A DNA stretch of 64,000 bases, from contig JASJAO010000015.1 of NCBI GenBank assembly GCA_030066975.1, positions 1 through 64,000 of the forward strand, read 5' to 3'. The notes under the pieces were generated by a model. It did not search any database and was not told the origin of the DNA. It saw only the letters and a program-made list of their open reading frames with translations. The translations under genes and the position numbers were made by a program. The DNA is from Henriciella sp. GTDB lineage: Bacteria; Pseudomonadota; Alphaproteobacteria; Caulobacterales; Hyphomonadaceae. Shown one piece after another: positions 1 through 64,000 of the stretch; position 1 is the stretch's first letter; every line of letters starts with the position of its first letter.

Positions 1-74
1 GCCGCTCGCACACCTGCCTCGTGCTCCCTGATCATCCGTATGATCTGTTCTTCGCTGAAACGTGATCTTCTCAT
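1..74 (-). CDS. IS3-family transposase OrfA, N-terminal fragment
   Basis: Starting at the ATG at 74-72 the minus strand reads MRRSRFSEEQIIRMIREHEA and continues to the window edge without a stop. This is the characteristic N-terminus of IS3-family OrfA, a helix-turn-helix protein that binds the terminal repeats and is joined to OrfB by programmed frameshifting. Only about 24 codons are visible, so the rest of the gene is unknown. It lies inside the terminal repeat described for this element and transcribes away from the accessory genes to its right. Confidence 0.8.
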   Translation of the reverse strand, partial: MRRSRFSEEQIIRMIREHEAGVRA

Positions 75-135
75 TTTGCATCCTCGTTTTCGAGGACTCT
101 GCAAATTCATGGCCGGAAATTACGGGGCTGGGTCA
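1..135 (-). mobile_element. End of an IS3-family insertion sequence (truncated by window)
   Basis: The element runs off the left edge. Read on the minus strand, its outer end is TGACCCAGCCCCG starting at 135, matching the TGA...CCCC terminal repeats of IS3-family elements. Inside it, a perfect 6-bp stem with a TTTT loop (81-96) sits just before the orfA start at 74; such hairpins are known to block read-in transcription of transposase genes. Only about 135 bases are visible, so the subgroup, the second end and intactness cannot be judged. Confidence 0.75.
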
Positions 136-242
136 ACGTTAATCCGAGCATCACCCAAGACTCGGACAGCGATTCATCGTCACGCAACTTTGATCGAGAG
201 ACAATCGCGTTCGATTTTAATCAGAAATTTTTGAGTGACCTC

Positions 243-656
243 ATGAAAATGAGCACACAGATCATTCTCGTGACGGTTACTATAGATGGAGCTATCCTGG
301 CCGTTGCAGGAGGTCAAATTGTCGAGGACGCATGGGCAAAACGGGCGGTTTTGTTTCTAGGTGCCATCGTCAATGTGTTCATCATTTTTATGCTTAAGAT
401 GATCGAGTGGCATCAAAGAGCAACTTTCGAGAAAATCCTCAGTTTTGCTCCTGAATATATGCCCGACCTTGGGCCGGAAAAGGTCCCTGCCACTTACAGG
501 TTCAGCTCCATCACGCTGTTCTGCATGGTTATATTTATGTTCGCGGTGATGTTTGGCCTTGCGGCTCTAAACTTGCCAGAGTCGGGAGTGGCACAGACCG
601 AGGGGAGCGCATCAACTGAGGAGAAAGCAGAAACTCTCGCAGGAGTGGAGAAGTAG
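243..656 (+). CDS. Small membrane protein of unknown function
   Basis: About 137 residues from the ATG at 243, which has GAGTGA eight bases upstream; a TTG at 231 would add four residues. I see two strong hydrophobic segments (roughly residues 32-54, ending before KMIEWHQR, and 88-108) plus a weaker N-terminal one, then a Glu/Thr/Ser-rich hydrophilic tail of about 30 residues. No family is recognised. It lies between the IS end and a convergent operon encoding a RelA/SpoT-domain protein, in AT-richer DNA, and is probably acquired. It could be an accessory membrane component of that neighbourhood, but nothing in the sequence proves this. Confidence 0.6.
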   Translation: MKMSTQIILVTVTIDGAILAVAGGQIVEDAWAKRAVLFLGAIVNVFIIFMLKMIEWHQRATFEKILSFAPEYMPDLGPEKVPATYRFSSITLFCMVIFMFAVMFGLAALNLPESGVAQTEGSASTEEKAETLAGVEK

Positions 657-746
657 CCGTTTTTGACGTGAGGCGACTTTCGTTCAGTTGTGCATCTGAT
701 GCTACGAATTTGGTTGGAGCCTCGATCTATATACGTTCACCAGGTT

Positions 747-929
747 TCAGATATTGATCGATATACTTCTGTAAAAAGTCGGAACGGGCGATGGTTCGGG
801 CCAATTAGGAATACTGTCTTTGTATTCCTGAAACAGCTTGCTGAGTTTAGGGCAATCGGCAAAAGGGTTTTCGTCCAATCCCGGTGTTTTTTGTTTTGGT
901 GGTTCGTCTTGGTCGTTTTGTTTTGACAT
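747..929 (-). CDS. 60-residue hydrophilic protein downstream of RelA/SpoT-domain gene
   Basis: A short gene with a convincing start: AGGAG lies seven bases before the ATG at 929-927. The product is Lys, Asp/Glu and Pro rich with one Cys, has no membrane segment and matches no family I know. It follows the RelA/SpoT-domain gene in the same orientation after a 49-base gap. That gap contains TATAAT on the minus strand, so it may be a third operon member or have its own promoter. The position and size would fit a small antitoxin or regulator of the preceding enzyme, but that is inference from context only. Confidence 0.55.
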   Translation of the reverse strand: MSKQNDQDEPPKQKTPGLDENPFADCPKLSKLFQEYKDSIPNWPEPSPVPTFYRSISINI

Positions 930-978
930 GCAGGCTCCTGTAGGTAATTTCTTTTGTAAATATTATTATAATACAGAT

Positions 979-3006
979 TCAGTGTAGTCGAGTATAGTTA
1001 TTTAGTTGTGACATCCTTTGAGCAAATCCTTTGTTGTGTTTAATCGGGTCTCTGCTTAGTGCGCGGATCGAATACTCTCTTAGATGTTGGCACGTGGATG
1101 CATCGATCACCTGATCGAGGTCTGTTAGTCCGAAACAAAGGTCGCCGTTAGAGCGTCCATTTTCGATTTTGCACTCCCAAGCATTTAACGAATATGCGAA
1201 AGCGCGCTCCAGCAGGCCATATGCGCGCAGAAGAAGACTTTTCGGCAATTTCGAGCTTTCTGTGTCTTGGCTTGTGATCTCGTCGTGTTCAGGTGATTGC
1301 GTTTCATCACCCAATAAGTTGATTCCTGCCGTTTTGAGGGCATCGGGATCAAATACCGACACTATTTCATGACACTTAGAAAATTCTCTGCTGGCGCGTT
1401 CCCGCTGCACTAACACGCGATAAATTGAGCCTTCGGGAAGCGACGGATCTTGTTTCATCGTGTCGTTTGCCCTTGCGAGGAAATCAAAAGCGGCATCCTG
1501 ATTGAGGTGAAACATCATCATGTGCTTCCAGAAGTACACTACCGTCATCGACTTTACTTGAAACTCTTCAATTTCCGTTAAACTACAAAATGTTTTGAAG
1601 ATTTTTGATAGCGCCTCTTTCTTCGATTCGGATAGGTCAGAAGCGACTAGCTTGACCACGCCGTCGTCACCTACCAAGAGCTTCAGAGCTTTCAGACGAA
1701 TTCTCTCGAACTCCAGAATGAAAAAACGTTGTCGACTCAGTTCTGCCGGTATGATCTCGTTTCGATCTAGTTCCTGAATTTGATTGCTTAACGATCGAAC
1801 GCGATCGCTTAGAAAAGTATCTTTGACTTTCAATAAGTCGCTGCCGAAGCTCTTGTTGAGATCTGAAACAACTTCTTTTTTGATTTTTTCTAGAGCAGCC
1901 TCACAGTCGAGTATCCGGCTGAATATCTGTGACTGGCTACCGTCCGGCAACCCCGAAGCCAATTTTGAATAGGTGTCAAATAGCTTGATATACCTTCTTT
2001 CTTGAACATCGCCCGCTTTGAAGAAATGATAAGAAATGAAGAGATTTTTGAAATACTTTTCTACTTCGTTTTCTTTGTTCAGGTCACCATCGATATATCG
2101 AAAATTCCTGAGGCCATTCTTAGCGTCCTCGGCATTTTCTCCAAACGTTGTCATGGACTCGGACATCATATCGAACGCCCTTTTCAAGGAATCCGAACGT
2201 TGTTCCATTTCCCTGATGTGACGCGCCGACGTGACGTTCCATGCTGGACCGGCTTGAAGCTTGTACAGCGCTTTGTGATTGATTTCCGCCCAAATATCTT
2301 CAATTGCTGCTCTGACTTGGATCTCGATTGGCAGTCTAACAACCTTATCGTCGATAAACGCGTTGGCTTGAAAGATCATACGCCCTGAGGAGTAGTAGGT
2401 ATCGTCTTTACTGCCGGAAGATATCTGAGATGTGAGAAATTTCTTCACGGCGTGCCTGTTTAGTTTTTTGTGACCGTCTAGAGGTGCAGATATTCGATCG
2501 AGTAAGTCGCCATGGAGTTTTTGCTCACACCGAGAGTACACATCTTTCCGCTTCATATCGCTTCTGGTGTAAAAATCTGCTTCTTGAAAAGTGTCCCCAA
2601 ATGCCAACGGCGAAAACAACGGGTTGGGGTCGGATGCTCCCGCTTCGATCATTGCTAAAATGAAATCGATCGTTCTTTCCAAACCAGCATCATAAAGCGT
2701 GACGATACGGAATCCGACGAGATCTGTCATATCTCGATAACTGTAGGGAACGGGCGGTTCTTCTTTGGATTCGCGGCTTTTGCGCGCCTCCTTTTCGAAT
2801 ATGCTTTGTTTCGATTTTACCCGAGAGCGAGTATAGAAAATGTCTCTTGAAAAGCCAGGAACGACAGCATTTGCTAAATGATTTAGTCGTAGGCTGATTT
2901 GGTCACACGCTAACAAAGCCAGATCTAAATTGAGAGTGGGGCTTGATGTATCAATTACCTCACCCTGCTCAAAGGTGGGCCGTGACTCCCGCCGAACCGT
3001 CCTCAT
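979..3006 (-). CDS. RelA/SpoT-domain nucleotide pyrophosphokinase-like protein with long C-terminal extension
   Basis: About 675 residues. The synthetase-type RelA/SpoT domain occupies roughly residues 55-250. It has the substrate-binding pattern RxKxxxSxxxK at 62-72, the Mg-ligand motif DLVGFRI from residue 95, a tyrosine-containing YYSSGR stretch, and PIEIQVRAAIEDIWAEINH around 226-244. All key synthetase residues appear present. There is no HD hydrolase domain and no TGS/ACT region, unlike housekeeping RelA/Rsh. The remaining 400 residues are helical and unrecognised. The start chosen is the ATG at 3006, which overlaps the stop of the upstream gene as ATGA; an in-frame ATG at 3021 is also possible. 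Family knowledge: single-domain synthetases make (p)ppGpp/ppApp, or act as toxSAS toxins that may pyrophosphorylate tRNA CCA ends. Its coupling to a small gene inside a mobilisable island suggests a toxin-antitoxin or phage-defence role. That role is inference. Confidence 0.8.
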   Translation of the reverse strand: MRTVRRESRPTFEQGEVIDTSSPTLNLDLALLACDQISLRLNHLANAVVPGFSRDIFYTRSRVKSKQSIFEKEARKSRESKEEPPVPYSYRDMTDLVGFRIVTLYDAGLERTIDFILAMIEAGASDPNPLFSPLAFGDTFQEADFYTRSDMKRKDVYSRCEQKLHGDLLDRISAPLDGHKKLNRHAVKKFLTSQISSGSKDDTYYSSGRMIFQANAFIDDKVVRLPIEIQVRAAIEDIWAEINHKALYKLQAGPAWNVTSARHIREMEQRSDSLKRAFDMMSESMTTFGENAEDAKNGLRNFRYIDGDLNKENEVEKYFKNLFISYHFFKAGDVQERRYIKLFDTYSKLASGLPDGSQSQIFSRILDCEAALEKIKKEVVSDLNKSFGSDLLKVKDTFLSDRVRSLSNQIQELDRNEIIPAELSRQRFFILEFERIRLKALKLLVGDDGVVKLVASDLSESKKEALSKIFKTFCSLTEIEEFQVKSMTVVYFWKHMMMFHLNQDAAFDFLARANDTMKQDPSLPEGSIYRVLVQRERASREFSKCHEIVSVFDPDALKTAGINLLGDETQSPEHDEITSQDTESSKLPKSLLLRAYGLLERAFAYSLNAWECKIENGRSNGDLCFGLTDLDQVIDASTCQHLREYSIRALSRDPIKHNKGFAQRMSQLNNYTRLH

Positions 3007-3359
3007 TCTATGACCTCGCATGGGATATCATCCCACCCGCTGAGTTTGGCGACCGCCGCAGTTGAGTTGCCATCCAAGATCAAGAAATCACTGGCCGTCA
3101 ATCGTTGCACCTGAATAGGGCTGCGCTTTGTCAGATTTGATTCACTTGCCTCCAACATACGCCGATGAGCTTCCAAAATGCTCTCTTCATCCAAGTGGTC
3201 CCAAACCAATAAACCTAAGCCGATCAAACAGTCTTTCTGGCCATCATGAATCTCAAAATAAGACGTGTGCAGATACGCTAGAGGCGCTGGTAGCGAAATT
3301 GACAATTCTTGGAACGGCACGATTTTCGTACCGTCAGATACAGCGACCCGAAAGCTCAT
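3003..3359 (-). CDS. ParB/Srx-like small protein, coupled to RelA/SpoT-domain gene
   Basis: 118 residues from the ATG at 3359. The last third reads ...FLILDGNSTAAVAKLSGW, then DDIPCEVIE, which resembles the ParB N-terminal nuclease-like fold motif (viDGnHRl.Aa...G...ipv.v). However, the usual His-Arg after DGN is replaced by Ser-Thr, so catalysis is doubtful. The first 80 residues are unrecognised. Its stop overlaps the start of the RelA/SpoT-domain gene by ATGA, so the two are translationally coupled and probably act together. A role as antitoxin or specificity partner is possible. The ParB-like assignment rests on one motif and is tentative. Confidence 0.55.
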   Translation of the reverse strand: MSFRVAVSDGTKIVPFQELSISLPAPLAYLHTSYFEIHDGQKDCLIGLGLLVWDHLDEESILEAHRRMLEASESNLTKRSPIQVQRLTASDFLILDGNSTAAVAKLSGWDDIPCEVIE

Positions 3360-3488
3360 GAACTAAATACCCCACCAAAAACAGCTCAATAGACAGCTTT
3401 TTTTTATTCGTTCAAGTCTAATAGGTGAGATTTATTTGGATTGATTTGTCGGCATCAAACTGAGTGCAGGAGTGTTTGAGCTGAGCGC

Positions 3489-3636
3489 GAAGGGCCATTT
3501 TGAACCCTCCAAAGCAACACTTGGGTAGGTGTTCGTGTGGCGAGTGTGGTGCATCACTGCCCGGTGTGTTGGCGGCTGTGCTGAAAACGGCCTCGACACG
3601 GGGTGAAGGCCGTTTTGATCCCATCCGAAGCAACAC
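3489..3636. repeat. Pair of imperfect 32-base direct repeats
   Basis: 3489-3520 and 3605-3636 share GAAGG at the left and AGCAACAC at the right, with TTTTGA and a CCC-rich core between; I count about 27 matching positions allowing small indels. The copies are 116 bases apart and lie just downstream of the relaxase gene. They could be remnants of a replicon or transfer-related repeat, or a dispersed intergenic repeat. Nothing else identifies them. Confidence 0.6.
3584..3616 (-). terminator. Possible terminator of the mobilisation operon
   Basis: A perfect 9-bp inverted repeat, AAAACGGCC (3584-3592) and GGCCGTTTT (3608-3616), with a 15-base loop. On the minus strand it lies 40 bases past the relaxase stop, and the stem ends in TTTT, as in a weak rho-independent terminator. 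The long loop lowers confidence. Confidence 0.4.
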
Positions 3637-3655
3637 ACCTCTTATGGGTCTCATA

Positions 3656-4984
3656 TTAGAGATCAGGCTCAGGGCCTTTATTTCGGCTGCGCCGGGGCTT
3701 GCGTGCTGAAGTAGGGCGGCGTTTGCGCTTAAAGGCTTCGCGGCGTTCATCCTCGTCGCGCTGAGTTTGCACAGCCATTTCTTCAAAGCGAGTGCGATCT
3801 TCCGAGACTTGCTCATAGTCAGAGCGGAGTTTTTGAGCCTGTTCCTTTTGGCGGGTTGCCAGCCAGTGCCGTTGTTCACGCTGTTTGAGGATTAGGGCTT
3901 CACGTTCTGCTTGATCGCGTGCCAGCGACTTAGCCGCTTCCACCTCATTCTCGGCTTTAATCCGTTTGTTTTCACCGCGGACCCAATCCCACAGGGCGGA
4001 TAGTCCGGTGCGGAACTTCGCTTGCCGCGCTTTGGCTTCTTCAATTTGTCGCGCCGCAATTACATCAAGGGCGGTTTTGCGTTCTCCGCGTTGACGTTCG
4101 ACAAGAGCCTTGCGTTGTGCAGACCGCATTGCCTTTCTGTCTTCATTCCGGCTGCGCAGTTCAGCACGATGTTCATCCATTTTGGCTGACATGGCACGGC
4201 CAATGTCAGCTTTGGTTTCATCAACGCGTGGCAGAACGCGTTCCTCGCCCAAGCGATCACGCACAGCCTTGGTTTTGATGCCCAACCACTTTGGCAGACT
4301 GTAAACCTCACCATCGATATCAAGCACGACGAAGCCCCGGCGATCCCCACGCGCGAGGCGATAGCCTTTGTGCTCAAGGGCGGCATTAAATGATTTTGCA
4401 TCGTCACTTTGTGACCACGCATCCAGCAAGTCGCTTTTTATCGCCTTGGCGTCTTTGCCGATGCGTTTGGCGTGCTGGTATTGTTCGAACGTGTAATTGA
4501 GAGGGTTGCGTTCTTCGCGATTGAGTAAACCGCGCGGTATCTCATGCCCGTGTTCAACAAATAATTCTCGGCTGACTTCCTTCATCCGCAGTTTGTTGAA
4601 CGGCATGGGAATGGCTTTCATCTCAACCGCATCAATTCGGCTCCACACCACATGCGCATGTGAATCCCGATGATCGCCTTTCTCATGAACGACAATCACA
4701 CGGGGCTGACCAACAAGATTGAGGCGTTCTTCCGCTTTTTGTATTGCCGAAAAAAACTGCTCGTCGGTTGTATCCGCGCCCTCAGGCGGGGAGAACGATA
4801 AAGAGAAGAGATACTTCTCGCACCGCGTGCCAGAAGCAATTGCGCGTGTCTCTTCAAACGCTTCATACATATTGTCGGTGGCAAAGCCTTCCACGGCTAG
4901 CACGCGCACATGGTCGTTCTCATCGTCTCGTAATAGATGATGCGCCAATCCTTCAGAGCGCCGTGCATTACCGTGAAGGATCAT
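3656..4984 (-). CDS. MobA/VirD2-type relaxase (mobilisation nuclease)
   Basis: 442 residues. The N-terminal 150 residues fit the relaxase domain. A histidine-rich metal motif, VVHEKGDHRDSHAHVVWSRID spread over residues 98-118, carries H100, H105, H109 and H111, as in MOB-P-type relaxases. The segment GTRCEKYLFSLSFSPP ahead of it is also typical. The family nicks oriT and covalently binds the transferred strand through a Tyr. Residues 250-442 are strongly charged and coiled-coil-like (Glu/Arg/Lys/Gln rich) with a basic tail. It starts with ATG overlapping the MobC stop by four bases. No primase or type IV coupling protein is visible, so the element would be mobilisable rather than self-transmissible, unless further genes lie to the left. 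Confidence 0.88.
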   Translation of the reverse strand: MILHGNARRSEGLAHHLLRDDENDHVRVLAVEGFATDNMYEAFEETRAIASGTRCEKYLFSLSFSPPEGADTTDEQFFSAIQKAEERLNLVGQPRVIVVHEKGDHRDSHAHVVWSRIDAVEMKAIPMPFNKLRMKEVSRELFVEHGHEIPRGLLNREERNPLNYTFEQYQHAKRIGKDAKAIKSDLLDAWSQSDDAKSFNAALEHKGYRLARGDRRGFVVLDIDGEVYSLPKWLGIKTKAVRDRLGEERVLPRVDETKADIGRAMSAKMDEHRAELRSRNEDRKAMRSAQRKALVERQRGERKTALDVIAARQIEEAKARQAKFRTGLSALWDWVRGENKRIKAENEVEAAKSLARDQAEREALILKQREQRHWLATRQKEQAQKLRSDYEQVSEDRTRFEEMAVQTQRDEDERREAFKRKRRPTSARKPRRSRNKGPEPDL

Positions 4985-5433
4985 GTTTTGGGCGCTCTTT
5001 GCCCCAGCGCTTTCAGCAGAGCATTACGCATAATACGAACATCGGTGCACGCGCTTTTTAGGTCGGCTGATAGCTCATCATCAACGGGTAACGCGCCAAT
5101 ATTGGCTGCATGGGCGATTTGGTTGAGGTTGGAAGACAAACGAGAACGTCCAAGCGTCGCGAGTAATTTTCCCAAGAGTACTTTGTCAAAACGACTCGGT
5201 GCGCGTTGCCGCGGCACAGCAGGTAAATCTTCGAATAGCCGAGCTTTGATGTAGGCACCCAGCGTCATGTTCCCGGCGGCGGCCTTTAGGCGTATTTTTT
5301 CTTCTGCCGAAAGCCGCAAGGAAAATGGAGCTTCACGATTGGCTGTGGATCTTCGCGAGGAGCGCACAAGACCGCCAGGCGTGCTTGCTTCTTCGAACGT
5401 TTGGTAGATTTTGTTGGTGCCGGGTCTTCTCAT
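4981..5433 (-). CDS. MobC-like relaxosome accessory protein
   Basis: 150 residues. The middle contains FSLRLSAEEKIRLKAAA followed by SNLNQIAHAANIGALP, matching the MobC family (ribbon-helix-helix-like N-part, then a conserved NLNQiAr..N motif). The family binds near oriT and extends strand separation for the relaxase. The start ATG at 5433 has GAGGAG eight bases upstream and overlaps the stop of a tiny upstream frame. Its own stop overlaps the relaxase ATG, so the mob genes form one coupled operon. Confidence 0.85.
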   Translation of the reverse strand: MRRPGTNKIYQTFEEASTPGGLVRSSRRSTANREAPFSLRLSAEEKIRLKAAAGNMTLGAYIKARLFEDLPAVPRQRAPSRFDKVLLGKLLATLGRSRLSSNLNQIAHAANIGALPVDDELSADLKSACTDVRIMRNALLKALGQRAPKT

Positions 5434-5537
5434 AGGCCCAACTCCTCAAAATCAATATTTTCTCCTTGAAGCTGGCTTTCCCAATCTGATAGTGTCTCGA
5501 AGAATTGGTTCAATGACGCATCGGTATGATGCACCAT
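5430..5537 (-). CDS. Candidate 35-residue leader ORF of the mob operon
   Basis: An in-frame ATG at 5537-5535, directly after a stop, opens a 35-codon frame rich in Glu, Asp, Gln and Asn. It ends at TGA 5432-5430, overlapping the mobC ATG. The composition looks protein-like and the overlap would couple it to mobC. There is no clear ribosome site before its ATG, and the mobC ribosome site lies inside it, so it may simply be leader sequence. Confidence 0.35.
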   Translation of the reverse strand: MVHHTDASLNQFFETLSDWESQLQGENIDFEELGL

Positions 5538-5562
5538 TCAAATCGGATTGAGATCCGCTCAA

Positions 5563-5658
5563 AAAATCGATCCGGGGGATCGATTTTACGATTTGAATGA
5601 ATCTTTGTTTGTTCCCGTATCGCGCTGTCGCGCTCACGTGGATCGCGCTCAAGGCTGC
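5563..5658. repeat. Palindromic interspersed repeat, copy 1
   Basis: Begins with a perfect 11-bp inverted repeat around GGG (AAAATCGATCC / GGATCGATTTT, 5563-5587), followed by a TTTGTTTG-containing stretch and GGATCGCGCTCAaGGCTGC at 5640-5658. The same order of parts recurs at 16527-16624 after tRNA-Val. This non-coding stretch upstream of mobC would also be a reasonable place for oriT, though no nic site is recognisable. Confidence 0.65.
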
Positions 5659-5692
5659 GCTGCGGTTAGGATCAAATGTTCAGAATCCAACT

Positions 5693-7105
5693 CTATCCGC
5701 GCGGCGAGGAGAAGGGTGACGCGTCGGATCGGCGCCTGAGGACCGGGAATTTGAAGCCCTTGTCGGGGTCCGCGCTGCCATCTTCGTACTTATTGACGAG
5801 CCGATAGGCGAGCCAGAAGCCGAGGACGCCGAACACAATGCCGCCGATCCCTTGTCCGATCAGAACCCCCGGAGCACCGCCAAGATCGGCCCCTATGATC
5901 ACAAAAGGGATCACGCCAATCGTGTTCTTGCCCCAGTTCAATACAGTCGAAAGCAGCGGGCGGCGGAGATTGTTGAAGGCTGCGTTCGAGATGAACAGCG
6001 TGCCGTTGAAGATGAAGAGCGGCGCAACTGCCGCGGCGAACCAGAAGATCAGATTGCGGCCTTCTTCGGTGAGCTGGAACTGGTCTGAGATGAAGCCGTT
6101 GAGCAGGAAGAGCAGGATCCAGGCGGCAAGTGTATAGAGGGCTGTAAACTGGACAGCCTTGATCAGCGTGCCCCGGACGCGCCCGAACTGTTTGGCGCCA
6201 AAGTTCTGGCCAATGATCGGACCCACGGCACCGGAGAGGGCAAAGATCACGCAGAAGGCAAGCGGGGTCATCCGTCCGGCGACCGCATATCCGGCCACCA
6301 CGCTGTCACCGAACTCTGAAATCGTCCGCGTGACGACGCTGTTTCCAATTGGGGTCGCCACATTGGTCAGCATGGCGGGGGCCGCAATGGCGATGATGGG
6401 TTTGAGGTCGCTGACCAATCGGCGGACCCCAATCCGGGCAAAGCCGCCATAGTGTTTGAAGATCGGATAGAGCGCGGTGGCGGCCATGGCAAAGCGCGCG
6501 GCGACGGAAGCATAGGCGGCCCCATCGAGGCCCAGACCGAACCCGAAAATCAGGATCGGATCGAGGATCGCGTTCACAGCTCCGGCAGATAGCGTGACAG
6601 TCATCGCGCGGCGGGCATCGCCATGAGCCCGCAACAGGCCCGAAGCCATCATGCCAAGCGCTGCGATCGGCATGCTGAGAACTACAATGCGCAGATACCG
6701 AACCGCAAGCTCCGCAGTTTCGCCTCTGGCGCCGATCCAGTCGACCAGTGTCGGGGCGTAGGTCCAAAACAAAGTCGCGACGACCAGGCTGATCGCCAGT
6801 CCAAAAATGATCACGCTAGAGGTGATCATGCGCGCTTCATCCATCACGCCTTGCCCGATCCGCTGGGCCGCCAGTGCGCTTGCGGCAATGGTCAGGCCGA
6901 TCGAGACCGAGAATGTGAAGAAAAGGAGCGTGCCGGCAAACCCGACCGCTGCGGCCAATTCGGCCTCACCGAGCATCGAGATGAAGAGCAGGTCCACAAA
7001 GTCGACCAGAAAGACCGAAACGAGTCCGATGCTTGCGGATGCCGACATCACAATGATGTGGCGCATCAGATTGCCTTCCAGAAATATTGCCTGCTTGGCC
7101 GCCAT
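5693..7105 (-). CDS. MATE family multidrug/organic cation exporter
   Basis: About 470 residues with a dozen hydrophobic segments in two homologous halves. The N-terminal half carries LVDFVDLLFISMLGEAELAA and the central part LGMMASGLLRAHGDARRAM, both typical of MatE repeats (NorM/DinF type). These are inner-membrane Na+ or H+ antiporters of cationic drugs. The start chosen is the ATG at 7105, with AAGAGACGAG upstream; a GTG at 7132 would add nine residues. It is a single-gene unit at the edge of the accessory island and stands as the first backbone-like gene. The substrate cannot be told from sequence. Confidence 0.88.
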   Translation of the reverse strand: MAAKQAIFLEGNLMRHIIVMSASASIGLVSVFLVDFVDLLFISMLGEAELAAAVGFAGTLLFFTFSVSIGLTIAASALAAQRIGQGVMDEARMITSSVIIFGLAISLVVATLFWTYAPTLVDWIGARGETAELAVRYLRIVVLSMPIAALGMMASGLLRAHGDARRAMTVTLSAGAVNAILDPILIFGFGLGLDGAAYASVAARFAMAATALYPIFKHYGGFARIGVRRLVSDLKPIIAIAAPAMLTNVATPIGNSVVTRTISEFGDSVVAGYAVAGRMTPLAFCVIFALSGAVGPIIGQNFGAKQFGRVRGTLIKAVQFTALYTLAAWILLFLLNGFISDQFQLTEEGRNLIFWFAAAVAPLFIFNGTLFISNAAFNNLRRPLLSTVLNWGKNTIGVIPFVIIGADLGGAPGVLIGQGIGGIVFGVLGFWLAYRLVNKYEDGSADPDKGFKFPVLRRRSDASPFSSPRG

Positions 7106-7199
7106 ACACTCGTCTCTTAATGACGGCAGCACAGATCGTGACCTGTATGGCGTCTTTGTTCAGATCCCGGAAAGTGGGGGATTGGCTTAGAATTGCAAG

Positions 7200-7739
7200 C
7201 TAAAGGATTTGAGTCGTCGCTTCGCTGCCGCGCTGCACCAAATTCAGACCGTTCTCATCGCGCTTGAGGCGGGTGACGGAGCAATGGGTTGGCCGGAACA
7301 CGGTGACATTGGTCGAGCCTTCAAGATGCCCAACCAGCGCGTTGATTGCTACAAAGTGAGAGAACACAACGGTCTGATCGGGCAGGGCCTCGACCGTCTC
7401 GATCAGATTCGTGCGCCAGTCCTGAACCACGGGCGGGGCCTCTGTCCAGGTGCCGCCCATCAGTGTGCGCAGCCAACTGACCCGGTCTTTGATGCCTCCG
7501 GGCGTGGGGATCTCGCTGACATTAAGATGGGTGTTCAACGCCAGGCCAGAGACATCGCAGAACGCCGCGGCAGTGTCCTGGCAGCGTTGCATCGGACTGC
7601 TGATGATCGAAGAAATGGATTCGCGATGGAGGTTTTGAGCAACCTGTTTGGCCTGCGCGGCGCCTTTGTCTGACAGACCGGGGTCGGGGTGTTCGCCCCA
7701 ACTCGCGGCCGCCTCGCCGTGACGCACAAGGAAGATCAC
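7200..7739 (-). CDS. Histidine phosphatase superfamily protein (SixA/PhoE-like)
   Basis: 179 residues. The phosphohistidine motif MIFLVRHGEAA is at the very N-terminus. A second Arg lies in SSPMQRCQDTA, and the second catalytic His in FSHFVAINALVG. These are the hallmarks of the branch that includes phosphoglycerate-mutase-like and SixA phosphatases. The start overlaps the stop of the upstream coq4-like gene by four bases, so the two are co-translated. The physiological substrate is unknown. Confidence 0.82.
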   Translation of the reverse strand: MIFLVRHGEAAASWGEHPDPGLSDKGAAQAKQVAQNLHRESISSIISSPMQRCQDTAAAFCDVSGLALNTHLNVSEIPTPGGIKDRVSWLRTLMGGTWTEAPPVVQDWRTNLIETVEALPDQTVVFSHFVAINALVGHLEGSTNVTVFRPTHCSVTRLKRDENGLNLVQRGSEATTQIL

Positions 7740-8515
7740 GCGGCGAACGCTTCCGAGCTGTCCATCTCTGCAATGGCTGCCTCGATAATGTGCAGTGCCT
7801 CGCGATATTTAGACGGTGGTGCGATGTTCAACCGGGCCCGGGCCTCTTCGAGATTTTCAGCAAGCAGGGCGGGAATATCCTGATCAATCACGGGTGTTGC
7901 GGCTTTGCCGTGAGCGCGTGCTTCTTTCATGACCTCTGCGATGCGCGCCGATTTTGGCGCGAATTTAGTAATCTGGCGCTGTCCCATATAGGCGATGAAC
8001 TGGATTCCAAATCCGCCATGTTGCTGATGGGTATAGGCGAGGAGGGCAGCTTCCCCGAGACTGTCGCGGCCATAGCCGGTCAGGACATGATAAAGATCAT
8101 GCGTGTCTCTGGAGCGATCAGCATACCAGGACAGGTCGTCGTCGAACTGGTCATGGGCGCGGCGTTGTTTCAAGCTTTCCTCCACCAGGCCATGCGCAGA
8201 CAAACCTTCTCGGCGCATGAAGTCGACATAAGCGCGCCCGACACTGCCGTCTGGAAGCTGTTCGAGCGGCCCATGATCGTCCAGCATGTCTGGTAAAAAA
8301 GAGCGTTCTTTCAGGAGCTTGTTGCCATTCTCGGTCGTCGCGAACCGGTTCAGGTCGCGGCGAAGAGAATCCCCGTTCAGGGCCTGAATGATATAGAACA
8401 CCTGCTCTGTATCTTCCTTGTCGGCGAGCAGTTTCTGCATGTGGCGCCACGCTTTGAGGGGCTTGCGGTGAGGACGCGGCCGATTTGGATCGATATAGAT
8501 GTCAGGCTGAGGCAT
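7736..8515 (-). CDS. Coq4 family ubiquinone biosynthesis protein
   Basis: 259 residues from the ATG at 8515, which has GAGGAAA seven bases upstream; the longer frame start is less likely. The metal motif of the family, HDxxH-x11-E, is intact in HDLYHVLTGYGRDSLGE. Coq4 proteins organise the ubiquinone-synthesis complex, and recent work links them to C1 decarboxylation/hydroxylation of the ring. Bacterial homologues occur in Alphaproteobacteria. It is first gene of a two-gene operon with a histidine phosphatase, an association I cannot explain functionally. Confidence 0.82.
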   Translation of the reverse strand: MPQPDIYIDPNRPRPHRKPLKAWRHMQKLLADKEDTEQVFYIIQALNGDSLRRDLNRFATTENGNKLLKERSFLPDMLDDHGPLEQLPDGSVGRAYVDFMRREGLSAHGLVEESLKQRRAHDQFDDDLSWYADRSRDTHDLYHVLTGYGRDSLGEAALLAYTHQQHGGFGIQFIAYMGQRQITKFAPKSARIAEVMKEARAHGKAATPVIDQDIPALLAENLEEARARLNIAPPSKYREALHIIEAAIAEMDSSEAFAA

Positions 8516-8725
8516 GCTGGGTTTCCTCTTTTCACCTAAGGTTAGCACGCGGCTGGATTTGAAACAATGACGCAGGCGTCACTTATTTCGGGGCGCGGGG
8601 TGATGAGAATTCTGGCAGTGCTGCACCAGTTTTAAGCAGATGGGTGAGGTCAAGCTGTCCTATGGTTACTTCCTCTCCACGGATGGCAAGGCGCACTTTA
8701 AGCGGGTGTCAAACTCAAAACATAA

Positions 8726-9076
<351 letters not shown>

Positions 9077-9118
9077 ATACAACCATACTAAATAAACTGT
9101 ACGATCCAGGAGGGCTTG

Positions 9119-10522
9119 ATGGCCGAAAATGTACTTAAAATGATGCAAGAGAACGATGTGGAGTTTGTCGATCTGCGATTTACAGACCCACGCGGCAAGC
9201 TGCAGCACGTCACGTTCGACAAGAGCATGGTTGACGACGACTTTTTTACCGACGGCCAGATGTTTGACGGCTCATCTGTTGCCGGTTGGAAAGCGATCAA
9301 TGAATCTGACATGAACCTGCAGCCTGATGTGGCGACAGCGAAAATTGATCCGTTCTTCCAGCAGACGACGCTGGCTGTGATGTGCGACATTGTCGATCCG
9401 ATTTCAGGTCAACTGTACAACCGTGATCCACGTGGCACTGCTAAAAAGGCCGAGGCCTATCTTAAATCCACTGGTGTCGGCGACACCGCGTATTTCGGTC
9501 CTGAAGCTGAGTTCTTCGTCTTTGACGATGTGCGCTGGACCACAGAGCCGCACATGACGGGCTACTCGTTCGACTCGACCGAACTGCCTGCCAATACCGG
9601 CAAATCCTATGAGATGGGCAATATGGGACACCGTCCGGGTCCAAAGGGCGGCTACTTCCCTGTGCCGCCTGTCGACAGTGAGCAGGACATGCGCTCCGAA
9701 ATGCTGTCGGTGATGGGTGAGTTGGGACTTGAGCCCGAAAAGCACCACCACGAGGTGGCGCCCGCGCAGCATGAGCTTGGCATGAAGTTCAATACGCTGG
9801 TCACGATGGCGGACAATCTGCAGCTCTATAAATATGTGATCCACAATGTTGCAGCGAGCTATGGCAAAACGGCGACGTTTATGCCGAAGCCATACTTCAA
9901 CGATAACGGCTCAGGCATGCACGTTCACCAGTCGATCTGGAATGATGGACAGCCGACCTTTGCCGGTGATCAATATGCCGGCCTGTCTACGACGTGCCTT
10001 CACTATATCGGTGGCATCATTAAGCATGCGCGGGCTCTGAACGCGCTGACCAATGCCTCCACCAACTCTTATAAGCGTCTGGTTCCAGGCTTTGAGGCGC
10101 CGGTGATGCTGGCCTATTCAGCGCGCAACCGCTCTGCTTCGATCCGCATTCCATTCGGAACGGGCGAAAAAGCCAAGCGTATCGAGACACGATTCCCGGA
10201 TCCAACGGCGAACCCGTATCTCGCCTTTGCGGGTCTGCTGATGGCCGGGCTCGACGGGATCCGCAATCAGATTCATCCGGGCGATGCGATGGACAAGGAT
10301 CTGTATGATCTTCCACCAGAAGAGGCGAAATCTATTCCACAAGTATGTGGGTCGCTGCGTGAAGCGCTGGAAGCTCTGGATGCCGACCGCGGCTTCCTGA
10401 AAGAAGGCGGCGTGTTCGATGATGACCAGATTGACGCGTATATTGAGTTGAAGATGGAAGAAGTTGAGCGTCTTCAGCTGCATCCTCACCCGGTTGAATT
10501 CGATATGTACTATAAGGTATAG
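9119..10522 (+). CDS. glnA: Glutamine synthetase type I
   Basis: 467 residues from ATG 9119, with GGAGG six bases upstream; the adjacent TTG at 9116 is not needed. It has the full GSI signature: latch [16 protein letters not shown], metal-binding [24 protein letters not shown], and a C-terminal adenylylation loop [11 protein letters not shown] with Tyr396. This indicates adenylylation control by GlnE together with the adjacent PII. It makes glutamine from glutamate and ammonia. A strong terminator follows the gene. Confidence 0.97.
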
Positions 10523-10547
10523 GCCTCACGTCGAATTAACGTTCGAG

Positions 10548-10590
10548 AAGCGCCGGAGCCTTAAACAGGGCTCCGGCGCTTTCTTGTTTT
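10548..10590 (+). terminator. Rho-independent terminator of glnBA
   Basis: A 13-bp perfect GC-rich stem, AAGCGCCGGAGCC (10548-10560) paired with 10569-10581, an 8-base loop, then TTCTTGTTTT. It lies 26 bases past the glnA stop. Confidence 0.93.
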
Positions 10591-10744
10591 AAGTGTGCTT
10601 GACGTAGACCAATGCTGCAGATGAAGGATCTGATATGACCTGTGATACTCTGTCCTCTCTGCCACTTTGCGATCGAACGTACGTGAAATTGAACGACCTT
10701 TCTTCGAGCGGCAGGAAATACCCGGTCCGTTGGGGAGCTGAGGC

Positions 10745-11662
10745 ATGAAATCTGCAATGATCTGGGGGGCTTATATCTGGTTTCCGTTTGTCTTGGCGTG
10801 TGCGTTTGGGCTGTGGAAATTTCGCGGCAGACTAAGGTTCCTTATCGCCGCTGCGCTGGTCTTGTCCCTGCCGCTGGCCTGGGCGCGCTTCGTTGAACCA
10901 AAGCTCCTCTTTGTGAAAGAAACGTCGATCGACCTTAGCCGGGATGCCCTTCCCGGGCCTTCGATTCGTGTCGCGCTGGTCGCGGACATGCACTACGGCG
11001 TGTTCACAAATTCCATCTCGATGGAGCGGATTGTTCGCAGGATCAATCGCGAAAATGTGGATGCCGTCTTTGTCGCCGGTGATTTTCTCTATCAGATCTA
11101 CAAGAAGGATGTGTCCGACAGTCTCGCCGCGCTGAGCGATTTGACTGTTCCGATATTCGCAGTGCGCGGCAATCATGATGTTGGTTTTCCCGGCCCGATT
11201 TATGGCGAGGTCCTGACCGGGGCGCTGGAAGAGCATGGCGTCCTTCTGATCGAGAACATGGCCCTTGAAGTCGAACTCGGAGGGCACCCGCTGATTGTAG
11301 CAGGAACAGCGGACATCTGGATGCGCCGGGCAGACCTTCCGGACGTGTCGCATCTGCCAACTGACTTGCCGCTCATCTATATGAGCCACAATCCCGATGC
11401 GGCTTTGCAGATTCCCAGAACGTTTAAATATGACCTGATGCTGGCGGGGCATACCCATGGCGGGCAGATCCTCTTACCGATTCCCGGGCTGAAGCGCAGA
11501 TCGATACCAACGGTCTATCCCTTCGATTGGGGGCTGCATGTGATGCCGAGAGGCAATCTGGTCTATGTCACGCCGGGAACGGGCATGGTTCGCCTGCCGA
11601 TGCGATTTCGCAGGCCGCCGCAGATCGATATTCTGACCCTGACCCTGCCTTTGAGGGATTAA
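10745..11662 (+). CDS. Membrane-anchored calcineurin-like metallophosphoesterase (YkuE/YaeI type)
   Basis: 305 residues. Two N-terminal hydrophobic segments (about 6-22 and 31-48) precede the phosphoesterase domain. The di-metal ligands are visible in order: DMHYG, GDFLY, RGNHDVG, MSHNPD and AGHTHGGQ. Members of this group act on membrane lipids such as UDP-diacylglucosamine or on unknown phosphodiesters; the first motif here is DMH rather than DxH. The start has GGGGAGC upstream. It stands alone between two core operons. Confidence 0.85.
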   Translation: MKSAMIWGAYIWFPFVLACAFGLWKFRGRLRFLIAAALVLSLPLAWARFVEPKLLFVKETSIDLSRDALPGPSIRVALVADMHYGVFTNSISMERIVRRINRENVDAVFVAGDFLYQIYKKDVSDSLAALSDLTVPIFAVRGNHDVGFPGPIYGEVLTGALEEHGVLLIENMALEVELGGHPLIVAGTADIWMRRADLPDVSHLPTDLPLIYMSHNPDAALQIPRTFKYDLMLAGHTHGGQILLPIPGLKRRSIPTVYPFDWGLHVMPRGNLVYVTPGTGMVRLPMRFRRPPQIDILTLTLPLRD

Positions 11663-11751
11663 CCGCCATCCACATCTTGCATCACCGGGCGAATGGACAA
11701 ATATCTACCGCTCTGCCATGCACACTGCACAAATAGTCTTGAGAGCCTCCC

Positions 11752-12375
11752 ATGTCTGACCCGCGTACAACTGCCCTGAACCTTGTCCCCACTGTGATTG
11801 AGCAGACGAGCCGTGGAGAGCGGGCGTTTGATATCTTCTCACGGCTCTTGAAAGAGCGTCTGATTTTCATCACGGGTCCAATTGATGATGCGACGGCCTC
11901 TCTGGTCTCGGCGCAGCTTCTGTTTCTGGAATCAGAAAATCCGAAAAAAGATATCGCGATGTATATCAACAGCCCTGGCGGCTATGTCACGGCCGGGCTC
12001 GCGATCTATGACACGATGCAATATATCCGCTGCCCGATTTCGACGCTGTGTATCGGTCAGGCCGCCAGCATGGGCTCGCTGCTGCTCGCCGCAGGTGAAC
12101 CGGGTAGCCGGATTGCGCTGCCAAATGCGCGCGTGATGGTGCATCAGCCTTCCGGCGGCTATCGCGGTGTGGCAACCGACATTGAGCGCCACGCGGAAGA
12201 GATTCTCGACCTCAAGAAGCGTCTGAACAATATCTACGTGAAGCATACAGGCCAGGATTATGAAACGATTGAGGCCAAACTCGACAGAGATACGTTCATG
12301 ACCGCCGAAGAAGCGAAGGAATTTGGAATTATCGATCAGGTATTCGAGCACCGCGTTGATGAAGGCGATGGCTAA
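11752..12375 (+). CDS. clpP: ATP-dependent Clp protease proteolytic subunit
   Basis: 207 residues. The catalytic triad is Ser106 (QAASMGS), His131 (VMVHQPSGG) and Asp180 (DRDTFM). It forms the double-heptamer barrel fed by ClpX or ClpA. An upstream TTGCAT with AATATC 17 bases later (about 11678-11706) could serve as promoter. clpX follows after 133 bases, the usual clpP-clpX-lon order. Confidence 0.97.
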
Positions 12376-12508
12376 TTCGAGTATGTGGCACGAGGATTGC
12401 GCAGCAAGGCTTGCGCGGATTTCTCAGCGTCCTAATGTTGTAAAGTGAATCGGGCATTTCGCACGGTGTTCAGTGCGTGTTAATCCATGTCCGTCATTGA
12501 GGTTGCCC

Positions 12509-13774
12509 ATGGCAAAGCAAAATGGCTCCAGCGATTCGAAGAATACGCTCTATTGTTCCTTCTGTGGCAAAAGCCAGCATGAGGTGAAGAAACTCATTGC
12601 CGGTCCGACGGTGTTCATCTGTGATGAATGCGTTGAGCTTTGCATGGATATTATCCGCGAAGAGAACAAAGCCTCCGGCTTCAAAGCAAAAGAAGGGGTG
12701 CCGACCCCGCAAGAGATTTGCGACGTGCTGGACGATTATGTGATCGGGCAGCCTTACGCGAAACGGATCCTTTCGGTCGCGGTGCACAACCATTATAAAC
12801 GTCTGGCAAATCCCGCCGGTGCAGATGGCGTAGAACTCGCAAAATCGAACATCATGCTGATTGGTCCGACGGGTTGCGGTAAGACGTTGCTGGCGCAGAC
12901 TTTGGCGCGCGTATTGGATGTGCCATTCACGATGGCGGATGCGACCACGCTCACCGAAGCGGGTTATGTCGGTGAAGACGTTGAGAATATCGTTCTGAAA
13001 CTGCTGCAGGCGTCCGACTATAATGTCGAGCGGGCGCAGCGGGGCATCGTCTATATCGATGAGATCGACAAGATTTCACGCAAGTCCGACAACCCGTCGA
13101 TTACCCGCGACGTTAGCGGTGAAGGCGTACAACAGGCCTTGCTGAAGCTGATGGAAGGCACCGTTGCAGCCGTGCCGCCACAGGGCGGGCGCAAGCATCC
13201 GCAACAGGAATTCCTGCAAGTGGATACGACCAATATCCTGTTCATCTGCGGCGGTGCATTTGCCGGCCTCGACAAGATCATATCGTCGCGCGGTGAGAGC
13301 ACGACGATTGGCTTTGGCGCCGACGTCAAAGATCCGGAAGCCCGCAAAGTCGGTGATATCCTGCGTACCGTTGAGCCGGAGGATCTGCAGCGCTATGGCC
13401 TGATCCCGGAATTTATCGGCCGTCTGCCGGTTTTGGCGACGCTCGAAGATCTCGACGAAGACGCGTTGATGACCATTCTCACCCAGCCGAAGAATGCGCT
13501 GGTCAAACAGTATCAGAAGCTGTTCGAGATGGAGGATGTTGATCTGGCATTTACACCAGACGCGCTGACCGCCGTCGCTAAGAAAGCGATCGTGCGGAAG
13601 ACCGGTGCACGTGGCCTGCGCTCGATCATGGAAGGCATTTTGCTGGACACGATGTTTGAGCTGCCCGGCCTACGCGGTGTGTCCGAAGTTGTGATCAATG
13701 GCGAAGTGGTTGAGGGCAATGCCAAGCCGCTTTACGTGCACGCGAAACAGTCGCAACCCAGCGAAGCGTCCTAA
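12509..13774 (+). CDS. clpX: ATP-dependent Clp protease ATP-binding subunit ClpX
   Basis: 421 residues from ATG 12509, with TGAGG upstream; the 12-codon N-terminal extension in the open frame is not typical. The Zn-binding domain has CSFC at the start and CDECVELC later. It is followed by Walker A GPTGCGKT, pore loop GYVGEDVE, Walker B VYIDEIDK and sensor/arginine-finger regions. It unfolds substrates and threads them into ClpP. In Caulobacter relatives ClpXP drives cell-cycle proteolysis of CtrA, in part through PopA, which is relevant to the degenerate GGDEF gene near 42 kb. Confidence 0.97.
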
Positions 13775-13937
13775 AGCTCACAAATTTAATTAGGTATTCT
13801 TCGCGTTTCGCCGCAGTTTTGCGGTTGAAGTGCCATATTGATCGCATCACATGATGGAGAAGCCCAAATCGCCCGCAGATCGGGTGAGGGTGAAGGTCGC
13901 CGCTGAGCGGGGCCTTGTCACTAAGGAGTCGAAATAA

Positions 13938-16346
13938 ATGACCACGAAAACACTCCCCGTATTGCCACTGCGCGATATCGTTGTTTTTCCGGATATGGTC
14001 GCGCCGCTATTTGTAGGGCGAGACAAGTCGGTTCGTGCACTTGAAATGGTGGACGAGGGCGAGAACCAGATCATGCTGGTGGCCCAACGCGACCCCGCCA
14101 CGGACGATCCGGGCGGCGATGATGTCCATACGATCGGAACGACGGCGACGATTCTTCAATTGCTGAAGCTCCCGGACGGCACTGTGAAAGTTCTGGTGGA
14201 AGGCGGGCAACGCGCGCGAGTGCATGCGCTGGTTGATCGCGGTGACTATTATGATGCCGAGATTGAACTGATCGATATCGCGCCTTCTGAAGGCGGCGAG
14301 CTGGAAGCGCTGACCCGTGCGGTGAGCGAGCAGTTCGAGAGCTATGCCAAACTCAACCGGAAAATCCCGCCGGAATCTGTGTCGACCATTTCCGATATCA
14401 CCGATCCGGCAAAGCTGGCAGATGCGGTGGCTTCGCAACTGCAGGTAAAACTGGTTGAGAAACAAGGCCTTCTGGAACTGTCAGAAGCCAAGGAACGTCT
14501 GGAGAAAGTCCTGTCGCTGATGGAAGGCGAGATGGGCATGATGCAGATGGAGCGGAAGATCAAAAACCGCGTCAAGCGTCAGATGGAGAAGTCTCAGCGC
14601 GAATATTATCTGAATGAACAGATGAAAGCGATTCAGCGCGAACTTGGCGATCAGGCCGAAGGTGAGCGCGACGAGGTGGGCGAGCTTGAAGACAAGATCA
14701 AGGAATCCGGTCTGTCTGATGAGGCGCGCGCGAAAGCTGAGCAGGAGGTCAAGAAACTCCGCCAGATGAGCCCGATGTCGGCCGAGTCAACGGTTGTCCG
14801 CAATTATCTTGACTGGTTGCTGGCCCTGCCATGGGACAAACGCAAGGAGATCTCGACCGATCTCAAGGCTGCTGAGAACCAATTAAACGATGACCATTAT
14901 GGTCTCGACAAGGTCAAGGAGCGTATCCTTGAATACCTCGCGGTACAGAAACGGACCAACAAGCTTCGCGGTCCGATCCTCTGTCTCGTTGGACCTCCTG
15001 GCGTGGGTAAAACTTCACTTGGGAAGTCGATCGCTGAAGCGACCGGTCGGGACTTCGTGCGCGTATCGCTTGGTGGTGTGCGCGATGAAAGCGAAATCCG
15101 CGGTCACCGCCGGACCTATATTGGCTCGATGCCGGGGCGGATCATTCAGAGCTTGAAAAAAGCGAAGACGGGCAACCCACTCTTCCTGCTGGACGAGATT
15201 GACAAGATGGGGATGGACCATCGCGGCGATCCGTCTGCGGCTTTGCTTGAGGTGCTGGATCCGGCGCAGAACTCGACGTTCAACGACCATTATCTGGAAG
15301 TCGATTACGATCTTTCTGATGTCATGTTCGTGACGACGGCAAACAGCCTCAATATGCCTCAGCCTTTGCTGGACCGGATGGAGATCATTCGGATCGCAGG
15401 GTATACTGAGGACGAGAAGCTGCAAATTGCTGTGCGCCACTTGCTGCCGAAAATTCGGGCCGATCATGGCCTGGAAGAAGCAGAATGGGTGGTTGAAGAG
15501 AGCGCGATCCGCGACCTTCTGCGCTATTATACGCGCGAAGCCGGTGTGCGGTCTCTGGAGCGTGAACTTGCGCGTCTGGCCCGCAAAGCCGTGCGCAAGC
15601 TGGGTGAAGATGACGTCACTACCGTCACGATCGACAGCTTCAATCTGGCTGAATTCTCCGGTGTACGGAAGTTCCGTTTCGGCCTCGCCGATGATGAGGA
15701 TCAGATCGGTGCAGTCACCGGGCTTGCCTGGACCGAAGTTGGCGGTGATTTGTTGACCATCGAAGCGGTTTCCATGCCGGGACGGGGCAACACCAAGGTC
15801 ACCGGGAACCTGAAAGACGTTATGAAGGAGTCGATTTCGGCTGCTGGGTCACTGGTTCGCTCTCGTGCGGTTCTGCTCGGTATCAAGCCGACCACGTTCA
15901 ACACGACCGATATTCACGTTCACGTGCCGGATGGCGCGACGCCGAAAGACGGACCGTCGGCCGGTATCGCTATGACGACCGCAATGGTGTCTTTGCTGAC
16001 CAGCAACCCGGTTCGCCGGGATGTGGCTATGACGGGTGAGATCTCTCTCCGAGGCCGCGTCCTGCCGATTGGCGGTTTGAAAGAGAAACTGCTTGCGGCG
16101 CTGCGTGGCGGAATCAAGACCGTGCTTATCCCGGAAGAGAATGAGAAAGATCTCGCTGACATTCCGGACAATGTGAAGGAAGCGCTGACCATTGTTCCGG
16201 TCTCGGATATCAATGAAGTGTTGGCGCGGGCCCTGGTGCGTCCGCTCACGCCGATTGAATGGTCTGAGGAGGATGAGCAGGCGCTTGCTGCCACCCTGTC
16301 AGGGCGCGCTACCCCAGGCAGCGATGGTCAGCCAATCCGCCATTAA
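13938..16346 (+). CDS. lon: ATP-dependent protease La
   Basis: 802 residues. It has the N-terminal LON substrate domain, a coiled-coil middle, AAA+ Walker [14 protein letters not shown], Walker [12 protein letters not shown], and the serine-lysine protease domain with Ser674 in [10 protein letters not shown] and the partner Lys in [10 protein letters not shown]. It degrades misfolded and regulatory proteins. The start has TAAGGAG nine bases upstream. The 163-base gap after clpX includes a TTGAAG element that might belong to a heat-shock promoter, but no good -10 follows. A strong terminator ends the unit. Confidence 0.97.
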
Positions 16347-16371
16347 ACCCGGAATATTAGCCTAAAAGCGG

Positions 16372-16408
16372 CGGCCTCTGTCTTTTCTGGCAGAGGCCGT
16401 CTTGCATT
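16372..16408 (+). terminator. Rho-independent terminator of lon
   Basis: A perfect 9-bp stem, CGGCCTCTG (16372-16380) and CAGAGGCCG (16391-16399), with a 10-base loop, then TCTTGCATTT. It lies 25 bases after the lon stop and before tRNA-Val. Confidence 0.85.
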
Positions 16409-16441
16409 TCCGGCCCGGGTGTCGCAAATAGCGTCCTCCGA

Positions 16442-16517
16442 GGGCGGTTAGCTCAGTTGGTAGAGCATCTCGTTTACACCGAGAGGGTCAGCGGTTCGAG
16501 CCCGTTACCGCCCACCA
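16442..16517 (+). tRNA. tRNA-Val (anticodon TAC), CCA encoded
   Basis: 76 bases folding into a canonical cloverleaf: acceptor GGGCGGT paired with ACCGCCC, D arm GCTC/GAGC, anticodon stem TCTCG/CGAGA with loop TTTACAC, and T arm with GGTTCGAGCCC. The anticodon TAC at 16475-16477 reads GTA/GTG valine codons. The 3' CCA is encoded. A cluster of palindromic repeats begins 10 bases after it. Confidence 0.97.
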
Positions 16518-16526
16518 TTTTGCTCT

Positions 16527-16624
16527 CTGGATTTGATCTGGGGGATCAAATCCAGCGCAAAATGAGTTTTTGTTTGATCACCCGCTTCGGCTAAGCCTTC
16601 GCGATGGATCGCGCTCAGGGCTGC
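16527..16624. repeat. Palindromic interspersed repeat, copy 2
   Basis: A perfect 12-bp inverted repeat, CTGGATTTGATC / GATCAAATCCAG (16527-16555, loop TGGGG), is followed by GCAAAATGAG, TTTTTGTTTG and GGATCGCGCTCAgGGCTGC (16606-16624). The parts are in the same order as in copy 1 at 5563-5658, so both derive from one roughly 95-base element. Confidence 0.7.
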
Positions 16625-16650
16625 TCTTTTCCAATTTGCTTCGCAAAAAT

Positions 16651-16669
16651 TTTGATCCGGGGGATCAAA
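16651..16669. repeat. Palindromic repeat core, copy 3
   Basis: TTTGATCC / GGATCAAA separated by GGG, identical in centre to copy 1, followed by TTTCGCATCAAAATGA, which echoes the GCAAAATGA that follows copy 2. The GGATCGCGCTCA part of the longer element is missing here. Confidence 0.6.
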
Positions 16670-16743
16670 TTTCGCATCAAAATGATTCCTAAGTTTGCCG
16701 TATCACTTCTCCGACACAAGGCAGGTTCAACCTGCTTCATACT

Positions 16744-16772
16744 CTGGACTTGATCTAAGGGATCAAATCCAG
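16744..16772. repeat. Palindromic repeat core, copy 4, abutting the nnrD-like start
   Basis: CTGGACTTGATC / GATCAAATCCAG with one mismatch and loop TAAGG, followed by TGCAAATGA. It ends 13 bases before the ATG at 16786. It could therefore affect the leader or ribosome access of that gene, which has no good Shine-Dalgarno sequence. Confidence 0.6.
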
Positions 16773-16785
16773 TGCAAATGAGATC

Positions 16786-17583
16786 ATGTTGAACCATCCC
16801 GACAACTGGACGTCTTTGCTGCCTCGCCCATCGGAGGAGGGACACAAATATCATCGCGGGCATGCGGTGATCGTCGGGGCAACAGAATTGACCGGTGCAA
16901 CCCGGCTCGCGGCGGCGGCCTCTTCTCGCGTCGGTGCAGGACTGGTCAGCGTCCTGTCCGACGAGGCCGCGGACATTTATCGCATGACCTTGCCAGCCGA
17001 CATCATGGTGAAGGGGCTGGAGACGATGTCTGCAGCGCGGGTGTCGGCTGTGCTTGCCGGCAGTGGAGGGATATCAGAGCGAGGGCGGGCTGCCTTGTTG
17101 CAGGCCCCGCTTGACCGACCTCTTGTCCTGGATGCAGAGGCCATCGCGTTGCATCAGGATCTGGCGGCCGAGAGCCTCGTCCTAACGCCTCACGACGGGG
17201 AGTTTGCCCGCGCGTTTCCGGATTTGTCAGGTGAGCGCCTCGGCAATGCATGTGCTGCTGCGAAACATTCCGGCGCTGTGATTGTGTTGAAGGGAGCGGA
17301 GACGATTGTCGCCGAGCCGGGTGGGCGACACGCGATCAATCAACATGCCAGCCCCTATCTCGCTAAGGCTGGCACTGGCGATGTCCTGGCCGGTTTGATC
17401 ACGGGTCTAGTTGCGCAGGGCATGCCGTGTTTCGAGGCGGCGCAGGCGGCGGTCTGGATGCATGGCGAAGCGTCTCTGAGAATCGGTGCGGGTCTGATCG
17501 CGCAAGATCTGATCTCTGAAATGCGCGGCGTTCTGCACGATCTGTTAAACCCGGCGGATCGCCGAGACGGGGCTATCGAGTAG
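16786..17583 (+). CDS. nnrD: ADP/ATP-dependent NAD(P)H-hydrate dehydratase (stand-alone NnrD domain)
   Basis: 265 residues. It has the CARKD/ribokinase-like fold signatures GHKYHRGHAVIVG, LVLTPHDGEFARAFP, and the nucleotide-binding/catalytic AKAGTGDVLAGLITGLVAQG near residue 195. It repairs hydrated NADH/NADPH (S-NADHX). In many bacteria it is fused to the NnrE epimerase; here the epimerase half is absent and not seen elsewhere in the window. A repeat copy lies immediately upstream. Its 3' end overlaps the convergent gene at 17545 by 39 bases. Confidence 0.87.
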   Translation: MLNHPDNWTSLLPRPSEEGHKYHRGHAVIVGATELTGATRLAAAASSRVGAGLVSVLSDEAADIYRMTLPADIMVKGLETMSAARVSAVLAGSGGISERGRAALLQAPLDRPLVLDAEAIALHQDLAAESLVLTPHDGEFARAFPDLSGERLGNACAAAKHSGAVIVLKGAETIVAEPGGRHAINQHASPYLAKAGTGDVLAGLITGLVAQGMPCFEAAQAAVWMHGEASLRIGAGLIAQDLISEMRGVLHDLLNPADRRDGAIE

Positions 17584-18294
17584 GAACAACGGCCCCTGGC
17601 GTTGAAGCGTTCCTGCGATCTCAACCGGATCAGCGACGAACTCCAACAGGTCGCGGGAATGGGCGAGGCCGCTATCGGTCATGATCATCAGGGCTTTTTG
17701 GTCACGACGATCCTGGACATAGAAGGCTGGCGGAATGCCGCCGCGAATACAGAGACTGGCACAGGCTTTATGGACTTTGCCCTGATTGGGGCTCATCGCG
17801 CCGAACCAGCATTTACTGTCGAGGATCTCGCCTCTCAGAGTAACCTCGCCAAGCGTTTCGAGATCTGGCAAGGGAGCCGCGGCATCGGTCGTGTCCTCAT
17901 CTGCCCGGATCCAGTCCATCCCGTCGACGACCGCGATCATCTTGTACGGTCCGCGCTCGATGAGAGAGCCTTTGACGATCACGGGCGTGCCTGCATGCGA
18001 GCCAATGCGGGCGCTGACGCCGCATTTTCCCTGACAGCCGAGCAGGGCAAAGTCTGGCGGGTCATCGGCGGTTCCGAGGCGAAGGATCGGGTAGGGGGCT
18101 GCGCTGGCAAACCCGCGCCATTCGCGTACATCCCCCATCGCCCATGTGCCGGGCCCGGGGCGATTTTGGGCTGAAGCCACAGCCGCTGCAATCGCGCCCG
18201 TCCCGCCGAGCAAAGCGAGACCGGCGCCGAGGAAGAACCGTCTGTCCGTCCTGGGTGTGTCGGCCCAGCCGATAAAGAAGTCGTCCTGACTCAT
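17545..18294 (-). CDS. Tat-type exported or anchored protein with conserved Cys motifs, redox locus
   Basis: 249 residues. The N-terminus DRRFFLGAG followed by a hydrophobic stretch to about residue 42 resembles a twin-arginine signal or anchor. The C-terminal half has GEILDSKCWFGAMSPNQG, then KVHKACASLCIRGGIPP: a Cys/His cluster (C...HKxCAxxC) that may bind a metal or heme. An earlier CQGKCG adds two more Cys. I recognise no named family. The start overlaps the stop of the ferric-reductase-like/Rieske gene by four bases, so it is the last gene of that operon and probably works in the periplasm with it. Confidence 0.7.
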   Translation of the reverse strand: MSQDDFFIGWADTPRTDRRFFLGAGLALLGGTGAIAAAVASAQNRPGPGTWAMGDVREWRGFASAAPYPILRLGTADDPPDFALLGCQGKCGVSARIGSHAGTPVIVKGSLIERGPYKMIAVVDGMDWIRADEDTTDAAAPLPDLETLGEVTLRGEILDSKCWFGAMSPNQGKVHKACASLCIRGGIPPAFYVQDRRDQKALMIMTDSGLAHSRDLLEFVADPVEIAGTLQRQGPLFLLDSPVSAIRRV

Positions 18295-19337
18295 GCTGGG
18301 TCTACAATCAGGCTGGGCGGTTGCGGCGTGCCGGGCGCGTTCGGCTCTGGGTTCACATAGACGGTGGCATCGATAATTCGGGTGGCGTAGGTCGCGATCT
18401 TTTCCGTGAAAGGCGGCGGCGATTGGCCGTCTTCCATACGGTATTGGAAGCCGTGCCAGGGGCAGGTGATGCAGCCGTCGACAATCTTGCCTTCGCCCAG
18501 CGGTCCACCTTGATGGCGGCAGACATTGGAGACGGCTGAGATCGTGTTGCCGTCCCGGAAGATGGCGATCGCTTCACCGTATTTCGGGCGGACGATCTTT
18601 GCGCGGCCGTCTTGCATGTCGGTCAGATCCGCAACTTTCAGCCAGCCTTCGTGCTCGGTTCGGTGGGCGGGGCGCAAGCTCGCAAGGCCGGTGAAGAGAT
18701 GCAGCCCGATTACTGTGACAGACCCGGCGCAAAGCAAGGTCACATAAAGTGGGTGGCGCTCAAACTGGATGGCGCCGAGAGCAATGTGGGCGATCAACAG
18801 CGCGTAGGCGACGTAGACGCCCATATGCAGTGCCTTCCACAGGCCAGGCCCTAGATTGGCGTTCCAGAAATCATGACTGGTCGCGGCCATCAGAAATAGA
18901 ATGATCAGCGCGATCAGACCCAGGCTTTCAAACGGAAAACCGGAGATGGAGTCGTAGCGCGGATTGGAGATCAGGAGCGAGACGAAGGGATTGGTTTCCG
19001 AAAAGCCGTGATACCAGAGCGTCACGAGCGCAGCATGCAGCAGAGCGATCAGGAAAGTCGTCACGCCAAGATGGCGGCGATTGTAGAGAAACGGCTTGAA
19101 GCGATCTGTGAGGCGCGCAAGCGGGCCGATACAGAGAATGAAGGTCAGCAGCAGGAAGGCGAGTGTGCCGAGCGCCCGGATCAGGATCTGGACCGGTGCG
19201 AAGGCTTCACCTGCCGGTTGGGCCACCGCGCTGATTGCAACAAATACAACCAGGTAGAGCGTGATGCCGCCGAGCATCCAGAGATCGAACCGGGTCTTGA
19301 ACGGGGTCCATTGCACGGCTTTGTAATCATGCGCCAT
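18291..19337 (-). CDS. Ferric-reductase-like membrane heme protein fused to a Rieske [2Fe-2S] domain
   Basis: 348 residues. Six or so hydrophobic segments span about residues 20-235. Histidines in LLHAALVTLWYHGF and LWKALHMGVYVAYALLIAHI are the likely heme ligands of a ferric reductase/NOX-like b-type cytochrome domain. The C-terminal 100 residues are a Rieske domain with C273, H275 and C292, H295 (CRHQGGPLGEG ... CPWHGFQY). A Rieske domain after a ferric-reductase-like membrane domain suggests transmembrane electron transfer. It sits fourth in the operon, overlapping neighbours on both sides. Confidence 0.8.
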   Translation of the reverse strand: MAHDYKAVQWTPFKTRFDLWMLGGITLYLVVFVAISAVAQPAGEAFAPVQILIRALGTLAFLLLTFILCIGPLARLTDRFKPFLYNRRHLGVTTFLIALLHAALVTLWYHGFSETNPFVSLLISNPRYDSISGFPFESLGLIALIILFLMAATSHDFWNANLGPGLWKALHMGVYVAYALLIAHIALGAIQFERHPLYVTLLCAGSVTVIGLHLFTGLASLRPAHRTEHEGWLKVADLTDMQDGRAKIVRPKYGEAIAIFRDGNTISAVSNVCRHQGGPLGEGKIVDGCITCPWHGFQYRMEDGQSPPPFTEKIATYATRIIDATVYVNPEPNAPGTPQPPSLIVDPA

Positions 19338-19486
19338 TACCTGGCCTCCTCGAGCAAGACGGTCGGCAATTCGTCATTCACCGGTTCGGCCGGGCGATAC
19401 ATGACCGCGATCAGGAGGGTGGCGATCATGACGGGTCCGAGCACCAGCCACATCACTAAATGCGTTTTTCGGTGGGCGCGTTTCAT
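19337..19486 (-). CDS. 49-residue single-span membrane protein
   Basis: From ATG 19486, which overlaps the stop of the upstream gene by ATGA; the longer open frame start is unlikely. A basic N-terminus (KRAHRKTH) is followed by one membrane segment (about residues 11-27) and a short acidic tail. No family is recognised. It is embedded in the redox operon with overlapping starts and stops on both sides, which supports it being real and a subunit or assembly factor. Confidence 0.65.
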   Translation of the reverse strand: MKRAHRKTHLVMWLVLGPVMIATLLIAVMYRPAEPVNDELPTVLLEEAR

Positions 19487-19713
19487 GACACCGGTGGCTC
19501 CTTCTGGGTGAAGAGCTTGGTGAGCATGAGGGGCCACAGGCCGATCACACCGGGAAGAATGAGCAAGCGCGCTTGCAAGGGCAGGCCTTTGCCTCGAGCG
19601 GCGGGGTCAATGCGTCCGGCACCTTCGAAGGCGAACACCAGCGCGACCAGGAGCCCGATCAGAAGATAGACGCCCATCGCGGTGACAATCAGGTTGGCGA
19701 GGGGCTCACTCAT
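19483..19713 (-). CDS. 76-residue membrane protein, redox locus
   Basis: From ATG 19713, overlapping the stop of the FMN protein gene by ATGA. It has two hydrophobic segments (about 5-28 and 44-64) joined by a Gly/Arg-containing loop; the second contains RLLILPGVIGLWPLML. The family is unrecognised. Given its location between soluble and membrane redox proteins, it may be a small membrane anchor or subunit. Confidence 0.68.
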   Translation of the reverse strand: MSEPLANLIVTAMGVYLLIGLLVALVFAFEGAGRIDPAARGKGLPLQARLLILPGVIGLWPLMLTKLFTQKEPPVS

Positions 19714-21326
19714 CGACCCACCCCTGCATAGGTGATCCCGGCAAGGTCGGACATGTCCCGGCTGAATGTAACCAGGTCTTCTATGTTGAAGTCCGACAGG
19801 CTGTGATGCCCGCAAGCGCGCGCCATGACTTTCATCAGCTCTGTCGACGCCTCGAAGAAATTTTTCAGCCGCTCTGCCGATGGTTCAACCAGAAGCCTTG
19901 AAACAAGATGCGGCTTTTGCGTCGCGATGCCGACCGGGCAGTTATTGGTGTGGCAGGCCCGCATGGCCACACATCCGATCGCCTGCATCGCGGCATTGGA
20001 GACGGCAATCGCGTCAGCGCCCATGGCGAGGGCTTTCACAAAGTCTGCCGGTTTGCGCAAGCCGCCTGTGATGACGAGCGAGACGTCGTTTCGGCCGAGG
20101 CGGTCGAGGTGGCGCCGGGCGCGGGCAAGGGCCGGAATGGTCGGCACAGAGATATTGTCGCGGAAGATGATCGGCGCGGCCCCCGTGCCCCCGCCGCGGC
20201 CATCAAGGATAATATAATCGACCCCAACCAGCAGCGCGGCATCGATGTCTTTCTCAATATGCTGCGCCGAGAGCTTGTAGCCGATCGGGATACCGCCGGT
20301 TCGCTCGCGCACCTCGTCTGCGAAGTCCCTGACCTGGAGGCAGTTGGTCCAGTCCGGAAAGCGTGGAGGGGAGATAGCCGCTTCGCCTTCGGTCAGGCCG
20401 CGGACTTCGGCGATTTTGCCCTTCACTTTGTTGCCGGGGAGGTGACCGCCGGTGCCAGTCTTCGCCCCTTGCCCCCCCTTGAAGTGGAAGGCCTGAACCT
20501 TGTCGAGCTTGTCCCATGAGAAGCCAAACCGCCCGGAGGCCAGTTCGTAGAAGTATTTTGAGCAAGCTTCCTGTTCTTCCGGCAACATGCCGCCTTCGCC
20601 GGAACAGATGCCAGTGCCCGCGAGTTCAGCGCCGCGGGCGAGCGCGACTTTGGCGGTTTCAGACAACGCGCCAAAACTCATATCAGACACAAAGAGCGGG
20701 ATATTGAGCTTGAGAGGTTTGTTCGCCTTCGGGCCGATGGTGACGGAGGCGTCCACCGGCTCGTCATCCAGCAGCGGCATTCTGCTGAGCTGCGCCGTGA
20801 TCATCTGGATGTCGTCCCAGTCTGGCAGCTGGTCTCGCGGGACGCCCATGGACGCGGTGATGCCGTGATGTCCCGTTTTGGAGAGGCCATCGCGGGCATA
20901 TTGCTGGATCAGCTTATTGTGCGGCTCGGGATGGGCCTCGTGGCTCGGGTCCTGGTAGAGGCCGAGATATTCGTCGCGATTGTAGGGCTGTGGATTGTCT
21001 TTGGCCCAGGCGGCGATTTCGTCGGAGTCGACGAGCACCTGGTCACTCTCGATCCAGGCCGAGAATTTCGGCAGTTTTTCTGAATTTTCATACTCAGACA
21101 CGCCGGTGTCGAGGCGGTAGTCCCAATTGTGGACGCCGCAGATCAGATTGTCATTGGCGTCAACATGGCCATCGGCCATGAGAGCGCCGCGGTGAAGACA
21201 GCGACCATACATGACGGAGACCTGATCATCAAAGCGCACAACCACGAGATCTACCTCACCCACCAAGGCATAAGCGGGTTGCCGGTCCTCAAGCTTTGAC
21301 CAGGTTGCGACACGTATCTTGTTCAT
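19710..21326 (-). CDS. Rieske domain fused to FMN-binding glutamate-synthase-like domain
   Basis: 538 residues from ATG 21326, with GGGGAAA upstream; the open frame extends 74 codons further, but that part is atypical. The N-terminal 110 residues are a Rieske domain (CLHRG ... CGVHNWDY). The rest matches the FMN domain of glutamate synthase, with SDMSFGALSETAKVALARGA, GGQGAKTGTGGHLPG, DGRGGGTGAAP, and a C-x5-C-x4-C pattern at C452, C458 and C463 (ACHTNNCPVGIATQ) for the [3Fe-4S] cluster. The glutaminase domain is absent, so it is unlikely to be a true GOGAT. It heads a five-gene operon and is divergent from the Rieske-TPP gene across 148 bases. Substrate unknown. Confidence 0.82.
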   Translation of the reverse strand: MNKIRVATWSKLEDRQPAYALVGEVDLVVVRFDDQVSVMYGRCLHRGALMADGHVDANDNLICGVHNWDYRLDTGVSEYENSEKLPKFSAWIESDQVLVDSDEIAAWAKDNPQPYNRDEYLGLYQDPSHEAHPEPHNKLIQQYARDGLSKTGHHGITASMGVPRDQLPDWDDIQMITAQLSRMPLLDDEPVDASVTIGPKANKPLKLNIPLFVSDMSFGALSETAKVALARGAELAGTGICSGEGGMLPEEQEACSKYFYELASGRFGFSWDKLDKVQAFHFKGGQGAKTGTGGHLPGNKVKGKIAEVRGLTEGEAAISPPRFPDWTNCLQVRDFADEVRERTGGIPIGYKLSAQHIEKDIDAALLVGVDYIILDGRGGGTGAAPIIFRDNISVPTIPALARARRHLDRLGRNDVSLVITGGLRKPADFVKALAMGADAIAVSNAAMQAIGCVAMRACHTNNCPVGIATQKPHLVSRLLVEPSAERLKNFFEASTELMKVMARACGHHSLSDFNIEDLVTFSRDMSDLAGITYAGVGR

Positions 21327-21474
21327 GGTTTCCCCGCTCTTTGCTGATCGCTGCATAGGCGAGCCAGCTGTATCGACGCCAATCACGCGTCCTGACAAAT
21401 ATATGAACGCTTGTGAGGTGCCTGTGCAACATGCTTTGGTTAGAGCGACCGCCGAGAACGCATGAGGAGGGCAC

Positions 21475-23466
21475 ATGTCCGAGGGAAAAACCACACTGAT
21501 TTGGCACAAAGTCGCCACGACAAATGAGGTCGAAGACGGTCGGGTCAAATCGGTGACGGCTGGAGCGCAATCGATTGCACTGGTGCATTTCAGAGGCGAA
21601 TGGGCGGCGATGGATAATAAGTGTCCACATCAGGGTGGACCGCTGGGCGAAGGGTCGATTGAGGAAGGCGTTGATGATCAGTGCTGGTTGCGCTGTCCCT
21701 GGCATGGCTGGGATTTCGATCCGCTGACCGGGAAGCCGCCGGGCGGGCATGAGGATACCGGCCAGGAGATGTTTGAGGTCGACATAAGGGGCGACGATGT
21801 CTTTGTTGGTGTCCCCGAACTCCCGGCGCGCGATCGGTCTGTGGCTGATGTGATGGCAGAGACGATGGTGAACTGGGGGGTCACGTCCGTGTTCGGCATG
21901 GTAGGGCATTCCAATCTTGGGCTCGCCGACGCCTTTCGGGTGCAGGAGAGCGAAGGCAAACTCACCTATTACGGTATTCGCCATGAAGGCGCGGCCGCCT
22001 TTGCGATCTCCGGGTATGGCAAACTGACAGGGCATCCGGCAGCCGCGCTGACCATTGCCGGGCCTGGGGCGACCAATCTTCTGACCGGCTTATGGGATGC
22101 CAAGGTCGATAATGCCCCGGCACTCGCTCTTACAGGGCAGGTTCAGGACCAGGTGGTCGGGGTGCATGCGTTTCAGGACATTGATCTGGAGGCTGCGTTC
22201 GAGGCTGTGGCGGAGTTTTCTGAAACGGTGCATACCCATTCGGATCATGCCTTGCTGATGACCCAGGCGATCAAGACAGCGATCTTGAAGCGTGGGGTTG
22301 GGCATCTGGTCTTTCCGGATAATGTACAGCCGCAAAAGGCGGCAGAGGGGGCGAAAGTGCAAAGCCCCGCTGGCCGAATGGCGAATCTGCGGGTCGGACC
22401 CCCCGCAGAGGCGCTCGACGAAGCTGTAACGCTCTTATCCGGAGCCAAGCGTCCCATGATCATTGTCGGCTATGGTGCGCTTGAGGGCATGGGCAGTGTG
22501 ATCGAATTGGCTGAACGGCTGAATGCACCGATCGCGACCACTTTTAAAGCCAAGGGGCAGATCGCCGATGCGCACCCGCTGGCTGCCGGGGTGATGGGTC
22601 GGTCGGGAACACCGATCGCGAGTTGGTTTATGAATGAAGCCGATTTGCTTCTGGTGTTTGGGGCGTCCTTCTCGGATCATACCGGGATTTATGAGGGCAC
22701 GCCGACCATCCAAGTGGATACGGATTCGATGCGGCTCGCCAAGCGTCATCCGGTAACCGTGCCGGTTATGGGAGATGTTGCGGTTACCGCTGAGCGGATG
22801 GCCGCGGGCCTCGCCAAAGGGCAGGCCGCGATCAATCTTCGCGACGAGATCGCCGAACGCTGGCGGCTGTGGCGTGCTGAAAAAGCGACGCGGGTTCTGG
22901 AAGACAATGGCAATGGTGTTTCCGCGGCGGCTTTGTTTGAAGCGCTGACCCGGCAGGCTCCGAAAGATGCGATCCTGCCGGTTGATGTCGGCAACAACAC
23001 CTATTCCTTCGGTCGATACTTCGAACCAACCGGACAGCAACGCGTCCTGATGTCAGGGTATCTCGGCTCTATCGGCTTTAGCTTTCCTGCCGCGATGGGG
23101 GCTTGGGCCGCGACGCAGGAAGAGGGGCCTTACAAAGGACGAAAAGTGATTTCAGTCTCTGGCGATGGTGGCTTTGGTCAGTATGCGATGGAGTTCACCA
23201 CGGCTGTCAAATACGGAATGAACATCACCCATGTGCTGATGAACAATTCCGAGCTCGGCAAGATCACCAAGGAACAGAAAGCCGCAGAGCTGGCCGTTTG
23301 GCAGACCAGTCTCGTCAATCCGAGCTTTGCGGGATTTGCCCGCAGCTGCGGCGGCATGGGTGAGCTGGTCAAGACACGCGACCAGCTTGATGACGCGCTG
23401 GCGAAAGCGATCGCACATAATGGCCCGTCTTTGATTGAGGTGATCACGGATCCGGAACTGCTTTAG
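21475..23466 (+). CDS. Rieske domain fused to TPP-dependent (pyruvate oxidase/acetolactate synthase-like) enzyme
   Basis: 663 residues; the start has GAGGAGG five bases upstream. Residues 1-115 are a Rieske domain with C50, H52, C74 and H77. Residues 120-663 are a complete TPP enzyme: the Pyr domain with the activating Glu in YGIRHEGAAAFA, a central domain with FKAKGQIADAHPLAAGVMG, and the PP domain with GDGGFGQYAMEF and NN about 25 residues on. TPP enzymes with built-in Rieske clusters are rare; the cluster probably accepts electrons from the carbanion intermediate, as FAD or ferredoxin do elsewhere. It is divergently transcribed from the Rieske-FMN operon, which implies a shared pathway. 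The keto-acid substrate cannot be told from sequence. Confidence 0.82.
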   Translation: MSEGKTTLIWHKVATTNEVEDGRVKSVTAGAQSIALVHFRGEWAAMDNKCPHQGGPLGEGSIEEGVDDQCWLRCPWHGWDFDPLTGKPPGGHEDTGQEMFEVDIRGDDVFVGVPELPARDRSVADVMAETMVNWGVTSVFGMVGHSNLGLADAFRVQESEGKLTYYGIRHEGAAAFAISGYGKLTGHPAAALTIAGPGATNLLTGLWDAKVDNAPALALTGQVQDQVVGVHAFQDIDLEAAFEAVAEFSETVHTHSDHALLMTQAIKTAILKRGVGHLVFPDNVQPQKAAEGAKVQSPAGRMANLRVGPPAEALDEAVTLLSGAKRPMIIVGYGALEGMGSVIELAERLNAPIATTFKAKGQIADAHPLAAGVMGRSGTPIASWFMNEADLLLVFGASFSDHTGIYEGTPTIQVDTDSMRLAKRHPVTVPVMGDVAVTAERMAAGLAKGQAAINLRDEIAERWRLWRAEKATRVLEDNGNGVSAAALFEALTRQAPKDAILPVDVGNNTYSFGRYFEPTGQQRVLMSGYLGSIGFSFPAAMGAWAATQEEGPYKGRKVISVSGDGGFGQYAMEFTTAVKYGMNITHVLMNNSELGKITKEQKAAELAVWQTSLVNPSFAGFARSCGGMGELVKTRDQLDDALAKAIAHNGPSLIEVITDPELL

Positions 23467-23489
23467 GGCGGCAACGCTGCGGCTGCGCG

Positions 23490-23726
23490 TCAGGCGCTTT
23501 TCCGATAGATGTCTGAGTTTGCGATCGCAGCGCGGTCACGCTCGACCAATTCCTGGAGAACTGTGATGGCGGAGCGACACTCATCAATAGCGAGTACCGC
23601 TTCGCGCTGAATAAATACACTCGGATTGTCCGCTTCTGGCCCAGTTAAACGCGCAGAGATGATGTCGATTGCATTGGCGAGAACCCGAATCTGGAACTCT
23701 ATATTGGGTTGTCTCAAATCGCGCAT
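23490..23726 (-). CDS. Small conserved-looking hypothetical protein
   Basis: 78 residues from ATG 23726, hydrophilic and mostly helical, with a central run ECRSAITVLQELVERDRAA. There is no recognisable domain and no strong ribosome site. It is the only frame filling the gap between the TPP gene and the thioesterase, and its codon use looks coding. It may be the distal gene of the minus-strand group to its right, or free-standing. Confidence 0.5.
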   Translation of the reverse strand: MRDLRQPNIEFQIRVLANAIDIISARLTGPEADNPSVFIQREAVLAIDECRSAITVLQELVERDRAAIANSDIYRKSA

Positions 23727-23817
23727 TCACGTCACCAGTTCAACTGTTGAGAGAATAATGCACTTATATGGCATAAAAACAACTAAAAATAGAAAAACGG
23801 TGCTGCTTTTTTCTTGA

Positions 23818-24375
23818 TTAGTCTTGTGGGTCTTTGGGCTTTTTCCGCGCAGGAGGTCGCGCCGCTTCCACAGTGGCAATCAACTCCAAATACTCAGGCG
23901 GAAAGTCCGGGCTGTCATAGTGAAAGGGCATGGCATCCATCACGGTCGACGTTGACACACCGCCGCCCTTGCTGCTGGCGAAACGGGCGATGACGCGGAC
24001 CTCCGCATGTTGCCGGTCGCCTCTCATGAAGCGGTGACGCAAGCCGACATAAGTGTCGTCCCAGCCGACAACATTGGTGACGACGTCAAACTTCTGCGGT
24101 GTGCGCAGCATCTTTGAGATCACCATGGTCTGACCGCAAATGACTGGGAACCAGCCATTCTTGCGCAATCCGGGCCAGAAATTGCTACGGATGATGTAAT
24201 TGAGCGTGCCGAGGTCTCCGAAAGAGAGATACCGGCTGTTGGTCATATGCGCGAACATATCCTGATCGGTCAGCCAGACACGATAGGAACGTGTCACATC
24301 ATCAAGCATCCCGATCCGGTGTTTTGAAAATGTGGCCTCAAGAAACATCAACATGAGGCGTAAGAACAGGTTCAA
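23818..24375 (-). CDS. Acyl-CoA thioesterase-like hotdog protein (4HBT/THEM6 type)
   Basis: 185 residues from a TTG at 24375. AGGAG lies nine bases upstream, across the stop of the preceding gene; ATGs at 24354 and 24348 are alternatives. The motif DQDMFAHMTNSRYLSFGDLG is the typical 4HBT hotdog active-site region, followed by a conserved RxxRFMRG-type strand. The tail is basic and Pro-rich. It follows an FAD oxidoreductase gene in one operon. Probably hydrolyses acyl-CoA, but the chain length is unknown. Confidence 0.78.
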   Translation of the reverse strand: MNLFLRLMLMFLEATFSKHRIGMLDDVTRSYRVWLTDQDMFAHMTNSRYLSFGDLGTLNYIIRSNFWPGLRKNGWFPVICGQTMVISKMLRTPQKFDVVTNVVGWDDTYVGLRHRFMRGDRQHAEVRVIARFASSKGGGVSTSTVMDAMPFHYDSPDFPPEYLELIATVEAARPPARKKPKDPQD

Positions 24376-24387
24376 GGCAGTGAACTC

Positions 24388-25692
24388 CTACTTGGTCACA
24401 ACAGCCTTCTGCAGTCTTTGCGCCAGTTTCGCGTTGTAGTTCACAATATGTGAAACAACCTCGTGGGAGAAGGTCGCGCCGGTATACCAGGTATGCGCTT
24501 CGCCCTGCATTTGTTCGAGGCGGGTGAGCAACCCGTCATGAATGGCTTCCGGCTTGTACTGGGAATGGTATTTCCACATTTTCTGCAGGACAACATTGGT
24601 CACTTTGCCGCCGCGTTTCTCAACATCGGCCTTCAGAAGCTCGACCAGTTCGGGGCCTGTATAGTCGCCGGTGAGCTGTCCTGTAAGATAGACGTGACCG
24701 CCCAGTTCAGGTTCATAGCCTTCGTATCGAACCGAGAGCATCTGTCCCAGTTTGGCGCCCGGTATGACGGCCTCCTTGAACGAGTCGACGTGGGTGTCGT
24801 CGAACCAGTCCTCGACGACGAGAACCGTGGTCGTGTAGCCGTTCCAGTCGATGGAGGCGTTGACGATGGTTTCATTTGCGGTCGGTGTGGTCAGCTTCAC
24901 AAAATCGTCGACCGGAATGGCACACACGAGCAGATCGAATTCATGCGTCTCACCGGCTTCTGTTGACAGCGTTACAGTCGAGTCCAGCCGCTCAACCCGG
25001 GCCACTTTCGCATTCAAGCGGACATCGAGATCTGCTGCGATCCGCGCCCAGAACTCTGCCCAGCCATCGACGGGAAACTTCAACTGCTCGAGCGCGCCAG
25101 ACAGCATCAGCTCAAAGTCATTCCAGCGCAGGGCTTGAACTGTCGGCAGGACATCAATGAAACCATAGGCAAGGTTCGTCGTCGAACGATGCATGAAGTT
25201 TTCCATTTTGCCGAGATTGCGTTCACCCAGCCAATCAAGGATCGGCATGGCAGCCTGATCGATTGCCCATTGAGGGGGATTGGGTCGATCCAGAGCGCGC
25301 ATCAATTTGCGTCTGGCATTCAGATATCGCCAGATCTGCAGCAAAAGAGGAGGACCGGAACCAGCCTTTACATAATCCATGAAGTCGGCGCCGTTGAACC
25401 GGACCATGCCAAGACGGCCCATCTTCATATTCAGCTTCCGCGTCCAGCGGTTTGTAATCCGGTGTGAATAGGTCGCATAAGCGGTGCCCATTTCCACCAG
25501 GGTGTCACCATATTGCGCCGTAAACGATTTGCCGCCGACCTGAGGTAGCGCCTCAAAGATGGTGATGTTCTCAAAGCCCTGTTCCTTGAGCAGGCGTCCC
25601 ATGCTGAGACCCGCCGGGCCGCCACCAATGATTCCGATGCGACTCGCCAGCCCGCTTTGGGGCGCTTTGGACGGAATCGTTTGCTGCAACAT
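24388..25692 (-). CDS. FAD-dependent oxidoreductase (flavin amine oxidase-like)
   Basis: 434 residues. The Rossmann dinucleotide site is RIGIIGGGPAGLSMGRLLKE, followed by GGKSFTAQYGDTLVEMGTAY, the FAD-contacting motif of NAD(P)-binding flavin amine oxidases, desaturases and protoporphyrinogen-oxidase relatives. No membrane span is evident. It precedes a hotdog thioesterase after 12 bases, suggesting action on a lipid or polyketide-like acyl group. Divergent from the sensor kinase gene across 142 bases. Confidence 0.8.
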   Translation of the reverse strand: MLQQTIPSKAPQSGLASRIGIIGGGPAGLSMGRLLKEQGFENITIFEALPQVGGKSFTAQYGDTLVEMGTAYATYSHRITNRWTRKLNMKMGRLGMVRFNGADFMDYVKAGSGPPLLLQIWRYLNARRKLMRALDRPNPPQWAIDQAAMPILDWLGERNLGKMENFMHRSTTNLAYGFIDVLPTVQALRWNDFELMLSGALEQLKFPVDGWAEFWARIAADLDVRLNAKVARVERLDSTVTLSTEAGETHEFDLLVCAIPVDDFVKLTTPTANETIVNASIDWNGYTTTVLVVEDWFDDTHVDSFKEAVIPGAKLGQMLSVRYEGYEPELGGHVYLTGQLTGDYTGPELVELLKADVEKRGGKVTNVVLQKMWKYHSQYKPEAIHDGLLTRLEQMQGEAHTWYTGATFSHEVVSHIVNYNAKLAQRLQKAVVTK

Positions 25693-25834
25693 GGATCAAC
25701 CTTAACCGCTGATTTCGCGCCCAAAAAGGGGAGGGGAAATGGGGCGCAATCTATAAGTAAGGCTAGGCAGTACGCAAGTAATTCACAAGTGACTTTTTGC
25801 TGTATGTTAAACAGATTGTGACACTGACAAAGTC

Positions 25835-27526
25835 ATGAGCCGTCCCGTCGATCCCTCCGGCACTCTCCAGTCTCTGTTCGGTCGGTTCCCGCCTCCGTCA
25901 GATGACGTGCAAGCTGATATCTATCGTGAACAGCATATGTTGCTGACGCGGCAGCTGCTGCCAATGGGCCTGATCAATATGTTTGCAGGCTTGCTCGTCA
26001 TTGCAGCGGTGTTCCGCGACGTGAACATAATGACCTGCGCGCTTTGGTTCTCGCTCATCTTTGTTGGAAGCGTCTTTCAGTTGGCTGGCTGGATGAAGTA
26101 CCGCAAACTCGATGAGCCGGAACGGGTGAGTGGTGGTTATCTCAGGAAAAGCGAATGGGGCTGTCTGATCGCCGGAACGGTATGGGGGATGACGGCGGTT
26201 CTGTTTTCCGGAAGCGACAATGGCCAGCAGCACTTTTTCTACTTTATGCAAGGCGGGATGTCGGCCGGTGTCGTGAGCTTGCTGACCCCACTGCCGCGCC
26301 ATGTGCTGCGTTTCATTCTGCCCTGCCTGCTGCCGACAATTTTGAGCCCACTCTATTCGGAAGGGGAACTGATCGTCGTGACCTCGATCATGCTGACGGT
26401 CTTCCTGTTTGCGTTGCTGAACAGCAGTTTTGTCAGCTACAAAATGCTCACCGCCACAGTTCGTCGAACGCGCGAGAGCCTGACCGCCCGCAAGAACCTG
26501 GTGGATGCGATTGAAGCCACCAATGATGCGTTTGCCTTCTATGCGGATGATGGCGAACTCATCCTCGCCAATAAGCGCCACCATGATCTGATTGGTGAGG
26601 GACCAGCTTTGCAGGCCCAAAGCGAAGATTTTTATGGTGTGGATACGATCAAGCGGGATGGGCGCTGGTTGCTGCAATCGCGGCACAAGATCCCTGAAGG
26701 CGGGGCAGTGCTGGTGCATACCGATGTTACCGCGCTGAAAATGCGGGAACGCGAACTTGTCGAGGCGCGGAAAGAAGCCGAAGAGGCGGATCAGGCGAAA
26801 AGCCGGTTCCTGTCCACCATGAGCCACGAGTTGCGTACGCCGCTCAACATTATTCTTGGCTTCTCCAGACTGATGGCGAGCGATTCCAAGGTGAAGCTGA
26901 ACTGGGATGAAGTGGCGGAGTATTCCGACAGCATCAATGAGAGTGGGACACACCTTCTGCACCTGATCGATGATATTATTGACTATTCAAAAGTGGGTCT
27001 GGATCGGTTCCTGCTCGAGCCTGCGCCGGTGGATATCCGAAGCTTGTTGTCAAAAACCGTGGCCCTTGCAGCCAATTTTGAACATATCAAGGATCTTTCC
27101 GACTTTGATGTTCAGGTATCTCCAGCCCTCGGCCGTATTCGTGCGGATGAGGCGGTGTGCCAGCGTATCATCATGAATCTGCTGAACAATGCGATTCAGT
27201 TCCGCGGTTCAGATCGACGGATTATTGTACGTGCCGGTCTGAACAGTGAGGGATGTCCCTTTGTGGCGGTGCGCGATTTTGGAAATGGTATTCCGGAACA
27301 GGAACTGGAACGGGTGTTTGATGCTTTCTATCAAAGCGATAATGGCCTTGATCGCGGCAACGGGGGCACGGGCCTCGGCCTGACATTGTGTCGTCATCTT
27401 GCCCAGTTGCATGATGGTGAGATTGTCCTCAAGAGCCGTGTCGGTGTCGGCACGACAGCGATGTTCGTTCTGCCGAAAGAGACGCATTTGCCGGACTCCG
27501 CTGAGCAGAAACAGATCGCGGCTTAA
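25835..27526 (+). CDS. Membrane sensor histidine kinase
   Basis: 563 residues. Five or six hydrophobic segments lie between about residues 35 and 205. A degenerate PAS-like sensor follows (NDAFAFYADDGELILANKRH, around 230-300), then a dimerisation/phosphoacceptor box STMSHELRTPLNIILGFSRL, and the ATPase with NLLNNAIQF (N box), FGNGIP (G1) and GGTGLGLTLCRHLA (G2). The architecture resembles PleC/DivJ-like alphaproteobacterial kinases. No receiver domain and no adjacent response regulator gene, so it is an orphan kinase. The signal is unknown. Its stop shares TTAA with the convergent rlmJ gene. Confidence 0.88.
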   Translation: MSRPVDPSGTLQSLFGRFPPPSDDVQADIYREQHMLLTRQLLPMGLINMFAGLLVIAAVFRDVNIMTCALWFSLIFVGSVFQLAGWMKYRKLDEPERVSGGYLRKSEWGCLIAGTVWGMTAVLFSGSDNGQQHFFYFMQGGMSAGVVSLLTPLPRHVLRFILPCLLPTILSPLYSEGELIVVTSIMLTVFLFALLNSSFVSYKMLTATVRRTRESLTARKNLVDAIEATNDAFAFYADDGELILANKRHHDLIGEGPALQAQSEDFYGVDTIKRDGRWLLQSRHKIPEGGAVLVHTDVTALKMRERELVEARKEAEEADQAKSRFLSTMSHELRTPLNIILGFSRLMASDSKVKLNWDEVAEYSDSINESGTHLLHLIDDIIDYSKVGLDRFLLEPAPVDIRSLLSKTVALAANFEHIKDLSDFDVQVSPALGRIRADEAVCQRIIMNLLNNAIQFRGSDRRIIVRAGLNSEGCPFVAVRDFGNGIPEQELERVFDAFYQSDNGLDRGNGGTGLGLTLCRHLAQLHDGEIVLKSRVGVGTTAMFVLPKETHLPDSAEQKQIAA

Positions 27527-28311
27527 GCTGTTTGCCAGAGTTTATCGAGTTCAGCGGCGATCGCGAAGGCGCGTTTTGCGCCCGCACCTCCAAGCCGTAG
27601 CCCAATCATCGCTGAGCCTTCCAGTGATGAGGCATCCTCGGGGGTGCGATCCCACCGGCTGCCGGCGACAAATCCCTCGTCCAGAGAAGAGAGATAGGCC
27701 CCAAAGTCACCTTCGCGCCCGTCGGCGAACAAGGGCAGCCAGATCAGGAAACGGGCTGTCGGCCAACGGCGCATAGCCCGGGGAATCCAGTTTGCGAGGG
27801 CATCCATGTCGGCCTCGGTCTCGTAACTTGGATCCAGTAGGACGAGCATCCGCTCGCCCCGCCGGGGCTGCAGGCGCAATGCACCGCGATACCCATCTTC
27901 TTTCTTGATCTGGGCGCGGGTTTCGCCCCCGAGAGCTTTGACCAGCGCCTTGTGCTCGGTCGGATGTTTTTCGAAGAACACGAACCGCGCCTGCTTGCGC
28001 AGGGTCTGGACCGCGAGCGCGGGAGAGCCGGGATAGGCTTTGGGGCCAGCGCGTTGCACATGTGACAGCCAGGGCCGAAGCGCTTTTGGCGCCACGTCGG
28101 CAGGCGGCATCGCCAGGACACCAGTAGCTGCTTCCCCGGTTTTCGTGGTTTGCGCACTGGTTAGATCATAGACGCCACGCGCGGCATGAGTTTCGACATA
28201 GAGAAGCGGGGCGCTGTCAGTGGCCTCGGCCTGCAACACAGCATGCAGCACAGCGTGTTTTAGGACGTCTGCGCGATTTCCCGCATGGAAGCCATGTTGA
28301 TAGGACAGCAT
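27523..28311 (-). CDS. rlmJ: 23S rRNA (adenine(2030)-N6)-methyltransferase
   Basis: 262 residues. It begins MLSYQHGFHAGNRADVLKHA, the family signature, and has the catalytic motif LLDPSYE near residue 162. RlmJ methylates A2030 of 23S rRNA using S-adenosylmethionine. It starts seven bases after the M28 peptidase gene and is the last gene of that minus-strand group. The C-terminal rRNA-binding part is a little shorter than in enterobacteria. Confidence 0.88.
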   Translation of the reverse strand: MLSYQHGFHAGNRADVLKHAVLHAVLQAEATDSAPLLYVETHAARGVYDLTSAQTTKTGEAATGVLAMPPADVAPKALRPWLSHVQRAGPKAYPGSPALAVQTLRKQARFVFFEKHPTEHKALVKALGGETRAQIKKEDGYRGALRLQPRRGERMLVLLDPSYETEADMDALANWIPRAMRRWPTARFLIWLPLFADGREGDFGAYLSSLDEGFVAGSRWDRTPEDASSLEGSAMIGLRLGGAGAKRAFAIAAELDKLWQTA

Positions 28312-28317
28312 TGCCGG

Positions 28318-30075
28318 TTAGTCTTTCGCCGCGAGCGAGGCCTGCCGAATGGCCTCAAACTCATTGCCCGTATACCAGGTGGGCCAGTCGTCCGACTGGG
28401 CGATCTGCCGGGCGACATTGAACATCGCGATTACATCCTGCTCCATACCTGAGAGGTCCCAGTCAGTTTCGAATTCGTCCATGGGTTTGTGATAGCGCTG
28501 AGCCGTATAGGTCTGGGCAAAGGCGCGACCGGCCGCGACACCGCCATCCAATCTGTCGATCCCGTTCTTGGCATACAGCATAGGCACGCCTTTGCGGGTG
28601 AAAGAGACCTGATCGGAGCGATAGTAAGACCCGGCCTGGGGGTTCTGATCCGGCACCACGACCCGGTCATCTTTTGCGAGTTCGGCCTTGAGCAGGTCTT
28701 CAAGTTCTGACGCCCCATAGCCGATCACAATCATATCGCGGGTTGGGCCGATCGGCAGCATGGCATCCATGTTCACACCCGCAACAATCTGGTTCATCTC
28801 AACTGTCGGGTTTTCAGCGTAAAAGGCAGAGCCGAGCAAACCGGACTCTTCGAGCGTGACGGCAAGGAAGAGGGCAGAGCGCTCGAGCTCTTCAGCCGCC
28901 AGCGCTTCGGCCATCTCCAGCATCGCTGCAATGCCGCCCGCATTATCAACCGCGCCGTTAAACACCTCATCGCGATAGAAGTCCTGCGTCGGTCCGCCTG
29001 CCTTCTCGCCAGTTTTCCTACCCAGATGATCCCAGTGGGCGGTGAACAGGATATGCTCTTCGGGAGCGGTCTGCCCGGGCAGAATGCCGAGTACGTTGCG
29101 GGATTCTGTCTGAGTGACGGATTGCACAATCGAGCCGCTGGCGGTCACGCCGCCGAGGTCAACGTGTCGAAAACCCTCCTGTTTGGCCTTGTGCTTCAAG
29201 TCGTCGAAACCAAGGCCCGCCTCGTTAAACAAGGCGCGCGCCTGCTCTTCTGTGATCCAGGCTTCAAACAGGGTCCGGCTGGCGCCAGCATCCTTGCGCA
29301 CCAGATCGGCTTGCGACCCTGTCCAAGAGTTCGCGACCACATCCCAACCATAAGAGGCGGGGGCGGTTTCATGGATCACGATCGCACCCGTGGCACCCTG
29401 GCGGGCAGCTTCCTCGAATTTGTAGGTCCAGCGTCCATAATAGGTCATCGCCTTGCCGTTGAACAGCGCGTCCTCGCGGGCATATCCCGGATCATTGACC
29501 AGCATCACCACGGTTTTACCCGTGGCGTCGAGACCTGCATAATCATCCCAGCCATATTCAGGTGCAACCACACCGTAGCCGACAAAGATTAGCTCGGACT
29601 CGTCGAACCGCATTTCGCTCGTCGATTGGCGCTTGGACCAGAGGACGGCGTCCTCGCCCAGAACCATATCCATGACCGCCCCTGACGATCCGCCTGAAAA
29701 GGAGAGTGACGAAGCAGCCTCATCCAGGGTCTGTTCAACCATGCCTACCGTCTGAAACCAGGTGCCGTTTTCGCCGCCGGGGCTGAGGCCGACCCGGGCC
29801 ATTTCTGCTGCAATCCAGTCGGCGGCCTTTTCACCTTTCTCAGAGGCCGGGCCACGCCCTTCAAAGGCGTCGTCTGAAAGCGTTTCGATTCGCACCGCAA
29901 GGTCTTCGGCTTTGATGGCAGCAGACGTGGCGTCGGGCAGAGGCAGCAAAAGGGGCAAGTCAACGCTCTGCACGATAGGGCCAGTTGCGCTGTCTGAGCT
30001 CGACGAACCGGATGTGTCGGCCGCGCACGCCGCGAGGCCAAGAAAGCAGGTTATTGCGATGATCTGGCGACGCAT
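28318..30075 (-). CDS. M28 family zinc aminopeptidase-like lipoprotein
   Basis: 585 residues from ATG 30075, with AGGAGGG six bases upstream. A lipoprotein signal, FLGLAAC at about residues 11-17, is followed by a Ser-rich linker. A PA (protease-associated) insert lies in the middle. The M28 zinc ligands appear in FTAHWDHLG, FNGAVDNAGGIAAM and LEESGLLGS, with further ligands near ANVDAMLP-like and the C-terminal HKPMDE. It would act in the periplasm or at the outer membrane as an amino- or carboxypeptidase. Grouped with pirin and rlmJ on the same strand. Confidence 0.88.
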   Translation of the reverse strand: MRRQIIAITCFLGLAACAADTSGSSSSDSATGPIVQSVDLPLLLPLPDATSAAIKAEDLAVRIETLSDDAFEGRGPASEKGEKAADWIAAEMARVGLSPGGENGTWFQTVGMVEQTLDEAASSLSFSGGSSGAVMDMVLGEDAVLWSKRQSTSEMRFDESELIFVGYGVVAPEYGWDDYAGLDATGKTVVMLVNDPGYAREDALFNGKAMTYYGRWTYKFEEAARQGATGAIVIHETAPASYGWDVVANSWTGSQADLVRKDAGASRTLFEAWITEEQARALFNEAGLGFDDLKHKAKQEGFRHVDLGGVTASGSIVQSVTQTESRNVLGILPGQTAPEEHILFTAHWDHLGRKTGEKAGGPTQDFYRDEVFNGAVDNAGGIAAMLEMAEALAAEELERSALFLAVTLEESGLLGSAFYAENPTVEMNQIVAGVNMDAMLPIGPTRDMIVIGYGASELEDLLKAELAKDDRVVVPDQNPQAGSYYRSDQVSFTRKGVPMLYAKNGIDRLDGGVAAGRAFAQTYTAQRYHKPMDEFETDWDLSGMEQDVIAMFNVARQIAQSDDWPTWYTGNEFEAIRQASLAAKD

Positions 30076-30173
30076 TTGAGTCCCTCCTGCGCGGTGTCGA
30101 TTGGCGCGTGTGTGGCATACGCCGCCGCCCAGTTCAATGAATCGGAGTCGCCGTCTGCAGCTCTGCCGGGAGG

Positions 30174-31070
30174 CTAGGGGAGGGGGATGTAATCGGTTTC
30201 GCCTTCCGGCAGCGTGAAGGGCGTATCGATCCATTCACGCTCCGCAGATCGGCGCCAATCCTCCTTTGCCTGCTCAATCCGGGCCTTATCGGTTCCGACA
30301 AAATTCCAGTCGATCAGACGTGGACTGTCCATCGGGGTGCCACCAGCAAGCATGAATCGTGAGCCGGATGCGATTTGAACGGGGATATCTGTGCCCGGCA
30401 CAAGGATCGCAAGTTCGCTTTCGTTGACGTCTTGTCCGCCAATGGAAGCGTGACCTTCCGCGACATAGAGCGCGCGTTCAACCGCCTCGTCTGCGGTGAT
30501 TGTGAACTGCGCCCCTTTGGGTGCTTCGGCGCCGACATACCAGATCGGATGTGGATATTCGACCGGGGACGTATGACCGAATGCGGTACCGGCAAGGACG
30601 CGGGCCTGGGCGCCGCCAAGATCGAACTCAGGCAAAGTGTCGGCCGGGTGATGGACGAAGTCCGGAGCCGTTTCGGCGTCCTCCTCCGGCAACGCTACCC
30701 AGGTCTGAATGCCATGCAGAGATTGACCTGCCGCGCGTTCCGGCGGCGGTGTGCGTTCCGAATGGCAGATACCGCGCCCTGCGGTCATCCAGTTTACCGC
30801 GCCAGGGCGGATGACAAGGTCACTGCCGAGTGTATCCTTGTGGGCGATCGCACCGCTGAACAGGAAGGTGACGGTGGCAAGCCCGATATGGGGGTGAGGG
30901 CGAACGTCGAATCCCTGTCCCGGAGCATAGTCAACCGGACCAAAATGGTCGAAGAAAATGAAAGGTCCGACCATTTTCCGATTGTGGAAAGGCAGGATGC
31001 GCCGGACTTTGAAGCCGTCGCCCAAATCTCTGGCTCGCGGTGAAATGATTTGCTCAATCAGGTCGGACAT
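30174..31070 (-). CDS. Pirin family cupin protein
   Basis: 298 residues from the second ATG (31070), eight bases after TTGGAG; the first ATG at 31076 is too close to that site. It has the pirin signatures VGPFIFFDHFGP, DVRPHPHIGLATVTFLF with metal-binding histidines, and WMTAGRGICHSE. Bacterial pirins bind iron, and some degrade quercetin or modulate pyruvate dehydrogenase. It is divergent from the UDG-like gene with a 42-base gap. The actual activity is unknown. Confidence 0.87.
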   Translation of the reverse strand: MSDLIEQIISPRARDLGDGFKVRRILPFHNRKMVGPFIFFDHFGPVDYAPGQGFDVRPHPHIGLATVTFLFSGAIAHKDTLGSDLVIRPGAVNWMTAGRGICHSERTPPPERAAGQSLHGIQTWVALPEEDAETAPDFVHHPADTLPEFDLGGAQARVLAGTAFGHTSPVEYPHPIWYVGAEAPKGAQFTITADEAVERALYVAEGHASIGGQDVNESELAILVPGTDIPVQIASGSRFMLAGGTPMDSPRLIDWNFVGTDKARIEQAKEDWRRSAEREWIDTPFTLPEGETDYIPLP

Positions 31071-31112
31071 GCCCATTGCTCCAATTCGTCATCTGTTTGA
31101 CTGGTAACTGGT

Positions 31113-31700
31113 ATGACTGAGGATTTGAACAAGCTTACGACCGAAATTCGCGCTTGCAGACTGTGCGCTGACGATATGGACCGTCCGCCAAATCCTGTGC
31201 TTCAAGTCTCAGGCGAGGCCAAGATCCTGATTGCCGGTCAGGCCCCCGGAAATCTCGCAGATGTTTCCGGACGACCGTTCACGGACCCGTCCGGCGTTCG
31301 GCTTCGCGCCTGGCTCGGTGTCAGCGAGGATGAATTCTACGATGCGCGCCGGATCGCTCTGGTGCCGATGGGCTTCTGCTTTCCGGGTTATGATGACAAG
31401 GGCGGGGATCTGCCGCCGTTTAAGCGATGTGCGCGGACGTGGCGGTCGCGCCTGATGCAGTCTTTGCCGAACATTCAGCTGATCGTTCTGATCGGGGGAT
31501 ATGCGCAAAAGTGGCATCTCGGGTCGCGGGCGGAAAAAACACTGACCGCAACGGTTGCACGCTGGACAGATTATGTGACCGACGGCATCTTCGTGACGCC
31601 GCACCCAAGTTGGCGAAACACCGGTTGGTTGAAACGGAATCCATGGTTCGAAACAGACGTTCTGCCCGATTTGCGAAAGCGTGTGCGGTCTTTGCTATAG
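31113..31700 (+). CDS. Uracil-DNA glycosylase superfamily protein
   Basis: 195 residues. It has an N-terminal CRLC pair, motif 1 ILIAGQAPGNLADVSGRPF, and motif 2 TPHPSWRNTGWLKRNPWF, all matching the UDG family-4-like group often annotated as uracil-DNA glycosylase family protein. Classical family 4 enzymes carry four Cys for an Fe-S cluster; only two are obvious here, so the cluster is probably absent. Possible roles are DNA base excision or a related activity. Its last 58 bases overlap the start of the next gene in another frame. Confidence 0.8.
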   Translation: MTEDLNKLTTEIRACRLCADDMDRPPNPVLQVSGEAKILIAGQAPGNLADVSGRPFTDPSGVRLRAWLGVSEDEFYDARRIALVPMGFCFPGYDDKGGDLPPFKRCARTWRSRLMQSLPNIQLIVLIGGYAQKWHLGSRAEKTLTATVARWTDYVTDGIFVTPHPSWRNTGWLKRNPWFETDVLPDLRKRVRSLL

Positions 31701-32674
31701 CGTTGCTGTCCGGGTTCGGGCTGCTTGGTGCCTGTGTCACGCCCGCGACCTTCTCCGCCCTGACTTATGAGACTCCCCCCATGCCAAGATTTGAGCCCGA
31801 AGCCAGCCGATTTGTCAGTTTTGACGGTGCCGAACTCGGTCTCACCGTATGGGCGCCGGAGACCGATCCCGAGATCGTGATTGTCGGCGTGCATGGTATG
31901 AATGACTATGCCAACGCGTTTCATATGGCCGCGCCGTTCTGGGCCGCGCATGGTGTGAAGACGTACGCTTACGATCAGAGAGGGTTTGGGCGATCAGTCG
32001 GACGCGGCGACTGGCCCGAAGAAGAATTGATGCGCGAGGATTTGCGCACAGCCGTTGAGATTGCCCGCGCAGCGCATCCGGAAGTCACGCTCGCCGTGGT
32101 CGGCATTTCCATGGGCGGGGCAATGACGATGACGGCCTTTGGATCGGACCGGCCGCCGGAAGGAGTTGATCGCCTGGTCTTAAGCGGGCCCGGGCTTCGC
32201 GGCTGGGGTACGATCCCGCTAGTGCAACGGGTTGCGCTGTGGACCTCTGTCCGGGTGCGGCCGGGTTGGGTGGTCAGACCCCCGCGATTTGTGAAAATCG
32301 AGCCGTCCGATAATGTTGAAATGCTTCGGCGCCTGTGGACGGACCCTTTGGGCATTCGCCACAATAAGATTGAACAGGTTCATGGCGTGGTGTCGCTGAT
32401 GGAAAATGCCCACCGGGCAGCGCCGCGCCTGACCGGCGATGTCCCGACGCTTATGACTTATGGTGCCAGAGACATCGTGATCCCTGAGCGGGGCGTGCGT
32501 CGGACGGCCCGGAAACTCGCCCCGCACGTACGGACGGCTTACTATCCGGATGGCTATCATATGCTGTTGCGCGACTTGCAGGCCGAAACGGTGTTTGCAG
32601 ACGTGCTTGCCTTTCTGCAAGACGCGGAAGCCGAGTTGCCGAGCGGCGTCGGTGAAGTCCCCGGTCGCGATTGA
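31643..32674 (+). CDS. Alpha/beta-hydrolase lipoprotein (monoacylglycerol lipase-like)
   Basis: 343 residues from ATG 31643, the only start that gives a lipoprotein signal: basic RNRRSARFAK, a hydrophobic run, and lipobox LLGAC near residue 30. The hydrolase core shows GVHGMNDYANAF (oxyanion region), YDQRGFGRS, nucleophile GISMGGAM, Asp in YGARDIVIP and His in DGYHMLLRD. It resembles Hydrolase_4/lysophospholipase enzymes. The start lies 58 bases inside the UDG-like gene, so the pair are co-transcribed. Confidence 0.83.
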   Translation: MVRNRRSARFAKACAVFAIALLSGFGLLGACVTPATFSALTYETPPMPRFEPEASRFVSFDGAELGLTVWAPETDPEIVIVGVHGMNDYANAFHMAAPFWAAHGVKTYAYDQRGFGRSVGRGDWPEEELMREDLRTAVEIARAAHPEVTLAVVGISMGGAMTMTAFGSDRPPEGVDRLVLSGPGLRGWGTIPLVQRVALWTSVRVRPGWVVRPPRFVKIEPSDNVEMLRRLWTDPLGIRHNKIEQVHGVVSLMENAHRAAPRLTGDVPTLMTYGARDIVIPERGVRRTARKLAPHVRTAYYPDGYHMLLRDLQAETVFADVLAFLQDAEAELPSGVGEVPGRD

Positions 32675-32735
32675 CGTAGAGATTTCACGCGTTAGACGGC
32701 GTGCTTGATTTCAAGTGCAACAATGATGCTTTGTG

Positions 32736-33788
32736 ATGTTCGATCTCCCAGACTTTGACGCCCATGAGGGTGTGCATGCTTTCCATGATCAAGACAGCGG
32801 TTTGCGCTGTATCATTGCGATCCATTCGACCGCATTGGGGCCGTCCGCCGGCGGCACGCGGATGTGGAATTACAGCTCGGGCGCGGAGATGGTGACAGAT
32901 GCGCTGCGCCTCAGCCAGGGGATGAGCTACAAGAATGCCATGGCAGGCATCCCGCATGGCGGCGGCAAAGCCGTGATCTGGGGGAACTCAAAGACCGACA
33001 AATCCGAAGCCATGTTCCTGGCCCTCGGGCGCGCCGTCGAAAGCCTGCAAGGGCGGTACTATACGGCTGAAGATGTCGGCATCGACACCGCCGATATCGA
33101 GATTGCCGCCCGTGAAACCAAGTATGCTGCGGGTCTGACATTTGGGGCCGCTGCCAGTGGCGACCCGTCGCCGGTGACCGGAAAAGGCGTTTTTCTTGGG
33201 ATTAAGCAGGCGTCTTTGCGCGCTTTTGGGACCGATGACCTGTCAGGGCGCACTGTTGCGGTGCAGGGCGTCGGTTCGGTGGGCGGCTATGCCTGTCAAC
33301 ATTTGGCGGACGCTGGAGCGAAACTGGTCATCTGCGACATGGATCAAGAGGCATTGACCCGAGTAGCGGCCCGTTGTGATGCGAAAATCGTCGGAATTGA
33401 TGAGATCTATGACGTTGAGGCGGACGTGTTTTCGCCAAATGCGCTCGGCGCGGTCATTAATCCCGATACGCTGAAACGCCTCAAGGTTAAAGTGATCGCA
33501 GGCGGGGCGAACAATCAGCTCGCAACACCTGAGATGGGGGAGCTGGTTCGACAATCGGGCATCATTTATGCACCCGATTACGTCATCAATGGCGGGGGCA
33601 TCATCAATGTCGCGTCTGAGATTTCAGGCGCCTATTCGAAGACCTGGGTCTATGACAAGCTGGCGACATTGATGGACACGCTTGGTGAGGTGCTGGATGT
33701 GTCTTTATCTCAGGGCAAACCGACCAATGTTGTGGCGGACGAGATTGCAATGGCGCGGATCGCTGCAGGGCCTCAAGAGGCCCACTAG
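32736..33788 (+). CDS. Leucine/valine-type amino-acid dehydrogenase (Glu/Leu/Phe/Val family)
   Basis: 350 residues from ATG 32736 (a GTG three bases earlier is equally possible; neither has a clear ribosome site). The catalytic Lys lies in GIPHGGGKAVIWG, a second Lys in MSYKNAMAG, the NAD site in VAVQGVGSVGGYACQHL, and conserved DYVINGGGIINVA near the end. It oxidatively deaminates branched-chain or aromatic amino acids to keto acids. It stands alone and shares its stop (CTAG) with convergent metC. Confidence 0.87.
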   Translation: MFDLPDFDAHEGVHAFHDQDSGLRCIIAIHSTALGPSAGGTRMWNYSSGAEMVTDALRLSQGMSYKNAMAGIPHGGGKAVIWGNSKTDKSEAMFLALGRAVESLQGRYYTAEDVGIDTADIEIAARETKYAAGLTFGAAASGDPSPVTGKGVFLGIKQASLRAFGTDDLSGRTVAVQGVGSVGGYACQHLADAGAKLVICDMDQEALTRVAARCDAKIVGIDEIYDVEADVFSPNALGAVINPDTLKRLKVKVIAGGANNQLATPEMGELVRQSGIIYAPDYVINGGGIINVASEISGAYSKTWVYDKLATLMDTLGEVLDVSLSQGKPTNVVADEIAMARIAAGPQEAH

Positions 33789-34930
33789 TTCAAGACGCGA
33801 AAAGCCTGATTCAGGTCTTCGATCAGGTCATCCGGGTGTTCGAGACCGACATGGATGCGCAGCAGCGGCCCGCTGCGATCGTGAATGCGATCCTCCTTCA
33901 TGCGGTTGAGCTGATCGCAACACGGGATGAGCAGGCTTTCATAGCCACCCCATGAGAAGCCCATGCCGAACAGTTTGAATGCTTCAAGAAACCGGTCGAG
34001 TTGGTCGGTACTGGTTTCTGAGAGAACTACGCCGAACAGGCCATTGGCACCCGTGAAATCGCGCTGCCAGATCTCGTGTTCGGGATGGCTTTCGAGCCCC
34101 GGATGGAGCACTTGGGACACTTCGGGGCGGGTCTTTAGCCAATTTGCGATCGTGTATCCTGCGGACTCATGCTGTTTCAATCGTGTGGTCAGCGTGCGCA
34201 GCCCGCGAAGCGCCATATAAGCATCTTCCGGCGATAGGGAGATGCCCCAATCGGTCGAGCAGGCCTCGATTTTGGTCTCCAGACGTTTAGAGGCCGTCAT
34301 GACAGCCCCGCCCATATTGTCGGCGTGTCCAACGGCGTATTTGGTCAGCGCCTGGATTGAGATATCGACGCCGAGATCAAGCGGTTTGTGGAGCACGCCT
34401 GCGCCCCAGGTATTGTCCAGGATCGTAAGAATGCCGCGATCTTTTGCGACTTTGACAATCGCGGGCGTGTCGCTGATGTCGAACGTCAGTGAACCCGGCG
34501 CCTCCAGGAAGATCGCCGCTGTGTTGGGTTGAATAAGGGTTCCAATCTCACTCCCGATCAGCGGATCGAAGCGTGTGGACTCGATCCCCATCGCTCTCAG
34601 GCGGCGCTGACAGAACCGGCGGGTTGGCCCGTAAAGACTATCAGTGATCAGAACGTGATCGCCGGCTTTTACGACGCTCGCGACCGCCAGCGCACAGGCC
34701 TGCAGGCCATTCGTCGTCAGTTTGGCATAAGTCGCATGCTCAAGACCACAAAGGGCGGCCTCAAGTTCGCGGTGGACGGTCAGGCCCATGCGACCATAAG
34801 TCGGAAGGTCGCCGTAGAGGGCTTCACGCGTCGAAAACAGGACGGTTGAGGCGCGCTCGATCGGCGGATTGACGGTCTCGCGGTCCCCGCGTCCTTTTCT
34901 TGTGTGGATGAGCCGGGTTTCGTCCTTCAT
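33785..34930 (-). CDS. metC: Cystathionine beta-lyase
   Basis: 381 residues of the Cys/Met-metabolism PLP family. The PLP lysine is in SIQALTKYAVGHADNMGG, and the cofactor Asp in TILDNTWGAG. The MetC-type C-terminus is SWGGYESLLIPCC. It cleaves cystathionine to homocysteine, pyruvate and ammonia, and some members desulfurate cysteine. The start overlaps the sseA stop by ATGA, the third gene of cysK-sseA-metC. Confidence 0.85.
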   Translation of the reverse strand: MKDETRLIHTRKGRGDRETVNPPIERASTVLFSTREALYGDLPTYGRMGLTVHRELEAALCGLEHATYAKLTTNGLQACALAVASVVKAGDHVLITDSLYGPTRRFCQRRLRAMGIESTRFDPLIGSEIGTLIQPNTAAIFLEAPGSLTFDISDTPAIVKVAKDRGILTILDNTWGAGVLHKPLDLGVDISIQALTKYAVGHADNMGGAVMTASKRLETKIEACSTDWGISLSPEDAYMALRGLRTLTTRLKQHESAGYTIANWLKTRPEVSQVLHPGLESHPEHEIWQRDFTGANGLFGVVLSETSTDQLDRFLEAFKLFGMGFSWGGYESLLIPCCDQLNRMKEDRIHDRSGPLLRIHVGLEHPDDLIEDLNQAFRVLN

Positions 34931-35769
34931 GCGCGCTCAATCGGATTATCAGCGTGCGAGGCCCATTCGGTCCAGGATCCGTCATAAAGGGCTGCGTCCC
35001 AGTTGCCGAGCCGGGCCAGCGCCAGAGAGATGATCGCGGCCGACACGCCTGAGCCGCACGAGGTGACAACCGGACCGGAGACATGGGGCTGAAGAAGAGG
35101 CAGCAAATCGGTCGCTGATTTCATCGTGCCATCGGCATTGAGTAGACTCCCCGATGGAACGCAGAAACTCCCAGGCATATGGCCCGACGGTAGGTCTTTT
35201 CGGGGCTCTGGATCGGTGCCGTCAAACCGGCCTTGTGTCCGAGCATCAAGAATAGAAACATTCCCCGCACTGGAAAGGTCGTGCATCTGATCCATCGTCT
35301 TGACCAGGTCTGTTCGTTTGCGCGCGGTAAAATGGCGCTCGACAGGGACGGGTGGGAGGTCTTCCAGTTCACCGCCTGATTTGACCCATGCGCTGCGCCC
35401 TCCATCAAGAACATGGACATCCTTGTGCCCCATTGCACGCAGCATCCACCAGGCGCGGGCCGAAGCAAAGAAACCATTGGCGTCATAGACGATGATGCGT
35501 TGACCATCGCCGAGGCCGAGCTTGCGGACTTTCGATGAAAATCGGATTGCGTCCGGCAGCATGTGCGGGACGGTCGCATCTGGATCGGCAATATCGTCGA
35601 TGTCGAAGAAAACCGCGCCCGGAATATGGCCGTCATTGTACTCTTCGATCCCTGTCTTCCGCCCAACCAGAAAGCCTGGTACCCAGGTCGCATCGACGAC
35701 CCGTAAATCAGGCGCGGCGATATTGGCCTGAAGCCAGTCTGCAGTAACGAGTGGATCCTGTCCCGACAT
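34927..35769 (-). CDS. sseA: 3-mercaptopyruvate/thiosulfate sulfurtransferase
   Basis: 280 residues from ATG 35769, which overlaps the cysK stop (TAATG). It has two rhodanese domains. The first (about 10-130) lacks a catalytic Cys; the second carries the active-site loop TSCGSGVSAAI, and CGSG favours mercaptopyruvate over thiosulfate as donor. It transfers sulfane sulfur to thiols or cyanide and can generate H2S. Coupled translation with cysK and metC suggests a cysteine/sulfur recycling unit. Confidence 0.86.
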   Translation of the reverse strand: MSGQDPLVTADWLQANIAAPDLRVVDATWVPGFLVGRKTGIEEYNDGHIPGAVFFDIDDIADPDATVPHMLPDAIRFSSKVRKLGLGDGQRIIVYDANGFFASARAWWMLRAMGHKDVHVLDGGRSAWVKSGGELEDLPPVPVERHFTARKRTDLVKTMDQMHDLSSAGNVSILDARTQGRFDGTDPEPRKDLPSGHMPGSFCVPSGSLLNADGTMKSATDLLPLLQPHVSGPVVTSCGSGVSAAIISLALARLGNWDAALYDGSWTEWASHADNPIERA

Positions 35770-36782
35770 TATGCGGATCCTTCCATCCATGGGGGTACAG
35801 GCAGGTCCTTGGATCGCAGGAATTCCGGATTGAACAGCTTGTCCTGATAGCGGTTTCCATAGTCGCAGAGGATGGTCACAATTGTATGTCCGGGGCCGAG
35901 TTCTTTCGCCAAACGAGCCGCGCCTGCCATATTAATGCCCGCTGATCCTCCGAGGCACAGACCTTCGTTCTGGATGAGGTTATATATGGCGTGTAGCGCA
36001 TCGCGGTCATGCACACGGTATGCATAGTCGACGTCCAGACCTTCGAGGTTTCCCGTCACGCGGCCCTGGCCGATACCCTCGGTGATGGACGTGCCTTCTG
36101 ATTTCAACTCGCCGGATGTGTAATACTCGTAAAGCGCCGCCCCGCCCGGATCAGCGAGCCCGATCTTGACCCGGCCCCCGGATTTTTCGCGCAAGGCCTG
36201 TGCGGTACCGGCAAGCGTGCCGCCTGAGCCGACCGCGCAGATAAAGGCATCGACTTTGCCGCCGGTCTGTTCCCAGATTTCCGGGCCCATCGTCTCATAG
36301 TGGGCCTTCCGATTGGCTGTATTGTCGAACTGGTTGGCCCAGATCGCGCCATTCGGCTCGCTCTCATTCAATTCTTTGGCGAGGCGTCCCGAATAGCGGG
36401 CATAGTGATTGGGATTGGCGTAGGGGACAGCATCCACCTCAACTAGTTTTGCACCATAGTTGCGCACCGCGTCTTTCTTTTCCTTCGACTGCGTGCGCGG
36501 CATGACGATCACAACCTTGTAGCCGAGGGCGGCACCGACCATGGCGAGGCCAATCCCCGTGTTTCCGGCTGTGCCTTCGACAATCGTCCCGCCGGGGCGC
36601 AGGGTGCCCGCGGCCTCTGCATCGCGCACCATACCGAGCGCCGGTCGGTCTTTCACAGATTGCCCGGGATTGAGAAACTCAGCCTTGCCCAGGATCTCGC
36701 ACCCCGTCTCCTCAGACAGCTGATTGAGACGCAGGAGCGGCGTATTGCCGATAAGATCCAGAACGGAAGATTTGATGGTCAT
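35769..36782 (-). CDS. cysK: Cysteine synthase A (O-acetylserine sulfhydrylase)
   Basis: 337 residues. The PLP lysine is in NPGQSVKDRPALGMV, substrate loop EGTAGNTGIGLAMVG, and phosphate-binding Gly-rich loop CAVGSGGTLAGTAQ. It makes cysteine from O-acetylserine and sulfide. The GTAGNTG asparagine loop is of the CysK rather than cystathionine beta-synthase type, but some bacterial enzymes do both. AAGGCGAG lies before the start. It leads the cysK-sseA-metC operon. Confidence 0.87.
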   Translation of the reverse strand: MTIKSSVLDLIGNTPLLRLNQLSEETGCEILGKAEFLNPGQSVKDRPALGMVRDAEAAGTLRPGGTIVEGTAGNTGIGLAMVGAALGYKVVIVMPRTQSKEKKDAVRNYGAKLVEVDAVPYANPNHYARYSGRLAKELNESEPNGAIWANQFDNTANRKAHYETMGPEIWEQTGGKVDAFICAVGSGGTLAGTAQALREKSGGRVKIGLADPGGAALYEYYTSGELKSEGTSITEGIGQGRVTGNLEGLDVDYAYRVHDRDALHAIYNLIQNEGLCLGGSAGINMAGAARLAKELGPGHTIVTILCDYGNRYQDKLFNPEFLRSKDLPVPPWMEGSA

Positions 36783-36907
36783 AACTCGCCTTGTAATTTC
36801 GATCGCACGCTAGGCTTAGAGCGGCTGTAATTCAACTGTGCCCTATGTGATCCATTTGAGGGTGGGGTGCGTACACTCCAAGTATAAAGTCAATCGAGTA
36901 ATGCTCA

Positions 36908-37414
36908 ATGAATTCTGATGTTTATCACGCGTTTATGCTGGACTACACGGCCGGATCCCTGTCACCCGACATGGCCGTCGCTGCAGAATTGCACGTGCTT
37001 TTGAACCAAGGCGCGCGTCAGGCAGCAGATATCTGGCATGCGACAGCAAATGCGATGGCCAAGCGAACCGATGAGCGGGTCTTCCTGCCAGAGGCACTTG
37101 AGCTCGCAACAACGGATGCAGCGACCATTCCCTGGAAACGCGGCCTGTCAGGTGTGCACTATGCCAAACGGGGTAAAGGTAAAGGCCAGCTGATGCGTCT
37201 TGATGCCGGTCAATCTGCACCGGAGCACAGCCATTCTGTCCTGGAAGCAACCGTCGTCTTGTCCGGTGAGTTTGCCGACGGACATGGCATATATTCGCGC
37301 GGCGACTTGGTCTTAGGACGCCCTGGCATGCGCCATCGGCCAGCTGCACATGGCGATCAGACTTGCATGTGTTATGTTGCAAAAGGACGATTGCCGTTCT
37401 GGAGGTTCAGTTGA
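36908..37414 (+). CDS. ChrR-like cupin protein lacking the zinc anti-sigma motif
   Basis: 168 residues. The C-terminal cupin domain matches ChrR, the anti-sigma partner of RpoE in singlet-oxygen response: APEHSHSVLEATVVLSGEF, DGHGIYSRGDLVLG, and CMCYVAKG near the end. The N-terminal helical part begins YHAFMLDYTAGSLSPDMAV as in ChrR, but the HxxxCxxC zinc motif is replaced by LLNQGARQ-type residues. No ECF sigma gene adjoins it. It may be a stand-alone sensor or enzyme, or act with a sigma factor elsewhere. The stop overlaps the TTG start of the next gene. Confidence 0.75.
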   Translation: MNSDVYHAFMLDYTAGSLSPDMAVAAELHVLLNQGARQAADIWHATANAMAKRTDERVFLPEALELATTDAATIPWKRGLSGVHYAKRGKGKGQLMRLDAGQSAPEHSHSVLEATVVLSGEFADGHGIYSRGDLVLGRPGMRHRPAAHGDQTCMCYVAKGRLPFWRFS

Positions 37415-38097
37415 TCAGGATATTGGCGCTGGCGCTCGGGCTGATGCTGTCGACCGCGCAAGCCAGTTTCGCGCAAACATCTGCACAGCAGACCAGCATT
37501 CCCGTGCCCTGGACGGCTTATGACGGCGCTGTGATCGATTTCACCGTGTTGCGCAAAGGGCGGCCCTTTGGACAGCACAAGCTGACTTTCGCAGAGAATG
37601 AAGCCGGCCTTCTGGAGGTCACCTCCGATGTGGACCTGCGCGTGAAAATCGGGCCTATCACAGCGTTTCGATATCGCCTCGACAGTGTTGAGAACTGGAT
37701 CGACGGGAAACTGGTCAGCTTAACCGGCAAAACCAATAATGACGGCCGCAAGGATTCGGTTACCGTCCAGGCCAATGGAGACGGCCTCTACGTCGACGGG
37801 ACGGAGTTCAAAGGAGAAGCGCCTGCGACGATAATCCCGTCAAGCCACTGGAACCGGATGCAGGTCTACTCCGATCGCATGTTGTCGACCGAGTCCGGCG
37901 AGATCATCGAAATGGATGTGCAGACCATTGGTCGAGAAAGCGTGCAAGTCGGTGAGCAGACGATCGACGCGACGCATTACCGCCTGGTCTCTGATCTAAC
38001 GGTTGACCTCTGGTATGATGACCAGTCGCGCTGGGTGAAGCTCGCATTTGAGGTGCGTGGTCAACCGATCGAGTATGTGTTGAACCGACTGTACTAG
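37411..38097 (+). CDS. Secreted DUF6134-like protein coupled to ChrR-like cupin
   Basis: 228 residues from a TTG at 37411, which overlaps the upstream stop as TTGA and has GGAGG six bases before it. A cleavable signal peptide (IRILALALGLMLSTAQASFA, cut after AQA/SFA) precedes a beta-rich domain beginning VIDFTVLRKGRPFGQHKLTF. This resembles the DUF6134 group of periplasmic proteins; I am moderately sure of that label. The function is unknown. Coupling to the cupin suggests a joint stress role in the envelope. Confidence 0.65.
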   Translation: MIRILALALGLMLSTAQASFAQTSAQQTSIPVPWTAYDGAVIDFTVLRKGRPFGQHKLTFAENEAGLLEVTSDVDLRVKIGPITAFRYRLDSVENWIDGKLVSLTGKTNNDGRKDSVTVQANGDGLYVDGTEFKGEAPATIIPSSHWNRMQVYSDRMLSTESGEIIEMDVQTIGRESVQVGEQTIDATHYRLVSDLTVDLWYDDQSRWVKLAFEVRGQPIEYVLNRLY

Positions 38098-38210
38098 TCG
38101 CCGGACACGACATCGATAATTCAACAAGAGAATACCGCTTGGGACTACCCTTCGCTGATGCGGACGTTATGTAGCGCCGATCAAGGGTTCTAGCTTCGCA
38201 GGGCGGCCGA

Positions 38211-41200
38211 ATGGTATCGACCTCCTTTCTTAATACGCTTTCTGCGCCGACAACTGTGTCTGGCGCCCCGTTCGGCCATGACCTGTTGTGCTTTGTAAAG
38301 GCAATTGTGGCTCGTCGCGGAGTGGGCCTCTACATTGCGCGTGACGACAAAGTGGCCGCGACTGCGTTGAAGCTCGCACAATTCTTTGACCCGGCTCTGG
38401 AGACGATCTGGCTGCCGGGTTGGGATGTGTTGCCCTATGATCGGGTGAGTCCGTCCCCGGCTGTGGCGGCGGCGCGGTGTGCAGCGCTTGCCGAACTCGC
38501 GCAAAGACGATCGTCTAGCACTGAACCCAACACCGAGACATTACCACTTCTGGTGGTCACGACCGCCTCTGCCATGGTCCAACGCGTGCCGCCGGTCGAA
38601 ACCCTACGCGCGTCGAGTTTCGCCGTTAAAGTCGGCGGCCGCGTGGCGCAGGATGAACTCACCAAATACCTCTCGGTGAATGGCTATGTGCGCACCGCCA
38701 CGGTCTCGGAAAAGGGCGAATATTCGATCCGCGGGGGCAAGGTTGATATCTATCCGCCTACAGGCGCGGAGCCGGTCCGGCTCGACTTGTTTGGTGATGA
38801 AGTCGAAACCATCAAGGCGTTCGATCCGGAGACCCAGTTATCGACCCGCACTCTGAACTCTGTTGCATTGGCTCCGGTCAGCGAAATCCTGTTCAATGAA
38901 GAGTCGCTCGGCCTGTTCCGGGAACGGTATCTGGAAGAATTGGGCTCGCCGCTCGGGGATCCGATGTATGAAGCCGCGCGCGCGGAGATCCGCCGGCAAG
39001 GCATCGAGATCTGGTTGCCGCTCTTTCATGCCCGTCTGGATACAGTGTTCGACTATCTCGAAGATGAGGTTCTGATCGGCTTTGGACACCTGTCGCGTGA
39101 AGCCTCGTGTGAGCGTATGAAACAGGCGGAAGACTATTATGGGGCGCGACTGGAGGCGGCTGGGGAGGGGCGTCAGGTCCGTGTCTTGCCGCCAAAATCG
39201 CTGTATCTCGACCAGGCCGAGTTTGACGCCGCGCTGTCGTGGCGCAGTGTGGCTCGATTCAATCCCTCGCAGGATCAGGACGGATTGAGCCTGAGCGGCC
39301 AAGTCGGTCGCGATTTCGCGCCGGAACGTGCACGCCCGGAGATCAATATATTCGAGTCAGCAGGTGCACACGCCAAAGTGCTGAGCGATGCTGGGAAAAC
39401 GGTCGTCTTTGCCGCTTGGACGGAGGGTTCAGCCGAGCGTTTGTCCGGCGTTCTAGCGGACCATAATCTGGAAGACGTCGACCGGGTCTACTCGCTGGAC
39501 GCGGCGCGCGCGGCCGGAATGGCGATCGCGGAGCTGCCACTCGAAACCGGGTTCGAGTCCGACAATCTGGTGATCATCGCGGAACCCGATATCCTTGGGG
39601 ACCGGCTCGCTGCACCACGCCGAAAACGCAAGGCCGCGAATTTCATTGCAGAAGCCGGATCGCTCAATCCCGGGGACCTCGTGGTTCACGTTGATCATGG
39701 TGTCGGGCGGTATGAAGGTCTGAAAACACTGGACCTCGCCGGTGCGGCACACGATTGTCTGGAGCTTGGCTATGCCAAAGGCGACAAGGTCTTCCTGCCG
39801 GTAGAAAATATTGACCTGATCAGCCGCTATGGCAGCGAGGATTCCGAAAGCGCGATTGATCATCTCGGCGGGGTCGGGTGGCAAACCCGAAAGGCCAAAG
39901 CCAAGAAGCGCATTCTTGAAATGGCGGCAGAGCTCATGGCGATTGCCGCGGCTCGTGAGCTGAAACGCGCCGAAGCGGTGCAGTCCGGCGATGGCATGTA
40001 TGAGGAGTTTGCCGCGCGCTTCCCGTATGAAGAAACCGACGATCAGCTAAACGCGATCGAAGACGTGTTGAGTGATCTTGCCTCCGGCAAGCCAATGGAT
40101 CGTTTGGTCTGCGGCGATGTTGGATTTGGGAAAACCGAGGTTGCGCTCCGCGCCGCGTTTGTCGCCGCGATGGCGGGCATGCAGGTCGCGATCATTGCGC
40201 CGACCACATTGCTTGCACGCCAGCATTACAACACGTTCGCGGCGCGATTTGCCGGTTGGCCGCTGCAAGTTCGGCCGCTGTCACGATTTGTGTCGGCTCG
40301 AGAGGCGAGCGAAACCAAAGCGGGCATGACAGCTGGGACAATTGATGTGGTGGTTGGCACGCATGCGTTGCTGGCCAAGAACATCGAGTTCAAGCGGCTT
40401 GGGCTGCTGATCGTGGATGAAGAGCAGCGCTTTGGCGTGAAGCACAAGGAGCGGCTGAAAGAGCTGAAAGCCGATGTGCACGTGCTGACGCTGTCCGCGA
40501 CGCCAATCCCACGCACCATGCAGATGGCGCTGACGGGCATTCGTGACCTCTCCATCATTGCCACCCCGCCGGTCGACCGCTTGGCAGTGCGTACCTACCT
40601 GACCGAGTTTGATGCGGTCACGATCCGCGAAGCGCTCTTGCGGGAGAAGTATCGCGGCGGACAAAGCTACTATGTTGCGCCACGGATTTCCGATCTGGAT
40701 TATCTTGAGAATTTCCTGAAAGCGAATGTGCCGGAAGTGAAATTCTGTGTCGCGCATGGGCAAATGCCGTCTGGGGAACTCGAAGACCTGATGACCGCCT
40801 TCTATGAGGGCGAGTATGATGTACTTCTGTCGACAACCATTGTTGAAAGTGGCCTTGATATTCCGCGCGCCAACACATTGGTGGTCCACAAAGCGGACCG
40901 GTTCGGTCTGGCGCAGCTTTATCAGTTACGGGGCCGGGTTGGGCGCTCAAAACTGCGCGCCTATGCCTATCTCACAACGCCTGCGGATCGGGTGATTTCG
41001 CCCAGCGCTGAGCGCCGCCTGCGCGTGCTGCAATCGCTCGACAGTCTGGGGGCAGGGTTCCAATTGGCGAGCCATGATCTGGATATACGTGGCGGCGGCA
41101 ATCTGCTTGGAGATCAGCAATCGGGGCACGTGCGCGAGGTGGGTGTCGAGCTTTATCAATCCATGCTGGAAGGTGCCGTAAACGCATTGCAGGCAGGTGC

Positions 41201-41684
41201 GTCCGAAGCGGGCGAGGTGGCCGATGACTGGTCGCCGCTGATCAATCTCGGCATGTCAGTGCTGATCCCCGAAGGCTATGTTGAGGACCTTGGCGTGCGG
41301 CTCGGCCTCTATCGTCGCCTCGCCGACCTATCGACTGAGCAGGAGCGTGAGGCCTTTGCAGCGGAACTGATTGATCGGTTTGGGCCGTTGCCGGAGGAAA
41401 CGCGTCAGCTTCTGGATGTCACGGCCGTCAAAGTGGTGTGCAAAGCGCTCGGTATTGCCAAACTGGATGCCGGGCCCAAAGGGGTTGTGGTCACCTTCCG
41501 GGACGATACGCGGGTCGATCCGATGGCCTTGATGCAACTGGTTCGGTCCCGACCTGGCAAGATGAAGCTGCGACCGGACAGCAAGCTGGTGATCATTGGT
41601 GTGCCCTCAGACCCCAAAGCCCGGGTGCGCATGGTCAAGGGATTGCTGGGCGAGCTTGAGGCAACGGCGACGGTAGCGGCTTAA
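38211..41684 (+). CDS. mfd: Transcription-repair coupling factor
   Basis: 1157 residues, the family's usual length. The UvrB-homology N-terminal module has GYVRTATVSEKGEYSIRGGK. The RNA-polymerase-interacting domain has PGDLVVHVDHGVGRYEGL. The translocase has Walker A GDVGFGKTEVALRAAF, DEEQRFGVKHKERLK, SATPIPRTMQMAL and GRVGRSK, followed by the C-terminal TRCF domain. It removes stalled RNA polymerase at DNA lesions and recruits UvrA. The ribosome site is weak. The stop shares TTAA with the convergent gene. Confidence 0.97.
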   Translation: MVSTSFLNTLSAPTTVSGAPFGHDLLCFVKAIVARRGVGLYIARDDKVAATALKLAQFFDPALETIWLPGWDVLPYDRVSPSPAVAAARCAALAELAQRRSSSTEPNTETLPLLVVTTASAMVQRVPPVETLRASSFAVKVGGRVAQDELTKYLSVNGYVRTATVSEKGEYSIRGGKVDIYPPTGAEPVRLDLFGDEVETIKAFDPETQLSTRTLNSVALAPVSEILFNEESLGLFRERYLEELGSPLGDPMYEAARAEIRRQGIEIWLPLFHARLDTVFDYLEDEVLIGFGHLSREASCERMKQAEDYYGARLEAAGEGRQVRVLPPKSLYLDQAEFDAALSWRSVARFNPSQDQDGLSLSGQVGRDFAPERARPEINIFESAGAHAKVLSDAGKTVVFAAWTEGSAERLSGVLADHNLEDVDRVYSLDAARAAGMAIAELPLETGFESDNLVIIAEPDILGDRLAAPRRKRKAANFIAEAGSLNPGDLVVHVDHGVGRYEGLKTLDLAGAAHDCLELGYAKGDKVFLPVENIDLISRYGSEDSESAIDHLGGVGWQTRKAKAKKRILEMAAELMAIAAARELKRAEAVQSGDGMYEEFAARFPYEETDDQLNAIEDVLSDLASGKPMDRLVCGDVGFGKTEVALRAAFVAAMAGMQVAIIAPTTLLARQHYNTFAARFAGWPLQVRPLSRFVSAREASETKAGMTAGTIDVVVGTHALLAKNIEFKRLGLLIVDEEQRFGVKHKERLKELKADVHVLTLSATPIPRTMQMALTGIRDLSIIATPPVDRLAVRTYLTEFDAVTIREALLREKYRGGQSYYVAPRISDLDYLENFLKANVPEVKFCVAHGQMPSGELEDLMTAFYEGEYDVLLSTTIVESGLDIPRANTLVVHKADRFGLAQLYQLRGRVGRSKLRAYAYLTTPADRVISPSAERRLRVLQSLDSLGAGFQLASHDLDIRGGGNLLGDQQSGHVREVGVELYQSMLEGAVNALQAGASEAGEVADDWSPLINLGMSVLIPEGYVEDLGVRLGLYRRLADLSTEQEREAFAAELIDRFGPLPEETRQLLDVTAVKVVCKALGIAKLDAGPKGVVVTFRDDTRVDPMALMQLVRSRPGKMKLRPDSKLVIIGVPSDPKARVRMVKGLLGELEATATVAA

Positions 41685-42937
41685 GCCTCTCTCAGCATAC
41701 GCCGTTGTGGCGGCAGGGCGAAACCAACCATCAGAGACTTCAACGTGTGGAACTTCCTGCGCTCTATGGCCTTCCACTCCACCAACGGCCCCAGCTCGGG
41801 TTCCATTCGTCGAACAAAACCAATCGCCCCGCGATAAGCTGTGGCGGGCATGGAGATGCAGATCTCATTTGTGCTGATGGCTGCAGCGATGTCCGTTTCC
41901 CGCAGCGATCTGTTCAGCGCTTCTCCGATGTCTTTCAACGTGGTTGTAGCGCCTCGCTGGCGCAGATGAATGATAGACAGCGGATCGCCGGAAACGTCCG
42001 CCTCATCCATCTGGGCTTGAAGATGCGCTTCAAAAAAGGTCCGGGAGTACAGCCCGGTCTTGAGATCGTGAATGGCCGAAGTCAGGCGCGGTGACCCGGT
42101 CGTAGGCGGGGCATTGAGATAGGCCGATAGCGTTTCTGCGACGGTTTCCGGTCGTTCAGATGCACCGATCAGCATATGTGCTTTTTCGGCGAGCTTTTGC
42201 TGGAGCGGGTGTTGGCCGCGACCACTTTCCAGGACGATCAGCGCCAGCCGCGCATCATAGTCACTGGCACGAAACCCCTCCAGGAAGCGCGAACCCTGGT
42301 CACCATCTTCCTCCGGTTTCACAAGGATCGCCCCGAACTGACCGGTCGCCAGATAGTCTTTCGCCGTATAGGCGCTCAGGGCGGCGAGAAGGTCGATGCC
42401 TTGAGCGTGAAGGGCAGACTTCAAAGACACAAATTCCGGAGTTCCACCGCCCAGATAAAGCACGCGCAGGCGGGCACGCGGTGTCATAGGATCGATGTCT
42501 GGGCCGCCACCAAGCTTGCGTTGCGTTTCCGCGCGCAGCGCCAATTCGGACCGGCGCTTAATCTCCCGCTTTCGGATCGCGACGCGGGCACAAAGCGCGT
42601 TGATCTGGTCGATGTCGCTTAAGTGCAGAGGTGAGAAGGGTCGAAGCGCTTGCGGCACATCTCCCAACACAATCAGCAGCCGGCTCGATTGCGCCTCATG
42701 CCAGAGTTTCGCAAGGCCGCTTAGGCTGTGCGACGAAGCTGTTGCTGCATCGATGAAAATGGGATGGGTAAGCCGTGGATCAAAGCCGTGCTCCGCCCGA
42801 ACCGGGCGCAGTCCAGCCTTGCGGAGTCGGATCTGCAGCATCTCCAGTCTCGGACTGGCAGACAGGACCTCGATAGAGGGGGCGTCGAAACGATAGTCTG
42901 GCAAGGGCAATTTGGCGCTCCGCGGACGTTGGGTCAC
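41681..42937 (-). CDS. Degenerate GGDEF protein with receiver-like N-terminus and intact I-site (PopA-like)
   Basis: 418 residues from a GTG at 42937. Residues 285-400 align with a GGDEF domain: [16 protein letters not shown] (normally D.LTGLyNR..F), then RETD at 346-349 exactly five residues before STNEI, which stands where GGDEF should be. The inhibitory c-di-GMP-binding RxxD is therefore kept while the catalytic motif is lost. Residues 20-110 and 155-270 look like two degenerate receiver domains ([14 protein letters not shown] and [16 protein letters not shown]). Together this mirrors the PleD/PopA layout (REC-REC-GGDEF). Family knowledge: Caulobacter PopA binds c-di-GMP and directs CtrA to ClpXP. 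Orthology here is inference. Confidence 0.7.
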
Positions 42938-43017
42938 GTCTTTTCATTGCGCACCGGAGTCTTAATGTCTGGTTGACCATAATTGCGCGCGAGGCGTGCC
43001 GTAGACGGGAGAGCGAG

Positions 43018-44118
43018 ATGGCATCGGGACCTTTGGCAGGTGTAAAAATTGTGGAATTTGCCGGAATTGGGCCGGGGCCGTTCTGTGGGATGCTGCTGAG
43101 CGACCTTGGCGCGGATGTTGTGCGAATCGATCGAGCTGGAAATCCGCGGCCCGGCAACCCGAAAGATGTAGGCAGTCGCGGGCGTCGATCCGTGGCGCTC
43201 AACCTAAAAGATCCCGCTGATGTCGAGACGGCCTTGAAACTGATCGAGAAGGCGGACGGGCTGATTGAGGGCTTTCGCCCGGGCGTTATGGAACGAAATA
43301 GGCTTGGGCCCGATGTCGCTTTGGCGCGTAATCCGAAACTGGCCTATGGACGGATGACCGGCTGGGGACAGCATGGCGCCCTAAGTCACGCGGCTGGACA
43401 CGATCTGAATTATATCGCGATCACCGGTGGATTGCATGCCATGGGGGATGGGAAAGGCCGTCCGCGTCCGCCGCTGAATCTGATCGGAGATTTTGGCGGT
43501 GGGGCGCTTTACCTCGCCTTCGGACTGGTTTCTGCGATCTTGAACGTCAAGAATGGCGGCCAGGGCCAGGTGATTGATTGTGCGATGTCGGATGGTGCGG
43601 CATCTCTTGCGACCATGTTCTATGGTATGCGCGCCATGGGCCTGTGGACCGATGAACGAGAGGCGAACCTGCTCGATGGTGGGGCGCACTTCTATGACAC
43701 ATATGAGTGTGCAGATGGGAAGTGGGTGTCGATCGGATCGATCGAGCCGCAATTCTATGCCCTGCTGCTGGAAAAGACCGGATTGAATGACCCGGCGTTT
43801 CAGGCACAGATGGATCGGACCGCCTGGCCGGAGCTGAAAGCCAAACTGATGAATGTCTTCAAGACCAAGACCCGCGATGAGTGGTGCGAGATTATGGAAG
43901 GGACCGACATCTGCTTTGCGCCCGTCCTATCGATGGCGGAAGCCCCCGAATACAAACACAATAAGGATCGTGAGACCTTTGTTGAATATGAAGGTGTTAT
44001 CCAGCCTGCGCCCGCCCCAAGATTCTCCGAGACACCTGGCGCAATTCAGCGTAGGCCAGCCGGAATCGGAGAACATCAGGACGAAGTGCTGGCAGATTGG
44101 GGCATTGCTTCGGCCTAG
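43018..44118 (+). CDS. Alpha-methylacyl-CoA racemase-like CaiB/BaiF CoA-transferase family protein
   Basis: 366 residues from ATG 43018, with GGGAGA upstream. It opens [20 protein letters not shown], typical of alpha-methylacyl-CoA racemase, and carries [26 protein letters not shown] with the catalytic His/Asp region, and [17 protein letters not shown]. The family either epimerises 2-methylacyl-CoA or moves CoA between acids; the length and N-terminus favour the racemase. A histidine phosphatase gene follows after 29 bases. Confidence 0.85.
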
Positions 44119-44147
44119 GGGCCTCGCTCTAGTACTGGAGATATCGA

Positions 44148-44882
44148 ATGGGGGCTTTACCCGGCACAACCGGCCGTCGACGCATTTACCTGATGCGCCA
44201 CGGCTTTGTCGACTATACCTCGCCCGAAGTACGGGCGGCGCAAGATCCGTCCATCGCCTATTTGACAGAGGTTGGACGCCAGGAGGCGCGCGCGGCGGGG
44301 ATTGCGCTGTCGGAAGTGGCGCTGGATATCGCCTTTCACACCGGGCTGCGGCGAACGGAGGAAACCGCTCAGATCGTGCTATCGGAACACGAACTTGAGA
44401 CTCCGGAGCTTGAATTCGACAAGCGCTTTCAGGAACTGCGCTCTGGTCAGTACATTGACTTCAAATCCGCGGAACATCTCGCGGCGACCATGACATTTCA
44501 GTTCGAACAGGCCGGACAGCCGGGGGCGACATTCCTGGAGGGGGGTGAGAAGTTTGAAGATGCGATGGTTCGGATTGAGGATGGTCTGAAAGGGCTGTTG
44601 TCTCGGCCAGGCTGGGCGAGTGGGCTGATCGTAGCGCATGAAGTGGTCAACCGCATGATCCTGTCCTGGGCCATCGGCGCGCCATTGGGATCCTCTTCGG
44701 CATTCGAACAGGACACCGGCTGCATCAATATCCTGGATTTTGATCTGGTGCCGGACGAGCAGGGAAATACGAGGATCGAGCGCGCGCTCATCAAAGCGGT
44801 GAACCTGACACCTCAGAATTATTTAAAGAACGGCATGAATTTACGCAGTCTGGAGGCTATTTTCACCCGCGTGGATGAATAG
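44148..44882 (+). CDS. Histidine phosphatase superfamily protein
   Basis: 244 residues; the start has GGAG eight bases upstream. The phosphohistidine motif is RRIYLMRHGFVDYTSPE, a second Arg lies in HTGLRRTEETAQ, and the second His in VAHEVVNRM. The C-terminus is an extension of about 60 residues. Substrate unknown. It lies in operon with the racemase-like gene, so a role in acyl-CoA or isoprenoid metabolism is possible but unproven. Confidence 0.8.
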   Translation: MGALPGTTGRRRIYLMRHGFVDYTSPEVRAAQDPSIAYLTEVGRQEARAAGIALSEVALDIAFHTGLRRTEETAQIVLSEHELETPELEFDKRFQELRSGQYIDFKSAEHLAATMTFQFEQAGQPGATFLEGGEKFEDAMVRIEDGLKGLLSRPGWASGLIVAHEVVNRMILSWAIGAPLGSSSAFEQDTGCINILDFDLVPDEQGNTRIERALIKAVNLTPQNYLKNGMNLRSLEAIFTRVDE

Positions 44883-45003
44883 GCATTCAGAATTGGCGCT
44901 GACACCGCCCGAATATGAACGAACCCGACACTCAAAATCGGATCTGGTTCATGTTCGTTAACGTATAAAGTCTTTGTCGAAGAGAGATGGATGTCTTTCC
45001 TTT

Positions 45004-45750
45004 CTATTCGACGTCCTTCTTGCTTACCTGGCCGCTCCTATGGGCGGTCTTTTTTTGTGCCAGGGTCTCCGCCCGGGTCATGGCGCGCTTCAAGTTGATT
45101 TCCAATTGTTGTCGCAGTGTTTCACGGTCCAGGCCGGGTTCAGGAATGACCGGCTGTCCAAACACAAGGGCACCGCGCGTGAACGGGTAGGGGATGCGGA
45201 ACCCGTCCCAAGTGCCAAGCCGCTTGCGGGGTGAAGACACGATCGCATAAGGCAGAATCGGCGCTTGGCTGCGTTGCGCCATAATGATCGGGCCGTTCTG
45301 CACGATCTCGGCCGGCCCGCGCGGACCATCTGGGGTGATACAGATGCCGCCACCAGTCTTGAGGATCTTCAGCGCCTCGGCAAGCGCGCGCATGCCGCCT
45401 TTGTCCCGTTTCTTCTTCTTGTGCGTCGATGAGCCCCGTACCGCCTCCAGTCCGAGATGCTTGATCGCCTTGGCTACCGCCTCGCCATCTTTCGAAAGCG
45501 AAATCAGCATGGCCGAACGGGTCTTCTGCTGCGGCCATTTTTGAATGATGCGGTTCCAGCCCGATGGCAGGAGCAGGATTGTGGAATGCCATGCGGCAAC
45601 GATAATGTTCGGGTGGGCGAGCCAGGTTTTGAGGGCTTCCTCGTCGCCCTCGACCTGCCAGCGTATCGTGCGATTGCACATGGCCATGTAGAGCCAGATA
45701 ATCCAGCCCAGCAGACTGGTGACAATGGGGTGGCGGAAGACCGATTTCAT
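45004..45750 (-). CDS. DUF374 lysophospholipid acyltransferase family protein
   Basis: 248 residues from ATG 45750. It has one N-terminal hydrophobic segment (about 5-24), WHSTILLLP as the acyltransferase histidine motif, and ICITPDGPRGPAEIVQNG, the DUF374 signature. The family is related to LpxL-type lipid A and glycerolipid acyltransferases, acts at the inner membrane, and in alphaproteobacteria often sits near waaA. The C-terminus is Lys-rich. Its 3' end contains a terminator acting on the opposite strand. Confidence 0.82.
   Translation of the reverse strand: MKSVFRHPIVTSLLGWIIWLYMAMCNRTIRWQVEGDEEALKTWLAHPNIIVAAWHSTILLLPSGWNRIIQKWPQQKTRSAMLISLSKDGEAVAKAIKHLGLEAVRGSSTHKKKKRDKGGMRALAEALKILKTGGGICITPDGPRGPAEIVQNGPIIMAQRSQAPILPYAIVSSPRKRLGTWDGFRIPYPFTRGALVFGQPVIPEPGLDRETLRQQLEINLKRAMTRAETLAQKKTAHRSGQVSKKDVE
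45031..45057 (+). terminator. Terminator for the plus-strand operon, inside an opposing coding region
   Basis: GCCGCTC (45031-45037) pairs with GGGCGGT (45042-45048), two pairs being G-U, loop CTAT, followed by CTTTTTTTG. It lies about 150 bases past the plus-strand stop and within the last codons of the convergent acyltransferase gene. Confidence 0.65.
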
Positions 45751-45804
45751 TGCAGACGCGTGTAGCGAGGTTGAGCTGCACACGCAAAGCCCGAATGCAC
45801 AAAC

Positions 45805-45829
45805 GCCCGGGTTCGATTTGAACCCGGGC
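45805..45829 (-). terminator. Hairpin terminator downstream of the secreted-protein gene
   Basis: A perfect 10-bp stem, GCCCGGGTTC / GAACCCGGGC, with a 5-base loop. On the minus strand it lies about 30 bases after the stop at 45861 and is followed by GTTTGTGC, a weak U-tract. Confidence 0.7.
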
Positions 45830-45860
45830 GCTCGATAAAGGTCTTAAACTGTTTCGAAGC

Positions 45861-46652
45861 CTATGGCACGAAAGCGGTGTAAGTTACGGTCGCTTCGACA
45901 ACACCAGCACCTTGAGACAGGTCATAACCTGCCGCAGGGCCGAGGCTGTAGCTCGCGTCGAAACGAACAGACTGGCCGACAATGTTGCCGGTGGTTTCAG
46001 CGGTCCGAACCGTGCTCTGATACACAGTGGTTGCGCCAGCTGCGTCCATGTCATCCAGTGTGGTGTGCGGGTTCGTGATGCTTGGCGCCAGATCGTCAAA
46101 AGCGTTGCCACCGAAAGTCAGCGTTCCGTTCGTGCCGTTTGGTGTCATGCCGAAAGAGTAGCTGACATCAGACAGCAGGAAGTCGCCGCTGACAGTTGAG
46201 TCAGTCAATTCAGCCGTGATGCCGAAAGCCGTATTTGACGCAACGAAGAAATTTGAATCGTGGGACATTGCATCGCCGGTGATAGATGCAGTCGTTACGT
46301 CGAACGCGCCGAATGAGTCCAGGTCGTCCAGATCACCATCGCCGTCACCGATCTCGGTGGTGCCAATGCTAAGCGCAGAGAAACCACCGTATGAGCCGGC
46401 AGTTGCGTTCAACGTACCTGTCAGAACGGTGCGTCCATCAGCAGCGATCAGGTCAGTATCGTTAACGTCATCGATAACAAAATCGGTGGCGATTGGTGTT
46501 GAACCGTCAGAATCGTCAGCGCCCCAGACGATAACAACGCCAAGAACTTTGAAGTGTGGACGGTCAATGATCGAAGCCTGTGCAGGGGCAACGACCGTTG
46601 CGGTGCTTACGGCCAGCGCAGCGCCAGCAAGAAGCAGTTTACGGAAGCTCAT
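45861..46652 (-). CDS. Secreted Asp/Thr/Gly-rich acidic protein, unknown family
   Basis: 263 residues. A classical signal peptide (FRKLLLAGAALAVSTATVV, cleavage after AQA) is followed by a mature chain that is rich in Asp, Thr, Ser and Gly, nearly free of Lys, and without Cys. Runs such as DGDGDLDDLDSFGAFD could bind calcium. The predicted beta-rich sequence ends with VEATVTYTAFVP. It is preceded by GGAGA eight bases from the ATG and followed by a strong hairpin, suggesting a well-expressed single gene. Could be a surface, biofilm or pilus-like subunit; no family is recognised. Confidence 0.7.
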   Translation of the reverse strand: MSFRKLLLAGAALAVSTATVVAPAQASIIDRPHFKVLGVVIVWGADDSDGSTPIATDFVIDDVNDTDLIAADGRTVLTGTLNATAGSYGGFSALSIGTTEIGDGDGDLDDLDSFGAFDVTTASITGDAMSHDSNFFVASNTAFGITAELTDSTVSGDFLLSDVSYSFGMTPNGTNGTLTFGGNAFDDLAPSITNPHTTLDDMDAAGATTVYQSTVRTAETTGNIVGQSVRFDASYSLGPAAGYDLSQGAGVVEATVTYTAFVP

Positions 46653-46782
46653 CTAATTTCTCCATGGGTTTGCAGCGAGAGTGCTACGGACGGGCCTTTT
46701 TGACCTCGTGCTGCAGTCATGACAGAGAAAATATTACATCCAGCTAAGATTGTTTTCGAGTTTTGATGGCCCGATTAGGGAT

Positions 46783-47265
46783 TTAGTAATCGGCCAGTTC
46801 TGCGTACCGCCCACCATGATAAACAAGCGGTCGTGCAGACGCATCCGACTGCATACGATCAATCCGAGCGACAAAGATCGTGTGGTCACCGGCCGGGTGC
46901 TGCCCATATAGCGAACACTCCAGTCGCGCCGCACAATCAGGCAGAAGCGGTGCATCCCCGAGGCCCGGCTCGGTGTTCAGCCCGTTAAACTTGTCAGGGC
47001 CTGATTTGGCAAAGCGTTTGGAGAGTTCGGCCTGATCATCCCGCAAAATATGTACGGCATAGTGCGTCGCCGCTTCGAAATGGGGGAGACTGCGAGAAGA
47101 CTTGCCCACCGACCACAGGACCAGTGGGGGATCGAGTGAGACAGAATTAAACGAGTTGGCCGTGATGCCGATCCGCTCCTGATCTGTGCCGCGCGTTGTG
47201 ATGATGGTCACGCCAGTCACGAACAATCCAAGTGTCTCTCGCAAAGCGTGACTGTCTAGGCTCAT
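46783..47265 (-). CDS. Flavin reductase family protein (FMN reductase-like)
   Basis: 160 residues from ATG 47265 (AAGGA upstream); a TTG at 47295 would add ten. Signature GLFVTGVTIITTRG, GITANSFNSVSLDPPLVLWSV and HTIFVARID mark the small reductase component of two-component flavin monooxygenases. It reduces FMN or FAD with NAD(P)H. No monooxygenase gene is adjacent, so its partner is unknown. Confidence 0.85.
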   Translation of the reverse strand: MSLDSHALRETLGLFVTGVTIITTRGTDQERIGITANSFNSVSLDPPLVLWSVGKSSRSLPHFEAATHYAVHILRDDQAELSKRFAKSGPDKFNGLNTEPGLGDAPLLPDCAARLECSLYGQHPAGDHTIFVARIDRMQSDASARPLVYHGGRYAELADY

Positions 47266-47828
47266 ATGATTGGGATCCTTAATCTCCGTCTGCAATGTGG
47301 CTCTTTTTTGGGGCAGGTCTAGGTCAGATGGCAGAATTCGCGTTTTGGGACGCTGGCTGTTTGGGGAAATCTGCTCATCGCACGCGACTGATTCGTGGAT
47401 TTCGACCGGAAAATACTATGCAAAAGTCTGCAAACCGTGAAGTCAGGCCGACTCCTAAAACTGCATTAATGCATGTCTAATATGCAGAAAAGCGGTTGTG
47501 AGGAGTTGTTATTCGCTCAACTCGTTTTCGTTTGTGAATATGTAACATGAAGGTGGAACTGTCGAGACCCCTGCATTTTCAACAGAAAACAGCCGAAAGT
47601 GAATGAATGCGTAACTATATCATTAACATGAACAGCTGTTCATTATGAATGGATGTTCATCTGAAAACCATACGAAAACTTCATCTCAAAAAAGACTTGT
47701 ATGTCGGTTTTGTTACGGGCATCTACGAACCATCGAAAGTGGGCTCGCAAGCCCCATTTAGCAGTGAAGGACATCTTTTAGCAGTCGCCGCGGATGACGG
47801 CGGACAATCAAGATGTGGAGAGTGAGTA
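47266..47828. other. 563-base AT-rich non-coding stretch
   Basis: No convincing gene: the only open frame over 60 codons (47295-47480) is unlike a protein and lacks a ribosome site. It contains two perfect palindromes, TGCATTAATGCA at 47462-47473 and a 16-base one at 47628-47643, plus a further GTTCAT half-site at 47655-47660. It serves as upstream region for the flavin reductase on the left and the small gene at 47829 on the right; a non-coding RNA cannot be excluded. Confidence 0.5.
47628..47643. promoter_or_regulatory. 16-base perfect palindrome, probable operator
   Basis: ATGAACAGCTGTTCAT is self-complementary, with another GTTCAT half-site 11 bases further on. The position, about 185 bases before the ATG at 47829 in AT-rich DNA, suits a dimeric repressor. 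The spacing does not match the alphaproteobacterial LexA box (GTTC-N7-GTTC). Confidence 0.45.
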
Positions 47829-48053
47829 ATGAAAGATTGGTGTAACGACGATGGCGCAAAGCGCCTGCGTGAGAAAATTGCGGAGTACTGGACTGAGCGT
47901 GGCTACGAAGTCGAAGTCGATCTGGTCGATGCCGGTTTTGTCCCAGCCATGCGCAGTGCAAGAACAGACGTACGTAGCAACATGGTCAATGGTATGCCGC
48001 GTCGTAAACTGGTGAACGCAAACGAATTGCGCAACGAGTATCGCCCAGACTAG
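47829..48053 (+). CDS. Small conserved hypothetical protein, 74 residues
   Basis: A short soluble protein starting at ATG 47829, with GGAGAG 10 bases upstream. The sequence reads like one found widely in alphaproteobacteria: AKRLREKIAEYWTERGY early and VRSNMVNGMPRRKL near the end. The function is unknown. It is preceded by a long non-coding region with palindromes, suggesting dedicated regulation. Its stop shares CTAG with convergent gph. Confidence 0.75.
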   Translation: MKDWCNDDGAKRLREKIAEYWTERGYEVEVDLVDAGFVPAMRSARTDVRSNMVNGMPRRKLVNANELRNEYRPD

Positions 48054-48739
48054 ACTTTCTGTCTGAGCGTTTTGAGAGCGCTTGCCATTTCAGACCAATG
48101 ATCAACCGATCGAAGGGGTTCATAAGGGTCACCGGTCAGCGCCCCATAACCGAACGTTACGAAGACAAAGGGCAGCTTCGCATTGCGGGCTGCCCTTTCG
48201 TCTGTATGGCTGTCGCCTACCATGATCGCGCGATCCATCCGACCGCCCGCGAGGTTCACCGTTTCCTCAATGTGTGCGGCATGCGGCTTCTTTGAGGTTG
48301 CAGCATCGCCGCCAAGCGTTGCTGAGAAGAATCCACTCAGTTCCAATCCGGCAAGGACGCGCTCCGCGAGATCCTGTGCCTTGTTTGTACACACCGCGAG
48401 CTGCGCGCCCTGGTCCTGAAGATAGCCCAGTGTTTCGACCGATTGGTCATACGGGCGGCTCAAGCGGCAGATATTGTCGATATAGTGGTCGAGAAAACGC
48501 GGCCACAGGATTTCGTCCACCTCGTGCTCATCCACCGGCGCATTATTCCAGCTGAGCCCCTTTCGGATCAGCGCTTTCGCCCCATCCCCGATCATCATGC
48601 GGATGGTCTCAATCGAAACAGGTTCAAGCCCCTTTGACTCCAAAGTGTGGTTCAAAGCGGCGTGAAGATCCGGCGCGGTCTCGACCAGTGTCCCATCCAG
48701 ATCGAAAAGAAGTGTCCAGCCGTCAAAATCTGTGGTCAT
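48050..48739 (-). CDS. gph: Phosphoglycolate phosphatase-like HAD hydrolase
   Basis: 229 residues from ATG 48739, with GGGA seven bases upstream; another ATG lies six bases earlier. HAD motif I LLFDLDGTLVETAPDLHAAL is the classic Gph start; motif II is VCTNK, and motif III/IV the Lys in SKKPHAAHI and MVGDSHTDERAARNA. It removes phosphate from 2-phosphoglycolate or similar small substrates. Divergent from glmU across 83 bases. Confidence 0.82.
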   Translation of the reverse strand: MTTDFDGWTLLFDLDGTLVETAPDLHAALNHTLESKGLEPVSIETIRMMIGDGAKALIRKGLSWNNAPVDEHEVDEILWPRFLDHYIDNICRLSRPYDQSVETLGYLQDQGAQLAVCTNKAQDLAERVLAGLELSGFFSATLGGDAATSKKPHAAHIEETVNLAGGRMDRAIMVGDSHTDERAARNAKLPFVFVTFGYGALTGDPYEPLRSVDHWSEMASALKTLRQKV

Positions 48740-48822
48740 GGCCATTCCCGTTCGCTTAAAGGCTCGCATAGACTCGCGTGATGGTTTAGGGCGTTTTTGG
48801 CAACAGGGCGAGGTGGAATGCC

Positions 48823-50181
48823 ATGACAGCACGCGCAGCGATAATCCTGGCAGCCGGGCAGGGCACCCGGATGCGGTCTTCACTCCCGAAAGTCCTCCAC
48901 CAAGTCGGAGGTCGAGCCATGGTGGATTGGTCGATCGATCTGGCGAAGCGGATCGGCTGTGAGCGGATTATCGTCGTCGCCAGCGCTGATGGGCAGGGGG
49001 TTCAGGATCATGTCGAGATGGCGCTTGGGCCGGAAGCTGTTGCGATCCAAGATCCGCCGCTGGGAACCGGACATGCGGTTTTGGCCGCCAAACAGGCGCT
49101 GGATGGCTTCGAAGGCGATGTGGTGGTGCTTTATGGCGATACACCTCTCATCCCCGCCATCGCTGTTGAGCGGCTGTTTGAAGAATTGGAGGCCGGGGCA
49201 AAAGTCGGAGTTCTGGGCTTCGAAGCAGCCATGCCCGGGGCCTATGGCCGCCTGGTGACAAACACAAAGGGTGATCTTGAAGCGATTGTCGAAGCCAAGG
49301 AGGCGAGCCCTGAACAGCTTTCTATCAAGCTCTGCAATTCCGGCGTTATGGCTGCCCGGGCAAAGACCATGTTCGATCTGCTGGGGCAGGTGACAAATGA
49401 TAATGCCAAAGGGGAGTACTATCTTACCGACATTGTTCGGCTGGCGAGACAATCAGATGGCCTGTGTCGAGCGGTGAAGTGTTCAGAGGAGGATGTGCTT
49501 GGTGTAAACTCGCGCGTCGAACTGGCGGAAGCGGAGATCGCGTTTCAGATCCGGCGCCGGGCCGAACTGCTCGTCAGTGGTGTCACCATGGCCGCGCCTG
49601 AAACGGTCTTTCTGTCGTATGATACGATCATTGAGCGCGATGTTGAGATTGAACCGAACGTCGTCTTCGGCCCGGGCGTTCATGTGCGCAGCGGCGCAAC
49701 GATCCGCGCCTTTTCGCATCTTGAAGGCGCACAGGTGAGCGGCGGCGCTATCGTCGGTCCTTATGCACGGCTTCGCCCTGGCACACGGCTGGAGGCCAAC
49801 GTGAAAATCGGCAATTTTGTCGAAGTGAAAAATACGCGTATGGCAAAAGGCGCCAAAGCCAACCATCTCGCCTATCTTGGTGATGGGGAAGTGGGCGAGG
49901 ACGCAAATATCGGGGCAGGGACGATCTTCTGTAATTATGATGGTTTCCTGAAGTATCGGACCAAAGTCGGCAAACAGGCCTTCATTGGCTCCAATTCAGC
50001 GCTGGTTGCGCCCGTCACAATTGGGGAAGGTGCTATGATTGGCTCGGGATCTGTGATTACCAAGGATATTGAACCCAACGCGCTGGCTGTAGCGCGCGGG
50101 CGCCTTGTGCAGAAATCAAACTGGGCAACGGGGTTCAGGGACAAGATGGCCGCGATCAAAGCGGCAAAGAAAAAGGGCTGA
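48823..50181 (+). CDS. glmU: Bifunctional N-acetylglucosamine-1-P uridyltransferase/glucosamine-1-P acetyltransferase
   Basis: 452 residues. The N-terminal uridyltransferase has LAAGQGTRMRSSLPKVLHQV, the acetyltransferase half has left-handed beta-helix hexapeptides from about residue 250, with NFVEVKNTRMAKGAKANHLAYLGD carrying catalytic residues. It makes UDP-GlcNAc for peptidoglycan and lipid A. AGGTGG lies seven bases before the start. rpiA follows after 11 bases. Confidence 0.96.
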   Translation: MTARAAIILAAGQGTRMRSSLPKVLHQVGGRAMVDWSIDLAKRIGCERIIVVASADGQGVQDHVEMALGPEAVAIQDPPLGTGHAVLAAKQALDGFEGDVVVLYGDTPLIPAIAVERLFEELEAGAKVGVLGFEAAMPGAYGRLVTNTKGDLEAIVEAKEASPEQLSIKLCNSGVMAARAKTMFDLLGQVTNDNAKGEYYLTDIVRLARQSDGLCRAVKCSEEDVLGVNSRVELAEAEIAFQIRRRAELLVSGVTMAAPETVFLSYDTIIERDVEIEPNVVFGPGVHVRSGATIRAFSHLEGAQVSGGAIVGPYARLRPGTRLEANVKIGNFVEVKNTRMAKGAKANHLAYLGDGEVGEDANIGAGTIFCNYDGFLKYRTKVGKQAFIGSNSALVAPVTIGEGAMIGSGSVITKDIEPNALAVARGRLVQKSNWATGFRDKMAAIKAAKKKG

Positions 50182-50192
50182 TCGAAACGCGA

Positions 50193-50891
50193 ATGGCGAA
50201 CGAACTGGAAAAAGAAAACGCCGCAGCTGCAGCGCTCGACTATATCGAAGATGGCATGACGATTGGGCTCGGAACGGGATCAACGGCGAAGTATTTTGTC
50301 GAATTGCTGGCCGAAGAGATCGCAGAGGGCCTGGTTGTTCGGGGCATTCCGACCAGTCTGCAAACGCAGCGCCTTGCTGAAGAGCTGGGCGTCCCACTGG
50401 TTGATGTGGAGCAGGTGGATCGCATTCATGTGACTGTCGATGGCGCCGACGAAGTTGATGAGAGCGCGCAGCTGATCAAAGGCGGCGGTGCGGCGCTGTT
50501 GCGCGAGAAGATCATCGCCAATGCCAGCGATCTGATGGTGGTGATTGCCGACAGTTCCAAACACGTCGAAGCGCTCGGCCAGTTTCCCCTGCCGGTCGAA
50601 GTTACCCCGTTTGGATATACGATCACAGCCAAGAAGACCTATGACGCCCTGTGTCAGGCTGGCATTCTGCGTCCGATGATCAAAGTGCGGACCGGGGCGA
50701 ATGATCAACCGATTGTGACTGATGGTGGCAATTTCATTCTGGACTGCCAGTGCGGCGTGATACCGGATCCGCCAAAAGCCGCGGCCTTGTTGGCCAATGT
50801 GCCCGGCATTGTTGAGCACGGCTTGTTCATTAACAAGTGCCGCGTGGTGATTATCGGGGCTCCAGACGGCGCGACCATATTTGAATATTAG
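50193..50891 (+). CDS. rpiA: Ribose-5-phosphate isomerase A
   Basis: 232 residues. It has GLGTGSTAKYFVE for phosphate binding, DGADEVD with the catalytic Asp, LIKGGGAALLREKI with the catalytic Lys, and GNFILDCQCGVI late. It interconverts ribose-5-P and ribulose-5-P. Co-transcribed with glmU upstream and gor downstream (59-base gap). Confidence 0.95.
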   Translation: MANELEKENAAAAALDYIEDGMTIGLGTGSTAKYFVELLAEEIAEGLVVRGIPTSLQTQRLAEELGVPLVDVEQVDRIHVTVDGADEVDESAQLIKGGGAALLREKIIANASDLMVVIADSSKHVEALGQFPLPVEVTPFGYTITAKKTYDALCQAGILRPMIKVRTGANDQPIVTDGGNFILDCQCGVIPDPPKAAALLANVPGIVEHGLFINKCRVVIIGAPDGATIFEY

Positions 50892-50950
50892 ATCACGATC
50901 GCCATATGCGGCGCTGATGAAAAAACTTCCCCCCAAAAAAGGAGCTGGAA

Positions 50951-52327
50951 ATGGCCGATCACGCGTATGACTATGACCTGTTTGTGATCGGCGGAGGCTC
51001 TGGCGGGGTTCGTGCGGCGCGAATCGCAGCGGGCCACGGCGCCAAAGTTGCGCTCGCCGAAGAGTATCGCATGGGTGGGACTTGTGTGATCCGCGGCTGT
51101 GTGCCGAAGAAGTTCATGGTCTATGCCAGCGATTATGGCCGCAAGATCGAAGAAGCGCAGAAATATGGCTGGGACGTCTCGGTTGGTGCGTTCGATTTCA
51201 AATCGTTCATGGCCAATCTGCATGCCGAAGTGGATCGCCTGTCCGGCATTTACATGAGCGGGCAGGTGAATGCCGGTGTCGATGTGTTTGAAGAGCGCGC
51301 GGAGTTTGTTGATGCGCACACGCTGAAACTGGTGAAGTCCGGTAAAACCGTCACTGCGGACAAGATCCTGATTGCGGTGGGGGGAACGCCTTGGCGACCG
51401 GACCCGGAAGAGCTGCCGGGTGTGGAGCATACGATCACCTCGGATGGTGTGTTTCAGCTGACAGAATTGCCCAAACATATCGTCATCGCGGGCGGTGGTT
51501 ATATCGCATGCGAGTTTGCGCATGTGTTTGCTGGCTTGGGGGTTGAGACCTGTCTCGTTTATCGCGGTGAAACGGTGCTGAACGGATTTGATATGGACGT
51601 TCGCACAGTGGTTCACGAAGGCCTGAAAGAGGCCGGGGTGCGTGTGATCACGAATACGGTGTTTGAGAGTATTGAAAAACGCGAGGGCGAAACGCCACTG
51701 CACCTGAAATTGACCAATGGCATGACCCTTGATGCCGATGTGATCATGATGGCGGTGGGACGGCGCCCCAACATTAACGGGCTGGGGCTTGAACATGCAG
51801 GTGTGCAGGTCGGTGAGCGGGAAGAAATTACCGTCGATGAACAGTCCAGAACCAATGTCGAGCATATCTGGGCGGTTGGTGATGCGACGCGCCGGGTGGA
51901 ACTGACTCCGGTGGCGCTGCGCGAGGGGCACGCTTTTGCCGATAGCGAGTTTGGCGGCCATCCCCGCACGTTCGAGCACGATATGATTGCGACAGCGGTG
52001 TTCACCCAACCCGAAGTGGGAACCGTCGGCCTGGTTGAACGCGAGGCGCGCAAAAAATTTGGCGCTGTGGATATCTACAAGACCCGGTTTCGACCGATGA
52101 AAAATATGCTGAATGGCAAGTCCGAGCGGGTCTTCATGAAGCTGATCGTGCGGCAGTCAGATGATGTCGTGGTCGGCGCGCATATTGTGTCGCCGGATGC
52201 CGGGGAGATGATCCAGATGCTGGGCATTGCGGTGAAAGCCGGTGTGACGAAGGCTCAGTTTGACGAGACCTGCGCGGTGCATCCGACGATCGCGGAGGAA
52301 ATCGTAACGATGCGGACGAAGAGTTAG
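50951..52327 (+). CDS. gor: Glutathione-disulfide reductase
   Basis: 458 residues; GGAG six bases before the start. The N-terminal FAD site is FVIGGGSGGVRAAR, redox-active disulfide GGTCVIRGCVPKK, NAD(P) site IAGGGYIACEFAHVF, and interface His-Glu pair CAVHPTIAEE near the C-terminus. Glutathione-type rather than lipoamide or mycothione reductase is indicated by the VIRGCVPKK context. It keeps glutathione reduced. Followed by a hairpin-rich spacer. Confidence 0.93.
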   Translation: MADHAYDYDLFVIGGGSGGVRAARIAAGHGAKVALAEEYRMGGTCVIRGCVPKKFMVYASDYGRKIEEAQKYGWDVSVGAFDFKSFMANLHAEVDRLSGIYMSGQVNAGVDVFEERAEFVDAHTLKLVKSGKTVTADKILIAVGGTPWRPDPEELPGVEHTITSDGVFQLTELPKHIVIAGGGYIACEFAHVFAGLGVETCLVYRGETVLNGFDMDVRTVVHEGLKEAGVRVITNTVFESIEKREGETPLHLKLTNGMTLDADVIMMAVGRRPNINGLGLEHAGVQVGEREEITVDEQSRTNVEHIWAVGDATRRVELTPVALREGHAFADSEFGGHPRTFEHDMIATAVFTQPEVGTVGLVEREARKKFGAVDIYKTRFRPMKNMLNGKSERVFMKLIVRQSDDVVVGAHIVSPDAGEMIQMLGIAVKAGVTKAQFDETCAVHPTIAEEIVTMRTKS

Positions 52328-52340
52328 GGTTAGGCCAGCA

Positions 52341-52676
52341 CCCTCGGATACCCAGTCAGGCTGGGCACAACGTCAAGTCCGAGGGCAGCGCGTGCGGCCG
52401 CGGATGCGGCGGAGGGGTGAGTGAATTATGGTTTGGGAGTTTCCGCTGACACCCGCGTCGGCGGGTGTCCATGGAAGTTTTTTCACCGCGCTAAGAGGCT
52501 TCGCCTCACGCGGTGGAAACGGGTTCCCGATCGTCGCTGCGCTCCTCCGATGAACCAAGCTCAGGGCTGAGTTTCTTAAGGTTCGGGGAGCCCTCAGCCT
52601 GGTTCATGTGAGCGCCGAAGGCGCGATACGGAACCTGCTTCTGCCTCGCGTCGCCCGAAGGGCGTTAGCGCGAGGC
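52341..52676. repeat. Array of five nested hairpins in a 361-base intergenic region
   Basis: The gap 52328-52688 holds no gene but these inverted repeats: CCCTCGGA / TCCGAGGG with inner CCCAG/CTGGG (52341-52385); GACACCCGC / GCGGGTGTC (52448-52469); CACCGCG / CGCGGTG enclosing AGGC/GCCT (52484-52515); ATGAACCA / TGGTTCAT enclosing GGCTGAG/CTCAGCC (52550-52607); and GCCTCGCG / CGCGAGGC enclosing GCCC/GGGC (52643-52676). The GGTTC-flanked and GCTCAGGGCTG parts recall the repeat copies at 5.6 and 16.6 kb. The first hairpin may end the gor transcript. Confidence 0.75.
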
Positions 52677-52688
52677 CAAACTCAACCT

Positions 52689-53063
52689 TTAGCTGCTGTC
52701 CTGAACGTCCGGCAAAACCCGCGCTGCTCTGGACACGACACGGCGCATCAACCGCTCGCCACATTCCATAATCCGGCCCATCCAGAAATGGATCGCGCCA
52801 AGGTGCATTTCGCCGGACTCATTGTACATGGCGTAGCAGTGCGGACGGTAGATGTCGTTCTGCTGATGGAACCATGCCGTGAGATCTTTCGGATCATCCG
52901 ACACGAACGTCACCCAGACTTTTCCGTTTTCGTCAGCTTGCCAGAGGACTTTGCGTTTATTGATCCGGCACCAGCGCTTCACCGCAAACAGCTGCCACCA
53001 AACCCACGGCCAGAGATAGACCGGAAGATGCTGTACAGCGGCAAGGGTGAAGCGAATATCCAT
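52689..53063 (-). CDS. Hypothetical protein, 124 residues, Trp-rich
   Basis: Unrecognised. The N-terminal quarter, YLWPWVWWQLFAVKRWCRIN, is aromatic-rich and could bind membrane. The remainder is a soluble-looking domain with WFHQQNDIYRPHCYAMY and HFWMGRIMECGERLM. Normal coding-like composition and a proper ATG at 53063 support a real gene. It sits between the hairpin array and a TrmH-type gene on the same strand. Confidence 0.6.
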   Translation of the reverse strand: MDIRFTLAAVQHLPVYLWPWVWWQLFAVKRWCRINKRKVLWQADENGKVWVTFVSDDPKDLTAWFHQQNDIYRPHCYAMYNESGEMHLGAIHFWMGRIMECGERLMRRVVSRAARVLPDVQDSS

Positions 53064-53125
53064 GCCCGTTAGGGTGACATGGGCGCAAATTCGGTCGGAT
53101 TGATTTATTTGCTCTGAGCGTCTTT

Positions 53126-53773
53126 TCAGCCTTCTCGCGGCATGATCGTCGGAAGCGGTTTTTTGCGTGGTCGTCTCTCATTACTGCGTCGATATTTACT
53201 CTGATATGCACGCCGTTGTTTGGTCACTTCATACAAAACAATACCCGATGACGTCGCCAAGTTCAGGCTTTCTATCATTCCGAACATGGGAACCGCTATG
53301 CACATTTCGCTCCGCTCTACAGCTATGTCGCTGATGCCGCGTGTTTCATTCCCGAACCATACCGCGAGCTTTGCATGCTCTGTGTAGTCGCCCTCGTGAA
53401 GGTAAACGCTCTGTTTGCCTTTCACGTGTGGCGATGTGACGACGGAAACGAAACCGTTCTTTTCCAGATGATCCAAGCAAGACTCGGTGCTCTCAAAACG
53501 CTTCACAAAAGTCCACTTTACGGCTGATGCAGACGTCTTGGTTAATGAGCGTCTTTCTCTCATTTCTTCCCAATCATCGGGAAGAGAGCCTCGAAAATCT
53601 ATCACATAGACTTTCTCGACACCCAAGGCGTTCACGTTCCTGATAACCGTGCCGATGTTTCCTATGTTCGTCGGGTTCTCGATGACCGCAATCAAATTCT
53701 TACAGCGGAATTCTTTGATTGCATTAGCCCGTTCTCTAACAGCGGTACGTTGTGTTTTTTGTTCTTTGTCCAT
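53126..53773 (-). CDS. TrmH/SpoU-type SPOUT RNA 2'-O-methyltransferase
   Basis: 215 residues. SPOUT motif 1 is NPTNIGNIGTVIRNVNALGV, motif 2 AVWFGNETRGIS, motif 3 GMIESLNLATSSGIVLYEVT. The pattern fits the trefoil-knot SpoU family that methylates ribose in tRNA or rRNA. The C-terminus is Arg/Lys-rich (RRSNERRPRKKP) for RNA binding. The target is unknown. Codon use and base content are AT-richer than neighbours, hinting at transfer. Confidence 0.85.
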   Translation of the reverse strand: MDKEQKTQRTAVRERANAIKEFRCKNLIAVIENPTNIGNIGTVIRNVNALGVEKVYVIDFRGSLPDDWEEMRERRSLTKTSASAVKWTFVKRFESTESCLDHLEKNGFVSVVTSPHVKGKQSVYLHEGDYTEHAKLAVWFGNETRGISDIAVERSEMCIAVPMFGMIESLNLATSSGIVLYEVTKQRRAYQSKYRRSNERRPRKKPLPTIMPREG

Positions 53774-53918
53774 CGATCAATAATCGCCTGTGGAGTTGTC
53801 AGTTCATCACTCGACACACACAACACGACTGCGGTCAAACCTTATTTATCTGATCCCCTCTCGCAACCCAAACAAACATGGTAAACGTCGCTAGTCTGGA
53901 GTTGGCGGCGATAAGTAG

Positions 53919-54377
53919 CTAAACCCGTTTCGCCATGTCGACTTTGACGCCATTGTTGATCGTCTCTCGGCCTGTCACGACAAACCCATGTCTCTCATAG
54001 AAGGTGACATTGCCATCGAACCATTCATTGGTGATCAGGCGGAGCTTTGATTGTCCGGCGGCGGTGGCGAGGTGTTCGGCGTGGTGGAGCAATATCTTAC
54101 CGATCCCCTTGCGCTGGTGGTCTGGCGAGATGGCGAGGTTTTCGATGAAGAGGTGGGTGTCAGCTGGTACGGTTTCGATGAGCCCGACGATCTCGCCTTC
54201 CGATATGGCGAGATCGAAGCGATGTTTGAGAAAAGCCGCTTTATAATCGACGGTCATCGGGAGCGGTTCACGCCCGATACGCGAGATCCATTTTGTGTAG
54301 GCGGCCTTTGTGATCGCAGCGATCACGTCCACATCTTGCGGCGTTGCGGGGCGGATGCTGATATGCGGCTGATCCAT
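53919..54377 (-). CDS. GNAT family N-acetyltransferase
   Basis: 152 residues. The acetyl-CoA loop is NLAISPDHQRKGIGKILLHH, with FYERHGFVVTGRE at the C-terminal end. Typical for RimI-like acetyltransferases, but the substrate cannot be predicted. A 145-base gap separates it from the TrmH-type gene, and 48 bases from erpA upstream. Confidence 0.85.
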   Translation of the reverse strand: MDQPHISIRPATPQDVDVIAAITKAAYTKWISRIGREPLPMTVDYKAAFLKHRFDLAISEGEIVGLIETVPADTHLFIENLAISPDHQRKGIGKILLHHAEHLATAAGQSKLRLITNEWFDGNVTFYERHGFVVTGRETINNGVKVDMAKRV

Positions 54378-54425
54378 CCGACGGTCGTTACCGACTTCGG
54401 CCTGACGTGTGAAGCAGTACCCCGC

Positions 54426-54752
54426 CTAGACTGAAAAACTCGTGCCGCAGCCGCAGCCGGCGGTGGCGTTTGGATTGTTGATCTTGAAGGCGGCGCCGAT
54501 GAGCTCGGTGGAAAAGTCGATTTCGGACCCGTCCATGAATTCCAGGCTCATTTCATCGATGAGGACGCTGACGCCGTCGCGGCTAACGACCAGATCGTCG
54601 GCATTGGCGGTGTCGTCGAGGTCGAACTTGTAGGAAAAGCCCGAGCAGCCGCCGCCTTCGACGCTTACCCTTAAGTAGGACTTATCGGGTTGTTTCGCTA
54701 GAATCGCGGTAATCCGCTTCGCAGCCGATTCGGAAAGGGTCACATTGCTCAT
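54426..54752 (-). CDS. erpA: A-type iron-sulfur carrier protein
   Basis: 108 residues from ATG 54752. The three cluster cysteines are seen in GGGCSGFSY and the C-terminal [12 protein letters not shown]. It delivers Fe-S clusters to apoproteins; ErpA versus IscA cannot be fully separated by eye, but a lone gene divergent from dgt is the usual alphaproteobacterial erpA setting. The start codon overlaps that of dgt on the other strand. Confidence 0.85.
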
Positions 54753-55953
54753 GGGCCATAAGATAGTGACACCCAGCATTCCTGAAAAGAGGGCTGTGTT
54801 TGCCACACTGTGGGAAGAGTCTCGCGGGCGCTTTATTGAAGAGCCGCATTCAGCGACGCGGACACCGTTTCAGCGGGATAGAGACCGGATTATCCACGCG
54901 TCTGCCTTTCGCCGTCTGAAGCAGAAGACGCAGGTTTTTGTCGCCCATGAGGGGGATCATTACCGCACGCGGCTGACCCATTCGCTGGAAGTGGCGCAGA
55001 TTGCGCGGTCTGTGGCGCGCACGCTGGGCCTCGATGAGGATCTGGCTGAAGCGATGGCGCTGGCGCATGATTTGGGCCATCCGCCGTTCGGGCATGCTGG
55101 CGAGGATCAGCTGGATGCGTGTATGGCCGATTATGACGGCTTCGATCACAATGCGCAGACCCTGCGCGTGGTGACCAAGCTGGAGAGCCGGTATCCGAAC
55201 TTTGACGGGCTCAACCTGACCTGGGAGATGCTGGAAGGGCTCGTCAAGCATAATGGGCCTTTGCTGACGGCGGACAATGGTGTGGCAGACTTGCCAGCTG
55301 CGTTTCGTGACTTTGCGCATCTGGAAGCGCTGGAGCTGGATCAGTTTGCCGGGCCGGAAGCGCAAGTGGCGGCGCTCGCCGATGATATTGCCTATAACAA
55401 TCACGACATTGATGACGGGGTCACGGCGGGTCTGTTCACGATTGAGGACCTGATCGAGCTGCCGCTGGTGGGCGAGATCTTTAAGTCTGTGCGGGAAGAT
55501 TATCCGGTCATTGATCGGGAAAAGTGGGTGTATGAGGCGGTGCGCCGTCTGATCGGACACTGGATTGACGACCTGACGGCTGAAACGCAGCGGCGTGTGG
55601 GCGCGTATAAGCCGGGCTCTGCGGCGGATGTGCGGGCGATGCCGGTGCCGCTGGTGGCGTTTTCGGACGGGTTGGAGCGGGATCAGCGCGCGCTGCGGGC
55701 GTTCTTGTATGAGCGGATGTACAAGCATTACAAGGTCAACCGCATGCGCAGTCAGGCGAAACGGATCCTGAATGAGCTGTTTGATCTGTTCATGGCAGAG
55801 CCTGAAACCTTGCCGGATATCTGGCGGCTGGATGCCCAGCAGGCGCCGGCGGTACGACGCGCGCGGATTGTCTGCGATTATCTCGCCGGGATGACGGACA
55901 ATTACGCGATTGATCTGCACCGGCGACTGTTCAGCATGGAAAGCATGCTCTGA
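54751..55953 (+). CDS. dgt: Deoxyguanosinetriphosphate triphosphohydrolase-like protein
   Basis: 400 residues if the ATG at 54751 is used. The HD-domain metal ligands are in [30 protein letters not shown] and later [31 protein letters not shown] is the family N-terminal signature. It hydrolyses dNTPs to deoxynucleosides and triphosphate. The start is uncertain: ATG 54751 lies within the erpA start, so a GTG about 15-50 bases downstream may be used, and there is little room for a promoter. Confidence 0.88.
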
Positions 55954-56036
55954 GCTGCAACTGGGGGCTGCGATTTAAACATCGTTAACGAAACGGGCCT
56001 TATTGTTAACCGAACCCTCAGTGTACAGGTGAAAGT

Positions 56037-56915
56037 ATGAGTCGTTTTGGTTTGGGCCCCGATGTGGATTTCGGCCCCTATGAAGATGAATATCGCGGCT
56101 TTGAACTCAGCGATGAGGACTCCGGTCGCGGGCCCATGATCCTGGTGCTGGCACTGGGAGTCCTGCTGATTTTTGCGGGCGTGGTGTGGAACACGTACCG
56201 TCAAGGCGTGCGCCCGTCTGAAGGCGGGTTGCCGGTGATTGCCGAGAATTCGGCGCCGTACAAGCGCGCGCCGGATGAGCGCGGCGGACTGACTGTCGCG
56301 GGTCAGGATAAAGGGTTTTACGACATGATGGACGGGCGCGCCGACGAGGTGAACGTTGAGCCGGCCCCGGTGACCCCGCCAGCTGAAGAAGCGCTGAGAG
56401 GTCTGGCCGGTGGGCCTGATCAGGTCGCTCAGGATCTCCCGCCGGTTCAGCGAGTTCAGGTTATTGATGTTGAGCCGATGCAGTCGAATGTCGATCTGGA
56501 TGTGCTGGATGCGCGCAGGACCGCAGCAAGTGAGCTGCGCCCGGTGCAGACAGCGTCGCTGAAACCTGTGCCGGTCCAATCTGAGCCGCAAAGCACGCCG
56601 CAGCTGGCTGAGCCAATTCCAGCGCCGGTTCCTCAGGCCTGGCAGTTTGTGGAGACCGGGGCGTTTCAGGTGCAGCTGATGGCCGTGCGCAGTGAAGCGA
56701 ATGCGCAGTCAGAATGGGCGCGGATCAAGGCTGGCAACCCGGAACTGTTCGGGGCAGCCAAACTCGACCTGCAACGCGCTGATCTGGGCGCAAAAGGGGT
56801 GTTCTATCGCCTGCGGGTTGGCGGGTTTGAAACGCGAGATTCTGCAAAAGGGTTCTGTGCCGACGTCAAAGCGGCAGGGCGCGACTGTATCGTTACATCC
56901 AAGGCTGTTGGATGA
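56037..56915 (+). CDS. SPOR-domain membrane protein
   Basis: 292 residues. It has a short cytoplasmic N-terminus, one membrane segment (about 37-55), a long Pro/Glu/Ala-rich periplasmic linker and a C-terminal SPOR domain (about 205-290) with GAFQVQLMAVRSEANAQSEW and YRLRVGGFETRDSAKGFC. SPOR domains bind denuded glycan at the division septum. ATGA overlap couples it to nagZ, consistent with a cell-wall role. Confidence 0.87.
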   Translation: MSRFGLGPDVDFGPYEDEYRGFELSDEDSGRGPMILVLALGVLLIFAGVVWNTYRQGVRPSEGGLPVIAENSAPYKRAPDERGGLTVAGQDKGFYDMMDGRADEVNVEPAPVTPPAEEALRGLAGGPDQVAQDLPPVQRVQVIDVEPMQSNVDLDVLDARRTAASELRPVQTASLKPVPVQSEPQSTPQLAEPIPAPVPQAWQFVETGAFQVQLMAVRSEANAQSEWARIKAGNPELFGAAKLDLQRADLGAKGVFYRLRVGGFETRDSAKGFCADVKAAGRDCIVTSKAVG

Positions 56916-57958
56916 GGATAGGCGCCTGCATTACCAGTGTTTCTGGTCCGGTTCTGCGAGAGGATGAACGCGCGTTCCTGAAGGACGCTAGCCCCTGGGG
57001 TGTGATCCTGATGGGGCGGTCTTGTCAGAGCCGGGAGCAGGTGCGGGCGCTGACGGGTGAAATCAAAGCGGCTCTGGGGCGCGACGCGCTGATCTTTATT
57101 GATCAGGAAGGCGGACGTGTGGCCCGGCTGAAAGCGCCGGAATGGCCATGGTTTCCGGCCGCGGGTCTCTATGCCGAATTGTATGAACGCGATCCTGCGG
57201 TGGCGGTTGAAGCGTGCCGGCTGGGGCATCGGCTGATTGCGGGCGAGCTCTTTTCGCTGGGGATCACCGCTGACTGCGCGCCGGTCGCGGATCTGCGACA
57301 GCCGGATACCCATGACGCGATTGGCGATCGCGCTTTTGGTTATGAACCCGAGGCGGTTGGTCAGCTGGCAGGTGCCGCGCTGGACGGACTCTCGGCCGGG
57401 GGCGTGGCTGGATGTCTGAAACATATGCCGGGCCAAGGGCGCGCCCGCGTCGACAGCCATCACAGTCTGCCCGTCGTTGAGGCGCCTTTGTCGGATCTGG
57501 ATGCAGATTTTTCGGTTTTCACAGCACTTGCCGAGAAAAGCCCGATGGGGATGACTGGGCATGTCTCTTATACAGCAATCGCGCCGGGTGAGGCCGCGAC
57601 GGTATCGGCTACGGTGATTTCCGACATCATTCGGGGCCGAATCGGGTTTGAAGGCCTTCTGATGACAGACGATCTTGGAATGAATGCGCTCGGCGGAACA
57701 CTTGCCGATCGCGGCGACAGGGCGCTGTCAGCCGGATGCGATCTGCTGCTGCACTGTTCAGGCTTTTTGAGCGAGCCTGAGGCCATATTGAGCGAAATGC
57801 AGCAAATTGCGAGTGCAGCTGGAACTCTGTCTGGCCTCTCTCTGCAGAGAGCGATAAAGGCTGAGGGCGCGTGCAAGGACGTAGACGACCTCGATCCTGA
57901 GGCCTCATGGGCACGCTTTCGGGAATTGATGGGACCGGTCATGGAGGGGATGAGCTGA
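56912..57958 (+). CDS. nagZ: Beta-N-acetylhexosaminidase
   Basis: 348 residues of glycoside hydrolase family 3: IDQEGGRVARLKAPEWP, KHMPGQGRARVDSHHSLP with the catalytic His, and GLLMTDDLGMNALGG with the nucleophile Asp. It removes GlcNAc from muropeptides during wall recycling. It overlaps the SPOR gene (ATGA) and scpA (TGATG). Confidence 0.92.
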   Translation: MRIGACITSVSGPVLREDERAFLKDASPWGVILMGRSCQSREQVRALTGEIKAALGRDALIFIDQEGGRVARLKAPEWPWFPAAGLYAELYERDPAVAVEACRLGHRLIAGELFSLGITADCAPVADLRQPDTHDAIGDRAFGYEPEAVGQLAGAALDGLSAGGVAGCLKHMPGQGRARVDSHHSLPVVEAPLSDLDADFSVFTALAEKSPMGMTGHVSYTAIAPGEAATVSATVISDIIRGRIGFEGLLMTDDLGMNALGGTLADRGDRALSAGCDLLLHCSGFLSEPEAILSEMQQIASAAGTLSGLSLQRAIKAEGACKDVDDLDPEASWARFRELMGPVMEGMS

Positions 57959-58770
57959 TGCGTGCCGATACGCCAGATTTGATGCCCCAAGAGGAGATTG
58001 AACCGGAAGATCTGTTTTCGGTTGATATTACAGGGTTTGAAGGACCGTTACATCTGCTGCTCGACCTGGCACGGCGGCAGAAAGTCGACCTGTTGCATGT
58101 GTCGATCCTGGATCTTGCGACCCAGTATCTCGCCTTCATTGAAGATGCGCGCGACAAGCGGATCGATCTGGCGGCTGAGTATCTGCTCATGGCGGCCTGG
58201 CTCGCCTTTTTGAAGTCGAAACTGCTTCTGCCCAAGCCGAAAGCGACTGAGGATGGCGAACCTGACGGCGAAGAAATGGCGACCAAACTCGCCTTCCGTC
58301 TGCGGCGACTGGACGCCATGCGCCATGCCGGCGACGAGCTGATGGACAGCGCAATCCTCGGGCGGGATGTGTTCACACGCGGTGCGCCGGAGCGGCCCAA
58401 AGTCGTGAAGATCACAGAATATGACACGACCCTGTGGCACCTGACGCAAGCCTTTGGCGGCATCCGCCAGCGCAAGGCGATGGAAGCGCCGCACACGATT
58501 GAAAATCAGTATGTCCTGCCGCTGGAAAGTGCGCGTGATGGATTGCGCCGTCTGAAGCTGGAGCTGACGGAATGGGCGAGCCTCGACCAGATCCGCACCC
58601 GAATAAGCGATGCTGAGGATCACATACCGCCGCGATCGGTAACCGCGAGCGTGTTCTCAGCCGCATTGGAGCTGACCCGTGACGGTGAAGTGGATGTGCG
58701 TCAGGAGACGCATTTTGGCCCACTTTACTTGCGAGGGAAGCCGCAGCCACAGGAGGATCATGTCCAATGA
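57958..58770 (+). CDS. scpA: Segregation and condensation protein A
   Basis: 270 residues from ATG 57958 with GGAGGGG upstream. FEGPLHLLLDLARRQKVDLLHV is the kleisin N-terminus that binds the SMC neck; EYLLMAAWLAFLKSKLLLPK follows. The C-terminal winged helix is about 195-255. With ScpB and SMC it forms the condensin that organises the chromosome. Translationally coupled to nagZ and scpB. Confidence 0.94.
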   Translation: MRADTPDLMPQEEIEPEDLFSVDITGFEGPLHLLLDLARRQKVDLLHVSILDLATQYLAFIEDARDKRIDLAAEYLLMAAWLAFLKSKLLLPKPKATEDGEPDGEEMATKLAFRLRRLDAMRHAGDELMDSAILGRDVFTRGAPERPKVVKITEYDTTLWHLTQAFGGIRQRKAMEAPHTIENQYVLPLESARDGLRRLKLELTEWASLDQIRTRISDAEDHIPPRSVTASVFSAALELTRDGEVDVRQETHFGPLYLRGKPQPQEDHVQ

Positions 58771-59546
58771 CCCCAGAAGCCAAACCTCTGCAGCCTCTTG
58801 AGGAGGCCCCTGAAGACATTCGCAAAGCGGTCCAGCAGCTGTCTTTTGCCTATAAACGGTCCGCCTCGACCCTGTACGAGGTCCAGGATGACGCGATGGC
58901 GGACGCGGTGCGCCGGGCCGAAGCGATCCTGTTTGCCGCCGGGGCGCCTTTGTCAGCCAGTCAGATTGCCGAAGCGATGCCGCCGGGCGTGGATGTGCCG
59001 GGTGTTCTGATGGCGCTGAAGTCGACATATGCGGCGCGCGGCGTGAATCTGGTTGAAGTCGCCGGGAAATGGCGGTTCCAGACCGCGGAAGATCTGGGCT
59101 TTCTGTTTGTCGAAGATCGCCATGAGCAGAAGAAACTGTCGCAGGCGGCGCTGGAGACGCTGGCGATTATTGCGTATGGCCAACCTGTGACGCGCGCCGA
59201 GATCGAAGCGGTGCGCGGGGTGGCGGTGTCTCGCGGGACAATTGATACGCTGATGGAAGCCGGATGGGTCCGGATCAAAGGCCGCCGCAAAACACCGGGC
59301 CGGCCAGTGACGCTTGGCACCACAGACAAGTTCCTGGAGCATTTCGGGCTGGAAAGTCTGGAATTGCTGCCGGGCCGGGCCGAGCTAGAGGCAGAAGGGT
59401 TGCTGTCTGATGTCGTGCCCGACGGGTTTGAGGCGCAGGACGATCTATTTACAGGGGCGGGTGAGGCCACGGAGGTCGAGGCCGAGCCGGTGCCTGAAGA
59501 ACAGGCGTTCGTGACAGATTTTGAGGGCGGTGAGGAGCCGGACTGA
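58767..59546 (+). CDS. scpB: Segregation and condensation protein B
   Basis: 259 residues, ATGA overlap with scpA. It has an AEAILFAAGAPLSASQIAEA winged-helix start, SQAALETLAIIAYGQPVTRAE (family core) and RGRRKTPGRPVTLGTTDKFL-like motif. An unusual N-terminal 45-residue extension precedes the first winged helix, and the acidic C-tail is long. It is the KITE subunit of SMC-ScpAB. Confidence 0.93.
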   Translation: MTPEAKPLQPLEEAPEDIRKAVQQLSFAYKRSASTLYEVQDDAMADAVRRAEAILFAAGAPLSASQIAEAMPPGVDVPGVLMALKSTYAARGVNLVEVAGKWRFQTAEDLGFLFVEDRHEQKKLSQAALETLAIIAYGQPVTRAEIEAVRGVAVSRGTIDTLMEAGWVRIKGRRKTPGRPVTLGTTDKFLEHFGLESLELLPGRAELEAEGLLSDVVPDGFEAQDDLFTGAGEATEVEAEPVPEEQAFVTDFEGGEEPD

Positions 59547-59626
59547 CCCCAAGCCGGTCTTGGCCATTGTAACCGCGTGCCGGTGCGGCTACTTATAGGG
59601 TTAGAGTTTTACCCGGAGACCTGATT

Positions 59627-59845
59627 ATGGCCCCAAGTTGGATGCAACTTCTTCTCGTAGCGGTTGTGGTGCTGCTTCTGTTTGGCGGGCGTGGCCGCAT
59701 CTCGTCGATCATGGGCGATATGGCCAAAGGCATTACAAGCTTTCGCAAGGGCTTGAAGGAAGAAGACGCCGAAAAGGCGGTCGAGGACGATGATATGGTG
59801 AATATCACGCCTGAAAAGGACAAGGCCAAGTCCTCCAACTCGTGA
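59627..59845 (+). CDS. tatA: Sec-independent translocase TatA
   Basis: 72 residues; GGAG eight bases before the start. One short membrane helix (about 5-20), then [21 protein letters not shown] amphipathic helix and an acidic tail. It forms the pore for folded twin-arginine proteins. First of tatABC. Confidence 0.92.
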
Positions 59846-59863
59846 TCGCGGAGAGACTTTGAG

Positions 59864-60268
59864 ATGCTGCCTCAGTTCGGACTCGCAGAGTTTCTTCTGG
59901 TCGCTATTGTCGCGTTGATTGTTGTCGGGCCGCGGGACCTGCCGATCATGATGCGCCGGTTGGGGCAGTTCGTGGCTAAGGGCCGTGCCATGGCTGGTGA
60001 ATTCCGAGCCGCCTTTGATGATATTGCGAAACAGGCTGAACTCGACGAGCTGCGCAAAGAAATTGAAGATCTGAAGCGCGACAATGCCGTGACCGCAGCC
60101 GTTGAGGACTTGAAAGAAGCCGAACGGGATATCAACGCCTCCGTCATGGCGAGCACGCCGGCTGTGAAGCCCGCGACGGAAGCCGCAGATACCGCATCGT
60201 CGGAGGAAACAGCGTCTCCAAGCTCTGAGCCTGCTGCTGACGCCAAGCCGAAGACTGATCCGGTATGA
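59864..60268 (+). CDS. tatB: Sec-independent translocase TatB
   Basis: 134 residues. Membrane helix with conserved Glu in FGLAEFLLVAIVALIVVGP, then an amphipathic helix DLPIMMRRLGQFVAKGRAM and a long Glu/Ala/Ser-rich tail. It forms the receptor complex with TatC. Overlaps tatC by ATGA. Confidence 0.92.
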   Translation: MLPQFGLAEFLLVAIVALIVVGPRDLPIMMRRLGQFVAKGRAMAGEFRAAFDDIAKQAELDELRKEIEDLKRDNAVTAAVEDLKEAERDINASVMASTPAVKPATEAADTASSEETASPSSEPAADAKPKTDPV

Positions 60269-61092
60269 CCAAAGAGCTGCCGAGCGATCAGAAGCCAGAC
60301 ATTGTCGATGAGATGGAGGCGAGCCGGGCGCCCCTGCTCGAGCACCTGACGGAGCTGCGCTCGCGGCTGATCTGGGCGATGCTGGCGCTGGCCGTGGGCG
60401 CGATTGCCTGTTTCTTTGTGGCCGTTCCGATTTTCAATTTTCTGGTTCAGCCTTTCATTGATGCCTTTGTCAGTCAGGGCATCGGGGAAGATCCCAATCT
60501 GATCTATACCGCGCCGCTGGAATTCTTTTTCGTCAAACTGAAGATCGCTTTGTTCGCCGGACTGTTTGTGTCCTTCCCGGTGATCGCCTGGCAGCTTTAT
60601 GCCTTTGTCGCGCCGGGACTGTACCGCGAGGAGAAACATGCGTTTCTGCCGTTTCTCGTATCATCTCCGGTTCTGTTTGGGATCGGCGCGGCCTTTGTGC
60701 ATTACATTATGATGCCGCTGGTCATGACGTTTGCGTTAAGCCAGCAGCAGTCCGGCGATATCGCAACAGTGACGATCGAAGCACAGATCAAGGTGTCGGA
60801 ATATCTGTCACTGACTCTGGCGCTGATGATTGCGTTCGGGCTGTCATTCCAGCTACCGGTTGTGCTCGGTCTGCTTGGTAAAGCCGGACTGGTCTCGTCC
60901 TCCACACTGCGCAAGGGACGTAAATATGCGCTTGTGGGTATTCTGGCAGTGTCTGCCTTCTTTACCCCACCGGACATGATCTCACAGATCATGCTGACCG
61001 TGCCGGTCTATGGCTTGTACGAGGTTAGTATCTGGATCGTCTCAATGATGGAGAAGAAAGCCGAAGAACGAGAGAAAGAAGCGACCGCTTAA
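60265..61092 (+). CDS. tatC: Sec-independent translocase TatC
   Basis: 275 residues with six membrane segments and the N-terminal signature APLLEHLTELRSRLIWA. It recognises twin-arginine signals, which the 17.5 kb exported protein appears to carry. Shares the TTAA stop with a convergent gene. Confidence 0.95.
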   Translation: MTKELPSDQKPDIVDEMEASRAPLLEHLTELRSRLIWAMLALAVGAIACFFVAVPIFNFLVQPFIDAFVSQGIGEDPNLIYTAPLEFFFVKLKIALFAGLFVSFPVIAWQLYAFVAPGLYREEKHAFLPFLVSSPVLFGIGAAFVHYIMMPLVMTFALSQQQSGDIATVTIEAQIKVSEYLSLTLALMIAFGLSFQLPVVLGLLGKAGLVSSSTLRKGRKYALVGILAVSAFFTPPDMISQIMLTVPVYGLYEVSIWIVSMMEKKAEEREKEATA

Positions 61093-61838
61093 TCTGTCTC
61101 AGTGTCGTAGGTGATACAATCGGCAAGGACGAGCGTGTCCGGCATCAGCGTCTCCGCGGTGGCGCAGGCGCCTTCAAAGTTTGCCGACTCAAGGTCACGT
61201 GCGAAACGTAGATCTGCGCCAGAGAAGCGGACATTACGGAAACTGGCGTCGGAGACGCTTGCTTCTTTGAACTCCACGCCACTCAGCACGGCATTATCAA
61301 AGATCGCGCCGGACAGGTTTGCGCCTTCGAAATTCGCGCCGGTGAGGTTTGCTGCGGAGAAGTCCGCGCGGACCGCAATCGCACCGTGAAATTTCGCATG
61401 ATCCAGTGTCGTGCCGATGAATTTTGTGCCGACAACAAAGGTCTCCAGGAAGGAGGCCTGGCGCATATTGGCGCCGGTGAAGTTGGCGCCCTGCAGGCGC
61501 GCGCCGTTCAGCTCCGCCTCGACAAAGCTGGAGGAGGTGAGGTCAGCTCTACGAAAATCGGCGCGATCGGCTTTGACATGGTCGAAGTTCGCATTGTGGG
61601 CGATGACGGAGCGCAGGTTCGCACTGGAGAGCACCGCGCCAGGATAATGCGCCTTGGACAGGTTCCACCCGGCCATGCTGCGCCCCGCGAGCGCGCAGTC
61701 TGTGCATGAGCCGCTATGCGACGGTGCCCATGACACGCGAGCTGCAACGTCCTGCGCTGTGTCCTGTGCGGTGGCCGAAAGCGGCAGGAGTGACGCGCAA
61801 GCGGCAGCAATGCCATATTTCAGTAAAGTTTTTGCCAT
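61089..61838 (-). CDS. Exported pentapeptide-repeat protein with CxxC motif
   Basis: 249 residues from ATG 61838. A signal peptide (about 1-24, cleavage after ATA) leads to SGSCTDCALAGRSMAGWNL, then about 25 pentapeptide repeats (A(N/D)LXX), forming a right-handed beta helix, and a C-terminal ACATAETLMPDTLVLADC. Paralogue of the next gene, with the same CxxC start and final Cys pair. The role is unknown; most studied pentapeptide proteins are cytosolic, so export is noteworthy. Confidence 0.75.
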   Translation of the reverse strand: MAKTLLKYGIAAACASLLPLSATAQDTAQDVAARVSWAPSHSGSCTDCALAGRSMAGWNLSKAHYPGAVLSSANLRSVIAHNANFDHVKADRADFRRADLTSSSFVEAELNGARLQGANFTGANMRQASFLETFVVGTKFIGTTLDHAKFHGAIAVRADFSAANLTGANFEGANLSGAIFDNAVLSGVEFKEASVSDASFRNVRFSGADLRFARDLESANFEGACATAETLMPDTLVLADCITYDTETD

Positions 61839-61939
61839 GCCATGTCGTAACGCGCTTTTACGCTGCGTCGAACTGAAATTCTGGTAAGAACTGCAAATAA
61901 TGTCACTTGTGTTGCCAGAAAATCGCAGGTTTGTCTGTG

Positions 61940-62431
61940 TCACTTACAAGACGGTATGGTCTGGCCTTTTGGAAGCTTCGTCGAGGTATCGCCGCAGGCG
62001 GAATTCAGCTGCGTCTGGGTCAGGCCACGGGCGATTGTGAGGTCGGCGCCGGAGAGGTTCAGACCGGCGAGTGTGGCGCCAGAGAGGTCTGATGATCCGA
62101 AATAGGTGCCGACGGCGATCGCATCCGTCAGGTCGGCGTCTTTGAAGTCGCAGCGATTGAACCGGGCGCCGAACAGATTGGCGATGGATAGATTTGATTT
62201 GGCGAACACCACGTCGTCATAGGTGGCGAGGGAGAGATTGGCCTGGCGCAGGCGGGCACTCGCCAGATTTATGTGATCGGCGTCCCGGTAAGACAGGTCA
62301 GCCTGAAACAGATTGCAGGCGGCGCAGGATTTTCCGGATTGAACGGTGGCAATGTGATCTGCGTTCTGGGCCTGTGCGGTCGCTGAGAGCACACCTGCGA
62401 CAAAAGCGGCGGCAAGAATTCGTTTCATCAT
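61940..62431 (-). CDS. Exported pentapeptide-repeat protein, shorter paralogue
   Basis: 163 residues. Signal peptide (cleavage after AQA) then SGKSCAACNLFQADLS, about 14 pentapeptide repeats, and the C-terminal motif ARGLTQTQLNSACGDTSTKL common in alphaproteobacterial members. Four Cys could form two disulfides closing the solenoid. 102 bases separate it from the larger paralogue; both may be one operon. Confidence 0.78.
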   Translation of the reverse strand: MMKRILAAAFVAGVLSATAQAQNADHIATVQSGKSCAACNLFQADLSYRDADHINLASARLRQANLSLATYDDVVFAKSNLSIANLFGARFNRCDFKDADLTDAIAVGTYFGSSDLSGATLAGLNLSGADLTIARGLTQTQLNSACGDTSTKLPKGQTIPSCK

Positions 62432-62506
62432 GGGACAATCGCCCTGTGCTGTGATCTTCGAGTGCCGAGATCATCGCAAGGGCCAGGCCAGATGGTTTCT
62501 CAATCG

Positions 62507-64000
62507 TTAATCGCTGGTGCCGGTTTCGCGGACAAACCCGCACGTATCGCAGGTGACCAGGCCATCGGCTGGTTCGACATAGAGAGTAAAACTGCTGCAA
62601 TTGGTGCAGGCGTCGGGCAGGTAGTCCGGTTGTGTCTGATCCTCGCCAGAGGTCGAGGCCTCCGCCTCGCCGGTGTCGTCCACGGCTTCTTTCTCTTCGC
62701 GATGTTTGTTCAGAATAACGATATTGTCCGGGATCTGTCCGCGGGAAAAGCCGCGAGAAATCAGTTGTGCGGCTTCATCCGGCAGCGGCTGGGCGTGACT
62801 GCGCTCAATCCCATCGCCAAGCCCGCGCCCGAGCCCATCATGGGTGACATCGCCCAGTTCAGCGAGGTCCTCGCGGGCGAGATAGGACACGGCAAGCTCG
62901 CGGAAAATATAGTCAAGGATGGAGGTGGCACGCGTGATCTGGTCGTTTCCGGTCACTTCCCCAGCCGGCTCAAACCGGGTGAAGACGAAGGCATCAACAT
63001 ACTCCTCCAACGGCACGCCATATTGCAGACCCAGCGATACAGCGATGGCAAAATTGTTCATCAAGGACCGGAAGGCGGCGCCTTCCTTGTGCATGTCGAT
63101 AAAGATCTCTCCGAGCGAGCCATCATCGAACTCGCCTGTGTGCAGATAGACTTTGTGGCCGCCGACAGTGGCTTTCTGGATATAGCCTTTGCGGCGGTCG
63201 GGGAGACGGGTGCGACTGACGGCAGCTTGCGGGTCAGAAACAGGCAGGTACTCACCGGTTTGGTCCTCGTTTGCGAGGTCTTCGGCAAGCGACATGATCT
63301 GTGTCATCCGGTCTGAGGTCAGACGGTCTACGACTTGATCCAGTGCCGGCAGCCAAAGGTCGAGACCGGCGGCGGTGGAGACCTCAATCAGAGCCGGGTC
63401 ATCTTCGCTGATGGTCAGCATGATCGGTGCATCGACATGGTCTCTCAGCCGTGTCGCGAGGTCTGTCAGCGCGCCTGCTGGCAAGGATTGGGTGAGCCCG
63501 GCTTCGGTGAGCGCGGTGTCGACCAGAGCGTGCGGGCGGTTGTCGATGGCGGCTTCCGCCTCCTCGATCTGTTTGCGTGAAAAGCCGAGGGTTTTCAGCA
63601 GTTCGCGGCCGTCTGTGTCGAAATTCTCCGGTGCGAGCCGTAAATCGTTGGAGATGATCTCGTCCCCGAGCACCCAGCGCGAGAAGGCCGCATTCAGAGG
63701 AAGACCTTCGCCCAGCGCGCTCTTAATCTTCGCGATAGCTTCGTTGGTAAACCCGCGTGTGGCGAGAGTTTCGCCGGAAAAATGCGGTGTTTGTTCAAGG
63801 TCGGCGGCTTCGGCAAGCGTGGTCAATAGTTGCGGTAATTCGGTTGGGGCGACCCGCGACAACCCCAGACGAGCGATATTGGAGAGCTCCAACCGGCCAT
63901 CGTTGCCAGACTGCAGGACAGAGACGAAGGGTGTGAGCCCCTGACTGGTCGGCGTGATCGTGGACAAGGCCCCCGCCGAGAGGGGCAGCAGGAGCAGCTT
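62507..64000 (-). CDS. nrdJ: Vitamin B12-dependent ribonucleoside-diphosphate reductase, C-terminal part
   Basis: The frame is open to the window edge (about 497 codons visible), so the start lies beyond 64000. [40 protein letters not shown] and [15 protein letters not shown] match class II NrdJ. The C-terminus has [12 protein letters not shown] and CDTCGFV, the zinc-finger/TSCPD-type end of this group. It reduces ribonucleotides using adenosylcobalamin. The catalytic barrel is mostly outside the window. Confidence 0.9.

Follow-up and report, generated by a model that had tools for sequence, protein, structure and literature searches.

The described systems closest to the locus analysed here are pyruvate oxidase and PoxB of the ThDP and FAD family, the glutamate synthase large subunit GltB, and MsrPQ (YedYZ). 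The likeness to the pyruvate oxidases lies in three TPP domains, a conserved glutamate and a ThDP motif, and that to GltB in a Glu_synthase domain with three aligned cluster cysteines. MsrQ/YedZ shares a membrane heme domain with an arginine and three histidines in the YedZ pattern, and the gene partner in MsrPQ is likewise an exported or membrane-anchored protein. Among published fusions, Rieske is listed with the domains joined to FRD (PMC3591440), and CDGSH was found with Glu_synthase and with Rieske (PMC5859297). The portions of these two papers available to us mention neither a Rieske-TPP nor a Rieske-Glu_synthase fusion nor a gene linkage, and 'thiamine' and 'TPP' do not occur in the available text of PMC5859297. 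Judged by title or abstract, none of the papers listed in literature searches describes the fusion pair.

The window, i.e. the whole analysed stretch of 64,000 nucleotides from Henriciella sp., contains six adjacent genes between positions 17545 and 23466, with one gene divergent from the other five (Table 1). Consecutive minus-strand genes, from TAT to GLT-RSK, overlap by 4, 1, 4 and 4 nt, and the divergent spacer (21327-21474) comprises 148 bp, as an earlier note on this DNA had described. The note had also proposed three different Rieske fusions, to an FMN glutamate-synthase-like domain, a ferric-reductase-like membrane domain and a TPP enzyme. These are borne out by Pfam domains and by the ligand pattern CxH...CxxH, which is present on alignment in all three proteins. 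The two tiny membrane proteins that it reported correspond to SMP1 and SMP2.

Table 1. Features of the divergent locus in the window.
Feature	Position	Strand	Description
TAT	17545-18294	-	membrane-anchored, presumably periplasmic; invariant Asp-x-Lys-Cys..His-x2-Cys-x3-Cys motif
FRD-RSK	18291-19337	-	six-TM YedZ/MsrQ-like ferric-reductase heme-b domain and C-terminal, predicted cytosolic Rieske domain
SMP1	19337-19486	-	49-aa single-TM protein
SMP2	19483-19713	-	76-aa protein, two hydrophobic segments
GLT-RSK	19710-21326	-	N-terminal Rieske domain and FMN/[3Fe-4S] glutamate-synthase domain, no glutaminase domain
Octamer CCAATCAC	21379-21386	no strand	divergent spacer; invariant in 9/9 aligned sequences
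TPP-RSK	21475-23466	+	N-terminal Rieske domain and pyruvate-oxidase-like ThDP enzyme, hallmark LGKI-x2-EQ

TPP-RSK matches Rieske (5.7e-17) and three TPP_enzyme domains (4.7e-33, 1.7e-32 and 5.7e-29) in Pfam, and each of its Rieske ligands C50, H52, C74 and H77 is found in 85 of 86 aligned rows, with one gap. The ThDP motif, the catalytic glutamate (conserved Glu171) and the three TPP domains are features of the pyruvate oxidase family, and PDB matches include PoxB (3eya, 2e-55) and pyruvate oxidase (1y9d, 2.7e-52). The top NCBIfam match, PRK08611, reached 386.9 bits against a curated cut-off of 742, and TPP-RSK stayed below the cut-off of every family among the matches listed (best 25 of 58). 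Unlike pyruvate oxidase and PoxB, the protein carries an N-terminal Rieske domain, which in one homologue (L134) is preceded by CDGSH-Fer4_19-CDGSH, giving four Fe-S domains in series. A second difference is Lys596, invariant in 86 of 86 rows, at the position of a phenylalanine in the aligned PoxB and pyruvate oxidases, which we take to be the relay residue F479 next to ThDP/FAD. A pyruvate-oxidase-like oxidation is therefore not assured. An ilvD-like gene neighbours the locus in L134 and L135.

For GLT-RSK, Pfam reports Rieske (7.4e-12) and Glu_synthase (1e-90). In 48 aligned rows, the Rieske ligands are kept in 45 (C43), 44 (H45), 45 (C63) and 46 (H66); the exceptions are gaps (L165, L170, L220 and L205) and a single aspartate at C63. 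The GLT protein of L205 matches the CDGSH type best. Each cysteine of the [3Fe-4S] triad (C452, C458, C463) is present in 47 of 48 rows, with one gap. With 538 aa, GLT-RSK is far shorter than GltB (about 1500), and its N-terminal part consists of a Rieske domain and a linker where GltB has a glutaminase domain. GLT-RSK reads QGAKTGTGGHLPG and GltB QGAKPGEGGQLPG; the Gly-Glu-Gly-Gly loop of GltB is Gly-Thr-Gly-Gly in GLT-RSK, and 2-oxoglutarate may therefore not be the substrate. The 'amino acid/ammonia chemistry' suggested in the earlier note is a putative role at the level of the protein family. In close GLT homologues, CDGSH substitutes for Rieske.

The window genome additionally encodes a PF01645 protein of GltB length and, like G189 and G290, a further IlvB-length PF00205 protein (frames of 609-623 aa). 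Therefore, neither GLT-RSK nor TPP-RSK appears to be simply the housekeeping enzyme. By family and length only, a housekeeping glutamate synthase is an unlikely identity for GLT-RSK and a mere acetohydroxyacid synthase an unlikely one for TPP-RSK, with the exception of G063, where TPP-RSK is the sole PF00205 protein passing the cut-off.

The membrane protein FRD-RSK matches Ferric_reduct (2.2e-16) and Rieske (2.7e-15) in Pfam, and its match to the NCBIfam family MsrQ (1.9e-13, 50.4 bits) lies below the cut-off of 130. The Rieske ligands C273, H275, C292 and H295 are kept in 32 of 32 rows, and together with R87, H101, H171 and H184 they are invariant in 20 of 20 rows. The latter four residues agree with the YedZ heme-ligand pattern as given in the available part of PMC3591440. 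From TM and charge counts, six TM helices and a cytosolic Rieske domain are predicted; this topology and the ligand spacing fit with transmembrane electron transfer. The fused cytosolic Rieske domain distinguishes FRD-RSK from MsrQ/YedZ. The locus further differs from MsrPQ in that the partner is the Cys/His protein TAT instead of the molybdoenzyme MsrP, and in the additional SMP1 and SMP2 of the Henriciella locus, which are matched together by one ORF in L088. TAT has one hydrophobic segment (residues 21-39) and no match in Pfam, NCBIfam or PDB. Its description as a Cys-motif Tat protein holds for the motif C162..H175..C178..C182, which is invariant (27/27), but not for the rest: the first cysteine pair (CQGKC in the window) is not conserved in relatives, and the Tat signal was rejected as a defining feature of the family, since a twin arginine is seen in the window protein and in part of the relatives, and a plain N-terminal membrane anchor in the rest.

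Conservation of the six-gene set was supported by 10 relatives with the same divergent order. A scan of a species-level genome collection found at least 571 stretches encoding TPP-RSK relatives (E <= 1e-3). The best 80 of these, all with at least 60 % identity, were examined, a selection that over-represents relatives of the window and under-samples distant members. In 44 of these 80 loci, GLT-RSK and TPP-RSK are no more than 10 kb apart. Among the other 36 genomes, 14 hold it beyond the fetched stretch, truncated or in pieces in two cases, and it was undetected in 22, many of them draft MAGs; one of these 22 has a CDGSH-type GLT next door. The membrane module is adjacent in 31 of the 80 loci. 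For loci without an adjacent FRD-RSK, 32 of 49 genomes were searched, and a full-length FRD-RSK was found elsewhere in nine and absent in 23, so that at least 40 of the 80 surveyed genomes have the membrane branch. Counts of missing neighbours are upper bounds, as the 10 kb flank is often cut off by a contig end; neighbouring ORFs were called mechanically, and many genomes are MAGs. On a FastTree phylogeny of TPP-RSK, in which 27 of 83 inner branches are open, adjacency of GLT-RSK requires at least 22 changes, a count inflated by coding short-contig loci as absent. One locus titled Thermoleophilia (L175) was placed among Gammaproteobacteria on this tree, which may be a binning error.

Co-occurrence was also evident in a survey of 289 genomes of the class, with TPP-RSK in 13, GLT-RSK in eight and both in seven (Fisher 4e-10; 6e-6 without the window genome and with kin partly collapsed). 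All three markers occur together in seven of the 289 genomes, six of the 13 genomes with TPP-RSK have neither GLT-RSK nor a full-length TAT, and the membrane module occurs without both enzymes in seven of the 14 genomes carrying it. Three haloarchaeal plasmids carry both TPP-RSK and GLT-RSK. A chance assembly of unrelated genes is rejected by the linkage, both in the 10 relatives and in 44 of the best 80 loci, and by this co-occurrence. The genes are thus linked in many relatives, but the two enzymes co-occur without being adjacent in G069, G182, G202 and G285, and G020 has TPP-RSK alone. TPP-RSK has its most constant partner in GLT-RSK; therefore, electrons may be transferred between the two enzymes. 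Their pair forms the more constant core, with the membrane part as an optional branch.

Since the two enzymes are often found together in many bacteria and some haloarchaea, they probably belong to a single undescribed system in which electrons are shared. Our tentatively preferred reading of the sequences is a core pair that may share electrons via matching Rieske domains, with an optional membrane branch. Here, TPP-RSK would catalyse the oxidative decarboxylation of a 2-oxo acid with ThDP and probably FAD, and its own Rieske cluster would take up the electrons. GLT-RSK, with FMN, [3Fe-4S] and Rieske, would exchange electrons via its Rieske cluster and convert a 2-oxo or imino acid to a product of the amino acid type, most likely in a reductive reaction powered by TPP-RSK. 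Where the membrane branch is present, as in Henriciella and many further carriers, electrons could leave or enter the pair by way of the cytosolic Rieske domain of FRD-RSK, heme b and the Cys/His protein of the periplasm, with SMP1 and SMP2 as putative small subunits of the branch. The domains, ligands, linkage and co-occurrence entering this model are observed, as is the swapping of Fe-S plugs: some homologues have CDGSH and Fer4_19 domains instead of the plug or in addition to it, which would be expected if it relays electrons. Cofactors, physical contact, substrates and the direction of the electrons are what we infer from them, assuming a contact between Rieske domains. A more specific and unlikely version is an undescribed couple spanning both domains of life, in which ThDP-dependent oxidative decarboxylation of a 2-oxo acid would directly power a glutaminase-free, glutamate-synthase-like reductive amination through Rieske/CDGSH docking without NAD(P)H or ferredoxin, and the transmembrane heme branch, where present, would be a route by which the periplasm reads out or drains it. 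In agreement with the preferred pair, no NAD(P)H:ferredoxin reductase was recognised among the neighbour clusters in at least six of the best 80 loci, which were named by eye and in a few cases by Pfam.

The chain drawn in the earlier note, from the enzymes over Rieske clusters and heme b to the periplasmic Cys protein, is a possible path given the conserved co-occurring set, the intact ligands and the topology of FRD-RSK, but it is not obligatory. If both enzymes were dehydrogenases, they would feed electrons from a keto acid and an amino acid through Rieske clusters into FRD-RSK, which would hand them on to the quinone pool or the periplasm. The linkage of all six genes in 10 relatives agrees with this, as do the adjacent module in 31 of the best 80 loci, the nine further genomes among 32 with FRD-RSK elsewhere, the seven class genomes with all three markers, and the predicted cytosolic Rieske domain and YedZ-type heme ligands of FRD-RSK. 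However, half of the class genomes with the module (7/14) lack the enzymes, and 23 of the 32 searched genomes without FRD-RSK at the TPP-RSK locus have no full-length copy at all. This explanation is rather unlikely. Alternatively, the Rieske and CDGSH domains could be redox or oxygen sensors that gate the ThDP and FMN enzymes under stress instead of carrying turnover electrons. Clusters of ECF sigma and zinc-finger anti-sigma factors (one member each confirmed by Pfam) in nine of the best 80 loci, neighbours of the haloarchaeal copies with redox, sulfur or metal-resistance annotations, and the varying plug type would suit such a role. It is quite unlikely; the ThDP enzyme of L134, with its four Fe-S domains in series, and the membrane cytochrome with its Rieske domain speak for electron transfer.

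An ion or osmotic-stress module, in which the glutamate-type enzyme, a cation/H+ antiporter and K+ proteins would tune K-glutamate and pH and TPP-RSK would serve as the redox partner, appears improbable. It draws on the antiporter in 23 of the best 80 loci, with at least 17 adjacency changes on the TPP-RSK tree (again inflated by short-contig loci coded as absent), and on its presence in none of the 13 loci holding the membrane module without linked enzymes. A Na+/H+ antiporter and a K+ channel are annotated beside the Halorarius TPP-RSK, a cation:proton antiporter lies near a mycobacterial TPP-RSK, seven of the best 80 loci contain a cluster that matches TrkA_C weakly (0.012, below the cut-off), and our impression is that many carriers are named as marine or halophilic taxa. 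On the other hand, 57 of the 80 loci have no antiporter, and a match was found in four of 12 searched genomes and in neither the window genome nor five relatives of the same genus, by which the antiporter is rejected as an obligatory part for Henriciella. DUF1622 was likewise rejected as an obligatory part; it occurs in seven of nine searched genomes of the window's family, the window genome and G020 being the two without it.

If the preferred enzyme pair works as proposed, chemistry of the amino acid type would be driven straight by keto-acid oxidation via exchangeable Fe-S plugs, and we know of no such design. Even if details are wrong, the conserved set provides a testable setting for several unassigned families at once, namely the Cys/His periplasmic protein, SMP1 and SMP2, DUF5996 and DUF1622. 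The plasmid copies bear no annotation beyond 'thiamine pyrophosphate-binding protein' and 'glutamate synthase-related protein', which contrasts with the at least 571 stretches encoding TPP-RSK relatives and with haloarchaeal plasmids that hold both enzymes. Within the 148-bp divergent spacer, a sigma-70 scan returned no site, and the octamer of Table 1 is kept in the window and all eight aligned relatives.

The earlier note described three different Rieske fusions in one divergent locus, and this is confirmed by the Pfam domains and the 148-bp spacer between the strands. A Rieske domain occurs alongside Glu_synthase in GLT-RSK (FMN/[3Fe-4S] type, without glutaminase), Ferric_reduct in FRD-RSK (a YedZ/MsrQ-like heme-b membrane protein) and a pyruvate-oxidase-like ThDP enzyme in TPP-RSK. 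The four cluster ligands, whose absence on alignment would have refuted the note's reading, are retained in nearly every aligned row, apart from gaps, a single CDGSH-type row and an unassigned Asp. The closest named records to the window are from Henriciella and other Hyphomonadaceae. An octamer in the divergent spacer, CCAATCAC, is identical in 9/9 aligned sequences and is a possible promoter or regulator site.

Coordinates of the features at the locus and in compared loci
Feature	Position	Remark
GLT-RSK, SMP2, SMP1, FRD-RSK, TAT	within 17545-23466	minus strand; consecutive overlaps of 4, 4, 1 and 4 nt
TPP-RSK		in the same stretch, divergent from the minus-strand genes across the 148-bp spacer
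Spacer octamer	21379-21386	
Extended ThDP enzyme	L134:7557-10190	CDGSH motifs in extension
Extended ThDP enzyme	L135:7488-10148	CDGSH motifs in extension
Extended ThDP enzyme	L136:7941-10718	CDGSH motifs in extension
Short TAT relative adjoining SCO1/SenC	L069:6991-8526	
Short TAT relative adjoining SCO1/SenC	L070:8742-10350	

The expected conservation of the six-gene set across genomes holds only in part. All six keep their divergent arrangement in seven genomes of the genus together with one other genus in the family (L072-L079), and also in two genomes from a different family within the order (L081, L082), but the genes are unlinked in four class genomes where they co-occur (G069, G182, G202, G285), and in G020 (L080) TPP-RSK stands alone within 18 kb. 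Two further loci (L083, L084) contain the minus-strand genes and are interrupted by contig ends. Since TPP-RSK is present in just 12 of the 29 genus genomes (the window's included; incomplete or fragmented in three), the set is accessory, with a patchy distribution. A DUF1622 small membrane protein is encoded directly downstream of TPP-RSK in seven relatives; no match to it was found in the window genome or in G020.

Among 289 genomes of the class, TPP-RSK occurs in 13 (threshold 1e-100), GLT-RSK in eight (at 1e-60, 60 genomes have some match, for the most part to other glutamate-synthase-like proteins) and a full-length relative of TAT, the membrane-anchored Cys/His protein, in 14 (21 with any match, seven of these short and C-terminal only). 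All three are present in seven genomes, including that of the window, and single markers without the other two in seven (TAT), six (TPP-RSK) and one (GLT-RSK). Fisher tests gave 4e-10 for TPP/GLT, 2e-7 for TPP/TAT and 9e-10 for GLT/TAT, and 6e-6, 2e-4 and 1e-5, respectively, after removal of the window genome and collapsing of some related genomes, which corrects for kinship only in part.

A scan of named records yielded at least 571 TPP-RSK relatives among at least 586 candidate stretches. The best 80 loci cover Alphaproteobacteria, Gammaproteobacteria and MAGs named Nitrospirales, Nitrospinaceae, Polyangia, Acidobacteriota, Gemmatimonadetes and Thermoleophilia. In these, GLT-RSK is the most constant neighbour, with a Rieske-type copy of at least 63% identity in 44; L205 has a CDGSH-type GLT and L215 a distant homologue in its place. 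Among the 36 genomes that lack an adjacent copy, 14 have one outside the fetched stretch (two truncated or in pieces), so that 58 of the 80 genomes encode it and 22 yielded none at the locus or elsewhere. Other neighbours are FRD-RSK (31), TAT (31), the tiny membrane proteins SMP2 (25) and SMP1 (10), a cation/H+ antiporter (23) and DUF1622 (10). On a TPP-RSK FastTree, at least 22 adjacency changes are required for GLT-RSK, 15 for FRD-RSK and 17 for the antiporter (two plasmid records by annotation), counts inflated by short contigs scored as absent; even so, it is clear that the linkage has repeatedly arisen or been lost. Unbiased clustering of neighbouring ORFs added a DUF5996-like family in 18/80 loci (two members scanned, one at 1.9e-38, the other below the cut-off) and ECF sigma factor and zinc-finger anti-sigma clusters in 9/80 (one member of each scanned; L161, L167, L168, L170, L177, L182, L214, L220, L224), which suggests stress regulation. 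No ferredoxin reductase was recognised among neighbour clusters occurring in at least six of these loci.

The N-terminal Fe-S domain, or plug, is exchangeable. CDGSH and Rieske clusters are both His-ligated [2Fe-2S] types, and four close GLT homologues carry CDGSH motifs at the Rieske position (53-56% identity over the whole protein, 66-68% in the catalytic part; two CDGSH domains in the one scanned). Three class genomes encode a TPP enzyme with a long CDGSH-motif extension ahead of the Rieske domain, which in L134, the one scanned, reads CDGSH-Fer4_19-CDGSH-Rieske-TPP. Such swapping would be expected of an N-terminus through which electrons enter or leave. The extended genes of L134 and L135 (genome sizes 1.8 and 1.4 Mb) are each directly preceded by a gene judged ilvD-like by eye.

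Within the membrane module (FRD-RSK, TAT and the SMPs), R87, H101, H171 and H184 of FRD-RSK are invariant, matching the YedZ pattern of PMC3591440, in which Arg replaces the first canonical His; according to that paper, such proteins probably bind only the surface-proximal heme. A single ORF in L088 matches both SMP2 and SMP1. In L059, L062, L063 and L065, the place of SMP1 is taken by a C-terminal extension of SMP2 without detectable SMP1 similarity; that of L065 has a computed third hydrophobic segment. TAT has one N-terminal hydrophobic segment, an invariant D-x-K-C..H-x2-C-x3-C motif (27/27) and no match to any family or PDB entry. At least two loci have short relatives of its C-terminal portion next to SCO1/SenC genes, a hint of a metal- or thiol-related role in the periplasm. 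The antiporter was found in none of the 13 loci holding the membrane module without linked enzymes (three in genomes with the enzymes elsewhere), against six GLT-RSK- or TPP-RSK-holding loci of the same set.

TPP-RSK and GLT-RSK are both predicted to be soluble, both carry His-ligated [2Fe-2S] plugs, and GLT-RSK is the most constant neighbour of TPP-RSK. Electron sharing between them is the simplest reading. TPP-RSK would oxidise a 2-oxo acid, electrons would pass via the Rieske clusters to GLT-RSK, and the membrane module would be an optional side branch, a scheme that we put forward tentatively. Rieske ferredoxins lie near -150 mV and glutamate formation near -120 mV, which makes this direction possible. 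It is rather unlikely that, as the earlier note proposed, enzyme electrons instead run via Rieske clusters to the membrane cytochrome and the periplasmic Cys protein. In favour of that chain, FRD-RSK has six predicted TM helices, and its Lys/Arg counts (3, 5 and 1 in the presumed cytosolic loops and 13 in the C-terminal domain; 0, 1 and 1 on the opposite side) predict a cytosolic Rieske domain. Among the 49 best-80 genomes without adjacent FRD-RSK, 32 were searched; nine have a full-length copy elsewhere (one in two pieces) and 23 have none.

The catalytic parts are all divergent relatives of known families. The invariant Lys596 of TPP-RSK and the altered GltB loop of GLT-RSK indicate that, judged from sequence, the true substrates may differ from pyruvate and 2-oxoglutarate. 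Two surveys mention fusions of FRD with Rieske (PMC3591440) and of CDGSH with Glu_synthase (PMC5859297); the TPP-Rieske enzyme, the enzyme pair and the whole set were not found described in literature mostly outside subscription journals.

Among plasmids, TPP-RSK is encoded by four haloarchaea and by one record of Mycobacteroides abscessus in the collection searched (51-61% identity), all five retaining the Rieske ligands and the LGKI motif. Three of the four haloarchaeal plasmids also carry GLT-RSK: 1.4 kb beyond TPP-RSK in Salinirubellus, about 17 kb away in Halorubrum, and in Halorarius 4 kb on, after Na+/H+ antiporter and K+ channel genes that follow TPP-RSK. Surrounding genes on the haloarchaeal plasmids (L263, L264, L265, L266) carry redox, sulfur and metal resistance annotations. 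A Rhizobium leguminosarum WSM1689 plasmid (L269) carries the membrane module without the enzymes; 1-4 kb downstream of it, the annotation lists a sigma-70 factor, an NrsF family protein and a chlorite dismutase family protein.
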